Both the position numbers and the translations under genes were made by a program. A model generated the notes under the pieces. The model did no database searches. It saw only the letters and a list, made by a program, of their open reading frames with translations, and was not told the DNA's origin. This document shows, piece by piece, positions 1 through 64,000 of a stretch of DNA of 64,000 nucleotides; positions within the stretch are counted from its first letter, which is position 1; each line of letters begins with the position of its first letter. The stretch is taken from NCBI GenBank assembly GCA_964019135.1, contig OZ025261.1, positions 29,248,029-29,312,028 of the forward strand, written 5' to 3'. This DNA comes from Arenicola marina (lineage: Eukaryota > Annelida > Polychaeta > Arenicolidae).

Positions 1-1975
1 TTTGAAAAAACGATGATAGCGGACATGTCGTTGTTTTAGACCACTATTTTGTCCTTAAAGGAAGAAACCTCCCCTGGACAATGTTACAGCTTTGGGTGAA
101 CCGTGACCTTCGGCACCAAGGCGCGAACGAACGACCGCCACATATATGCGATTCCCCAGGAAGCGCCGGGCAGTGCTGCCGAATCGTCCCATTCACAGAA
201 GTCACTGTCTGTGATGAGTTCGTGCTGCGGCGGCTGCCGCTGTTGCATAATCTCCGCCCGCTTAATGGTGATAGCTAGGTAATAACAACAGAACATCGAA
301 GGCATAAGCTTCAACAGGACGTCTAAACGTCTATCCCGAAAGTCTGCATCAATCACCTTACACTACACCACACTTCACCACACCACACCACCTACGTCAC
401 CCCACTTACACCGCAACACACTACACCACATGAACGGTCATCCCGCAACCTTAAACAACACTTTGCAATACGCCAAACCATCACCCTCGCCTCTCGCCTG
501 GACTACAACAAAGGGCCGTCCTACCTGGCTGACCTGCTCAGCCGTCGCCTCCAGGTCCACAGCCATCCATAAACGGTGCCGATTAGATCCTTCCCCGATA
601 GCGAGGCTCTCTGAAGCAGGCATCCCGCCCGATAAGACATATATTTCATCGCACTCGCTTAAGTAAAACTTAATTAAATATAATTCTACCTTCAGGCCAA
701 CGTTTAAGACATTTAGGAAATATGCCTTCGTCGTAACTGCGCTAAAGATTTTCTGACGTATGAATTATGTTAGTAAATGTCGCGTCGTCCATCAAGCTAG
801 AAATATGGGTCTTCATTTGGGTAGACCCACATGTTCCCGTGACGTCACCTCTATCGAAATTAGGTTCGAAATTACCGTGGCTTCTCATTAGTCACAATCG
901 AATGAGTACGATACCAGGAACAGAGTAAATGGTAAAAGTGATGTAATTGAGGCCAAACTTATGCACGAGAGAGCCACTCACAATTCATGATTCCTACTTG
1001 AGATGTCTGGCTTTGTTTCCTTGAAGAAACATTGGAGCTGTCACCATTTGCAATATATCACCGAAAGAAATCGCCTCTATGCGCCATAATATGCCAGACC
1101 GGATGGCACCACGCTATCATGGTGTATTTTGATACTTAGCATCATTTATGTACATTATGTATCATAAGGATGAATTCCTGGAAGTACATCAATAAAACCC
1201 AACCATATCTGATCAAATTCAGCTGATCCAGTTCGATGTCCCTTGACCACAGCCCGCCCCCCCCCCTTGAAGTCCCTATCATTCAAGTCATATTAACCAG
1301 TCTTTCATCCGAAAAGCCCATTGTGAATAACACGTTAGGTGTAGACAGGGAGGCACAACGTAAAAAATCACTCATATCAACATTGCCATCCATAATATTT
1401 GACTAAAATTAATTTTCATAGTTACCACCCATCATCTTGCCAGCACTGTTTTTTTTTCGTGTTATCGAATTTATGGAGGAGGGCCGTAAAGATAGTACAT
1501 GATTTTCTTAATAGCGAGGATTTTTCCTAATTATCTAATATTTTCCACTTAACCGAATTTTATGACTAGGCCTTTTAATAATTTTGTACTGACAAACTTG
1601 GTACAATTCTGCTAAACTTACTTTTTCGTTCTTTATCTTACGATCATATCAAATTAAGTAAATAAGTAATCATAACGTGATGAATGCGGGTTGACCCTTT
1701 GTTGCATCTTGGTCTATTATATCGCCAACGTTGATGCTCCTCCGAAGGATACGAAGGATACGAAGGCATTAGGCCATTTATCTCTGCAGGGTCATCTCCG
1801 GAGTGGCGGAGGGAACCCCAATAGAACCGACCGGTCATTACGTTGACCCTTGGGCTTGCTAACTGCTCGTGTCATATCCCTCAATGTGTATTCTGATAAA
1901 AGATGGTTACATACTGTCTTTATGGCGATTTTCCTCAGCATAGGACAATAATATTTAATACATTTTGAGATATTG
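1..1975 (+). repeat. Partial copy A of the ~5.6 kb unit
   Basis: This stretch matches, in the same order, blocks of the two tandem units further on (about 15,050-15,180 plus 21,146-23,210, and 26,150-29,010). Landmarks are the block ending in GCGCCGGGCAGTGCTGCC near 160-180, the CA-rich tract near 360-440, the GCCTCCAGGTCCACAGCC block near 545-565 and the CGGAGGGAACCCCAATAGAA block near 1805-1825. About 370 bases present in the other copies after the 'cccgcccg' block are missing here. The copy is cut by the window start, and homology fades after about 1975. Open frames inside it are short and look incidental. The identities are my own by-eye alignment. Confidence 0.8.
358..440. repeat. CA-rich low-complexity tract (CACCACACCAC)
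   Basis: Degenerate CACCACACCACCTACG-like repeats. The same kind of tract occurs at the matching place in the other copies of the unit (21,305-21,590, 26,620-26,870 and 27,165-27,470). Confidence 0.8.
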
Positions 1976-2011
1976 CATGTTGTATGTATTCCGTACATAA
2001 TGGTTTCGTTC

Positions 2012-2225
2012 GGGACATAAGAGCCTCGCCCAACACATAATAGCCTCGCTCTCATAATAGTTCACTCAGTACATAATAAGCTTGCTCAACACATTATATT
2101 CTTGCTCAACACATGATAAACTTGATCAACACTTAATTGCCTTGCTCAACACATAATAATCTTGCTCAACACAACATAATAATAATTTTATTATGTATAT
2201 AGTAGCCCCGCCTAATACATAATTA
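2012..2225. repeat. Minisatellite, ~20-bp unit
   Basis: About nine imperfect copies of a 20-21 bp unit close to CTTGCTCAACACATAATAAG, running past the point where copy A of the 5.6 kb unit loses homology. Some copies carry CCTCGCCCAACACATAATAG. No coding potential is visible. Confidence 0.85.
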
Positions 2226-4026
2226 TTTGGGAGGATGCCTCGTCTGCTTTGATTGGGAAAATGTGCAAACCCATATCGGAGAGATGGATTGCTTAACATC
2301 ATTGATCGGCAGTCATCAAACCTAATTTCAAAATTGTTTAAGGATTGTCGGCAGCCAGCCAACTTTCAATTAACTTGTAGCATAATCACCAGTGGCTGTT
2401 AACTTCTCATGCTTGTATACTTTACGATATAACAATGATGTTAATTAGGATTAATGGCAACGTCATATGTAATATAAAAATCTAGTCCATGATAAGAGGA
2501 CACACGCAACTGGTAATGATACCCCTGCTGACAACATACCGGATAACTATACATTGACATGTATAATCCAGATTTTTGTGACAGAAATATTGGATATGCT
2601 ACATTACCGCAATAATAAAGGCGTCGTCTTCAGTTCAAGCTAATTCCCCCACTATCAGATTGTAATCGCCAATGTCTCGCAACCAGAGCCGCTTTTTTGT
2701 CTCCTATAAGATTGCATTTCACCCGATACCAATAATGTGGCGCCACATTAGCGTCATCTCTGTTTTAGGTAAGAAAGCTGGTCATATATCGCATGAAAAA
2801 TATCGATATATCGGTCACTATATAAACAATGCTCTTTTTATCAAATGTCACGGAAAAAATATTTACATGAAGTCACATATCAGAAGCAGAACTTGTGTTG
2901 GAAATTTATGTCTTTGATGATGTCAATAGAAACCCCACGCTATGTAACATCGTGCAATTTCTCCGCGATGCGTTCGAATTAAGAGAAAAACTGTTTCAAA
3001 GTGTTCCCTTATTTACTTGATGCTTACTTGCGTATATTTGTACTTTGAGGCTGTGAGCCTACAGTGCACAATAAACTTATTATTATCTTATCATATAAAC
3101 AAATGTACAAAAAGAACCGATGGGATTTTTGAAAGCTCTTTGATACCGAGCCGCCGTGATGAGGTTTCATGTTGTAAGACTAGAAAAAGTTTATTGAATA
3201 AATGCAGAGAAAAGTAATGACGAGGATTTTATTTTTTGAGTTGCCAATAAAAAACGTGGATGGATGGGGATAACTTGTCTACCATATAGCCTGGTCTCAT
3301 GCAGACATAGTGAAGGTCATGATGACAGGCTGACAGGAAGAAAGATCAATATATGATGACCTCGTGTCGTTTGTCAATATCAAATCAACTATACAGGTGG
3401 AGAAACTGAAAATGTTAGAGGAATGGGTCACATTTCGAGTGTTATGTCCTGTGTTACTGTGTTGCATATGAGCCTGTACCACACTCGGGATTATGCCCTA
3501 TTGGGTATTATGTTCCAGGATGCTACGCTGAACAAATTGAGAGCACATTTTCCTTCAACTTGTGTATGTGTATATATGACTCTCATATGCGTTGTATGTT
3601 TTTCTGACCATCAATTGTCATGATGAAATCGATACTGCGTCATAGGCATAATACCATACAACGTGATAGACCAAACGAGATTGGATCTTAATGACAACGA
3701 CAGTATGTGCGAAAATAATTTGTCACTACGCAGTTCACTCGCATCTTCCTTGACGAATTTGAAAGCTGTTATCTCACGATTTAGCACGTGGAACCAGGCT
3801 AACTGTGCAGCGGGCTTGGCGAGACAAGGGTGGGTCGCTCCCTTCTAGACTTCTAATGACGATATATTGCTAGATAACGATTTGATCTTGTATCTTACCG
3901 TATCAATACCTGCGTTGAACTTCAGTAAATGCACTGCTGGATCCCTGTACCCGGGTTGGCATCAGTCCGTCTGCGAAAGACGACGGGTTTGCAGCTTTTG
4001 TTTTGGTTTAAGTGGAAACAATTGTT
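2226..4026. other. No recognisable feature
   Basis: AT-rich sequence with only short scattered open frames on both strands. I see no domain, no splice-like conserved exon and no terminal repeat pair. Confidence 0.6.
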
Positions 4027-4440
4027 TCACGGCATTTGACTAGATAAACCTATCTGTGACCTACACAACTTACCGCAGTCATCGCAGCGATGACCTGTCG
4101 TTTGGTCTAGGATTATGATCACTGAATGCCTAGATTGGCGCTTCAAATCCAGTTTCTCAAACCAGAGCTCATCGTAGTGGGCTAATCCCTCTTGTACGAG
4201 ACGTACCCAATCCCTCTTTTGAGACGCTGGATCCTCCCAAGAATTCGAATTGATGCCAAAAGCCTTCGTGTCACGTTTACAAACATCATTAAACCTGAGC
4301 TCTGGCTTCTCAGTTGACCTTTCGCAGTAGAGCACAGCCTTTGGAATACGTTCATTGAAAACGCACTGCAGCGGACTGAATACACGATATTAATGCTGGC
4401 CAGGCTTGCCCACGGCCAAATTACAGCTGACAAGCGGGGA
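4027..4440 (-). pseudogene. 3' end of a LINE with C-terminal zinc finger (fragment)
   Basis: The minus-strand frame reads through 'KPELRFNDVCKRDTKAFG', 'NSNSWEDPASQKRDWVRL' and 'LWFEKLDLKRQSRH', then a Cys-Cys finger 'CDDCGKLCRSQIGLSSQM'. This is the C-terminal end of a widespread non-LTR retrotransposon ORF2 lineage. The same peptide order occurs at 52,430-52,800 on the plus strand (KLRFMDACKRVMKAFGFDTN, then LDLKRQSRHP), so these are two members of one family. Reverse transcriptase and endonuclease regions are absent here, consistent with 5' truncation. The family looks RTE-like, but I am not certain of the clade. It is not functional. Confidence 0.8.
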
Positions 4441-7400
4441 AACTATAATTAGCTGAAATTGGGAAATCGTTTTTCTTGTTTGGCAGATCGATCTATCTTG
4501 TTTCAAATAATTGGTGAACACATATCTAATTCCAGAAATACCAACGCACGAAGCGATGTTTTTGGTGAATACCTCTGTCCATAATGTAGTGAGCCGCGTC
4601 GTGGTGACATCCCTCACCGTTCAAACAGAAAACGGTCTAGGCAACTCAAGTAACTTGATCATCACCGTATAAGCCTACGGGAGGCTGGTTCTTCCCGTCT
4701 GTCGCTTTATATATCGAGCTTCCGAGCCGCGGGGCAAATTAACGCAAACTGGTGCGTCACCAGCGCAACAGTTTTCAGCCTAAACCCACAAATAGATTGC
4801 GGACTAGAGTCAATGGAGTAGTGCCGAAAAACAACCAGAATCGGGTATGTTGATTGTACATATACTGACCCATCAAAGACAGTTTTGTTTTTAATCCCCC
4901 ACGCCAATACCACTACCCGACCAAGCGCTAAATGGCTATAAGCAGCGCTTGACTGCGGTACCTGGACATTTACATTTGGTTCATCTCTGAAAGTGAAATG
5001 CTGTTTCGAAATAGAAGATGTGGTTTCGTGTGTCTGTTTTCGGTGAGTCTGGTCACAGCTTTTTCAGGTTATCTTCAGACCTCATTCCAAACCTAAGCCA
5101 TCCCTCTAGTCTGGTGGTTTATTGTCGCCATGGGGGAAATAACAGCGGATCAATTGTCCTTATATGGTTGGTAAAATGTCTTCGACTGGCATGTGCATCC
5201 ATCATCGGCTTCAAACCATGGAATATCTCATAACAATGGAATCCGAGTGTCACTTATACCTGAATACATTTGCGAAAACGAAGTACGGAATACGGAAATG
5301 GAATTCCGGCCGCATATTCCGCATGTGGAAATTGCGATCTTGCCTTGTACCATACATATTTTTCATGTCGTACATACAGGAATGCTAGCACATACAATTC
5401 TTACAGTACAATAATGTGATGAAACAACGTATCCACTAAATAGCTTGAGACACATAGCAAATGGGAAAGATCGGAATATTGATCGATTGGCCATATAATG
5501 TATGACAACGTCTAGAGAGTGAAACTATAATGTGTGGAAAAGTGGTTCCCGGCATTGTGCGCGGCGCTTTGCTAAACCACTGGCGCTGAATTAGGTGCCC
5601 GCCTTCGTTTTCGTTGTCCGATGGGAATCCATGTGTAGTTCAAGAACAAGATGGTGAGCCTAATATATCATATTGAATTATACTAATCTGGAAACCAGGA
5701 TGTTGGCAACCAGGATATAGACATGTAGGATACATGACCACACACTGATTGACCGCATGCTGTTTAATCACATTGATTCACGTCGGTTTTTTGATCAGAC
5801 ATGGGGGTAACACGGAGGCGGGAGGGCGGGCCAACAACGTGTGTGTTAATGCATTAACATCAATGTACATGTAAGGGCGCAGGGGCATCTGGTTGGAAAT
5901 AAAAGAAGGTTGGCTGCGCAACAAATCTGTCCAGGGTTCATTAGCATTAAGTAGCATTAATGTCCATCGTGCCTCATTGCACTAGTCGGTCGCAACTTAA
6001 ACCGTCTCGTCCGGCGTCCAACGCTCAGAGTGAAACCGCCGTACACGCTGTTTGCACCAACTGGCCGTGGGACGTCGCTTCGTCTGCCCTAATTCGGTGA
6101 ACGAACAGGAAATCCGAAGCTACCTATATATGATGACGATTCACCTTTTGACGGTTTTCTTGCGACACCAAACAATCTTTGGTGTTCTTCAGATGTCACA
6201 CAATCTCAGCGACCAGCAACTAGTTCATCACCAGCAACTAGGAAACTAGAAAACATTCCACTTGACAGCAAAACGTACATGTCTCAACTGGGTATTCAGA
6301 CGACATTCGTTGATTAATTATGCTCAACTTATTTTTCTTTAATATAAACCGAACGTAAATGTCTCATCATGCAATGATAAAAAAAAATCCTGAAGAATGT
6401 CTGAGATAAAATATGGTGGCGACTAAGGGTAATATATAATGATTGATAAAATTAAATGAATTTATTAAGTAAAAGAAAATGAGAAGAATTTCATTTTAAT
6501 GTTTTTAAGAGCATTGTGCCGTCATAACGAGCATGTTACTCAGTCGCTCAATCCACCGTTGCTTGATACGATTGACTGTCTGTCGCACCCACCCCCCCTC
6601 CACCCGCCCCCGACGCCGTCTACACAGATATAGAGTTTCATCTTGTCTGTCTCCCCACAGTTTCTGACGTCACACTTACAGTCCAATACCTATTTTCCAT
6701 CGTCTCTGACAATCATTCACCCAGACTAAGTATCGCTATCGAGCGTTAAACGCCGAAGACCAGCAGTACGGAATAAACCTTTACCTTACCTTACCTCTCC
6801 AGTACAGTAACACAGATCATGACACTCCAACTGTGATCCATTCCTCTAACATTTACAGTTTCTTCATTTGATTTCATTGAAAAACGACACGAGGTCATCA
6901 TGTATTCATCTTTCTTTCCGTCTTTTATCACGAACTTTTTTATGTCTGCATGAGACCAGACTATATGGCAGACAATTCCCAATTTACGAGTCAATTTACG
7001 TACCTCTTCATAGTTATTCTCCGCCCTAATTACCTATACATACAGTTTGTAAACGTAAACTTCGCGTGATTAGCTGGGGAGCTATTTGAGAAGTTGATGA
7101 GGTGCACCGGCTTAATTAGTTAATGAACTTCACAAAACGCAAGAGACCACACGGTCTATTCGCACCTGCAATGTGCTGTAGACAGATAAAGTTAGATCAA
7201 TGTTCTATTTCAGTATTAGTTTGATCTACGCACTATTCCGGTATTTAGGAATATGTCGATGTCGACAAATGAACACCACATAAGCTAAATTATATGTTAT
7301 AACACAATTCTTGTGCTATAGTACAGTTCTAATTCCGGCGCTTAGGGTACCGACACGTGCTCTAAGAACGAGTGTGCATCACGCAGGTGCCTTGCTACAG

Positions 7401-7879
7401 CTGCGTGACGCGCTCTCATGGAGTGGGCGGCTGGCTGTGCGGTTGCTGCATTAAGAACTGGGTGGGTGTAAACATTTCTTTCGTTTGCTTTGGTTCACAC
7501 GTTCCCAGCCATAATATAATTATTTTATTGCACATTTCTTGTTGATCTGTCAGATTTCCAAAGAATACTTGGTCTGGTTTGATCAATACGTTGAACGTGT
7601 TGCATATTGAGGCTAATCATTGATGTTTACATTTCTGCGACACAGCAATATTGCCCTTACTTACCAAATCCATATTAGGATGTTGTAGAATTTCGATCTT
7701 TTATCTGAAGCGAGTAAAGGGGAACAACCGCCAAAAGCAGCACGGAATGACGATAAAATAGCATCGGTATAGAACGCGTCCCTGTCGCGTGGTGTCTCGA
7801 CCCAACCTCGTCCTGATCGGCAGCTCTATTATGGGACCGAGTGTGTTGAATGGAGGAGTCATAATATATATATATGTAT
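4441..7879. other. Mostly unrecognised; TTACC-ending tail near 6,770-6,795
   Basis: No gene is supported. The only retroelement-like mark is 'gagcgttaaacgccgaag' followed by 'ataaacc' and a TTACC run at about 6,770-6,795. This resembles the short-repeat 3' end of a LINE or SINE, but no body could be recognised upstream. A short TA-rich run lies near 7,862-7,885. The open frames here are short and unrelated to each other. Confidence 0.5.
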
Positions 7880-9640
7880 ATATACGAACTGGGTGCATGT
7901 AGGTCGACCCGTTGTCACATTACCTGTGTTATACTCTGTATTGAACCGCTCGCGATGGCGCTAAAACGTGACAGGGGGATTAAGGGCATTACGGTGTTGG
8001 AAAAGGGGTATAAAATTGGACAATTTACTGATGATACGTTTCTATTACTCGACGGCAGTGAAATGCTTTACACCTATTGGATAAGTTTGGCATGTGTTCG
8101 GGCGTCTAATGTAGAAAAAACTAAAGCTGTCAGGCTGGAGAAGAGAAATCCAGAAAGAAAAGTTATATGTTCGGAGTTACCAATTTCCTGGGGAGATGAG
8201 TTTACCTTGCTGGGTATTAAATTTTGTGTAAATCTGCAAGATATGATTAACATTAATTATTACCACAAGTTAGGGGAATTTGAAAACGTGTTAACGATAT
8301 GTCGCAAGAGAAATCTCTCTCTACGAGGGAGAGTGACCTTTGTTAAAGGGATCGCCTTGCCGAAACTTATCCATGTCTTAACCGTACTTGCAACGCCCGG
8401 GAACCAATATATTGATAGAATAAACAATGTCATTCGTAAGTTTGTGTGAAACAGCAAAAAGCCGAGAATGTGTCTGAATAGAATCGCCCAATCTGTCGAA
8501 AATGGCGGAGTAAACCTGACTCTAATTCAACTGAAAATACAAGCTCTTATGATAACATGGATAAAGAGGCTAATATCCACCGAAGGTGCATGACAAGAAT
8601 TTTTTTGTGAGACTATATGTAGTGAACGTCGAATGTGTTGGGAATTAGATCTCTTTTCCTTAAAAAAGTTTACAACGCTATCAAATCCTTTCTGGGTCGA
8701 AGTCTTTATGGCATGATATAAATACAGGTCGAGCTCAAATGAGGAACAAACGGTTTTTGAATATCCACTTTGGAACTCGTACTGTATAAAAAACGAAAAT
8801 CTTCGAAATCGAAAACACTAGCTTATTAGATGTGGCGTGATGTTCATTAATGATTTTGTTGATGACAACGGACATTTGTTCGTTTGGGAAACATTTGTAC
8901 AGCAACATCATGCAGATCTAAATTTCGTAGACTTTTATAGTTTGATTCATTGTATACCCCGCGAATGGAAAGAGGCGTGTAGAAATGCCAGTGAAAAGCT
9001 ACCACGTGCATCTTGCAGCTGGACAGCGTCTATTTTAAATTCACAACACCTACGCAAATATGTTTATAGAAAACTGGTTAGGTCCTTGGATTATCATGTA
9101 AAGAATGAAGAAAAGTGGCATAAGTATTTAACGAGCAAGTAGATAGCGGCAAATGTGTCGAATATATATACTTTACCACTGCACGGTACCATTAATGAAA
9201 GTACGAGAAGCTTCCTGTATTTAATCCTGCAACGAGCACTTGTGACGAATATTTTTCTTTATAGATGTAAGTTAATCCCCAATGATAGATGTGATTTTTT
9301 GCGGAAGCGAACTAGAAAATATAGAACATTTGTTGTTTAGTTGCCGGCATATAAAGCCTTTGTGGTCTCTTTTGGTACTATGGTTAAATAGTGAATCGGC
9401 CAGTAGTCTTTGTCCACATAACGAGTTGTCGGCCCCAATGTAAGCACTTGTTTTCATTAGACTTCACTGCCAAAAGTTTTGCTTAACTATTAAAGGAACG
9501 ACGAATACCAACCTCAAGATTAATGGCTTAACTCGTCATCACATTTGCGCAGTTAACCATATAACACCGAGGTATTGCGTTATATATCAAACATAGCGAA
9601 ATATTGCGAAACGCCGAGTGCATCACTATTGCAGTCGATA
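7880..9640 (+). pseudogene. L1/Tx1-type LINE ORF2 fragment (RT C-terminus to zinc region)
   Basis: The fragment starts inside the reverse transcriptase. 'CVILCIEPLAMALKRDRGIK' is followed by the catalytic-loop region 'IGQFTDDTFLLLDGSE', where the usual Y/F-A-D-D reads F-T-D-D. It continues through the thumb segment 'RKRNLSLRGRVTFVKGIALP' and 'NNVIRKFV'. Further matching peptides are split over frames: 'ENGGVNLTLIQLQIQALMIT', 'WKEACRNASEKLP' and a C-terminal zinc-type segment around 9,285-9,370 (CDFCG, then HLLFSCRHIKPLW). At least three frame changes separate these parts, so it is a decayed copy. There is no endonuclease, so the copy is 5' truncated or broken. It is related to the LINE piece at 50,628-54,071 and more distantly to the complete LINE at 37.6-50.4 kb. 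The end near 9,640 is approximate. Confidence 0.85.
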
Positions 9641-12261
9641 TATATATGAAGGATTGGGGACTTCAGTAAGCAGATGCTCTCACGTCTATTCCAGGTTCTT
9701 CAGGGCCTCATTTATAGAGACGTGCACACAATGCAATCCATTACAACACGAAAATTCTGAACCATGTGATAGCTTTCATGAACTCCTCACTTGCCATCCG
9801 GCTACCCTCTATTTGATAAAATCATAATGGACTTTCCACAGACCCGCCTCGTTTTCCATTTTTTTAATCTCAAAAGTTTGATATCATTGCTTTATTGTAT
9901 TTCACTGGCTTTTTGTTGATGTATTTGGACAGTACTTGCGAAGGTGTTTGAATCTATGAATTCTAGAAATTGGGATACATGCCACGTCAAACATGCCTAT
10001 AATATTGTGGGGTACAAGTTGTGTTTAATGTGACGATATCTACTTTAATATGTTATTTGATATGTACGTTAATAGAATGTACGTTACGTGAGAGATAGAA
10101 TGGTCCACGACTAGATTGAGAAATTACAAGGTATTGGATGTATATATTCAGGAAGCTTTAACCAATTCTGGTTATAACGCGTCAATGGGAGAAGGAAGGA
10201 AAGAGCGGAGCCTGGTCCACGGGGTAACCCCATATTTTTGCGAAGAAGGACATGGGATCTTTAGTCTATGACCAAGCAGACATGACCCCCGAAATTACAA
10301 GTGAGGCGTTGATGTAGGAACCACTTTGAGTAATGGTCAAGTATAAGACAGCGGGGCATCATTGTGATGATTATGGAAAACTCTGCTGGTATCTGCTAGG
10401 CTTATTCAGTCAAAGGCCTCAATGCCGCGTAATACATAAGAATTCCTAAATTACAATAAGGTAACTGCCAGTCAAGTAAATCCATCGTCATACACAGACG
10501 GGCGGATGCCATCAAACCAAACTCATCAAATATGGATAATCTGTGATGTTGGGTCCCGACATTGTGGGACACATATCTGTTTCTGGCTTCCAACCTGATG
10601 TGAGGGTTCAACATGTGACCTGGCACGTGTCCAGACGACGCTGCTTGCCGCTTCCCCTGCGAAGAATTTTATTGATGGATTGAGCTATTCATTACCCTGC
10701 CAGAAGTGGACTAAGTGACGACAAACTGCCGACATGGGTTCCAAGTTCCGGTGGAATGTTTGATATTTACCCTCCCTCTGAGTGAAGAAAGATCCATACC
10801 TCTGTCACATCACTCAAGTAATACCGCCAATGACCAGTTAAGTAAACTGTGAAGACGTCATGGAAATATGGGGTGACTTGCAGTGCAATTGGCTGTCTGT
10901 AAGTGCCTGCAGATAACCGTTGGCCAATTCATTAGTTTGGTGGTTACTGGCAATACTAGTTATCTGTTATAAATGACATCAGGGTATTTTGGTTCACTTT
11001 CGACTAGACTGTCTGTTACTAAGGTTCTGCCAATATCTTGGAAATAAAAGCAGTCTGTGCATTTTTTTTAGGTATTGCAGGTTTTGTTCAAAATTGTATT
11101 TCGTTACATTCTTGTTTATTATCAATTGCATATGCCGTCCCATGCCTGATCACGCAGAAGAAGATAGGTTATTTGTAATTTCATGTGCTAATGTTTCGTA
11201 AGTGCAGCCGTTTGACTGCATGTGTCCTTAAATTATATACTGCCAAAATTATGCAGCGTCCGTATTATAGATATACATAATAACATAATCTGATGACAGG
11301 CAATTATAAACTGATACTAAGAGATCATACGGAAGAAGGACGACGATGAAGTCTTGAGGAATCGAAATGTACTGATCCCTTCTTATGTTTTGATAACGAC
11401 CAACATGTTCCCTGCAGAACCAATGAAGAAAATAAAAGCGATTTTTATCGAAATCTCAAAGGTAAATCATTCCTGAAGACATCTAGGCGCCCATCACTAC
11501 GATAAAATACACAAAAAATGGACATGCTGCAATGACACGTGTGATCGGGACGTCAGTAACTTGATGTAAATATACATCATCATGAACTTGTAATCCCTCG
11601 GCGGGAGGCGCCATAGTTCGATATATATGTCATTCGTTCATGACAAGTGAACCAGGCGGAATCAAGGGGGCGGGTAAAGCTTAAGACTTCAGCATACGAA
11701 AGCTAAAAGTCACTTAATGGCAGTCAATGGATTACAAGACAGTTGAAGAACATGCATCTTGCCACAGTTTCAATAGTTCAAGCGCCAAATAGAAGTGTTA
11801 TAATGAGGTTATCTGTACACATACGGACCTAGTACCTTCAACATGATCGACGTCCACGTTATATCTGGGAATATCGTGCAATGCCCTTGGTGATATAAAT
11901 AGCTATAATTAGAGTTATGTGGTGTATGTCTAGAGCATAGATTCTCTCATTGCAAGTATTCCTTTAGAGAAGGCGAAGGGATGGGACTTGGCGAAGAGAT
12001 CGAATAGGCAGGAGTGTGGGGAGGGTGTGGGGTAGGAGTCAAAGGGCGACGAAGAATATGTGAGAAGCATTCATTCCATGGCCAAAGACACACATTGCTG
12101 AGACTACATTGTCCATTCCAGAAGATGGCCTTGGTAGGGACCTCTGCATGTTATGGACATGTCAGCTTTCATTGAGCCCCCCTCCTCCCTGGCGGTGAAG
12201 TCAGAAGACAACAACATCCAATCAGCGGCCGGCTGTGCGATGCGGCGGGCCCCCGCCTCCC
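9641..12261. other. No recognisable feature
   Basis: Only short open frames. I see no tandem repeat, inverted ends or domain. Homology to the tandem unit begins abruptly at about 12,262. Confidence 0.55.
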
Positions 12262-13188
12262 GTCCACATCAGCCGTATTATGTCGCAGTTTGCTGGGAGT
12301 CCGGTCCACTGTGATTGTGACGACAGACCACAGCCACGAGAGTTGTGCAGATATCTTTCCACGGTGGATACAGTGGGTGCACTTAAGGAAGGAAAACATC
12401 AGCCGGACATGTTGTCCAGTTCCATGCCTAATGTCATATTCTAGGGCAAAATGACGCAGCTCCATGCTAATGTGCTAACAAAATATTCGGCCACGGTTTT
12501 TTTCAAACGTTTGGGCCCAGGTCTACGCCCTGAGAGGGCACAATAATAAGCGGTACTTGGTCTGTGATAACCCTACCCACGCTGTTTGGAATCTACTACG
12601 TGGTGCCTTGTCCCTCATCGCCATGGCCCGCTGCTGTTGCCAAGGTGATAGTGGTGTCTAGACCTGGGATTTTAATGAGCAATAACAACCTGGGAAGTTC
12701 AATTGGAGCCATGGCCCGCCTCTCGCCACGGTTAGACCGAGGTCATTATACACCCATTAAAGTGGCGCCTATAACATTGTGGACAGAGAGCATCAGGTGA
12801 TATACAATATATAATCATATAATACAGTATATCACCCTAGAAGCTAATTGCTTTGCTCTCCAGTGAATGCATCAAGCTTTAATACCAAATACAACACAAG
12901 CCGAGCGGTTTTCAGGGATCATTTAGGAAATTGTGACATAAGATACAACGTACGCCATATAAGTTGCCTAATTTTGATTAGTATTTCTGGGATGAATTTA
13001 TTTCATCGCTATCAGTACACGTGATCCTACGATTCTGGGTCGTTCATAATTTGAGCAGTTCAATAGTTTTGCATACAATCCTGAAATGAAGATAACAATT
13101 ATCGGAAAGGTTCTAAATAGCATGAGGGACGAGCGCCCTCTGCAAGGATAACGAGTAGTCTGAGACCGCTGCGTCTCGCCCTTTCTTG

Positions 13189-13229
13189 GACATGCCCCCT
13201 ATTATCGTCCTATTATCGTCCTATTATCG
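13189..13229. repeat. Short tandem repeat CCTATTATCGT x3
   Basis: Three near-identical copies of an 11-13 bp ATTATCGTCCT unit, present in unit B only. Confidence 0.7.
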
Positions 13230-16200
13230 CAGAAGCCAGCCGCCATTCTTTGTCAATCAACACTAACAAATGTGCTCTCCGTTCACCATCCTCAGGGGTC
13301 AGCAACCGCAGACTGTCTCGTTATTTCCCTTTGTTCGGGCTGTCAAAGAAGTTATAGGAGCCCTATCGCTATGATCCCCATGTTATTGATGCGCTGTCAG
13401 TGGCGGAAAGAGGTGCCCGCCGTAGCTTCCGGGTGGCCCACTAAGTACAGTACCATCATTCACCCCCTTTGTGCCTGACTCATTTCTTTTAGCAATAAAG
13501 TGATGCAAGTTTTGGTCGTAGCGACTGTCGTAATACGGCTATAACGTACACGGATGGATGTAACTGTCACCAGAAAGTCGTAATATTTGATTGATGGCAT
13601 TTCTTTGGGATGTAATGGCACTTGCGGCTTATAAAGTTTTGCAGTGCCTAACAGAGTGTGCGTCAGACAAAATGGTCAACCTCCGGTCCAGTAAAATACT
13701 CGATGAGAGGCGTCACAATCGTGAAACCTGTGAGTGACTTGGTGAATAGCATGGTCACTATAAGCGCGCCCGTGGCAGATTTGAACTACCATAACACACA
13801 TTATAAAACTTCGCAAACGAAAATCGTGGGCGAGTCTTTGCAACGGGGGGACATTTTTCAATGTAACAAAGGGGCATGGCGGGGGCAGACCTCTGACAAG
13901 CCAGCGCTTGGCACCAACGCTATTCTTATAAAGTTTACACTTTATCAAAAAATGTTCCTCAGCTTTCATATCCCATTAATCACAAACGAGAAAAACTTAA
14001 ATCTAGTTTGTCGGTTTTGTCGACGCGCCGTGTGTGGCTGCCACACAAAAACCTTGCCACAACGATAACTGGTTGCTGTTGGGTAAGTTATTATAGTTGG
14101 ATAGACCTACCATGAAATAATAATGTAACCCGGCGTGGGGGATGTGTTCCCCGTCCGGTGGTAGTGGGCATAATTAGTTCACACGGTGTAAGTCTTGTGT
14201 ATTTATTCAGGACAATGAACGGATACAGCTCCACCTATAGGGTCCCGTGACGGATACACGTGCAATTCAATACGTTGACAATAATACGTCCTGCCTGGAC
14301 GGCAGTTCAGTTCTTTTGTGCCTGTCTCGGCTTTGCCGCCAAGATTACCTGTGTCCAGCAAGACTGCACACGTGACGTGACGTGAGTTTAACATGAGCTA
14401 TTTAAACATATAAACACATTAACTGGCAGCGCTATGGTGCGCCAAAGCGGCAATAATAAATAAAACTACAGCCTGTCACAATAACAAAAAATATAGTTAT
14501 AGTAACACATTAAGCATGATCAGGAAAAAATAAGCTGGGCTCAATATATTCGCTTCGCATCAGTTATTTGTAATTAATTGTTGCTGCATAAAAGGGGTGT
14601 GTTCCTATGACTGCCGTTGCGGTTATCTTGTTTTTGGAAATTGCTCAATATACAACCGCAGTAGTTAATACTATTGTGATAATATCAACGACAAACAGAT
14701 CTTAGCTCCTCACCAGGCACATAAAACCATTAGTCTATAGCATTACCTCCATTCTTGTTGTCAGTATCATAGGAAGCGCCCTATTATATCCGTGTGCACA
14801 TTTGGGATAATGCACATCAAATGATCACATATGCAATCATTTGGAATAAGCGTCATTTCCTGATTAGTGAATAGTGAAGTGCCCCTGTTACATCAGTGCA
14901 CAGGGTCGGCAAGGTTAGTACGACCTCCAGCAAGTCGTCCTGCTTCATCAAGGACGCTACATTGGCCACCTTCGGCAAACGAAGGCCAGGACCGAATTAT
15001 ATGACGCGCTTCATGTAAAACCTGCCAGTCAATCGAAGGGCGTCGATTCGAGAAAAAAAACGATGACAACGGACATGTTGGTGTTTTAGGCCAACATTTT
15101 ACCCATAAAGGTTAAAACTGGTCACGAACCTCCTCTGGGCAATGATACGGCCTTGAATGAACCATGCTCTTGGGCACCAACCCACTGGGCAAAAGTGGTT
15201 GGGAACTCGTTCGCATCACGTAGATCCCAGACGTTGAAATTTTGTCCGTAGCTGGTTGAATGCGCCAATTGATCCGACGTCAGTTTTAGACGTCCTATCA
15301 ACATGTATTGTCGACGTCTTCAAGACGTCGGTTTCCACCCGGTTCTAAACGTCAATTATCAACGTGTTAAAAGCCTATTTTTGTGACCTGATATCAACGT
15401 GCTGCTCGTTTATATCACGTTGCGATCTCGTTGAAAGTTAACACAAACGTGTAATATGCTTTGCAGTAAGCTCATTTATTCACCATGCAAAACGCAAAAA
15501 AAAATCCATATCATAACGACAGTATAAAGACATGGAAATGACCATTAATCGTTCACAGTATACCGGTAAAATACCAGTTATTACAATTGTGCCATCAGTG
15601 TTTGAACAACATTAACACAACCAGGCTTTGAAACGAGAGACCAATCTTCAAGGGTGACAAGATTTCACAAGTGTGGTACCTACAATATTTGCAATCAACC
15701 GATAGTCAAGGTACAATCGTAAGATTTTTTTAAACCAAAGCAAATAATAATGACAGTATAAAATCAGGGCAGTTACCCCTTAAAAAAAAGCATATATCAG
15801 TTACTATAAGATAAATAATAGCAAATATGACTTTTTGATTTTCTAAGATGTCTGTAACAAGCATTGCCAGACTTAAAATGGGTGCCACACGACATTTTAA
15901 TATGTCACAACTTCTGAATATTCAAATATGATGTCATGTACTGGATGCAAGCAAAATGGGTACACAAGGGTGGGTGGGAGATTTTACCCAGCGACTCTTG
16001 TTGCAACACCCAAGGAAAATGTTCCGCCAATAGGTAAACGGAGGCAGACTACATCTGGCCTTAATTATTAATCTAGTTACACACTTTGAACTTCATCCAG
16101 TACAAAACTTCATACTTGGGACAAGGGCTCCAAAGTGAGAATGCTTAAAATGGTGATAACAATATTACTGTCTATTAATTGTCAAAGATATAAAAATAAA

Positions 16201-17319
16201 TGCTCTATTTTTCCATTTTTTTTAAATTAGATCTTTTTAGATCTATCAATACTCTCATAGGGCCTTTAAAGAGTGACAAAAATTCACAATAATGTGGTTC
16301 CTACAAATCAATTACAGTAGAATTAAGCTATAATTACTGCCAAAATAATAAACAATTAAAATTCAGCTCTTCCCTCACAGCGGTGGGTACTTTAGGTGCT
16401 GGCAGCATGAATCTCTTTGACCACTGCATATCTGAACGACCTCATGACACTGAAATGAATAGAAAAGTTCATGTTCACCTTACAGATATAGAAATCAATA
16501 TAAATATTTCCAGTTAACAACAAAACAGGTAAGAAGACTGCAGGAGTTTGTAATAATTAAAGATAGACACCCAGCATCTGAGTTGGCCGGTAACGTGGCA
16601 CTAACCCTCTGACTGTTTTTTGATTTCCGCTTGTAAAGTTATATTGTGCCATGTCCACCATGTCATGGCGCACAATGTGTTTCCGGACGGAGTGACTTGA
16701 AAACGAATGTGAATTGCAGTCTTGGTATAAATAATCGCCATGCCCAACATTAGATGAACAGTTATAGAATAGTGCTGACTGGCCATTTTGCACAGCACAT
16801 GTGCACTTGCAGCTATGTCATTACAGTGACTGCTTTGTGTAAGGATCCTGTACAGCTACCTCAGGGACAAGGTTCTGTGACCTTCGATAAATACCACAAT
16901 TATTCATGATCACTAAGTGGGTGAGCGCATCCATCTGCTTGAATTAAAAAACGGCCTTGCAAAATACCCTTGTTCTAAAAGCAATTAAATATCAGTATGC
17001 CTATATATCCAAATATACTTTATTAGGTTGGCAGAATATGGGTGCCGTGTGTTATAGCCTTTGTATTATAATTAAAGTGCCCTATGATTGTAGCTTTGAT
17101 TACAGTCATAAACTAGATCCCATTGAGCTCTTCATCAGAATTATCAACTCTCAACCTTTACACAAATAATGAACAAAATAACTTACAAAATATAACACCA
17201 ATAAATCCAAAATTGACGCCTCTTACTGTCAAACGATCTATATACGTGATAAGCTAGTTATGCCTTGACTAGACCTGTTACTGAACTGACATCTAGTCAG
17301 GGGGCCCCACAATATATAC

Positions 17320-17945
17320 TAAATACATAAGGTGTCCAACTCCCACTGGAACTGAGCGACAGGCACCCGCTTCAACCCCCAATATCGCATCTTTAATTCA
17401 CTTGATGGGGCCTGATTTCTAAGTATTTTTTTTATTTCATCAATAAGTAAACCAGATTTGTACTGCCGTCTAGTCACGACAAATAAAGAATTCTGCAAGA
17501 CAACAACCAACTCCAAAACAGATTGAGCAAGGATGGCTGACATCGCAAGAATTGGCCTACAAGATCTCCGGTACAATGCAAGAGATGACAATTAGTGTCC
17601 GCTTTCTCTTGATGCTCATATAGGGAGCTACTCCTAAAATCTATCATTTTAATTTAACACATCATCATCTATGTAAATTTTAATATATTTTGAGTTTGCA
17701 CCCCCCATGTCTCGTGACATATTTTTTCGGACTCTAACAAATCAGATTCATCTCACCCACTGTGTCTGAGATCTTGCGGCTTATGCAGCTCATTCAATGT
17801 GTTTCAGAGTTAGTTGTTGTCGTTAGAAATCAGAATTTTGCATTTATAGGGCCTGTCAAGTGTGGTAAAGGCGTAATATTGGGTGTTGAAGTTGGAGCCT
17901 GTCACGCAATACCAGCAGGAGTTGGACGGCTAAGGGTAATTTAAA
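17320..17945. repeat. Imperfect internal inverted repeat
   Basis: The minus strand of 17,320-17,590 and the plus strand of 17,745-17,945 carry the same series of words: GAGTT(A/G)GTTGTTGTC, 'agaaatcag', 'gatattgggggttgaagc'-like and 'ggagttgga'. The two arms also translate alike ('SVLELVVVLQN' against 'CVSELVVVVRN'). This suggests an ancient inverted duplication of a short coding or transposon segment. No domain can be assigned. Confidence 0.6.
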
Positions 17946-19772
17946 TCACTGATGTACTTCCAATCGATCCACAGTTTACAATGGGGCAATTTAAAAAAAG
18001 TGATTCATGGCTAGAGTACATGTTCATTGCTATTATACTCCTTTTTCAGGAAGCTATGGTGAATAGTTAAGCCTTTTTCCAACTGCTAGAACACTAATCA
18101 AAAAGTGTTACAGCGGCTGAATTGCATGAAAAATGCCTGGTTGGTTGGAAAAAAGCTATTATATTCACTTTGGATACACCTTATCATCCTGAATATAGAG
18201 TGTAATAGCAATAAACATATGTACATACTCTATGTAGCCCTGCAGCAAGGCGGACCAGAGGTGCATGGCGTATCTATCTTGGTCTGTCATCCGATACGGC
18301 GATAGCAGGGGGTGGTGATAGCCATGCATCCATGGCTATGGTTGAAGAATCATAGCCATGTAGCCTTCTATAGTGAAAAATCAACTTCATATGACAAATT
18401 GAATTATTTAAGTATAGCTTTCATAATTAGTTTCAACAATGTAAGAGTACTTTTCTATATATAAATAATGATGTATCAACTCTTACAAAGTTGTTGAACT
18501 CTTCACCAGGAGCTATAATTACCTACTGGCATAAAAATGGACAACAACATGCCACCATTTTTTTACAGGAAGTTGATCACTGCACATGTGCAAGGTCATC
18601 ACATGATATTATAAGCCATGCTAATTGGTTCATTGTTCAGGGACCCAGTCATTGGGTCAGTGAAAACACATGTTTTCATATGAATTTCTGGTGACAGACT
18701 GGACTATTTTTACCTTTCAAGAAAGGTTAATTATCTGATTAGTCATTACTTGCCAGGAAGTAATAAGAAAGGGATTAAGGTTTGTTTCTGTTATAAAACT
18801 TTTGCCACAGCAAAGGAGAATCAGAGCTACACTTGGTCAAAGTCAAACAACCCTGAAATGGGGTTGTTCCAGACCAGAATTTTACTATGGAATGCTACTA
18901 GGCTGTGTTTCAGCCCACACAGCCTGGGGTTCTGGGCCAGGGTGGTGACAAAGATCTCTGGATTCTACAAAAAAGTGATGAAGACGCCACATATAAGCTT
19001 ATTTGACATATTCATGTCCAGGATACATTTATGAACAGTTAGGCAAAAAGATTGAAGGCCCCATACACCAGTTGCGAATTCATCAGCTCACAATATTTCC
19101 ACCAAAACAAACCTTCTGCCACTTACCGACAACTAATTCGTTCCCGGACTTCCCAAAAACAAGGTTGGTTCCACTCTCACAGAAACGCGCACTCTGCTGC
19201 TTGTATGGCTTTAGTGACGCAAGGATGAGCGCTCTCTGGCGTGAGAGCGAGCTAGCAGTGGCACTAGCCTTGCTGTTGAAGAGTCCTGGAACGAGTCATA
19301 TTTTTGAAATCGCCAACAACAAAATGCTTGAACCTGAGTGAAAATGAGATATGATGTCGAGACTACACGATTCACCCGATCTATGCAGAGAAAGGACGCC
19401 AAATTTTGTTGCATATGCTCGAATACTCACGTAACTCGACGTATTTTGGCCGAATATCGAGATCGCCTGCCCTGCCTCCCTCGAACGTCGACGCAAAATG
19501 GCGCCAAAAATGCGTGCGGCACGGGACTTTGCGACATAAGAGTCGCAAAATATGATTTGCTGAATACCTCTCTCTCAAAGTTATTTTTGAAACCGCTAAA
19601 GGTATATTTAGGCGCAGTTGTTGTTGTTATTGTTGAAGGAAAACCAACATAATTTAATATAAGAGCCGCGAAAAGCATACGCTGAGTGGGGGGGAGGTGG
19701 GGAGGGCTAGCCCCCCCTCCTCTCCTCCCTCCACTGTCTTAACCGTGTGGCTCTTGCAGTCTGTGCTGACTG

Positions 19773-20889
19773 CATGGCTCTGGGAGCCGAGCTCCGGACT
19801 ATGGGTCTTGGCGCCGGGCTCCGGATTATGGCTCTCGGAGCCGGGCTCTGGACTATAGCTCTGGGAGCCGGGCTTCGGAATATGGGTCTTGGCGCCGGGC
19901 TCCGGATTATGGCTCTGGGAGCCGGGCGCGGGACTATGCTCTGGGATCCGGGCTCCGGACTATGCTCTGGGAGCCGGGCTCCGGACTATAGCTCTGGGAG
20001 CCGGGCTTCGGAATATGGGTCTTGGCGCCGGGCTCCGGATTATGGCTTTGGGAGCCGGGCGCGGGACTATGCTCTGGGATCCGGGCTCCGGATTATGCTC
20101 TGGGAGCCGGGCTCCGGACTATAGCTCTGGGAGCCGGGCTTCGGAATATGGGTCTTGGCACTGGTCTCCGGACTATGGCTCTGAGAGCCAAGCTCCCGAC
20201 TATGGGTCTTGGCGGCGGGCTCCCGACTATGGCTCTGGGCGCAGGGCCCTGGATTATGCTCTGGCGCCCGGGCTCCGGACTATGGCTCTGGAAGCCGGGC
20301 TCCGGAAGCCGGGCTCCGGACTATGCTCTGGGAGCCGGGCTCCGGACTATGACTCCTGGAGCGGAGCTCCAGACTATGGCTCTGGGAGCCGGGCTCCGGA
20401 ATATGGCTCTGGGCGCCGGGCTCGATCCGGACTATGACTCTTGGAGCGGAGCTCCAGACTATGGCTCTGGGAGCCGGGCTCCGGAATATGGCTCTGGGCG
20501 CCGGGCTCCGGACTATGGCTCTACGCGCCGGGCTCCTGACTATGGGTCTTGGCGCCGGACTATGCTCAGGGAGCCGGGCTCCGGACTATGACTCTTGGAG
20601 CGGAGCTCCAGACTATGGCTCTGGGAGCCGGGCTCCGGACTGTGGCTCTGGGCGCCGGGCTCCTGACTATGGGTCTTGGCGCCAGGATCCGGACTATGGC
20701 TCTGGGAGCCGGGCTTCGGACTATGGCTCTGGGAGCCGGGCTCCGGACTATGACTCTGGGAGCCGAGCTCCGGACTATGGCTCTGGGAGCCGGGCTCCGG
20801 ATTGTGCTCTGGGAACCGGGGTCCGGACTATGGACCTGGGAGCCGGGCTCCGGATTGTGCTCTGGGAACCGGGCTCCGGACTATGGACC
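19773..20889 (+). repeat. 27-bp minisatellite, ~41 copies
   Basis: Copies of a 27-bp unit containing GGGAGCCGGGCTCCGGACTA followed by TGGCTCT. Variants carry GGCGCCGGGC, CGGATTATG and GAGCGGAGCTCC. Because 27 is a multiple of three and stops are rare, several overlapping open frames of 125-190 codons run through it, giving peptides such as 'APDYGSGSR' and 'LGAGLRTMA'. These are best read as a by-product of the repeat, since there is no conserved start and no flanking coding sequence. Each unit also contains near-palindromes (AGCCCGGCT, CTCCGGAG-like). Confidence 0.95.
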
Positions 20890-21304
20890 TAAGTGCGATA
20901 TGTTACATTCTCGTTTCGTGGTCAACCAGTTTTATCCTTAAGTGCGTTGCTGTGACTTACTGGTCAAATCAAGTTGAAAATTGACGAATATACTAGGTCA
21001 TAAACTAGTCATGGGTACAACCAGTTTTTTTCAAGAGGGCTCGTCGCCATATGACGTTGAAATGTCGTCGAAATCTTGTTGATCAACCAGTTTACGAGAC
21101 TTCAAGCAGAAAACGACGTTAAAATCTGGTCGTGTGCCCAGTGGGAAGGCGCGCACCAAAGACTGCCACATACACGCGATTCTCCAGGAAGCGCCGCGCA
21201 GAGCGGCACCATTTGATAATCTATAATTTCAATAGGAAAACACATTTAGTCATGAAAGTATGACATACGCACACATATGGTTGCCCAGTTGCAACGTGTG
21301 GGCC

Positions 21305-21590
21305 GAACAACCCAACCGCATACCATCCTACACACGACACCCTGCCCCGTCCCACGCTACACACACCACCCGACCCCACCCCACTACACACCATATCATC
21401 CTACACCACCTCACTAAACACCACATCACCATACGCCACACCACCATACACCACAACACCCTACGCAAAACCACAATACACCACACCACCCTACGCACAA
21501 CACAGTACACCACACCTTTCTAGGCACAACACACCATCCTACGCACACCACCTTGTCCACACACCACGTTACACCACACCACCCTATTCG
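21305..21590. repeat. CA-rich low-complexity tract (unit B)
   Basis: Degenerate CACCACACCACCCTACGCA repeats at the position matching the tracts in copies A and C of the 5.6 kb unit. The open frames through it are compositional artefacts. Confidence 0.85.
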
Positions 21591-24500
21591 CCTCTCGCTT
21601 GGACTACAACAAAAGGGCCGTCTCGCTGGCCTGCTCAGCCGTCGCCTCCTGGTTCACAGCCATCCATAAACGGTGCCGATTAGATCCTTCCCCGATTGCG
21701 AGGTTCTCTGAAGCAGACATCCCGCCCGGCAAGCCAGAGGCGCCTTGCTGTCTACAAAACACGGCCGCCATGCGTTTTTGTCCCTGACTCCATTAAATCT
21801 TACACTCTCTTTGCGACTCCGACGAGATCTGAAGTCGTCCGCAAAAATGGAACAACGGGTGCCCATAGGAAAGTAAAGATGACACATTTTTATAAGAAAC
21901 AGGTCACAATAGACCTGTGTATATGGTATATACGAAGAGCTCCATGGAAGATAACAAATGAATTGTCGGACAATTTTTGAAATGAATGATACAGTCACAA
22001 TCAAGTGTGACAAATATGGCCCAGATGACACTTAAAAGACCAGAAGAAATGCAAAATTAAATAAATGTAATCTTCTATGGTTATAGCCCTATGATCACCG
22101 ATGGCTCATCACATATAGCCGATATTTTCTCGCACTTGTTCACATAAAAATTAATTGGACGAAATTCCACCTTCAAGATGATCACCCAGGCCAACGTCCA
22201 ATCTCCACCCCACTCTCCCCATCATTCAAGTGCTGTCGGCCAGTCTTTTAGCCTAGCGGAAAAGCCCATTGTTAATAACATGTTGGGTGGAGACAGGCGG
22301 ACACAACATACAAACTCCGTCAGATCAAGAATGTCATCCATAATATTTGACAAAAAATAATTTCGTAATTTGGGTCATGATAAGCAATAATAGAATGAGA
22401 TCGGGAATACCCTCAAGACATTATTTGATGTTTCTAGAATACCAAGACAATCCACTGGACTCCGTTGGCAGTAGGTAGGCAGTAATTACGCCACTACCCT
22501 ATGCCGAAAGGACATTCCGCGATCCATACATACATCCCACTACCTTGCCTGAACTTAGCTTGCATTAAGCAATTTAACCGAAAAGCACATCTCCTCACTC
22601 AGCAATTTTGTCATCTTTGTTCGTATATGAATATACCCATCTACGTTCCGTATTTTAGTACACTCACCTTCTTCATTTTCACCTTTACCACCCTTCCCCT
22701 CGCCGGCACTGATATTTCTTTGTGATATTGAATTTACAGGTAATGTTTATGCCCAAGCGGAAGAGAGCAATAAACTTTAAGAGAGTACATGGTTTTTATT
22801 CTTGGCGGGGATTTTTTTAACGATCTTATATTTTCTACTTAACACAATTTGTATGGTAGGCCTTTAAATAATGTTGCGATTAAATCATCATAAGTACTTA
22901 TCCGACGATTAATGCGGGTGGACAGTTTGTTGCAATTTGAACTATTTTATCGCCTACGTTGATGATCCTCCCACCCGGATACGACAGCATTAGGCCATTT
23001 ATTTGCCATTTATTTATCATGTCCGGACTGCCGGAGGAAGCGCCAATAGAACGGACCGGACATTGCGCTGACCCTTGGGCTTGTTAAGTGCTCGTGTAAT
23101 GTCTCTCTATGCGTATTCTAGCAAAAGTTGGTTACATGCTGTATTGATTGCGATTATTCCAGAAGGTGAGATGAGTAATCCCTCCGCATAGGACAATAAT
23201 AAAAAAAAATTGAGATGTTTATTATAATATATCGCCAGTATGTTCACCACAAATGCAAAATAAGCCACTATTACTATTTATACATGTATTTTTGCTATAT
23301 TTGCTTGTGTACAGTAGGACAAAATTTAATCTTCGTTGGCCCCCTGTTCCCTATAGTTACGATGTAGCGGTTGAACATGGCCCACTGCCGTTACAACGTA
23401 AACCCCCCGTCGGCAACAACAGCTGGGTATACCACTGTATATTCATCACTCGTCTGGTTTACCATACTTTCCATGTCTGGTCACATGGTCTGTATTCAGA
23501 GCGACATGCATGTCAATAGGCTAGGCACGTCTGACTCCCGTCATCTGGGGATGTGACCAATACGGCACATGGTAAGAGTCTGCGCTGAACCTTTACACTG
23601 GATTGACTGTTGCAGCGTCTCCAACGTCAACACTACATAACACTGCTGGGATCTGCAGTATTCCCAAAACCACTGAATATTATGCTGCGGATCACTGCAG
23701 TCCCATCCACATTAGTCGTATTATGTCGAAGTTTGCTTGGGGCCCAGTCCACCGTGATTGTGACGACAGATCACAGCCAAGAGAGTTGTGCTGGGATGCT
23801 TCTACGGTGGACACAGTGGGTACATTTATGTTGCCGTGGCCCCGGCATACTACCCAACTTGTTGCCCAGGGGGAGGGGGGGCATATACCCTTTTCGTAGG
23901 AAAACATCAGCCGGACATGTTATCCAGTTCCATGCCTAATGTCCCATACCCGGGCAAAATGGCGCAGCTCCATGCTAAAATACTAATAAAAGATTCGGCC
24001 GCGGCTATTTTAAAGTTTGGGCCCAGGTCTACGCCCTGAGAGGGCACAATAATAAGCGGTACTTGGTCTGTGATAACCCGACCCACCCTATCTGGAATCT
24101 ACAACATGGTGCCCTGTCCCTCTTCGCCGTGGCCCACGACCGTTGCCAAGGTGATAACGATGTATAGATCGCTGAGTTCAATGAGCAATAACAAAATGGG
24201 ACGTTCAATTGGAGCCATCGCTCGCCTCTCTCATGGTCAGACAGAGGTCATTCAACACCCATTGGTGTGGCGCCGATAACATTGTGGACAGAGAGTACCA
24301 GGTTATATACATTAGTATACTTCACCGACAAGTCTAATCGCTTTGCTCCCCAGTGAATTATCAAGCTTGCGTACCAAATACCGCACGAGCCGAGCGGTTT
24401 TCATGGGTTGTTGGGGAAACGTGCCATAAGTTACAACATTCGCCATATCAGTTGCCATATTTGGATTATTATTTCTTTACAGATCAAGACCAGAGCTGCA

Positions 24501-26229
24501 AATCTCCGTAAATCTGAGATATTTTGTTCAGTCCACGTGATCCTGCGATACTGGATCGTTCAAAATTTTGCAGTTCCAAGTTCCAAAAAAAAATCTAGTA
24601 CATCTAGAATTGTTTGCCGGCGCTCAGTTTCTTCCCGTAGTGTGTTACTGCTACAACAAAACCTTGCCGCGGCGATTTGCTGGTCGCTTTTGGGTAAGTT
24701 AAAATAATTGGACATCACATGAATTATTGATTATTTATTGAAAATGAGAATCAACAAAATATATTCTACATGCACAACGTTGTTCGACAAAACATCAACG
24801 CATTCATCCCAAAGGTCCTGAAGCGTCATAATACATTGTAAATTGTCACCGTCACCCCCAGTCTTTCCTAGACTCTTTTATGGGCTCCTCACTCCTCCGG
24901 TAGATACTCTACTCCCCGAGTTCTCTATCCATATGCACCCAGGAATCGGCGGAACTGGGCTCCCGTGGGACATGCAGGTTTCTAGTTCACTTTTGGCTAC
25001 TTTCCTTTCCTACCGTCGACCTGGTAGCCCCACACCATACTATCTATCTAGCCCCCCCCCCCTTCCCAAGCCCCCCGCCTTCTTCCTCTTTTCTCTCTTT
25101 CCGCCTTCACATGTATCACATTTCACCTTGGTTTTGTTCCTATAATACCGCCATCCCCGCCACACCTCCACACAACTCCCCATACTCCATGTATATTCCC
25201 CCATGGCGTGCCTGCCTTGACATTCGGGCCCGAGGAGAAGCGGATAAAAGGGGACAATGCCTGAGGAAAGGCAAGAACAAAGACCCCGGGGTAGCCCAGC
25301 AGCGCTAAAAAACACAGTCCCCATTGACGGAGCTAAATCCCAATGAAAGTTGTTGTCCCTTCTTCCTTACCCAAGAACCGAATATGATTTGGGCCCATAT
25401 GTTACCGTTAAGTTGGGGAGATATCTCTCCGTACTAAAATGATGGAAAGTTTTTTTCCTGTAGTTCCCACTGCCGTCATCTTCTTTCATTCTAATCAAGT
25501 ACAAATGGCATGTGACCTCCATGCTAAAGATTAAGGCCAGACATGAGAGGCACTATACTAAAAAACCTGTTCATTTATTAATAATTAAATAATAACAACA
25601 AATATAGTTATATTAACACGTCAAGCTCGGGCAGGAAAAAATAAGTTGGGCTCAATATATTTGCTTCGCAGCAGAGTTTTTGTAATTCATTACTGCTGCA
25701 TAAAAGGTGTGTATTCCTATGTCCGCCGTTCTGATTATCTTTTTTTTAAATTGCTCAATATACAACCCGCAGTAGTTAATACGATTGTGATAATGTCAAC
25801 GACATCAAACGGATCTTAGCTCCTCACCAGACACATGAAACCATTATTCTATAGTATTGCCCCCTTTCTTGATGTCAGTATTTTAGGAAGCGCCCTATGA
25901 TATCCTTATGCACATCGAATGATCACATATGGAATCATTTGGAATAAGCGTAATTTCCTGATTAGCGGACATTGGAGTGGTTCTGGGGCATCAGTGCTGA
26001 GGGTCGGCAAGGCCAGTGCGACCTTCAACAGTTCGTTCTGCTTCATCAAGGCCGCTGCATTGGCCACCATCGGCAAAAGCATGCCAGGACCGAATTATTG
26101 ACGCACCACTTGCAAAACGTGCAAATCAATGGGAGGGCGTCGATCCGAAAAAATCGATGACAGCGGACATGTCGGTGATTTAGGTCACAGTTTTGTCCAT
26201 AAAAACTAAAACTGGTAAAGCGACCTCTC

Positions 26230-26370
26230 CTGGACAATGATACTGCGTTGGATGAACCGTGCCCTTCGGCACCAAGGCGCAAACCAACGACCGCCACATA
26301 TATGCGATTCCCCAGGAAGCGCCGGGCAGTGCTGCCGAATCGTCCCATTCACAGAAGTCACTGTCCGTGA
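26230..26370. repeat. Strongly conserved block of the 5.6 kb unit
   Basis: The stretch from 'cggcaccaaggcgc' to 'gtgatgag' is nearly identical to positions 110-220 of copy A, with about four differences in roughly 106 bases by eye, whereas neighbouring blocks differ by far more. On the minus strand both copies read 'DSDFCEWDDSAALPGASWGI'. On the plus strand both read 'PPHICDSPGSAGQCCRIVPF'. Neither frame is recognised. Unit B retains only the first half. Confidence 0.65.
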
Positions 26371-26619
26371 TGAGCTTGTGCCCTGGCGGCAGCCGTTGTT
26401 GTATCAAATCAATCCGCTTAATGGTGATGAGTAGGTAATAACAACAGAACTGCGAAGGCATAAACATCAAGGACTTTTTGACCGAAATGGGAAAAAAAGA
26501 ATCTTTTGCTCTCTTCTTCTTTTCATTTGACAATATATAACCTCAACAGGAAAAAACCTTTAGTCTTCAAAGTATGAACATTACACAAATATGTTTGCCC
26601 GGTTGAAATGTGCGGGCCG

Positions 26620-26870
26620 AACGACCCAACCCCATACCATCTTACACAAGCCACCCTGCCCCGTACCACCCTCACACATCACCCTACCCCACCCCACTAT
26701 ACACCACATCACCTACCCCCCCCCCCCCCACTACACACCATATCACCCGACCACCCCATTAAACACCACTTCACCCAACGCAAGCGACCATACACCACAT
26801 CACCCAACGCAAGCGACCATACACCACATCACCCAACGCTAGCGACCTGTCCACACGCGGCTTTACATCA
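26620..26870. repeat. CA-rich low-complexity tract (unit C, first)
   Basis: CACCACATCACCCAACGC-like repeats, including three copies of 'acccaacgcaagcgacc'-type words and a C13 run near 26,716-26,729. Confidence 0.85.
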
Positions 26871-27164
26871 CACAACCCTTTTCGCCTCTCGCTTGGACTA
26901 GGACAAAGGGCCGCCCTACCTCGCTGGCCTGCTCAGCCTTCGCCTCCAGGTCCACAAAACAGCGAAGGCACCAACTTCAACTTCTAGACCAGAAAGAACA
27001 ATTTTACCGACAGCGTGCTCTCTTCCTTTTTTTCGTTTGAGCACCATTTGATAATCTGTCCGTTAGCCCAATGGGAAAACATCGTTAGTCATGAAAGTAT
27101 TAACAATGCACATAATGTGCGCCTGGTTACAACATGCTTCCAAACGATCCTTCCCGAAACCCTG

Positions 27165-27470
27165 CACCAATCCCCTTACACTACACCACACTTCACCACA
27201 CCACACCACCTACGTCACCCCACCTACACCGCAACACCCTACGCCACATTAACGGTCACCACACCCAACACCCTAAACAGCAACACGATGCAACTCACAG
27301 CACTTTACACCACATCACGCTATGCACACAACCATGCCCCCTTACCGCTGTACACCACACCACACCACCCTTTCCGATCCCACTATGCACCACCCCAGCG
27401 TACGCCACACCACCCTACCTCACCCCACTATACACCGCAGCACCCTGCCTACACAACACTTTGCAATACG
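27165..27470. repeat. CA-rich low-complexity tract (unit C, second)
   Basis: A second CACCACACCACC tract created by the internal duplication in unit C. The open frames of about 170 codons here are compositional. Confidence 0.85.
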
Positions 27471-29799
27471 CCAAACCATCACCCTCGCCTCTCGCTTGGA
27501 CTACAACAAAGGGCCGTCCTACCTCGCTGACCTACTCAGTCGTCGCCTCCAGGTCCACAGCCATCCATAAACGGTGCCGATTAGATCCTTGCCCGATGGC
27601 GAGGCTTTTCGAAGCAGGCGTCTGGCCCGATTAGGCGGGCGGGGGGGGGGGGCTTTCATTCTACAGAACATGGCCGCCATGTTTGTTTATGTCCCTGGCT
27701 CCATTAAATCTCGATCTCGGGGCGCTCCAAGGAGATCTGATGTGGTCCGCAAAAATGGAACACAGGGAGCCAACGGGATAGTAAAGATTACACATGTGTT
27801 TGTGGTACTTTTAAATGGATCTATGGAAGATAACAATTGTCGGACAGTTTTTGCAATGGATGATACAGTCACGGCCAAGTGTGAGACTTTGAAGACTTAC
27901 AAGATGAAATCTAAAATTACATAAATGTAATCCTCCATAATTATAGCCGTACGATCACCACATATAGTCGATATTTTATCACACTGGCTTACATAACAAT
28001 GAATTAAATGGAATTCCACATTTAAGCTGGTCACCTTCAGAGAAGACACTTTCGAAACATGCATTCGTCGTACCTGCGCCAGAATGATTCTCACTCATGA
28101 TTAATTTTATTAATTGCCGCTTCCACAAGTTCCCCTGACGTCATGTCTATCGAAACCGAAGTCAAAGTTGAGATCGGGAATGCCTTCAAGACATTCATTG
28201 ACTTTCTAGAATACCAAGACAATCCACTGAACTCCGTTCCGCTAATTATATCAATATCTTATACAAAGATGATATCTCCGCCACCCATGTATACACCCCA
28301 CTACCTTGCCTGAACTTACCTTGCTAATTAACCAAAACGCACTTCTCCTCACTCAGATATTGGCACGTTTGTCATTTCCGTATATAATTAAACGGGACAG
28401 ATATTTTTTATTTTAGTACCACATTCACATTCTTCGTGTTCGCCGTTACCAACCCTCACCTCGCCGGCACTGGAGTTACTTGGCGTTATTGAATTTACAG
28501 GTAATGTTTAAGCATAAGCGAAAGCGGCCCATAAAGAGATGACATGGGCTTCCTCTTGGCGATGATTTTTTTTAACTATCTAATATATTCTTCTTAGCCC
28601 AATTTTATGACGCCTTTTAATAATTTAGTACTAACAAACGTGATACAATTCTCCACTTTTTTATTCGTTACCTTACGACCATATCGAATGAAATAAATAA
28701 GTAATTACCCCATAATAAATGCAGATGGACAGTTTCTTAGGACTTGGTCTATTCTATCGCCAACGTTGGTGCTCCTTCCGCCCGGATACGAAGGCATTAG
28801 ATCATGTGTATCTTATGGGTTATGCCCGGACTGGCGGAGGAAGCCCCAATAGAACGGACCGGTCAGTAAGCCAGTGGGTTGGCTAACTGCTCGTGTCATG
28901 TCTCTCAATATGTATTCTGACAAAATATGGCTACATACTGCCTTCATGGCGTTTTTTATAGAAAGTGAGACGAGAGATCCCTCCGCACAGCACAATAATC
29001 ATTGACAAATGTTGAGATGTTTAATAGTATATATACCCACAATGTTCACCACTGAAAGAAAATGCTAAATAAGCAAATATTACTATTTATATATGTATTA
29101 TTGCTATTCTTACTTGTGTACAATTGTAAAGGACAACATTTTATTTCCGTCGCCCCCCTCTTCCCTATAGTAACGATGTAACGGCTGGACATGGCCCACT
29201 GCCGTTACAACGCAACCCTTCCGGTGATTACGCACAGCTGGGGGCACCATTGTTAGTTCAGCATTCGTCTGGTGTCCCATACATCCCATCCGTCTGGTCA
29301 CATGGTCCGTGTTCAGAGCGGCATTTATGTTATTAGGCTAGGCACGCCTGACTCCCCATAACATGGGGATGCGACCAAATGAGGCGCACGGTAAAAGTCT
29401 GATTTGAACTTTTAAGCTGGATTTAGTGTTAACGCGTCTCCAACATCAAGACTAAATAGGACTGCTGGGATCTGCAGTTTTCCCAAAACCACTGAATATT
29501 ATGTCTTTATTTCATGTCTCGAATGTGAGTTTACTGCCGATAGGGAATAAACACCGTAACCCGCCACGGAAATATATTTTATGCGTCCTATTGTAAAGAA
29601 ACGATGGTTTGTGTGAACCACGTGGCAATAGCGTGGCGCGCACACTGTCAAGGCGATGTGCACGTGGATAAACAGCTGAGACGTGAACACTTTACATATT
29701 GAAATAAACAGTGTTTTTGCGCTTCAGTTTATTAGCATGCATTACTACCATCGAATGTGCATGACTTAGATCAGTGTGTATGCATAAATTTGCTTAAAG

Positions 29800-29985
29800 G
29801 TGCTTAAGCATGAATTAATTTACCAATGCGCTGGCACGAATTATTTTACAGTGTAGACGCACGGGATAGCTTATCTGTGAAAAACATGGATTAGTTCATC
29901 AGCGTAGAAGCACGAATTAGTTCATCCGTATAAAGGCATAAATTAGTTTGTCAGTGGGTACTAGCATGAACTAGTTTTTAGTGTT
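29800..29985. repeat. Minisatellite, ~32-bp unit
   Basis: About six degenerate copies of a unit resembling GCACGAATTAGTTCATCAGT followed by GTAGAA, starting just after the end of unit C. No coding potential. Confidence 0.75.
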
Positions 29986-30374
29986 GCGAAAAGTTGGCGT
30001 TCTTATGGTAATTTCTCTTCTAATGTCTAAGGGGCAGTCACAGTCAAAGAGTCATTTATTCTTATAACGGGATCTCCAAAAAATGTAAGGGTCTCAGAGA
30101 TTGAAGTAGGCCAATTACCTACAGGTACCTAGCTCTCTAAAGAGCTGGACTAGCACATATTCGCTCATATGTTAGTCACGATAGCAGTGGTTCAAGTGAT
30201 TGTATTTATATGATCCAGTATACAACTTGACAACACAACTTGACAACACTAGTGACACTAGTGACGATAACACAACAAATGTACTGAATGAGGCAGGGAA
30301 TTCGGGATCAAACATTTCAAATTGCTGACATAAATAATTCATACTTATACTCTTTGTAGCTTACGCATGTCATT

Positions 30375-30563
30375 GGGGCCTCCTTGATAGCTCAGTGGGT
30401 TAGACCGCTCGCCTTGTGTGCTCTGACCATTTGAGAGCCTAACGGCCCGTGGATCGGTACTTCGCACCCCGCTGTGGGGTTTCCCCCCGCGGGCGCTTTC
30501 CCTTCCTTCTCCCCATGTGACCAAAACTGGTTAACGCTTCCTGAATATGCAACCAACCAACCA
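30375..30563 (+). mobile_element. tRNA-headed SINE with AACC tail
   Basis: The element starts GGGGCCTCC. It has a pol III A-box-like word (TAGCTCAGTGGGTTAGA) and a degenerate B box (GTGGATCGGTACTTCGCA), followed by a tRNA-unrelated body and an AACCAACCAACCAA tail. Flanks 30,363-30,374 (ACGCATGTCATT) and 30,564-30,575 (ACGCATGACATG) match apart from two bases, fitting a target-site duplication. It is not a functional tRNA gene, because the cloverleaf does not close. It shares the GGGGCCTCC start with the SINE at 44,351-44,537. Confidence 0.75.
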
Positions 30564-30575
30564 ACGCATGACATG

Positions 30576-33500
30576 TACCGGGCTCCTGTCCTCTCCACAG
30601 ACTGAGGCTCATTAATGTGTTAACTTGCCATACGAGTTATGCATTATACGTGATAGTAGCGGTATTTTATACGGCGGATGCATTATTCACGACACCAGCA
30701 GCTATATCAATGAGGTATCTCAATTTCCATGCGTAGCCGTGAAGTATATCAACACGATCCCTGATAACGTATTTCTTCATATAGAAGCCAGATATAATGT
30801 CTAAGTCAGTTTCTCACTTGGCCAAATGGTTGATCATTACACAGTGGACGTCTTCACATAAACAGTACATCAGTTTATAAATATTAATTATGTCATGAGC
30901 CTAGCATCGGCAACTTGCAGAGAAGCCATATCACTGTCTTTCACTTCCTGTAAATAAACTGGTTCAACGGCTTAATTGAACAGATGGATGACAACGTGAT
31001 CCCTCGAGAGACAAGCATCTTTGTCCTAATACGCATTTTCCGGTCTAAATAAGTAAAAGCCTATAAAGCGAGTAATTCCTTGGAGGCATACCCGAGCCAG
31101 TAATACCTTTGAGGCATACCCGAGGTTTCCGGCGACCTTGAATCAGGCGATCGTCGCTTGGTGTCGCTGCTGTGGCGGTCGCTGACCCGGAGTGAAGCTT
31201 GGTCCCTGGGGCATTCACCTCAATACTGTGAAACATCGCGTGAATTCACCACAGTGAATGGTTAATGCGAGTACGTCTAAGAGCGCTCCGGGCGGCGTCG
31301 GCTTTCGCTCAGGGATCAAAGCGCTGTGTTATTCTGCCATAGCCCTATGTACCAAACAAATATCTATTTATGGGGTTGTTGACTGCTGAACAAGTTGCGT
31401 TGTTCATATGATGCAATCTGCGTTGTAAAGGACTCTTTTGGTCTTTGATTGCTTCCTCAAGCTGGTTTTCAAAGAACATATTTAACTGCCACAATAGTGG
31501 TTACATGGTTGCTTGCATGGTCACATTTTCCTGTGTGATTACGACGCACATTAACTGCGCTCAGTGTTAACAACGACCTGACCCGGATGTTCGTGCCGCA
31601 AATACCCAGTTTTCTTAAAGAAATCTTTGTTCGTCTATGTGTATTCAGATTAATTTTGCATTTGACCGACCCGGCTTCTTGTTAAATTCAGATGTTAGAT
31701 CGCATCCAGGGTATAAACAATGTATTATTACGAGTTGGTGGGCATGTTAACTAGTACAATAGCATTACATCTGAAGGCCGCTAACATGCTGTATTCTGAC
31801 CCAAACCGCCCTGCTGCCCATGCAATCGACAATCGTTGCCATAGCGACGCTGCGTAGAACAATGGAACATGACGTCACGCACAAAAGAATTGTAGTTATA
31901 GCTTTAAATGGCCCGTGTACATGACTAGTTGCCTAGTTGCACGTGCCATGTTTCTTGGCAACGATCTATGGTATCAAAAAGGCCACTGGCAAACTACATG
32001 TGGAAAGGCTTGCGATTTGCGGACAGTCAGCTGTAGCAGCCCTTCATTTTCATTATCCGCCGTAAATAAAAATTGGCGGGCGGCTACAGCTTGATGTCGG
32101 GCCAATAATATTGCCTAACACCCCGTAAACTCGCGCTGTTTTCATAATAATAAACCCCAGGAATTGAGACACAATGGGGATGACATGATATATCGGAACT
32201 GAAAATACATTATTTTGGACAATAACATTTAAGTACAGGCACTCTTAGTAGCCTCGTGTGGTTTGGAACGTAATGGCTTATACAATTTTCACAGGAAATA
32301 AATATCAGAGTTCTTAAGCCGTCCTGTGGCATAATACTTGCTACTCTTCATTGAGATACATAAAGGATGTATAATGAAAGAAATGGGGTTGACATTTCAT
32401 CCTGGGTATAAACATGATCAATATTACGTTCTGTTCTTTCCAAGTCTGCTTGTGAAACTAATACACTGCAGTTTGCAAAGGCAACTGACGCGTGAGTAAT
32501 CCTGCAGCATGGCTACACAAAACATCAAAAGCCCACAGCATTCGATTTGCTGCCTAGAGCCACTATATTAGTCCAATAACGCTGTTTTTGCATCTTACTG
32601 TTAATGGGCCTGGCGGCCCTATAACATGCGAGCTGTGGGTCTTGTGTCATATACCGAAAAGACAATCGGACGCCTAGCACCCCAATGTGTCACCGTCACT
32701 GAACATTGTCGAGCGATGGGCTTTTTGTCACATACAATATAGCTTGCCCGTCACGCCGTTATGTTTTCCTCCGCAATAACACTGAGAAAACAAGAAAATC
32801 TGTAAATCAACTGATTCAGTAAAAGCCTGTATCGGTATCGTTACGGGAGATACACACCACGGTACCCTGTGAAGGCAGTCACACACCTTAACGAACGTGA
32901 CGAAAGTATATCGCGACGACAAACAAACAATCAGTCGTGAACACATCTATATACATACTGACATATGGTGACGACTGATACATACACCATTAATAGTAAC
33001 GCCATTAACAGTGCATGTCGCGAGTTCCTCGAGGTGCCAAATGTATGTAAATGGTGGTATAGCGACATCAATTTGGTGTTTTTTGTTGATGAAATTCCAC
33101 TGTTGTGTCGACCACTATTTAAATAGCGCACACTTAGTCTAAAATGCACGACTGACTCTGGTGCCCCGACTGACATTAAACCGAGCTCTCATATTCAAAA
33201 TGAGCTGACTGTGACTGTGAGCCCGTGTCTAACGTCCCTTTCTCATAGTACACCCGCTGTTATAGATGCAATCCTAATATATTATATTTATATGAGATAG
33301 TAATCTCGTTGCCACTTTGACACTTAGAAATTGAGAGGAAATGCATTGTACCCTTGTGAGCTATTCTGCAACCCGTCATTAAGTAAATACACAAGTTTAC
33401 CCAGAGTGGCAAGAATATAATATTAACAGTGGTAAATTATCGCAGCGTAGCCGCCATGTACAGTCTCCCCACCCCTAACCCCCACCCACAAAACACACAA

Positions 33501-34379
33501 AAAAACCTGCCCACCGCCAACACCCCCGTAAGCATACTCCGTGAAAGTAGCCAATATCAATAATTAAGAGAAAGCAGCAAATTCGGTAAAAATACCGCAA
33601 AATGTGTTGCCAGGTTACAGCATGTTGTCAGGGTGCAGATGGCAAATAAGGACGGTTAGATCGGTAATGCGTCTGTTTGCTAACCGCTAGGGTCTTACAT
33701 ACAATACCACAGGTCGTACTTGTATTATGTATGGCACGTGTGCCCACGTATTTCATCACTGTTTATTGCTTTGAACAGCTTGCTATTGACTAGGACTGAG
33801 CCTTCCATTATTTCCCCAGAATGCTTATTGATATGATCGAATGGGCATGCTCCACTATAGTAAAGGAACCCCACTTTCCCGCCTACTATTGTTGACATCG
33901 CTCTGATACACAACAGTAAAAGGAGAAGCAATAATTCTTGCTTAATGAATCCCCAATACCAGCGACACGTGACTAATAGTTTAGCCTCTTACTAAGCATT
34001 GCCTAGTTCTAGAGTGGCGTTATTGGGATTGACTTAATTGTAAACAATATACTTGAGTAAATACAGGGTAAGAGGGCTGGCATGGTTTTGGGACTGCAGA
34101 CAAAAGACGACACATGAAGCAGGTTCGTAGGCTATTACTTTTTCGATTGTGTCCCATGGAGAGTAAACGCATAAGCTCTTTTAGGGGTCAAACATATGAG
34201 AATGCAAAACATACAGTAGAATTTATAACCGTCATTTTGACACATAATTATTTATTTTTCTGCACCTTTCACAAAACATTATGTTGTTTACGACATGCTG
34301 AATTTTGAGCAGGAACACCAGATATGGAGCAAATTAATGGCCACTGGGGCCCGAACTGCGGGGTGTCTAACGTGGCGTT
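30576..34379. other. No recognisable feature
   Basis: Only short unrelated open frames. A few C-rich runs occur (for example 33,468-33,530). I see no tandem array, terminal repeat pair or protein domain on either strand. Confidence 0.55.
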
Positions 34380-34588
34380 GAAATTAGATACGGCAGTGGT
34401 AGCAATATATACGGCAGATACAATGGTGAGGGCGTGGTAGCAATAGATACGGCAGATACAATGGTGAGGACGTGGTAGCAACAGATACGCTAGATACAAT
34501 GGTGACGACGTGGTAGCAATAGACCCGGCAGATACAATGGTGATGACGTGGTAGCCATAGATACGGCAGATACAATGGCGATGACGTC
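34380..34588. repeat. 38-bp tandem repeat, ~5 copies
   Basis: Units centred on ATACGGCAGATACAATGGTG and then 'acgtggtagcaatag'. The repeated minus-strand peptide 'SPLYLPYLLLPRPH' is produced by the array and is not evidence of a gene. Confidence 0.9.
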
Positions 34589-37500
34589 AGTAATTGTATG
34601 GTGGACCTTTCAAATGCCATGCTAAAGCCGGGAGGGATTTATGAACCACGGCCTCTGATTTGTTCAATTTCTTTTGCAGCTAGAGGAATTTATATGACCG
34701 ATATGCTATAATTATCCGCTGTCCAGTAATAGATGTATAACAAGCAAGATGTGTAACAACGGTGTGGCATGTTTAGTTTAGTCGTCGAGCGTCCCTGTTC
34801 TACTGACCTTACGCTGAGCGTCAACGCTCTGATATTTCGTCATCTCATGAGTTATTTTCTTCAGTTTTTTCCATAATCCAGAAAAACGCCGAAAATTAAT
34901 GACCCAGTAATTTGGGGAGCACAGCCAGCATGTGTTGATAAAAACAACAGTGTGTCAGTGGACGAGAACCGAACCAATGACAACGGCACAGATGCACAAG
35001 ATCTTCTAGTAACTGACAATAGTATGCCCAACACGAAACAGACCACCGTAGGATTGATGATGGACGGCCATAACATCCGCACAGACCTGTATATGATGAT
35101 GGCGTTTCCATGGTAACAGTGTGTTGGACGTTAACCTGCAGATGGTTTCTTCTAAACCAAGACAGCACGAAAGCCAATCAAGATTAAAACATGAGGCTGG
35201 ACTTTATGGGCAGTGCAGTGCGTGCAGAGATTATGGTAACGCCTGGGGGAGCCGATCGCAGACGCAGCCGAGCAATTAATTAAATGACATTCAACTTTTA
35301 AAGGCGAGAGACGCACATGTTGCGTGACCCCATTTGTATCTCGTTGTAAAAACGGGTTGCTTTACCCAGACACATGGATGGCAACTGCAGGTCTATGCAT
35401 ATTTCATGTACTTATGTTAGCTGTCCATTTGTATAAGGATTGACAGGTACCTGTGTGTCTTAGGCCATAGATGCGCCCATAAAAGAGGGGTGAATTATTC
35501 GCAACGTTTGGCTATAATTCGCGATGGCTACTGGAACTTTTAGTGCGAAAGTGATTTAATTCGTATTCTACGTGACCGGGGCGAGACTTGCAAAACACAC
35601 CGGTTTATTCCTCGTCTCACCATAGCTCTATCACATGAGAAACATGAACAGAAAATAAATCGAACTTAAATTCCTGAAATAAGATAGGCAACATAATTGC
35701 CACTTCCGGTTTTATTTGTGCTTTGGATCTAAAGCGATAACGCAGCGTGGCACACCGGAAAGTCAGAAAACGGTACGTTTATTCAAATCGCCCGAAGGTG
35801 TGTCTGCTTTGAATCGGTAAATGTACATTATAGTTCTTCTTGCTGGCGATGTTATTGTAACGTTCGCTGCGGCCACACAGGGAGAACAAACCTCAAATAG
35901 GAGAACAAACCTCAATCTTCTGACCATCTTAACTCAAGAAGCTCAGAGTCGTATCCAATTCGACCTCACCTGTTACCCGTGGCATGAATAGGAGTCCTTT
36001 TAAAATGTACATTGCATCTCTCGCTTCCGAAAGCAATACAATAGCTGACTGAGGCCGGTCCGTTTTCCATCTTCGAACCAAAGAAATGTATTATTCTAGC
36101 AAATGATAGGCTTGAGTCATAAGTGAGCTAAGCTGAATCAATGATTCGCCCTAACATGGAAGAACGTCAGACCCTGGTCTTTCTACATTTGTCGCATAGT
36201 TCTTACCGACGATCAGTATTATTTTAAGGTGACGCAATTGTGCAAATTACTGGATACTAAAAGGACAAGATATGCAGCGATGTTGCGATGGTGTTTAAAA
36301 CAAGGAACACCTCGTACCTTGAGGATACGCTTTGCAAAATTAGTTTTGAGGGATTCATGAGAAGAAGAATGATTTCTAGTGTGATTAATGAAGGATATAA
36401 GGAAATGTCGGTATTTTTTTGCACAATAATTACGTATAATCTAAATTTCAGTTTCTAAAATTGGATTTCATGATCTGTGCTTGTTTGAAAGAGGTATATA
36501 TATATTTTTCTGGAGCATTCCTTCAGGCGTCAGCTTTCAGTTCATCATCCGTTGTGGTTGAGGCTTGTTTCAGAGAAGCTCACTTATTGCTCATGATTGA
36601 CATTGACCGCGATTTCTTATTCTTTTCACCCCTGATACCGCGTGTTATAAGGCTTAGGTAGGGCCCCGGCACTAATTTGTAGAAATGCCCGGCACATGTG
36701 TCCTATCAATTTGCGCAGCGCCGTCGTGCGGCGGAGCCCTGGCGACGTGAGTCTAAAGCAGAGAGTGCACGTTATGGGTTTTTCTCGTCGACGTGAGACC
36801 TGAGACGTGAGATAAGGTGCGCATGGGATGACACCATGCAACCCGATCGATCTGAGTAAGATGTTATGTAAAGTATGCCACCGTCCTGTTAACGTGATAG
36901 ATAATCTTTTGTTTTTTACTGAGGCAATCGTTCTTGGCCCTGGCTTTGCCATGGCTGGGATTGGGTGACACATGGACCACGTGGTACAATAGAGGCCAGA
37001 TATTTATGCCATGACACCACCCACCAATGTATCCTGAACATGTACTGTAAAGTATGCAGAATCGAAATAGCCAGATATAAGTGCGGAGGAAATACTTTCT
37101 GAAACACGCAGTAAAGAAGAGTGCTGGTATAGTATAGCACTCAGATGAATATGGACCGGCATGCAAGCTGCATATGGGTCCTGCGCATGCTGATTCTTTT
37201 TGATGCGTAATTCGTCGTGTTAAGGGACACAAAAATCGTGGAAAACGTTGTTGCTAGGGAGGGGGGTGGTGTAGGAGGGTTACCGTCCCTGGATCAGTGA
37301 TAGCGATATCGGCCTCGAACCCTCTTCCCTCCTCCTTCGCTCCCCGCGCCAATCTTATCTTTCGTCCGCTGCATTTTTCTTTCGCTTCCTCCTCCTCCCC
37401 CTTCGCCTACCCATACTGTTCATCCACCTCCAACATATCAGAGACAAGTGCAATGAGACCACGGCTTGTCGTATATGGTCCTCTCTGAAGTGTTTTAGTT

Positions 37501-37603
37501 GCGTATGCCTTCGTAGATCGGTACTCATGGACCCTCCGTAGCTGATCTCATACCAAGTGAGTGTGATGTACTATTTTTCTGAACTGAAGCAGTGAACAAT
37601 ATA
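34589..37603. other. No recognisable feature
   Basis: Unique-looking sequence with short open frames. A C/T-rich stretch lies at 37,310-37,430. No domain or repeat structure could be supported up to the target duplication of the LINE. Confidence 0.55.
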
Positions 37604-37618
37604 AAAGGTTTTGCGTAT
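37604..37618. repeat. Target-site duplication of the LINE, 3' side
   Basis: AAAGGTTTTGCGTAT, identical to 50,431-50,445 on the far side of the LINE. The poly(A) tail abuts it as a run of T on the plus strand from 37,618 to 37,637. Confidence 0.93.
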
Positions 37619-37768
37619 TTTTTTTTTTTTTTTTTTTGGTAAAATCGTTTATTTCGAATCCAAACAGTTGTGGGTACATAGCAGCCATACATCTGACATA
37701 TAAAACATTAGTTCGCAGCAAGTATATATTTAGGTATAATCTGACAATGTTGTCAAGATACTAATTTA

Positions 37769-40700
37769 CTAAATTGTCGCTAAGTGCTCTTGCATTCTAT
37801 ATAATGTCTCTCTCGATTCTGTACTAAGTATATTCTTATATATTAATGATCGATAGTGCAGTTCTCTTCTAAGGAAAGGGACAGTTTCGCTCCAAGTTCT
37901 TGATTTCTGTTGGGCGTTGCATACCAGCCATTCCTTATAAATAAAATAGGTCATAAGTGAGATAATAAAATTGGTTGTTGTATTCTTGTCACCTAATACA
38001 ACATTATGTAAACAAATATCAATTTTTAATACATCGGCAGCACAAGACCATATTTTCTTTGCATGCTTACACTGGTATAGAAGGTGCCAGACATCTTCCT
38101 CGGTTCCGCATATTTGACAACAATCGCTGCTGGCTTTCCCCCATTTATACAAATTTTTATTACATGGGAGTATTAGGCTTAGTATTTTGTATCTGAATTC
38201 TGCAAGTTTAAGATCTTGAATCTTTACTATACTTCGTTCATATACATCAGAATACGTGATTTCTTGATCAGAAAACAATGTACTTAATTTCCCTTGCGCT
38301 ATAGGTTTTTCTGCCTTTCTACGTAATAGTATATTATAAAACCCTTTACATTTGAGCTTTGTCAACTCCGTTATCATATCTGGGTTGGGGAAAAATGTCT
38401 TACTGTTCGTAGGTACATGATCTCCTATTAATGCAATATATGGTCTTAGCCCTTTCAACAAAAGTGTTATATCATGATACATGTTTGCTTTTCCTAGCGA
38501 CAATCCGTGAATATACGCCTGATCCAGTGATCCAGCGACAAACTTCAGGTGTCTTATATGAGTTATTCCATATTCAATAAAGTGCTTAATATATAAACAA
38601 CGTTCCTTATTCTTTACATCGGTGTAGGAAAAGTTGTGATTTCCCCAGATAGCTTGGTTTAGAACTTCATCCTTATGTTTTGGTTTCATTGGTTCTTTCA
38701 GCTTACTATAAGCTATAATAATTTCTTGATAAAATAATGGCAAAGCCATAATAATAGGCAAACTGCCAGCATTAACATGAATGAAATCCAAACAGAGGAA
38801 GCGTGGTCCTAAACTATTCAGGTACATCCGAAATAGAAAGTTCCAGTTATCAAGTTCACTGGTAATCCGTTTAACCCATGAAAATTTTATGGCATTAATA
38901 TGAGATTCGACGTCTATCATGTTGACACCACCTTGAGTGACAGGCTGTATCAATACGTTGCGCTTGATGCGATCCCGTGGTCCCCATATAAAACCATAGA
39001 ATATTTTGTTTAGCTTCTTTATAATCCCATCTGGAATCGTGCAATGTGTAGCTAGAAATGTGATTTTAGGTAGTGCGAGTGTTTTGATTATCAGAACCTT
39101 GCCAAATATAGTTAGGTTCCGTTTTTTCCATACATTTATCTGTCTTTGAATATCATTTAGTTTTTTTGTCCAATTAAGTTGTTCACATTTTACTTTGTCA
39201 TGGCCGACATATATGCCTAGACATCGTATTGGCTCACTGGAGAACTGAATCCCGTGAATAATTTTATTGCTATCTTTTTTACTGTCTAAATGTACACCTA
39301 TACATTTGTCTTTGTTGAGCCGTGGTCCTAGGACTTTACTAAACTCATCAATTTCATAAAGGGCTATTGGTATTTGTTGCTCATTTTTCATGAAGAGGAT
39401 ACCATCATCGGCATATTGAGTTATTTTCAGAATGCATCTGAGATCATTAAAGTTAATCTTAAGACCCTGAAAATCTTGGTTTTGTTTCAGTCTTGTAGCT
39501 AAAATTTCTACAATAAACAGTAAGGCAGATAGTGGACAACCTTTGTTTTACACCTCTGTTTATATTAAACGACCGTGATAAATGTCCGTTGCGAGCAGAT
39601 GGGCGGGAATAGATGGTTTGTACCCATCGTATGAAATCAGGCCCGAAGTTAAACTTTTGAAGTATTTGGAACATAGGAGCCCACTCCACCGAAACAAAGG
39701 CTTTTTCAAAATCCAGAAATAAAAGTATACCGTCTCTTTTACGCCTTGCTGAGTGTTCTATGACATCGTCAACTAATCGAATATTGTTACCTATAAATCT
39801 ATTTTTAATAAATCCCGTCTGGTCTGGGCTTATGATCTGTCCTAGCACACTGTGTAATCTGTTAGACAGTATAAAGGCTAGAATCTTGTAGTCTGTATTT
39901 GTCAGGGTAATAGGTCTATAGTTTGATATATTTTCTCTACTACCTTTCTTAAAAATTAAAGATATCACGGATTCATTTTGAGACAGAGATAGTTCTCCTG
40001 TTTCAAACGCTTCATTGAAGACTTTGACAAGTACTTCCTTTAGGTCGATCAGAAAGTGCTTGTAAAACTCAGCACTTAAGCCGTCCAACGATGGACTTTT
40101 GTTAACTTTTAGTTGTTCAATTGCTTTTTCACATTCGAGAAGAGTAATTTCACCTTCACACTGAGTCCTCAATTCATCGTTTAGCGCATTATCTATCTTT
40201 GTTTTTTCCAAATATTCCTTGATCTCGTTTTCATCAATACTCTTAGTACTATACAGTTTTTCATAGAAACGAGCGGCCTCCTCTATGATGGTATCGTCAT
40301 TATCATATTCACACCCTTTATCATCGGTAAGCTTATCGATTCGGTTACTTTCCTGACGATGTTTTTCCAAAGAAAGGAAAAAAGGTGTTGATCGCTCGCC
40401 CTTTTCTACCCACTGAATTTGTGAACGAATCTGGGCGCCTTTAGCACTTTGATATGTCAGAGAGTCTAGCTCTGTTTTCAGTGATTTCCTTAATGAAGAT
40501 TTACATATATCAGAATTAGTATCGTCGTTGTCATTAATTTCTTTCTCCAGTTCTCTAATTCTATCGTTTCTCATTCTCTTCATCTTCATCCCATATCGAA
40601 GTGAGAACTCCTTTATTCTAATTTTAGTAAAATCCCATAAATCTCTGTAATTAACTACGTCTATTAATTCTCGTTCAGTATCGTGGATAATACTTTTAAT

Positions 40701-41506
40701 GGCCAGATTGTACTCTTCGTCTTTTAAATACGATGTATTCAGCTTCCAATACCCCTTTCCTCTAGGCCTATGTGCATATTTAAAGTGCGCTATAACAGCT
40801 TTATGATCTGGTACAGGTGCTGGTAGTACCTTAAAACTGGTAACGTATCGTGCTAGGGTATCAGAAGTAAGCACGTAGTCGATGCGGCTTTTGACCCCAT
40901 TACATGCCGGACTTACATAGGTAAAACCTCTTAATGTGGGGTTTTTATATCGCCATACATCTGTAAGTGACAGGTTTGTTTTCATTTCGAAAAATAGTTT
41001 TGACGTGTAGTCTGTTTTTCCTGACGATCTATCGCTAGCTAATTCAACAGTATTGAGGTCAGCCCCTATAATAATACGGCTAACGTCCACAGCATGAGAG
41101 GTAGTCCACGTGTATAATCCTGTAAGATACTCTTTTCTGCTTTTCTCTGGTGCGTATGCCACCAATAAACAGAAGAGTTCACCACCGACTTCAACATTTA
41201 GCAGAAGCGTTCTCCCATCATCTTGTTTGAATATACTTATGATCGATACATCGAGATCAGCTCTAAACAAAATAGACACACCCTTTCCGTGCGCAGTATC
41301 ACATACGTTATGAACCGATTTGCCATTCCAATCACGGCTAAAAGAATCAATCGAATCGCTCGTCTGGTGAGTTTCTTGCAGAAATATAATGTCAACCCCT
41401 TCATTTTTAAGAAAATGGAAGAGCGCTAATCTTTTTTTTTCTTATCTCGAGTTCCTCTACAGTTAAGTGTCAATACTCGAGTATCTGTCTCCTTTTTGCT
41501 TGCCAT
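37769..41506 (-). CDS. LINE ORF2: APE endonuclease-reverse transcriptase
   Basis: This is the enzyme that nicks target DNA and reverse-transcribes the element RNA at the nick. I place the start at the ATG at 41,506 ('MASKKETDTRVLTLNCRGT'). The endonuclease catalytic set is visible: E in 'IFLQETHQ' (~45), D and N in 'IIGADLNTV' (~150, 152), D in 'SRIDYVLTS' (~210) and DH in 'PVPDHKAV' (~234). The reverse transcriptase shows 'NYRPITLTNTDYKILAFI', 'FLDFEKAF' (catalytic D ~599) and 'QYADDGILF'. The usual second D of motif A is V ('FEKAFVSVEW'). Near the C-terminus a zinc motif reads 'CQICGTEEDVWHLLYQC'. Total length is about 1,245 codons. There are two single-base frame changes. One is in a nine-A run near 41,432-41,440, just after the start. 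The other is an extra A after 'GVKQ' near 39,549, where the following frame continues as 'GCPLSALLFIVEILATRL'. The copy is therefore nearly intact but not open throughout. Confidence 0.93.
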
Positions 41507-41852
41507 TTAGAGATTATTAGGTGTGAAACAAAGTGTCTATTACATCTATCATCAAATATCTTTCACCATCGCACGACATAGTAAAGAATATGATCACATC
41601 AATCATGTTATTATCATATCTCTTTTGGTGGTATTTACTCACCGGATTGTTGTTTACTTTATGCTTAAAGCACGTTACATAAAGAATACCAGGCATTCCA
41701 AATTTCACACTGTATGCCTTCATTATACATGTACTCAAAACTGTGAAATATTGAATACTCATCTCGTAAAATGTAGTCGTCACATGCGGCTCATAGTCCA
41801 GTTTATATTCCGTAATTCGTCACAGTTGTACCAGTCCAGCAAGGCGGGTCTT
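41507..41852 (-). other. Inter-ORF spacer of the LINE
   Basis: About 346 bases between the ORF1 stop and the ORF2 start. No domain is seen. Short frames on both strands look incidental. Confidence 0.6.
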
Positions 41853-42882
41853 TCACCTACGTATTGTCCTTTGAGTCTGATGTTGTAGGTATGCTGTCCT
41901 CTGGCGTGGAGTCTTTGTCATAGTTGTGTCCTCCGCTGGGGATCCTGATGGTTCTCTCTTTGCAGATCGTTCCCTTTGTTGGCTGATAAAGTGGGGGATA
42001 TCCTCCTCAGTTGCCCTCCCGAGCCTCCGACGAGGATCGGGCGGTAATGATGAGGCGGGTTTTCGGAAGCGTTGATGTGTTGTCTTTCGACTGGGGTCCC
42101 GTCCACGGATGAAAACATCAGCCAGGACAGATGTCTCGCGTGTTGAATCCTTGTCCGACTTTGTTCCGTCTTCTTTTGGAGTGTTGTCATGGTTTTGTTG
42201 TTCATTGCCCGTCTTTTTGGTTGGTTCTGGTTGCTCCGTTCTGGTAATAGATTGTGCCTTAATCTCCACCAACAAGGTTCCAAGGATATTTCTCCCCGGC
42301 CAGCAGCCAGGCCTTGTCTTTAGGGTATTCTCGTAGTTGAGGCCACTCCCCCATCGTTTGTCGGATGTAGCCTCAGCTATGGTTTCCTTGGTGTCTAGTT
42401 GCGCTTGCCTGAAGGTTGATACTTGGCTGGCTTTCTGCTCCAGTATGGCCTTCATTGTTGCCACGTTGTTATCCTCCCATGTGTCAGACAACTCCGTCGC
42501 AATGTTCTTACTCAGCTTTCGGGCCTCACCGGCATGAGCCGCCCGTTGAATCTGATTCGCTAGATCAGGTAAATCACAGTCCATGGCCTTCTTCCATTGA
42601 AAGGCATGTTCCGTGCTCAGGAATTTGTGTTCAAAAACACAAAATTCGGCCGTATGGAAATTTGACAGTATTTGCTCGTGTCCCCTGAATGCGGTGACAG
42701 TTTTCTCATTGCCTTTAGCCGGACAAGTGTCATCACCGGCTTTGTGGCCAGGTTTGCCACATGCGTTGCATTTGCGACTAAACTGGGCGGCGTGGAATAC
42801 TTTTCCACGTATCCCAGCTACTGATATTTGCCTGGGGAGGATTGGATCTACTGGAGCGTGCGCATAGCAGAACCGATCGCCT
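41853..42882 (-). CDS. LINE ORF1, C-terminal part: zinc knuckle plus NADAR domain
   Basis: The frame runs from 'GDRFCYAHAPVDPILPRQIS', right at the transposon edge, to a basic tail. First comes a zinc-knuckle-like motif 'CNACGKPGHKAGDDTC' (C-X2-C-X4-H-X6-C, a longer last spacing than the classical four). Then follows about 145 residues with the NADAR (YbiA-like) signature: 'LSNFHTAEFCVFEHKFLSTE', then HAFQWKKA, 'AGEARKLSK', 'MKAILEQKASQ', 'EATSDKRWGSGL' and 'GRNILGTLLVEI'. The conserved Glu of the EHA(F/Y)Q motif and the Trp of the RWGSG motif are present. In known families NADAR proteins act on ADP-ribose or riboflavin-pathway intermediates as glycosidases. Its role inside a retrotransposon ORF1 is unknown to me. 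The last ~120 residues are polar and low in complexity ('RKTTHQRFRKPASS'). Confidence 0.88.
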
Positions 42883-42990
42883 CCCAGTGGGCACCCGACG
42901 TCGGGAAGACGTCTTATATTGGTCGGTCGGTCGAAGACCACCTGAAGACCAGGTCAAGACCAATTTAGTCTGGTCGCAATGTGGTCTTGC

Positions 42991-43065
42991 GTCATAATTC
43001 AGACGTCCCACGTACGTCATAATTTAGACGTCCCACGTACGTCATAATTCAGACGTCCCACGTCT
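42991..43065. repeat. Three 25-bp subterminal repeats
   Basis: Three consecutive 25-bp units beginning GTCATAATTCAGACGTCCCA, differing at one or two bases. The GACGTC core recurs in the right flank of the same element. Confidence 0.9.
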
Positions 43066-43454
43066 GTCCTAGCTAACTTGGTCGGGCTCGGGTATGGGAT
43101 ATAAGCCTATACTTACATTCATCCAAAATGCTCCTTTTTCACGTTTACTAATATCTCGATTGCGATTATGAAATCGATCAGATTGACGCTAACTGCAATG
43201 TGTAAGCGAGGTGTGAAAGTCGAGCTCGGGCGGGCTACGAAATCCGTTGAGCTATAGACCGATTCCCGCTCAGTTTAAGCGGAGTACTAGCTTACGCGGA
43301 ATAATATATTTCCAATATTTGCCAGATTTATCATTTATATAATTCAAGGAGAATTCAATATACGAAAACATGTTTGCTTGAAACAAAGTGCTCACTGTAT
43401 GGAACCAACATTTATGGACTTAATATAAAGAGGGGATGGCGACCTACCCTTATG
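43066..43454. other. Unrecognised interior of the DNA element
   Basis: No repeat or reading frame of note between the subterminal repeats and the palindrome cluster. Confidence 0.5.
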
Positions 43455-43530
43455 AAAATATACCATGGTTTACCATGGTAAATCATACTATACCATGGTA
43501 TAGCATGGTATACCTTACCATGGTATACCT
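43455..43530. repeat. ACCATGGT palindrome cluster, left
   Basis: Six or so overlapping TACCATGGTA and TATACCATGGTATA palindromes. A larger cluster of the same words is found at 48,855-49,190, near the other end of the same DNA element, and I see it nowhere else in the window. Confidence 0.85.
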
Positions 43531-44350
43531 CCAGAGGAGGACTCTGAAAATGTGCGTTTGTAGAGCGAGTTTCCCGGGGAATATAATAAACCGAGCGGGC
43601 TCGGTCCAAGGAAAAAAATTCCCCTTCCGAGCGGATATTTTCGCGTTCAAACGTTCGAGCCGATTTTCGGGGTGAAACGCCCCTGACAAGCGTATTTTGG
43701 CGGTCAAGTAGTGGTTTACCGCGGACCCCGTCTGCCCCCCCCCCCCCACCCACCCCAGCCGCAAACCTAATAATGTACTGAGTCCCCCCACCCCACCCTG
43801 TGCCACAGCGCGCGAAGTGAGCAGTGCGCCACCAGGAGGCATATTACGCTGCCGCCTGGCGGAGATGCGCAGCGGAGATCCCACGGCGCATGCGCGAAGT
43901 TTTAAAAATATTGCGGAAAGGCGAGAGGAGTTCTGCGGCATGTGTATACGATTAGCTTATGTTCACGAATATTTGCTTATATACTGTATAGCACCTGAAA
44001 ACACCCAGGTTTGAGCGTAACACCTTAACATAAGGACAAAACGAGCGGCAGCCTCAGCTCAAATGGCTGCTTTCTCGGCATGCCGTAATCTCGCCCCCCG
44101 CCAGCCGAGCGCGAAGCCTCGCAGTGGAGGGGGGGGGGGGGGTGCATTAGCGTGCGGTGCCGAGTGCCGAGGAGCCGGCTTCGCTCTGGTTGGGGAGAGG
44201 GGTGGGGTGTTACTGGACAGTGGACCGAGGAAGCTAGTAGGTGGGGGGTGGCGTCGCGCACGGCATAATTCTTATGTTGGGGAGTGTCAATTTATTATGT
44301 GTGAAAAAGCCGTTACGACCGGTGGCTGGCTTAATGTCGATTGGTGTTGG

Positions 44351-44537
44351 AATGGAATGTTGGTGTTTTAGGCCACTTGTGTGCACATACAGGCTAAATT
44401 GGGCCAAGGAACCTCCCGAGACGATGAAGGATGAAGAAATGAAACATGCCCCAGATTAGGTGCCCGAGCCCGGATTCGAACCCAGGACCTATTGATCTGC
44501 GGTCTAGTGCGCTAACCACTACACCAGGGAGGCCCCC
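44351..44537 (-). mobile_element. tRNA-headed SINE with 13-bp duplication
   Basis: On the minus strand the SINE starts GGGGGGCCTCCCTGGTGTAG. It has an A box (TGGTGTAGTGGTTAGCGC) and a good B box (GGGTTCGAATCCGGG), then a body ending in a segment shared with other repeats here. The flanks CGATTGGTGTTGG at 44,338-44,350 and 44,538-44,550 are identical, so the insertion is complete. The anticodon region does not form a proper stem, so this is a SINE and not a tRNA gene. It lies inside the inverted-arm element, downstream of the protease gene. Confidence 0.9.
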
Positions 44538-44710
44538 CGATTGGTGTTGGTGCGAAAGGCATGAGGGCGGGCGGCGGGCGGCGAACTTAGTAGAAATAAA
44601 AACCTGAGAGCGGCGAAATAGGATTAAAAACCTGAGCAAGTGAAGGAACAGACACAAACACCGGTGTAAGTTAAATGAAGCATTTTATTTTATTTTATTA
44701 TTTATTTTAA

Positions 44711-45513
44711 TCATGAGCAATCCGAACAAAAGAAATCCTTATCCATCTCATTTACCGACATGTTAACACACTTTTTGAATAGCCACCTATCACAGACATT
44801 ACATTGCACCATATCGTCATAACATTGCGGCAGATGACAAGAGCAATACAATGGCAACTTAATCTTCCTATGCTTAACTTTCTTACTGGGAACGTCAAAT
44901 TTCGGAAAAGATCGAACACTTTTGTTCTTAATGATATCTATCAAACACGACCTCATCATATCTCGCTTAAACTCAAATCCTATCACGCCCTTCTTTAAAA
45001 GATCTCTATAGCCTCCGGAACAATACTCAATCAAACTAGCTATGGCAAATACGCCGCAATCCCATCCGTTCTGCTGTTGTTGCCCGACTGGCAGTATAAC
45101 ATCTAAAGAAGTTCGTCCGTGACCGTAAATCTGGGCTAGCTGGATCTCGAGGGAGGGGGTAAGTGGCTGCTGTGCCTTGTAGACGCTGTCTAATACATAC
45201 ACCGGCCCCCCAACTACATCTTGAAACGAAACTACCCAGTGATCCTTGCCGGTGTGATGGATCTGCCCACAAGGAGCCGGGACGCTCTGCAAGCTGGAGA
45301 GGGGTATCTGCCATGCTTCGTCCTTCCAAATAGGTGCAGCGGTGCTAAGTTGAAACCCGTTATGCGGGAACTTATCTCGTAACAAAGTAGAAGTAACTGC
45401 CATGTGATCACTACTCAACCACCCATTGCCTTCAATAACCCCGCAAAGCTCACTAATCTCGCTGTCCTCTTTAGCTTTCTTAGAATCTGGTGCCGAATCG
45501 ACCTTTGATGACT
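44711..45513 (-). CDS. Transposon-borne Ulp1-like cysteine protease with C-terminal PHD-type finger
   Basis: The C48 (Ulp1/SENP) protease fold is indicated by the catalytic series in order. Numbered from the Met at 45,418, these are H60 in 'GKDHWVVSF', D77 in 'VYVLDSVY', Q ~114 in 'LPVGQQQQNGWDCG' and the nucleophile C121. Family members cleave SUMO-like tags. In transposons the substrate is usually unknown. The C-terminal 45 residues form a PHD-like zinc finger (C192, C194, C206, C209, C217, C231, C234), but the expected His is Phe ('CDRWLFKKC' where W-x-H-x-x-C is usual), so metal binding may be impaired. The frame is open upstream to a stop at about 45,514 ('SSKVDSAPDSKKAKED'), with 'gtagatctag' just before it, so this may be a 3' exon. 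AATAAA-type signals lie downstream at 44,680-44,705. The rest of the transposon machinery is not recognisable. Confidence 0.82.
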
Positions 45514-46022
45514 AGATCTACGGCCGCCGCTGATTTTCAATTTTTTATTGATAATTGACTCCCCAAACGCGAAGCTGGAAAAAGGCTACTGTTAATGTGC
45601 TGGTCGAACGAATTTAATTCCACTTGTCCGATTCTCCCTTTGATGACAATTCCCCAAAATATAACACAGAGAAATCTACAGTTAATGTGATGGTACTAGG
45701 AAGTCAATTCTACTTGGCCGATTCCCCCCTCCCCCTACCCATCCCCTTTGCTCGCCACCTCGTATGGCTGTGTGCAGAGAAGTGTGCAGAGAAGCCCAGT
45801 AACACCCAACCCTACATGAATGAAACGGTAGCGATAAACTTTCCTTGTGTCTTGCCACACACCCACCCCTCTCCCCAACCAGAGTGAAGCCAGCTCCTCG
45901 GCGCTTGGCACCGCACGCTAATGCACCCCCCCCCCCCCTCCACCGCGAGACTTCACGCTCGGCTGACGGGGGGCGAGATTACGGCATGCCGAGAAAGCAG
46001 CCATTTGAGCTGAGGCTGCCGC

Positions 46023-46448
46023 CCGGAATGGTTTATGCAACGTTACACACTTATTTGGATACCTAAATCATCGGACTAAACATTTTCTGAATCTATGAGG
46101 TAAGGTCTTTGATAATAACGTGACAGATTTCACCTACATGCCTCCGCCAACTACATCGGCGCGGAAAAATTACTGCGGCGCCGCAGTAAATTACATCCTA
46201 CAAAATATCCTGGCCCTTTATAAATTGAAATTTGTTTACAGTCTTGTCAACGGCAGACTGGTCATACCACTCCTCCCCCCCCCCCCCCCCCAACCCCGCC
46301 ACCGGCCCGTGTCAGTTGATTTACGTCGCCTGTACAGCCACTGGCACTGACATACCAGGAACCCTCTACACTACAGTACAGGAACCCCAAGCGCCGGGTG
46401 AAATGGCAAACGCCCCAGGTCGATCTGGAGCTTGTGGTTCGATACTCA
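46023..46448. other. Unrecognised interior of the DNA element
   Basis: Includes a C17 run near 46,274-46,291. No gene is seen. Confidence 0.5.
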
Positions 46449-47170
46449 GGTTACACAGGCACGATAGAATGCAGGCAAAAATCCTGGGGCGATACAGCTC
46501 GAGACGCGCACCTGGCTTGTCCTTCGGACTGCGGGGCCCAAACTTACTTTTTTTTAATGCAGTTTCCATAAATCTCGCCCGCACGGGGGGTTGCAGCCAC
46601 ACAGCAAACACTTATATTATCACAAGGAACAAATATTCGTGCACGAAACAGACAGTTCGCCATTTGTTTCCAATATGGTTGAAGCGGAGTCACGAGCCGC
46701 TTGTTCGTACACGAAAATTGAAAAAAATTGACGTGTGTACTGTGTGTCTTGACGCCAGACTATGAGGCATCTGGGCAATGCACGTGCAGTTACGCGTCAC
46801 GATTGAATCTGGGTATTGCGAATTATTTCGTTGTTTAGATTTCATGTACGAACAAGCGGCGCGTGACTCTGCTTCAGCCATATTGGAAACAAACGGCGAA
46901 GGATTTCATGTACGAACAAGCGGCGCGTGACTCCGCTTCAGCCATATTGGAAACAAACGGCGAACTGTCTGTTTCGTGCACGAATATTTGTTCCTTGTGA
47001 TAATATAAGTGTTTGCTGTGTGGCTGCAACCCCCCGTGCGGGCGAGATTTATGGAAGCTGCATTAAAAAAAGTAAGTTTGGGCCCCGCAGTCCGAAGAAC
47101 AAGCCAGGTGCGCGTCTCAAGCTGTATCGCCCCAGGATTTTTGCCTGCATTCTATCGTGCCTATGTAACC
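46449..47170. repeat. Fold-back repeat with ~265-bp arms
   Basis: The left arm 46,449-46,716 and right arm 46,905-47,170 are inverted copies. Paired words include GGTTACACAGGCACGATAG against CTATCGTGCCTATGTAACC, and 'gttgcagccacacagcaaac' against its complement. The loop contains an extra copy of the inner arm end, a tandem 62-65 bp duplication at 46,839-46,965. The open frames on both strands are mirror images produced by the arms. Confidence 0.92.
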
Positions 47171-47208
47171 CCCCGTGGTGGAATAGGCACTCGCGTCTAT
47201 GTGTCCCC

Positions 47209-47351
47209 CTATACTATAGCACAGGCGCTCAGATTTGTTGACAAACAATACCCCAAGCCAAGGCAAGGGTCAAGCACCTATAAAGAAAGGTGCTTGACCC
47301 TTGGGGTATTGTTTGTCAACAAACCGGAGCGCCTTTGCCCTATAGTATAGG
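47209..47351. repeat. Tight hairpin, ~63-bp arms
   Basis: The left arm starts CCTATACTATAG and runs through 'tttgttgacaaacaatacc' to 'gggtcaagcacc' (47,278). The right arm 47,289-47,351 is its complement. The loop is about 10 bases ('tataaagaaa'). The left arm has about ten extra bases ('gccaaggcaa'). It is distinct from a terminator. A decayed palindromic element or a hairpin-forming MITE is more likely. Confidence 0.88.
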
Positions 47352-48854
47352 CTATACTGCCACACTAGCCTGGGGCCATTTTCATGGAACCTAGGTGCGC
47401 TAGCCGTTCGCCCCATCGCCAATGGCGAAAGCAAATTCTATGGGGCGCAAGACTGGCCCATACATGTCGCCACATTGACGAAAAAAAAAAGTGGCCTGGT
47501 TTTTGATTAACGATCAAAACACAACTTAGCCAAACTGATTGCCTGCCGTGATACGGAGGGGAAAAATACAACATATATGTGGCTAATGGGATCTGTGTGT
47601 GGCTAAAGTAAATTGAAGGTGTTTAGCCACAGTGGCTAATTGAAATGAATTTCTAGAGCACACCCAGTGAAACCATCGTCTGTTCGTATGTGTATGAAAA
47701 TTTGTACAGAGATTGGGACCCATAAGTCCTATTTCCCTCGTTAACATAAGTTACTTTAGGTTGAAGGCCACATGCCGTTCTGTTACTCAGGGAAACTTTC
47801 AATGGCTCAGGGAAAAACCAGGGAATTGTTTTAGTGTTTCATGTGGGAACCATGTGCCACGGTATGGTCTTGGTTTTAGGCTATACCATTTATAAAATTA
47901 TCTTTGGTATTTATTTTGCTTCTTACGTGATGTATTAATAAATGTGGTACAAACTTTTGTATGATATCTTTCCAACATATTACCATCCATGTCTTATAAT
48001 GCTAAACAACACTAGTGAATAATAATTTACTAAGATGATAAGTGTATCCTTTGTTACAGATCAGGTCAGGAGAAATTTTGTGGCAAGGATGTAAAAGAAA
48101 TATGCAAGTTAATGCGAGAGAAGATCAGCAATGTGGTACAGACTGAAAAGAAGAACTGAAGGATCTACTTGTTTTATCAATTGAAATGAATATATTTGTA
48201 TATAAAGTATTGTTTATATATATGTTATATGCATTGAGTAGTAGTCATTTAAAAGTTGAGTAGTAGTTATATATAGTAGTTCCAAAGTACTGCATGGTAG
48301 TGCGTCTCATTCTGAGGTGGAATTGGTATGTATTAGTTAGGAATAAGACAGATTACTTTATCAATTCAATTATAACTAGATTAGAAGTAGATTCCTGCAT
48401 ATGAGTTAGAGTATACATATTATTTGGGTAGATATCCAATACAGCTGTTTTTTCCATAATGGCATTTTCTTTCAATTCCTTCAAATGTATACATTGTAAA
48501 CTGAACACAATTGAATTCAATATTTAAACAAGCATTGTCACTTTAAAAATAAATTATGTAAAATTTAAAATGTAATGTGTGGAAAATGTGCATAAAAATG
48601 ATGCTGCTGTATGGTGTATAATAATATTATTTGTGGATTTACTTTGTATGTCAATATGCATATAAGCAATGTACATTTCTTTACATAATGGTAGCTTATT
48701 TTGCTAATATATCTATATGAGCTAAATATATGTATATAATGTGCATGTCACATGTTCACATACTGCACCTTTTTATATTAATACATATATGAAAGCGGAT
48801 TGTGTATTTCTTTATTCTTGTATTTTTCAGACTTGATGTCGATTAGTGCCTTAG
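47352..48854. other. AT-rich interior of the DNA element, no gene seen
   Basis: Contains several 'tggctaa' words near 47,580-47,640 and 'gtagtagt' words near 48,235-48,275. No domain. Confidence 0.5.
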
Positions 48855-49190
48855 TATACCATGGTATCCATGTAGTAAAGTATCATGGTATACATACCTT
48901 GGTAAGATACCATGTTACATTAGCATACCATGGTATGATACCATGGTAAATACCATGGCATAATACCATGGTAAATTACCATGGTACATTATACCATGGT
49001 ATACCATGGTGTTTTGGCGATGGTAATTTACCATGGTATACCATTTAATATTACCGGGGACCATGGTAATTTATCATTGTATACCATATAATATTACCAT
49101 GGTAAAATACCTTCGCCAAAACACCATGGTATACCATGGTAACCATGTTAAAACACCATGGTATACCACGGTAACCATGTTAAAATACCA
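48855..49190. repeat. ACCATGGT palindrome array, right
   Basis: About twenty TACCATGGTA, TATACCATGGTATA and related palindromes. A larger inverted pair is embedded: the segment from 'accatggtataccatggtgt' to 'ggcgatggtaattt' near 48,990-49,030 is mirrored by 'ggtaaaataccttcgcc' and 'aaaacaccatggtataccat' near 49,098-49,138. Cruciform formation is plausible. Confidence 0.9.
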
Positions 49191-49404
49191 TATACATGTA
49201 TTATCCTATTATATCCTGAATGTATTTCTTTGTTTTACTTGTATTGAATTGAATGCAAGGGCTCTAGGGGCCAGGGTATTAGCCGGGTTTTTTTGCCAGC
49301 CAAAAGCGTTCCCCCGCCCCTTGGATCCTCCACTGGGCTACAAACTGTATCTTTGCTATGTATTTCGTCAGAGAACCCAACTTTTACCATTACTTTCGTT
49401 TCTG

Positions 49405-49600
49405 TGACTACGTCCTGAAGACATCTTACCGAACACGTCTCTTCGACTGAAGATGTCTTTTAGACGTCTTCTTCGACACGTCTCTTCGACGTTTTACTGA
49501 AGACGTATTTTAGACGTCTTTTTCGACACGCCTCTTCGACGTGTTACTGAAGACGTATTTTAGACGTCTTCTTTAACAAGTCATCAAGACGTCCAAAAAA
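49405..49600. repeat. ~50-bp GACGTC subterminal repeats
   Basis: About three and a half copies of a 50-bp unit with words ACTGAAGACGTATTTTAGAC, 'gtctttttcgacac' and 'gcctcttcgacgtgtt', close to the right terminus of the DNA element. It matches the left side in its GACGTC content but not in unit length. Confidence 0.88.
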
Positions 49601-49705
49601 AGACGTCGTGCAGACTTCCACCTGGGACCAGCTGAAGGCTGGTTCCCGACGACTAGAATAGACGTCTTTGGGACGTCTTACCGACCAGAGTGTGCCCACT
49701 GGGCT

Positions 49706-50193
49706 GTTTTGTAGTCGGTTAGTCGCCCATTATCGTCGCGCGCTTTGGCTTCAATAATGTCAGATGCCAAACGTACGCCTTTATCTTGTAATAACTGCCT
49801 GATTTCCACATTGCTGACGGATTGGGGAATGTATTTGACAGTTATTTTTTCACGCAGATCTTGTGGAGAGATTTGTTTGGTGATCAACGGGTTTTTGTCA
49901 TATAATGGGACCAGCACGCCATTGATACAGAGCTCTTTGCGAATGAGTAGCTCCACGCGTGCTTGTCGATTCTTGAAGTAGAGCCGCCAGACCTTACCAG
50001 CGCCGACGATCTTCTTGATTGCTTCACAAACCGTGAAGGTCGTTAAGTCAGAGTGTAGATTTCCACTCGTAACCTTTTCTCTGAAGTCTCTATATCTGAA
50101 GAACAGCGGCTCAACTGACACATTTGTGATATGCTCAGTGTTAGTTCCGCCCTCGGCCATGGTGTGAGTTGATTGTCCTGTGCAATGGTGCAA
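49706..50193 (-). CDS. LINE ORF1, N-terminal part
   Basis: About 162 codons from the ATG at 50,193 ('MHHCTGQSTHTMAEGG'; the Met at residue 12 is also a plausible start) to 'GRLTDYKT', where the DNA element begins. Segments such as 'KIVGAGKVWRLYFKNRQARV' and 'ITVKYIPQSVSNVEIRQLLQ' look like two RRM-type RNA-binding folds, as expected for an ORF1 protein that coats element RNA. That domain reading is an inference from the pattern. The remainder of ORF1 (zinc knuckle and NADAR) lies at 42,882-41,853, beyond the insertion. Both halves are in the same frame once the 6,821-bp element and one copy of its 2-bp duplication are discounted. Confidence 0.85.
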
Positions 50194-50430
50194 AGAAACG
50201 AACAGAAAATAACCAACGTGCTTCGCAAAGTTTCAAACAAAGCTAAATGTTCCAAAATCTGTATAAATATCTATGTCACAGATGATATATGCGGAAGCTG
50301 TAGTTGTTCCTCTATATCCCGTACAAATCCCGTGAGATAGAAGCACGCCGCTATCTCACGAATGTCATAAATCCCAGAGCTCTGGTTTTCATCGACCCGG
50401 TGTTCAAGGGATCACGTGACCAATATTTGG

Positions 50431-50445
50431 AAAGGTTTTGCGTAT
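50431..50445. repeat. Target-site duplication of the LINE, 5' side
   Basis: AAAGGTTTTGCGTAT, identical to 37,604-37,618. It marks the 5' end of the full-length LINE. Confidence 0.93.
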
Positions 50446-50627
50446 GCAGTTGAATAACTGAATTTTAGCTCAATTTGTTACGGGTTTTAACGGTACTGTA
50501 TCTGTACTGGTACTGTACGTTTCACGCTGCTAAAATGATCTATAAAATGGCGAAGATAGAGTGTAAGGTATGGGCTCAGGGTCCAGGGTCCCTATATGTA
50601 GGCTACAATAACAATATTGATTGTCCT
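50446..50627. other. Flank ending in ACAATAACAATATTG minisatellite
   Basis: A short unique segment, then 'gggctcagggtccagggtcc' and 'ctacaataacaatattgatt', words that recur many times at 54,087-54,620. The last 15 bases (50,613-50,627) are the target duplication of the next LINE. Confidence 0.7.
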
Positions 50628-53600
50628 ATGGTTTCTATGGCTATTTGCCAAGGGATAGATTCTGCAGGTATGGGCCTCACCCATGTTCTATCGTTTATAA
50701 AAGCTATCAAAATCGCATGGATTAATTGATTAATAAACACAATCAAAATCCGACAAACACGTCTCTGTTACAACTGAGGCTGGCGAAAAACGAAGCACAA
50801 AATACTGCGCGTTATTGCGCCAATCAATACTGGATAAACCTCTGTGAGGAGATCCAGGAGACTTCAGATAGAGGTAATATACAGGCAAAGTACACCGGAA
50901 TTAAGAAAGCCCTAGGCCCCACGGTCATTAACACAGCCAGCTTAAAGTTACTTCATGGCTACAGATCGTAGCAAACATATGTCTGGCAGGTTGGACTCAT
51001 TGTACGCGCAGGAGTCTCCTGTATCGCCAACGGCGCTTGATGCACTACCCTGTCAGGCGGTCATGGACGAACTGGACAGTGTTCAAACAGCTTTCGAGCT
51101 GGGTCAGGCAATCGATTACTTGGGCAGCGGGAAATCGCCTGGCAATGACAGGATTCCTGCTGAAGTAATTCAGTGTCGAAAAACTATATTTCTCACTCAT
51201 CTACCTCAGCTCCTCGTCCTTTGCTGGAACAATGGTAGGCTACTGTTCCATAGAACATGCGTGATGCAAATATAGTTACGCTCTACAAGAAAAAGGGGGC
51301 CGGGGTGATTGTAACAATTACCGCGGAATATCACTCTTAAGCATTACCGGTAAACGCTTCGCCGGAATTGCTTTAAAAATACTGCAACTCTTTGCGAACA
51401 GAGTGTATCCTGAGGCGCAGTGCGGTTTCAGAGCCGGACGTTCCACTGTCGACATAATATTCTCGTTGCGTCAACCCCAGAAGAAATGTAGAGAGCAGCA
51501 CAAGCTGCAACAGCACATCTACCTTGCTTTTGTTGATCTCACCAAGGCTTTTGATACTGTCAGCAGCTCCGGGTTGTACAAAATCTTGGAGTCTATTGGC
51601 TGCCCCCGCAGATTACTCAACAGAGTCCGCCGATTTCATGAACACACGTTCAGCACAGTACAGTTCGACGGAACTACGTCCAAGAGCTTCCATGTCAGAA
51701 ATGGCGTGAAGCAGGGTTGTGTTCTTGCGCCAACTTTATTTGGTATCTTCTATGCTTCTTTCGCACGCATTTGATGAGGATGTGGATGGGGTTTACCTGA
51801 ATACCAGATCGGATGGGAAATTGTAAATCTTTCCAGATTGCTTCCAAGTCCAAGCGGAGGCGCTTCATAATAAGGGAACTGCTGACGACGCAGCGCTGGT
51901 TGCGCACTCCAGCAAAGCCAGCTGCATAGACTGATGGATCGACCCACAAACGCGTGTGCTTTATTCGCTTTGACCGTTAGTGTTAAGAAAACAGTCGTGT
52001 TCAGCCAAGGGGCTATCCCACCACCAGTGATTACCCTAACATGTCTGTAGAGGTGGTGAATAAGTTTTATTACCTCGGAAGTACCGTCACGGATAATTTA
52101 TCCCTGGACGAAGAAAAAAATACTCGAATTTGGGAAGGCAGCCATCATCTTTGGTAGGTTAAAAAAACGTGCTTGGAAAAATTCAAAACTAAGCATTCGC
52201 ACCAAAATGGTAATCTACGGGGGCGTGTGTTCTAAGTAGCCTGTTGTATGGCAGTGAAACGTGGACTACATATTGTGGCCAAAAAAAAAGGAACAACTAC
52301 CATCTTCGTTGCCTGCGAACGATTTGAGGCATTTCTTGGCAAGGCATGGTAACAAATGCCGACGTGTTAGTCAGGGCCAACCTACCGAGCATTCTTGCTC
52401 TTGTGAAACAACGACGTCTTTGTTGGCTTGGCAACGTTCATCGAATGCAAGATAAACGCAAAGGATGTGCTCTACGGTGAGCTTGCCGATGGCAAAAGGC
52501 TAAATGGACGGCCAAAGCTCAGGTTTATGGATGCTTGCAAGCGTGTCATGAAGGCTTTCGGCTTCGATACAAATTCTTGGGAGGACCTTCGAGGCATACG
52601 AAAAGAGGGAATGGTCACGTGTCGTGCGTGAGGGAATGGCCCACCACGATGGGCTCTGGTTTGCCAAACTGGATTTGAAACGCCAATCTAGGCACCCAGT
52701 GAGTACAAATCCAAGACCTATCGACTGGGCAGCGATGCGATGATTGCGGGAAGCTCTGTCGATCACAGATAGAATTGTTCAGTCATAAGCGCAAATGCCC
52801 GCGACGCAAATCGTATCACTTGAAATCTAACAAAGCTGCAAAATCCATCGTCTTTCGTAGACTGACGGATGCCAACCAACCAGACGCTTGTGGTACCTGG
52901 CAAGATTTATTTTGTGAAGCGATTTGCGAAGAAAAGAAACTATGTTGGGAGGTAGACCTCCAGTCTATTAAACGTTTCCGTAAGGTCCAAAACCCAATTT
53001 GGGCTGATGTCTTCAATGCCTGGTATTATCATCGAAAATCGCAAGCTTTTTCCGAAACTGAGATATTAAGGTACCCACATATTCCTTGACCTAGCTAACA
53101 TTTTGTCCAGGAAAAAATCAGGTTTAGGCAAGGTTTTATGTTATGTAAATGATTTAACGAGCGACAAGGGAAACTTATTAGGTTATTTTGAGTTTAAAGA
53201 AAGATATCAGATTGACATTAATTTTGCTGATTTGTGTGGCCTTATATATTTCTTGCCCCGTGAATGGCGACTATTTTGTACCCACGACAAAGCGCTTACT
53301 AACGATATTAGTATTAGGCACTTAGATGTACTAATGCATTTAGATGCAAAATGAAGCACGTGTGTTCCATTATGTATACTCGAGATTAGTGCATGTACTA
53401 CCGTTTAACTGTGTTAATAAAGCAAATGGGAAAGGTTATTGGATTGTGACATGTCAAATTTAGAATAGCAACGAATTTATAAACTTCTTTATAACTGTAC
53501 AATTGATAAGAGATTGAGAAATTTTCAATTTGATATACTGCATAGGATAACAGCAACAAATCTGTTTTTGAAACGATGCAAGATTAAGGAAATAGACCGT

Positions 53601-54086
53601 TGTACTTTCTGTTGTTTCTTTCGCTGAGCCAGAGTCATTACAGCACTTGTTCTTCGAGTGCCCGTGTATAAAACCGCTTTGGGAGAGATTGGCGACATGG
53701 CTACAGGTAGTTGCCAGAATTAATATCACAGCGTTATTATCAGTTAAAAATATTTTACTGGGAATGACAGATGTTCCAAATAGTAAATTATTAAATCACA
53801 TTGTGCTCATTATGAAGAGACTTGTGTATCAAACTGGAGAAATACAATTCCAACTTTCCAAGGCGGACTAAATGTAATAAAATCGAAGTTTTACACGAAA
53901 AGATATATTGCTCAGCATAATGGCTGGAATCACATTAGGAAATTCCAGACCAAGTGGCGACCCATTCAACAACTTCTGACATAGGACATTCTATTTTTTT
54001 TTATTGTTATGGACATTATACGTGACATAACTTTACGACATGTGCTGTAAGTGAAATAAATAAATAAAAATAATATTGATTGTCCT
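50613..54086 (+). mobile_element. 5'-truncated L1-type LINE in minisatellite, with a second LINE nested in it
   Basis: AATATTGATTGTCCT occurs at 50,613-50,627 and 54,072-54,086 and brackets the insertion. The outer LINE supplies 50,628-~50,740 ('GMGLTHVLSFIKAIKIAWIN') and ~52,870-54,071. The second part reads 'GTWQDLFCEAICEEKKLCWE', 'LCGLIYFLPREWRLFC', a zinc-type segment 'LFFECPCIKPLWERLATWLQ' and an A-rich tail with 'aaataaataaataaaaataa'. The outer element is thus the last third of an ORF2 and is broken into several frames. Between its two parts sits the other LINE (~50,741-52,870). The order of events is minisatellite, then the L1-type LINE, then the nested LINE. Confidence 0.85.
50741..52870 (+). 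pseudogene. Nested LINE of the zinc-finger-ended lineage (decayed ORF2)
   Basis: The pieces in order are 'LLQLRLAKNEAQNTARYCAN' and 'GNIQAKYTGIKKALGPTVIN' (pre-RT), 'LGSGKSPGNDRIPAEVIQC', then reverse transcriptase 'CGFRAGRSTVDIIFSLRQPQ', 'LAFVDLTKAFDTVSSSGLYK' (motif A, with D present), 'FHVRNGVKQGCVLAPTLFGI', and after a degraded stretch 'NAKDVLYGELADGKRLNGRP', 'LDLKRQSRHP' and the final Cys finger near 52,740-52,800. At least five frame changes or stops separate these pieces, and the YADD region near 51,780-51,950 is poorly preserved. No endonuclease domain is seen, so the copy is 5' truncated. The same family supplies the fragment at 4,027-4,440. The boundaries are approximate (within about 20 bases). 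Confidence 0.85.
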
Positions 54087-54620
54087 GTTCGTATAATAAC
54101 AATAACCGTAGCCATTGTTATGTGTGTATATAAGAACAATATTGACTGTTATGTATGTATACAATACTAATATTTATCGCTATACAATATTGCATACAAT
54201 AACAATGTGCATTGGCATGTATGCTTGCCTAAAATAACATTGATTGTGATGTATAGGCTCATGGTCCAGGGTCCATATACGTACAATAACAGTAGTTATT
54301 CTTCTGTATGTATACAATGACATTGATTGTGCTGTAGGGGCTCAGGATCAATGGTCCTTATTTGTATAAGAACAATATTCATTATTATGTAAATATACAA
54401 TAACAATAGTGACTGTCATGTTTGTATAGAATAACACTATTAAGTGTTATGTAAGTGTGCAATAACATTGGTTGTAATGTGCGTTTCTCAAGGTTCATGG
54501 TCCTTCCTTATATATTCAATAACAATATTGATTATTACATATTTATACAATGACAATACTGATTGGAGTATATGTATACAATAACAATATTGATTGTTAT
54601 TTGTACATGTACGCAATAAC
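54087..54620. repeat. Degenerate minisatellite (ACAATAACAATATTG)
   Basis: Many imperfect copies of TATACAATAACAATATTGAT followed by 'tgttatgtatg', interspersed with 'gctcaggatcaatggtcc'-like words. It continues the array seen at 50,570-50,627, from which it is separated by the LINE insertion. Confidence 0.88.
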
Positions 54621-55072
54621 ATTGGTTGTAGCGTATATGCTCAAGATCCATGCACAATTACGTGTCCGCAACCAATGGTGCCTCCGCATCACGTGGTGAT
54701 TAGATGGAGCAAGTATTGCTCCGGCTCATCAATATGTCGCTTTGTTCCCCCGTTCTTTCGTGCTTCCAAGATGTCTGCCCTTCGTGTATAAGTCTTTCGC
54801 CGCCGATATCCCTCCGATGTCGCATGCGCCAACCTGATATAGCTTTTTCATTATGACCTGATTGCTTCCATTGTTCAAACAATGGATGTGTCTACGGAAT
54901 GATAAAGCTAATCCACCATCACGATGACAGATTACTAAACCCTCTGGACTGGCCGGACGGGGAATCCCACCCCACCTCATACCCACCCTCCTCCATACTC
55001 CTAATGGCTCTAATCTCTGTCATTTCTGGCGGGGCGTTGGCACCATGGTATTCAGATTATAGCCATTTAGTA
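54621..55072. other. No recognisable feature
   Basis: Short open frames on both strands without a domain, up to the edge of the next DNA transposon. Confidence 0.55.
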
Positions 55073-55588
55073 ATAAATGGGTCACTTCACGAAAAAGGGT
55101 TACCAAAGTGTGACATGGAGGTCATATTTGGAACTTATAAATAAGTAAAACTATTCCACTCCACTTAAGAGAGATGTCCCTAAAGCATATATGTATAATT
55201 GTTAAAAGATAAATTTGGACTGGTAACCAAGTGAAACGTAGCTTAAAATTGAAAATGTTTCGTACGTAACAAGGACACGAAAGAGATATATTGACTTATG
55301 ACAAAACTTTATTCATTGTCCTCAAATGATTAAAACGCACATTATAGTAAGTGTCTACATGCCCTAATTTCATTAAGAGAATGTATTATGGACATAAAAG
55401 TACTTTAGTGACATTCTGGGGTCAAAACCAAAAAGTTAATGTAAGACACTTTAAAGAGACTTCAGATTTAGTCCTTCTAAGCTGTGGAAAATGACTTATA
55501 TTGCATGAAGGGATGTTTTTTGCTTAATATAGTTCTGGGTTTGCAATATAAACAACTTTATATAAAATCAAACACATTGCATTGGAAG

Positions 55589-56802
55589 TTACTTAGTTAA
55601 CATTTTTGGCAAATTTAATGTGATGAACGTAACGTGGACACCAATGTTACGTTTGTTACATCTAAAAGAGGATATTAGGTTTTCAGTGTAGTGACATGGG
55701 CACAATAATATGACTATTTTGATAGAATGTGATATGGAAATCAGGGAAAGGAGAATATGTCCTGGACGAGACGGTATATTCCTGTCGAGACATTCTCTGC
55801 GGAAAAAACTTGTCGCCAGGGTTCTTGGCACGTTTGAAATTTTACAGTGTGGCAGGTTCTTCTTGTCAGCCAATCGGTTCAATGTGCGAAGCTTGAGTGA
55901 CCCATTTGTGCAATACTCGCATAAACGTTGGCCCAGGCGTTGTTCCCGGGCAAGCGTGATATGAGTTGGTCGCAGCTTGTTAAACTTTGTCTCTCCAATC
56001 GGGTTGTGTTAGGATATGCCGTCTTAAATTCGCCATACAATTGGGGACATTGTTTTTGACAAATAGCACTTCGCTTTTTCCAGTTTCTTGCTGTATGCTT
56101 TCTTATGCGGTAGAGATGTGGCGCTGTTTTCCAGGAACGTCTTGAACAGCAGAGATGTTTGGGATGATACGATTGATTTGTGTGACTTGCGCTTTTTGGG
56201 CAACATGTGACGCTTTCATTAGTCGTTTTCAGCTAATGCCGACAGAAGAGCTGGCTGTCCTGAGGGGGCGATAATTTTTCAGCACCGCAAACGTCTTCAG
56301 TAACGCGGAATTCACGAGTCGGGAGGGCATGCTTCATTGACATTAAATTCTCTATTTTTTCAGCCATGACCTCGACCATCTTCGCTCCTAGTTCAAGCCG
56401 CTGTTCAAAAGATAGGTTTCTCTTGTGTAGAACTTTCCTCTTGTTTGGGGAGGCAGACTTTAGCAACGCCTCTACAGTGCCTGCAAATCTATTTGGGGTG
56501 TTTGGCAGTGCGTCTCGAGCTGGTTGCTGAGCTTTTCGCTTTGCTACAGCACTTCTGTTATCCGCCGAAAAGATGGCATCTCCAGAGGTCTTGGGTTGTA
56601 TATCAGCCTGGTTTAGTTTGTGTGCTTTCGAATCCTGAAACTGCCTTTTGCGGTTTTCGTTTAATCTTCTCCGTGTTTGACTGGAAAGTTGCTCTCTCTG
56701 GTTTTTCTTAACCATTCTCCAATATTCTCGTTTTTTTCTGTTGCTCCTCTTCTTATTTATGTCTTTGCTTCGCAAGCGGATTCTTATTTCGTGTCCCTCC
56801 AT
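55589..56802 (-). pseudogene. Unassigned transposon protein remnants (KR-rich, CxxC)
   Basis: Three consecutive minus-strand pieces. Piece one (56,802-56,233, 189 codons) is rich in Lys/Arg with likely helical heptads ('KKREYWRMVKKNQREQLSSQ'), then 'PNRFAGTVEALLKSASPNKR' and 'LELGAKMVEVMAEKIENL'. Piece two (56,206-56,024) reads 'MLPKKRKSHKSIVSSQTSLL' and 'SATSLPHKKAYSKKLEKAKC'. Piece three (about 55,965-55,700) reads 'LGQRLCEYCTNGSLKLRTLN' and 'NRLADKKNLPHCKISNV', with a C-x-x-C pair. The order and style resemble multicopy uncharacterised proteins of cnidarians and other invertebrates, which I recall but cannot name. The pieces lie in different frames, so they are either exons or a decayed gene. 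The TIRs around them argue that the gene belongs to the transposon. Confidence 0.6.
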
Positions 56803-57209
56803 GTGTTCTGTCGATCTACAAAATTATCCCAAACAAATGGTTGAAGGTAATAGTTATATAGTGGTGATATATTTCCCAAACATGCCCACCTAACTTGCCA
56901 ACTGTTACCTCATTCCCTTTAATGCTACAGGTAAACGAGGGATGAACCTCGGAGAGGGGGGGCTACCTCGCTGCTAGCGTGCTTGTCCTCCCCGGTGGTA
57001 AGTGTTTGGCGCGGTCACTATCCACGCATCCTTATTTTCCTCCACCCGGGGTCGTCGTTACATGGCGAAGGGATCTTAGTTCTACTTGTGACGACGCAAA
57101 ACATGTATACTCGTCTTAGAAATTTAAAGAAAAGAAAAAGAAGCTGAATTCGCCCGCCTTGCACGTGTTGCGATTGTAACACATAACCCACTAGATTTTT
57201 GGCGTCCCG

Positions 57210-57990
57210 GCATGTATCGGTTACGTTCGTGACGGCAACACAATTAAATGCCTCTAAAATTATTAAACATTCGTTTGCGTCACTTGGAGAGAGGTTAAAC
57301 TATAGCAAATGGAAACGACATGCCCCAATTATGCGGGTATGAGGAGTATAAAGCTGAATATTTGCCCCTTAAGATGGCACGAAATCGGGTGGTGTCCCCG
57401 CGTCACAGTATGTCATTCTCAAGTTGGTCTAGAGCTTTGGTATGGTTCATAAGTTATTATACAATCACAGGAAATGTTGCCCATACCTTAATAAATATGG
57501 TCTCGTCACCCATGGCTAAATGTATTAAGTTTAAACAACTCTCGGTGACGAACGAACGTAACACAACGTAAACCTACCCAATTCACAGCATGAAGAAAAC
57601 AAGTCTGCGCACTGTTTCAAAAAAGATGCAAGAGTCAGCCGCAGCAACTGGCTTTATCACGTCCTAATCGCGATGACGCATCGTAACTATTTAGCGGGAA
57701 AAACCGTTGCGCGTGAGTTATTATGTTATTATCTGCGTTCGAACGTAACTTCTGAAAATGGACACGAAAATAATTTAAGAAATAGTTTAATCATAACTCG
57801 ACTAATGCTTTATTGATGCCATTTTCAACCCAATGCTGACTTCCCCTAGCCCAAACAAGAAGAACTTGAGCATAAAAGTGTAGTGTAGTGTAACAAATAA
57901 TTGTTTTTTATGATCAGCGTTCTGAACGTAATGGCGATGGACACGACATGTTACGTTCGTCACATCATATATGATCGCTGTTCTATGAAG
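57210..57990. repeat. Cluster of ACGTAAC/GTTACGT imperfect palindromes
   Basis: Examples are near 57,220 (GGTTACGTTCGTGACGGCAA), near 57,546 (GACGAACGAACGTAACACAA), near 57,737 ('cgttcgaacgtaac') and near 57,925-57,965 ('gaacgtaatggcgatggaca', then 'catgttacgttcgtcac'). Two more lie on the left side at 55,259-55,285 and 55,625-55,660. Spread over both sides of a TIR transposon, they could be transposase binding sites. Confidence 0.65.
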
Positions 57991-58352
57991 AACGTAGGGC
58001 GGAAATGGCGGAAGTTTTATCTATAATAAAAGACTATGGATTATATAATATAAAATCAATGTTGTTCAAACTAACTGCTGCCGGGAATGGTTTGTAGTTA
58101 CATGCCAAAATACCTTCTGTATCCATGTCACATTTTGGGGTATCCACAGAGGTGACTATTTTAAGTGGACATTTACATTACTTACTGAAAACATAATGCT
58201 TCACTTTCAAATTTATAGATCTATCTATCGAACCATTTATTGTCTATTTGGACATGTACAGGGTTAGTTGTGGTATATATTTAAGTTTGAAATATTGTCA
58301 TTTATCATGACACCCTCCTGGGTAACCCTTTTTCGTGAAGTGACCCATTTAT

Positions 58353-60116
58353 ACGTCAGCGATGCAGGAAGCGGCGTAACTTTGCCCGAAAGCAAAACCT
58401 CTGGAGACACATGCGATAATGCTTGCACCATGCATAGTATGCGGAAGCTACGGAGACCCCGACGATGTAATTAGCCTGTCACGTCAGCTGACGGAGAAAA
58501 ACACTGTTTGCCTTCGAAAGTACTGACGATATATCGACGCCATTTTGAGGCCTTTGTTATTCATAATGAGATTTCGAAATCATATCATCATCTCTGAGTT
58601 TTTGATATGTACGTTTTATCGCAAGCGATGTATATAACAAATCAAAATAAATCTAATATCAAGGGTGATTAAACTGGCATCATTCCAAGCATATGATCAC
58701 CAACATCCATTACTAAAAACCCGCAATAAACTACTTTTGCAATATAATCACATCCGACGTTTTGTAACCTTAGCTATGAGCGTTCATATTATATATCTAC
58801 CCACCATTTTTGAGCAGTCAATTACTTGTCAAATCGCAATTGTATATTACATATGGAGCTACCAGTGCTTTCGGTTGATTATTGCAATGATAAATTCAAG
58901 TCTCCATTGTACTTTCTTAGGCATATGACACTCACAACCCTTGATAGATACAGTTGCACTCAATCCACAAGACATTAGCTATCGCTGACATCTCGAGACA
59001 CAGACCAAGCATTGTACTCCCTGAGAGCGACGACAGACAGGTGACACTGATGTTACACTGATTGTCAATGGGGCGAAGGGGAAGACAGCCCAGATGATTG
59101 AAACATTGTGGCTCCTGGGTGCATAAAGATAAATGGAAGGCGACTCTCTTCGTATTCTATGTATTCACAAAGGGTCATTATATGTATTTCCTTGGCATTG
59201 TTGCCCCTGGTTTAGTAGCGAACGGTCTTATCATGCAAACTACTACCTGTCTTTTGACAGGTATTTTATATTTTCTTCCCCCTCCCACTGCATCGCCATA
59301 TAAGGTAAACGTGTCCATTGCCTTCCCCCGACGAAAAACTAAGAGACCCGAGTTCTTTGACACACAGAATTGGTCACTAACCTCTCCGTACTTTTCCATT
59401 TTGTCAGCCAGCGGCAAGTTACGTCTAGAGCTTTTTGTTTCCGTTAGGGCGAATGGTGGCGCCACCTATTTCTGCCTTCCCGCCAGCACAGGACCCAGAC
59501 ATGGTGTAATAATTCATCGATGGCCGGGTGCAAAAAGGAGACAACGCTAAGGCTGCGAGGCACGCTCGTTATGGGCGTCAATGGTGGCCGGACAATGGGG
59601 TCGTGACCAAGATGTCGACGATGGTAGATGCACGTTGTGTTGGAAATCCTCATTGGTTGAAAGGAAAAACAATATTGTATACTATTCATTGTACATTTGA
59701 CAAAACGTGAATGCTATGTAAAGCAACTGTTAATTGCATAAACCAGTACAGATGCATTGTACTGGCACACAAATCAAACGTTGGTGGATCTCTTATATAA
59801 AGGAACATAGGCGTTAAAATCAAAATGACAATCCGCAATGTGAATCTATCTTCCCATTTCGCAGTCCTAATGTTTCGGTAGAGATGTTTCTATTCTTGTC
59901 ATGTACTTGAAGCTATGATGTTAAACAATATTTAAATGTGTATGGTTGCACCAGAGCATCTTCCAAATAATAACGTTCATCCTTGGGGAACCAACTGTGT
60001 AATCTTCACATTGATTGCTTGCAGCCATTGTTAATCATTTAGTACTGATTTAAGTGCTCCAAATTGGAAAGCGGTATAAACAGTGAAGATATTCATTTCT
60101 TGATTTGGGTATGATC
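58353..60116. other. No recognisable gene
   Basis: The longest frame is 150 codons on the plus strand (59,098-59,550), with an overlapping 95-codon frame on the minus strand ('NLPLADKMEKYGEVSDQF'). Neither shows a domain I know, and there is no independent coding evidence. Confidence 0.5.
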
Positions 60117-60432
60117 AGCTCTTAGACATCGGTTCACTCATAATAAGACATCAGCCAACCGATGACAACACATCGGCCAACCGAGCATAGCACGTCTGCT
60201 CCAACGATGCAAAACACATCACACAACGATGAAAAGACACCGGTCTGATGAAAACACATCACCCACCGAGGGTAACACGTCGATTCACCGAGGAGAGCAA
60301 AATGGCTCACTGCTGATAACACATCGTCTTACCAATGATAATACAGCACTCACCGATGATAACACACTGGCCAACTTATGATAACATCGGTCCAACGACG
60401 ATAACACATCGGCTCACGACGATAACACATCA
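60117..60432. repeat. Minisatellite, ~25-bp unit (ACCGATGATAACACATCGGC)
   Basis: About a dozen degenerate copies of a unit with ACCGATGATAACACATCGGC and a short variable end. Each copy contains an inverted CCGATG...CATCGG pair. Confidence 0.85.
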
Positions 60433-60479
60433 AATAAACGAGCGGGCAACATTTGCCCCAATAACGCTGCGACCGGAGT

Positions 60480-60730
60480 GCAAACAAAAGTTTGGGGGCG
60501 GTTTGATGACTGGAGAGAGAAACTACAAGGGTTTGGTGGCAGTTTGATCACTGGGAAGCAGATACTAGACGGGTATATAGGCGGTTTGATCACTGGAAAC
60601 GAGATACTCCGGCCTATAGATATGGGGGCCGATTAATCATAGAGGCAAGGGACTACAAGGGATCTGAGGACATATTGATGGGTGGGGCGATTCACACGTC
60701 CGGGGCGGTGTGATTAGTGGGGCGACTTAT
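60480..60730. repeat. Degenerate ~55-60 bp tandem repeat
   Basis: Four or so copies of a unit with GGCGGTTTGATCACTGGAAA and 'gagatactacaagggt', diverging towards the right. Confidence 0.75.
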
Positions 60731-60807
60731 CATCCATTTCGTGCCTTGTATTCGCTTGCATGGAAGCGTTGCAAGCCACGCCGTCAGAACAGTCAGCCTC
60801 AGGGGCA

Positions 60808-60912
60808 GGCGTGTGGGAGGTGGGTAAGGCATGGGAGGGGGGGCGGCAGGGGTGTGGGAAGTGGGTTAGGCATGGGAGGGGGGGGGGGGCAGGGGTGTGG
60901 GAGGTGGGTAAG
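60808..60912. repeat. G-rich tandem repeat, ~47-bp unit
   Basis: About two and a half copies of GTGTGGGAGGTGGGTAAGGC followed by 'atgggagggggggg' and 'caggg'. It is strongly G-skewed on the plus strand and could form G-quadruplexes. The 132- to 144-codon frames crossing it are compositional. Confidence 0.85.
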
Positions 60913-60915
60913 GAA

Positions 60916-62085
60916 TTGAAGGGTGACGCTGAGAAGAACACAGGGTTACGAACACGTGTATGGATGGACTCATTCAGTGGGAGCGGAGAGGCGGTTCCGA
61001 TATTGACGGGAGGGAATACCATTTCCGATCCCCACGATTGGCATCCAGGAATTCTTGAAGATTTGCGATTAGCTGTTGGCATTTTTTGGGGGATCGTTAT
61101 CCGTAGTTCCACGGGAGGACCCTTTTCGTATTTACCGCGATCCGCTATAGCAGTCTGTGAATTCCTCCATATTCGCGATGTGAGTTTAATTTAAGGAGTT
61201 TTTTTTCACACCCGATCTCGAACAATCCTCATCTTGGAGATTCGATATGGATCTCCCTAATTCTCGGGGATAAGAGGGGGTATCACACCCCCCCCCCCTC
61301 CCCCACCCCCCGATATTCAGTTTTATCCACACGCTCTAAACCCTGCTGCTTTGTCTACAACAAATAATACATCTGGCATGCCGTGTATATAAAATAATGC
61401 AACATATATTGCACTTGAACGCGCCACGAGCCCATAGTACAAATTTGTAAATGATTTACAAATATATAATGCGAATTTATGTATGCATCAGCATAATGCG
61501 CTATGACGTTTGAACACATTAAAGACAAAATCCTTCTCAGCAGCTATACATTTTCAGTCCAGAGAGATATTTATCACCTGAAGCATTTAAATATATGATA
61601 TACTGTACCTCTGGCAGATTGCAGCTTGCGATTCGTCCATTTGCTTGTTTTCTTTCAACCATTCTACAATCCTATAATTAGTTATATCCGTCTTGGAAAC
61701 CAACTTATAACGTGGAATAATGATTACCTCTGACTATTGTTTTGTGTGTTGCCTTGTGGACATAATCAGGTTAAATTGGGCACAGTGGCCATGCTAAAAT
61801 ATCAGTACGGTTTCTGTTTAAATCTCGTGCATCATACCATCTGGCCCAAAAGCTGTGTGACTTGGTAGCAAAGCAATAACACTTATTATCTTTGGATGGA
61901 TTTCTGCATTGAATGGTAAGGACGACAGAAATTAAAGACCGAGAAACCGCTAGAGACTGTTGGAAAAATTATAGACATCTGCGACAAGAGTTTCGTGTTA
62001 TGTTAGGTGGGTCCTCCCTAGAACTAGAGACGAAGCGGATCACAAGTCATAAGTAGAGCCCCTGAGGGGGGGGGGCGGGGGCGTA
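60916..62085. other. No recognisable feature
   Basis: A C-rich run lies at 61,290-61,310 and AT-rich DNA follows. No gene or element boundary is supported. Confidence 0.5.
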
Positions 62086-62089
62086 GCCA

Positions 62090-62245
62090 TGTCGCATGTC
62101 GATTTTACGAAGAAGTCCAGGTCGCATGTCGATTTGAAGAAGAGGTCCAAGTCGCGTGTCGATTTTAAGAAGAGGTCCATGTCGCGTGTCATTACGTCTT
62201 GTGTCGCATGTCGATTTTAAGGCAGCCCCAATGTCGATTTTAACC
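62090..62245. repeat. ~34-bp tandem repeat (GTCGCATGTCGATTTTAAGA)
   Basis: Four to five copies of GTCGCATGTCGATTTTAAGA followed by 'agaggtccat', with single-base variants (GCGTGTCG). It follows a G-rich run at 62,068-62,079. Confidence 0.9.
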
Positions 62246-63685
62246 GTGTCGCAGTATCGAAAAATGCAATAGAAGTTACCGCCGGTCGCACGTTGCGCCT
62301 TCTCTCATCTCTTCCGCCTTCTTTATTTTTCTGTCGCTGCCCCTCCAGCGGCCTCCACCCGCTTCACGCCTCGTTCTTTCTGACTTCCTCTCCCTCCCTT
62401 CGATATACAAAAGGCTCTTCTGTACCGATTCTGAGAGACATATTAGGTCTGCATCTGTATATGCAACAGTATTCTTTCTTTGGACATTGGGGTAAGGATT
62501 CACTTGGACTAGACCATAGCAAATACAAGGGTTTGAACATGTCATAGGTATGCTAATTGTGAAGATCATGGCCAACCAATAGCTAAATGAACCCGATACA
62601 TTATGCGATGTTGTTATCAGGGCCCTCGCCATGCACCAATCAATGTTAATAGCCATTGAAACATTGGGCAACGATGGTATTGTGTCCTCCAGAATCCTTG
62701 CAGCACGGCGCTGGTCTGGACTGACACTGCTCGACGGCTGACCTGCCTGTCAATAGGGAACGCACTATTCATAATGTGATCTCCCGTGTGACGTCACACT
62801 TGCTGGGCTGGCGTACTGATGCATAGGCGGTGACCCCCCTATCTGGTTAGCCCCGTCCTCCAATACATTGCGGTGTCAGACATGTATTTGTCTCCAAGCA
62901 CCCGTATGTCACGCGAGAAGCCCATACGAAACGCGAGTTGTGTCTAGGCACCAACCTGGATCCCGGAAAGTTTTGTCTTCCTCTTTCACCAAAAACCGAG
63001 GTAACCCACTTACCATCCACTAGCACTTTCATCGGTATATATCTATCTCATCAACCGTTTACGGTTCGCGGATGTCGTAAAGACTGAACTGGACGGGGTC
63101 TCTCGCGTTTAACTGAAAAACGACGTTACACAATGGGCTCTAGTACAAGATGCCCACCTATGGCGGTGCGTGCAACGGGGGCGGCGGGAGGAGGGGGGTG
63201 GCAGTACCCTTCGCTGTTCGATATCCCCTGAGTATTGGAGCCACTTTGAAAACTACAATTGCTGCTGACACCTGACATTCACCTCGCTCTTAAATATCGT
63301 CCGCACCAGCATTTATTTGCCCTCTCCCCTCAGGTCCCAGTGGTATCCCGCTCACGCCAATTAATCTTCATCCTAGCCGCCGGTGCAATGACCGCATGGA
63401 CTCCCCACAGTGAGTGCTTCCACCTTCTGTTGGATTCAGGCAGGGCTCAGGGCGTTCAGCTTGCGGCATCACATGGCCTAAGACTCTGGGACAGTGCACA
63501 TCCACTATATATACATATATATCGCTACATAAACTGTCGTTCAGTGAACATGCACCGACTTTATAGGTCTCCATACAAATCAAGCTGATAATAACCGCAA
63601 CGACATAAGCGTCCACTGGGTGGCAACAACTTCCCTTTCGTTCGACAAACGATGCGAGCGCTCACTTTTTGAGATATCGGCTATA
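62246..63685. other. No recognisable gene
   Basis: A C/T-rich stretch at 62,290-62,400 and short frames only. A 109-codon plus-strand frame (63,259-63,588) shows no domain. Confidence 0.5.
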
Positions 63686-63689
63686 TTTA

Positions 63690-63775
63690 TGTGGCCGTAT
63701 TTCTGTACATGTAAGCTAAATGTGGCCGAGAAATCTCGTATGACGATGACCTGGAGTTGGCTGCAATATGCCCCA
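63690..63775. repeat. Copy of the shared SINE-body motif
   Basis: The words 'tgtggccgtatttctgtaca', 'taagctaaatgtggccgaga' and 'atgacgatgacctgg' align with the body of the SINE at 44,351-44,450 and, more weakly, with the start of the conserved block of the 5.6 kb units (28-85, 15,070-15,150 and 26,165-26,245). This is a by-eye alignment. Confidence 0.55.
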
Positions 63776-64000
63776 GATGCCTATGTCAGGTTGATACCTG
63801 TGACCTGTTTTTCTGCAGCTTACTTACCACCGGAGCCAGACAAGCTCCCGGTCCGCTTCTTCAAGGTCAGTGGCTAACTGGGCATCCATGCCGATCGATT
63901 CTCCCTCATTAGACGCCACAGCATTGGCTCCCGTTATATGTTAAAGGGACTCGACGGGGGCATATTGACCGCGTAATTATTTCGGCGGAAATGGAGCAAT

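Follow-up and report, generated by a model that had tools for sequence, protein, structure and literature searches.

NADAR domains fused to the ORF1 proteins of several LINE lineages in the annelid Arenicola marina

Several LINE lineages in the genome of Arenicola marina encode an ORF1 product that is almost certainly an RNA-coating protein to which a NADAR domain has been added behind the RNA-binding part. The copy number of the fusion and the phylogenetic tree (see below) establish that it is a stable and repeatedly acquired part of these elements and not a single-copy chance event. The element described in most detail lies in the window, i.e. the complete stretch of 64,000 nucleotides analysed here (contig OZ025261.1, positions 29,248,029–29,312,028; C14 in our numbering of contigs), and the 867-Mb assembly was searched for further members. 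In keeping with an annelid host, its mitochondrial genes, identified by eye from translations, follow the order nad3-nad2-cox1-cox2-atp8-cox3, and the family Eryth_link_C, a marker of annelid haemoglobin linkers, exceeds its cut-off in 4 places; the sea-urchin family Bindin gave no match, which carries no information on the host.

The NADAR-bearing ORF1 frame of the window element is located on the minus strand (42,941–41,853) and contains all five sequence motifs on which the original prediction of a NADAR domain had been based. The assignment is confirmed by the Pfam NADAR profile PF08719, which matches residues 89–229 (42,255–42,677, minus strand) with 70.7 bits (cut-off 35.1; E 2.2e-19), and a sequence search of the PDB with the same ORF1 led to the NADAR entry 8bau (E 2.9e-4). 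Mapped onto 8bau, the window domain displays E43, K50, K79, W89, N93, E125, D130 and W133, so that the key Glu and Trp are retained as predicted. Position 125 carries Glu instead of Asp or His, which together with E43 and K50 places the domain in the YbiA subfamily. It is indeed positioned behind a zinc knuckle (residues 56–79; 42,705–42,776, minus strand), whose match to zf-CCHC_6 is under the cut-off (17.1 bits, cut-off 22; E 0.005) and whose C, C, H and C residues are invariant in 10 of 10 aligned ORF1s. In the AlphaFold2 model of the ORF1 of L011, an uninterrupted member of the same family, the NADAR region reaches pLDDT values of ~90–97, mostly >90, and the best Foldseek matches are 8bau (E 8.5e-9) and YbiA (E 7.1e-7), followed by tandem-RRM proteins. 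Judged from this model, the L011 ORF1 carries the predicted NADAR/YbiA fold.

The window element has the characteristics of an L1-superfamily LINE, namely an APE endonuclease, an L1-like reverse transcriptase (RT), a poly(A) tail and a target-site duplication; the endonuclease was assigned via the family member L010, in which the profile was matched. The target-site duplication is an exact 15-bp repeat, AAAGGTTTTGCGTAT, found at 37,604–37,618 on the 3′ side and at 50,431–50,445 on the 5′ side of the LINE, and when up to 3,000 pairs of 80-base stretches were drawn at random, none gave an equal match. Adjacent to its 3′ copy, the poly(A) tail of the minus-strand element is visible as a T-run on the plus strand (37,619–37,637). 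ORF2, which among solved structures is closest to human LINE-1 ORF2p (E 3.6e-44), is distributed over two overlapping minus-strand frames, 41,441–39,462 with the L1-like endonuclease and the RT (RVT_1, E 3e-18) and 39,547–37,772 with the C-terminal zf-RVT part (PF13966, E 5.4e-7). The C-terminal part of ORF1 with knuckle, NADAR and disordered tail (41,853–42,882, minus strand) is separated from the N-terminal part with the tandem RRM region (49,704–50,193, minus strand; assigned by blastn to L011 and a protein match) by a nested DNA-transposon-like insertion (42,883–49,702), which is bounded by 12-bp inverted ends, CCCAGTGGGCAC, and shows what looks like a 2-bp duplication of AG. L011, with an open frame of 528 aa, aligns in blastn with window positions 50,420–49,704 (92.6% identity) and 42,882–41,862 (97.7% identity) and lacks the ~6.8 kb between these blocks. 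As L011 is continuous across the site, position 42,882, which is also the end point given for the ORF1 segment in the original prediction, represents the insertion breakpoint, and the ORF1 start (~160 residues) is displaced by 6.8 kb from the remainder.

The window copy of the LINE is therefore dead, since the insertion cuts ORF1 and ORF2 lies in two frames. Its earlier description as a full-length LINE is valid for the ends of the element, as defined by the target-site duplication and the poly(A) tail, but not for its reading frames, of which ORF1 is interrupted from 42,883 to ~49,702 and ORF2 is split. The notion of a copy kept intact has to be transferred from the window to other copies, 24 of which combine an open ORF1 of at least 490 aa with an open ORF2 of at least 1,240 aa among the 51 ORF1 and 35 endonuclease matches listed. 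The nested insertion contains a 235-aa minus-strand frame (44,711–45,418) with a PHD match under the cut-off, which we take to resemble an Ulp1-type protease, and holds further nested inverted repeats. Large imperfect inverted repeats at 46,449–47,170, with 183-nt arms of 93% and 106-nt arms of 97% complementarity, probably constitute a nested foldback element, and the palindrome TACCATGGTA clusters at 43,457–43,529 and 48,914–49,175, close to both ends of the insertion.

At least 150 NADAR places are present in the genome (Pfam scored 150 of 317 candidates, and all 150 exceeded the cut-off). At least 84 of them have a LINE endonuclease in the same orientation no more than 4 kb downstream, compared with one pairing at 1.5–8 kb upstream and none downstream on the opposite strand as controls; a third endonuclease list pairs nine more, which raises the number to at least 93 and leaves 57 unpaired among the matches listed. 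L040 is a multi-copy family with a 591-aa ORF1 directly followed by endonuclease and RT. The N-terminus of the window-type ORF1, extending as far as the knuckle, was detected at 102 places, and in 87 of these a listed NADAR match comes next. Seven of the other 15 were fetched and all encode NADAR in disturbed frames, including one (L079) of the catalytically dead L054 type (see below), so that NADAR is shown in all 94 examined of the 102 places. The original prediction had named NADAR-less relatives as the sign of an accidental fusion; within the window ORF1 type related copies keep the domain, and this retention together with the at least 150 NADAR places rules out a chance host-gene fusion in one copy. 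LINEs with the L1-type ORF1, by contrast, do have sisters that lack NADAR. Among another seven fetched loci, four (L043, L044, L045 and L049) encode an L1-type-looking ORF1 of ~300–324 aa, and none of 32 NADAR queries matched there; L047 and L048 hold 5′-truncated copies of NADAR-type elements, and L046 contains neither a 140-aa frame nor a NADAR.

The NADAR is attached to different ORF1 architectures. Group A, consisting of the window family and families with ORF1s of 497–664 aa, is organized as tandem RRM–CCHC–NADAR–disordered tail and has the RRMs directly before the CCHC knuckle that define type I LINE ORF1s, as indicated by the L011 model, its tandem-RRM Foldseek matches and the knuckle conserved in 10 of 10. 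Group B, i.e. L001 and kin, has the order coiled coil–RRM–CTD–NADAR. Sequence searches of Pfam and the PDB did not link the L001-type ORF1 to L1 ORF1p; its AlphaFold2 model was related by Foldseek to human LINE-1 ORF1p (2ykq, E 1.9e-8) and to 8bau (E 2.2e-8). According to this model, the L001 group possesses the coiled coil–RRM–CTD arrangement of type II (L1-type) ORF1s. In terms of the published scheme of five LINE ORF1 types (PMC4120745), groups A and B correspond to types I and II, respectively, plus NADAR. The endonucleases of the two groups are 36% identical; the L001 one has matches among those of L1 (E 2.6e-15). A third case is provided by L042/L059, where an L1-type ORF1 with NADAR lies upstream of an endonuclease–RT unlike that of L1, which has no PDB relative at E 0.01; the RT of the L042-type element shares 25% identity with that of the window element. 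Based on its motifs, this ORF2 presumably resembles the Jockey superfamily. In L059 (1787–2299), the ORF2 of this non-L1-type NADAR LINE opens with a hydrophobic stretch and the sequence GDIELNPGP, which we assume to be a 2A-like motif. In the 664-aa family (L027, L028 and L047), the tail of ORF1 contains an expandable repeat, AVADSAPSGEKPSHA, which accounts for most of the 773-aa open frame running to the locus end in L028.

A tree of 27 NADARs unites group A with L040 and the protein L041 (95/96) and places L042/L059 beside bacterial sequences. A single origin of all LINE NADARs was rejected for this tree (p-AU 0.0073) and likewise for a tree with 11 free-standing sequences and two long rows removed (p-AU 0.0012), in which L042/L059 are found within a bacterial/phage group (98/95, 95/90). 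A common origin of the NADARs in the L1 superfamily (groups A, A2 and B-main) was not rejected (p-AU 0.096). With a Caballeronia protein the L042-type NADAR shares 45% identity, whereas that of its near-copy L059 is 29–32% identical to five other group B NADARs; a search by peptide patterns found no bacterial genome locus. Since the tree rejects one clade and the L042-type NADAR is nearer to the bacterial than to the group B ones, LINEs have apparently captured the domain at least twice, a conclusion to be read with caution in view of the long branches and the one eukaryotic free-standing reference in these trees. L041 contains an 862-aa open frame (511–3096) with two tandem NADARs, both equipped with all eight active-site residues, as well as an N-terminal linker-histone match under the cut-off and long charged repeats. 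None of four LINE endonuclease queries matched its 5.5-kb locus, and its grouping with the group A LINE NADARs suggests that L041 either has been domesticated or is related to the donor.

The active-site residues were compared in 16 family representatives mapped on 8bau (near-duplicates merged, truncated L004 left out). Fourteen of them retain E43, E125 and W133; among these, position 50 is occupied by Lys (10) or Arg (4) and position 130 by Asp (12) or Asn (2), while W89 is aligned in 12. The set of E43, K/R50 and E125 is lost in the other two. In these exceptional lineages, L054/L055 and L042/L059/L064, Asp stands in place of E43 and either Val or Ala in place of E125, and the NADAR domain is nevertheless present with Pfam scores of 47 (L054) and 108 bits (L042), which implies that catalysis is dispensable in some elements. 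Arg occupies position 79 in 3 and position 93 in 3 of the 16 representatives, whereas all six free-standing NADARs of the same comparison have Arg at 79 and either Arg or Lys at 93. In PMC11543638, from which the residue roles are adopted, mutations of the E43, K50 and E125 equivalents impair a bacterial NADAR, K50R being tolerated in vitro, and the equivalents of R79 and R93 are phosphate-binding arginines. Their loss from most ORF1 NADARs suggests an altered ligand binding, and the binding of ADP-ribose may be changed.

Selection was analysed as dN/dS from nucleotide alignments of copies, with L011 as reference within the window family. Between L036 and L027 the NADARs are 73% identical (dN 0.22) and the RRMs 71% (dN 0.18), dN/dS not being computable for most between-family pairs because dS is saturated. 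Within the window family dN of NADAR equals or exceeds dS in 4 of 14 copies, and the RRM part has dN < dS in all 10 copies with data; the window copy itself differs from L011 by six nonsynonymous and one synonymous NADAR substitutions. This within-family test is blurred by neutral decay, as several copies carry stops or frameshifts. With respect to the test for purifying selection suggested in the original prediction, the NADAR protein is kept between families at saturated dS, while the picture is weaker inside the window family.

With somewhat less than even confidence, we regard an RNP-tethered ADP-ribose hydrolase that reverses host ADP-ribosylation as the likeliest role of the domain; its activity, substrate and benefit we infer from the data above. 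In this scenario, ORF1p would bind the LINE RNA and thereby bring the tethered ADP-ribose N-glycosyl hydrolase to the RNP or the cDNA. There it would remove ADP-ribose placed by host transferases on guanine bases or RNP components, and translation and target-primed reverse transcription could then proceed. The mechanism is supported by the NADAR fold in both AlphaFold2 models, the RNA-binding partner domains, the catalytic residues in 14 of 16 representatives, the at least two apparent captures and the 24 open copies among the matches listed. NADARs hydrolyse ADP-ribosyl-guanine and guanine de-ADP-ribosylation is reported for eukaryotic members as well (PMC11543638), and NADARs are also carried by RNA viruses whose hosts include annelids and bivalves (PMC9503650). 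The proposal is weakened by the predominant loss of the pyrophosphate-binding arginines, the missing catalytic Glu in two lineages, the four NADAR-less L1-type sisters and dN ≥ dS in the window-family copies mentioned.

The altered R79/R93 positions and the catalytically dead lineages are the reason for our reserve and for considering, as a possible but rather doubtful alternative, that NADAR serves as a non-catalytic module. It might bind to a partner protein, to an ADP-ribosyl mark or to nucleic acid and thereby aid RNP assembly, nuclear entry or target choice, with the catalytic residues staying where binding needs them and disappearing elsewhere. The persistence of the NADAR domain in the two lineages devoid of E43 and E125 conforms to this idea. 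However, E43, K/R50, E125 and W133 are kept together in the 14 other representatives while neighbouring ligand-contact positions drift, which points to chemistry, and in the nematode protein SNA-3 key-residue mutations in domains 2 and 3 are reported to harm function (PMC9303266). Less probable still is an action on RNA ends or small NAD-derived molecules, such as NAD-capped RNA, ADP-ribose phosphate or riboflavin intermediates, which would prepare LINE RNA or primer ends without any counter-defence. NADARs have been associated with RNA-repair and NAD pathways (PMC9503650), a processing of RNA intermediates is proposed in an Ectocarpus paper (PMC12477816), and the NCBIfam riboflavin N-glycosidase model TIGR02464 scores above its cut-off in L001, L042 and L041. 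Against this, the window ORF1 remains below that cut-off (67.6 versus 73.7 bits), L042 passes it despite its lost E43 and E125, and no end-processing partner domain was detected by Pfam in the scanned ORF1 and ORF2 parts. That NADAR is only a weakly selected, tolerated passenger carried along with ORF1 would agree with its weak constraint inside the window family and the NADAR-less sisters L043, L044, L045 and L049, but is very unlikely given its between-family conservation close to that of the RRMs, the recurrent capture and the retention at the window-type places.

Returning to the hydrolase role, in a more far-reaching and rather improbable version NADAR would have entered animal LINEs independently in at least two RT lineages, in one case from a bacterial-like source, and would serve to reverse the ADP-ribosylation that the host places on their nucleic acids or RNPs; the Glu-less lineages would have converted it into an ADP-ribose reader or decoy. 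If true, invertebrates would use ADP-ribosylation as a so far unrecognised line of defence against retrotransposons. Even in its simpler form, a reversal of ADP-ribosylation by NADAR would point to an overlooked host defence against these elements, and the NADAR fusions with their at least two apparent captures hint that host ADP-ribosylation and retrotransposons are in a conflict that has so far gone unexplored. What NADARs do physiologically outside DarT operons, in animals too, is described as unclear (PMC11125620), and NADAR-ORF1 LINEs offer a tractable system with a single protein, well-defined catalytic residues and naturally occurring dead variants.

The core observation, NADAR in a LINE ORF1, is not new, since it is already in print: PMC12477816 reports, in a few sentences, NADAR in the Gypsy Pol of Ectocarpus and, as divergent Repbase hits, in the Tx1 LINE ORF1 of Crassostrea gigas (Pacific oyster), and thus the same YbiA-type NADAR in the ORF1 of L1-superfamily LINEs. 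Compared with what is accessible of that report, the annelid host, the second (L1-type) ORF1 architecture, the lineages without catalytic residues and the LINE combining a non-L1 ORF2 with a bacterial-like NADAR are added here. Among the matches listed from the open-licence literature, none of the other papers described a LINE with NADAR, and we have not seen the annelid host, the two ORF1 types, the separate captures or the catalytically dead forms in print. Human LINE-1 ORF1p (2ykq) has the coiled coil–RRM–CTD architecture in common with the L001-type ORF1 and, to our knowledge, contains no NADAR. Compared with the NADAR–ADP-ribose complex of Phytophthora nicotianae (PDB 8bau; PMC11543638), the LINE NADARs have the same fold, and 14 of the 16 families also possess its catalytic E43, K50 (or Arg) and E125; the LINE NADARs differ from it by the replacement of R79 and of R93 in 13 of 16 families each and by their fusion to RNA-binding domains. 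The available sections on the five ORF1 types mention no NADAR (PMC4120745), but the esterase-bearing type IV ORF1s (PMC4120745, PMC3905857) likewise received a hydrolase, an enzyme unrelated to NADAR. Finally, SNA-3 of nematodes (PMC9303266) also places NADARs in an RNA-processing protein, which, however, is the product of a host gene with three NADARs and not of a mobile element.
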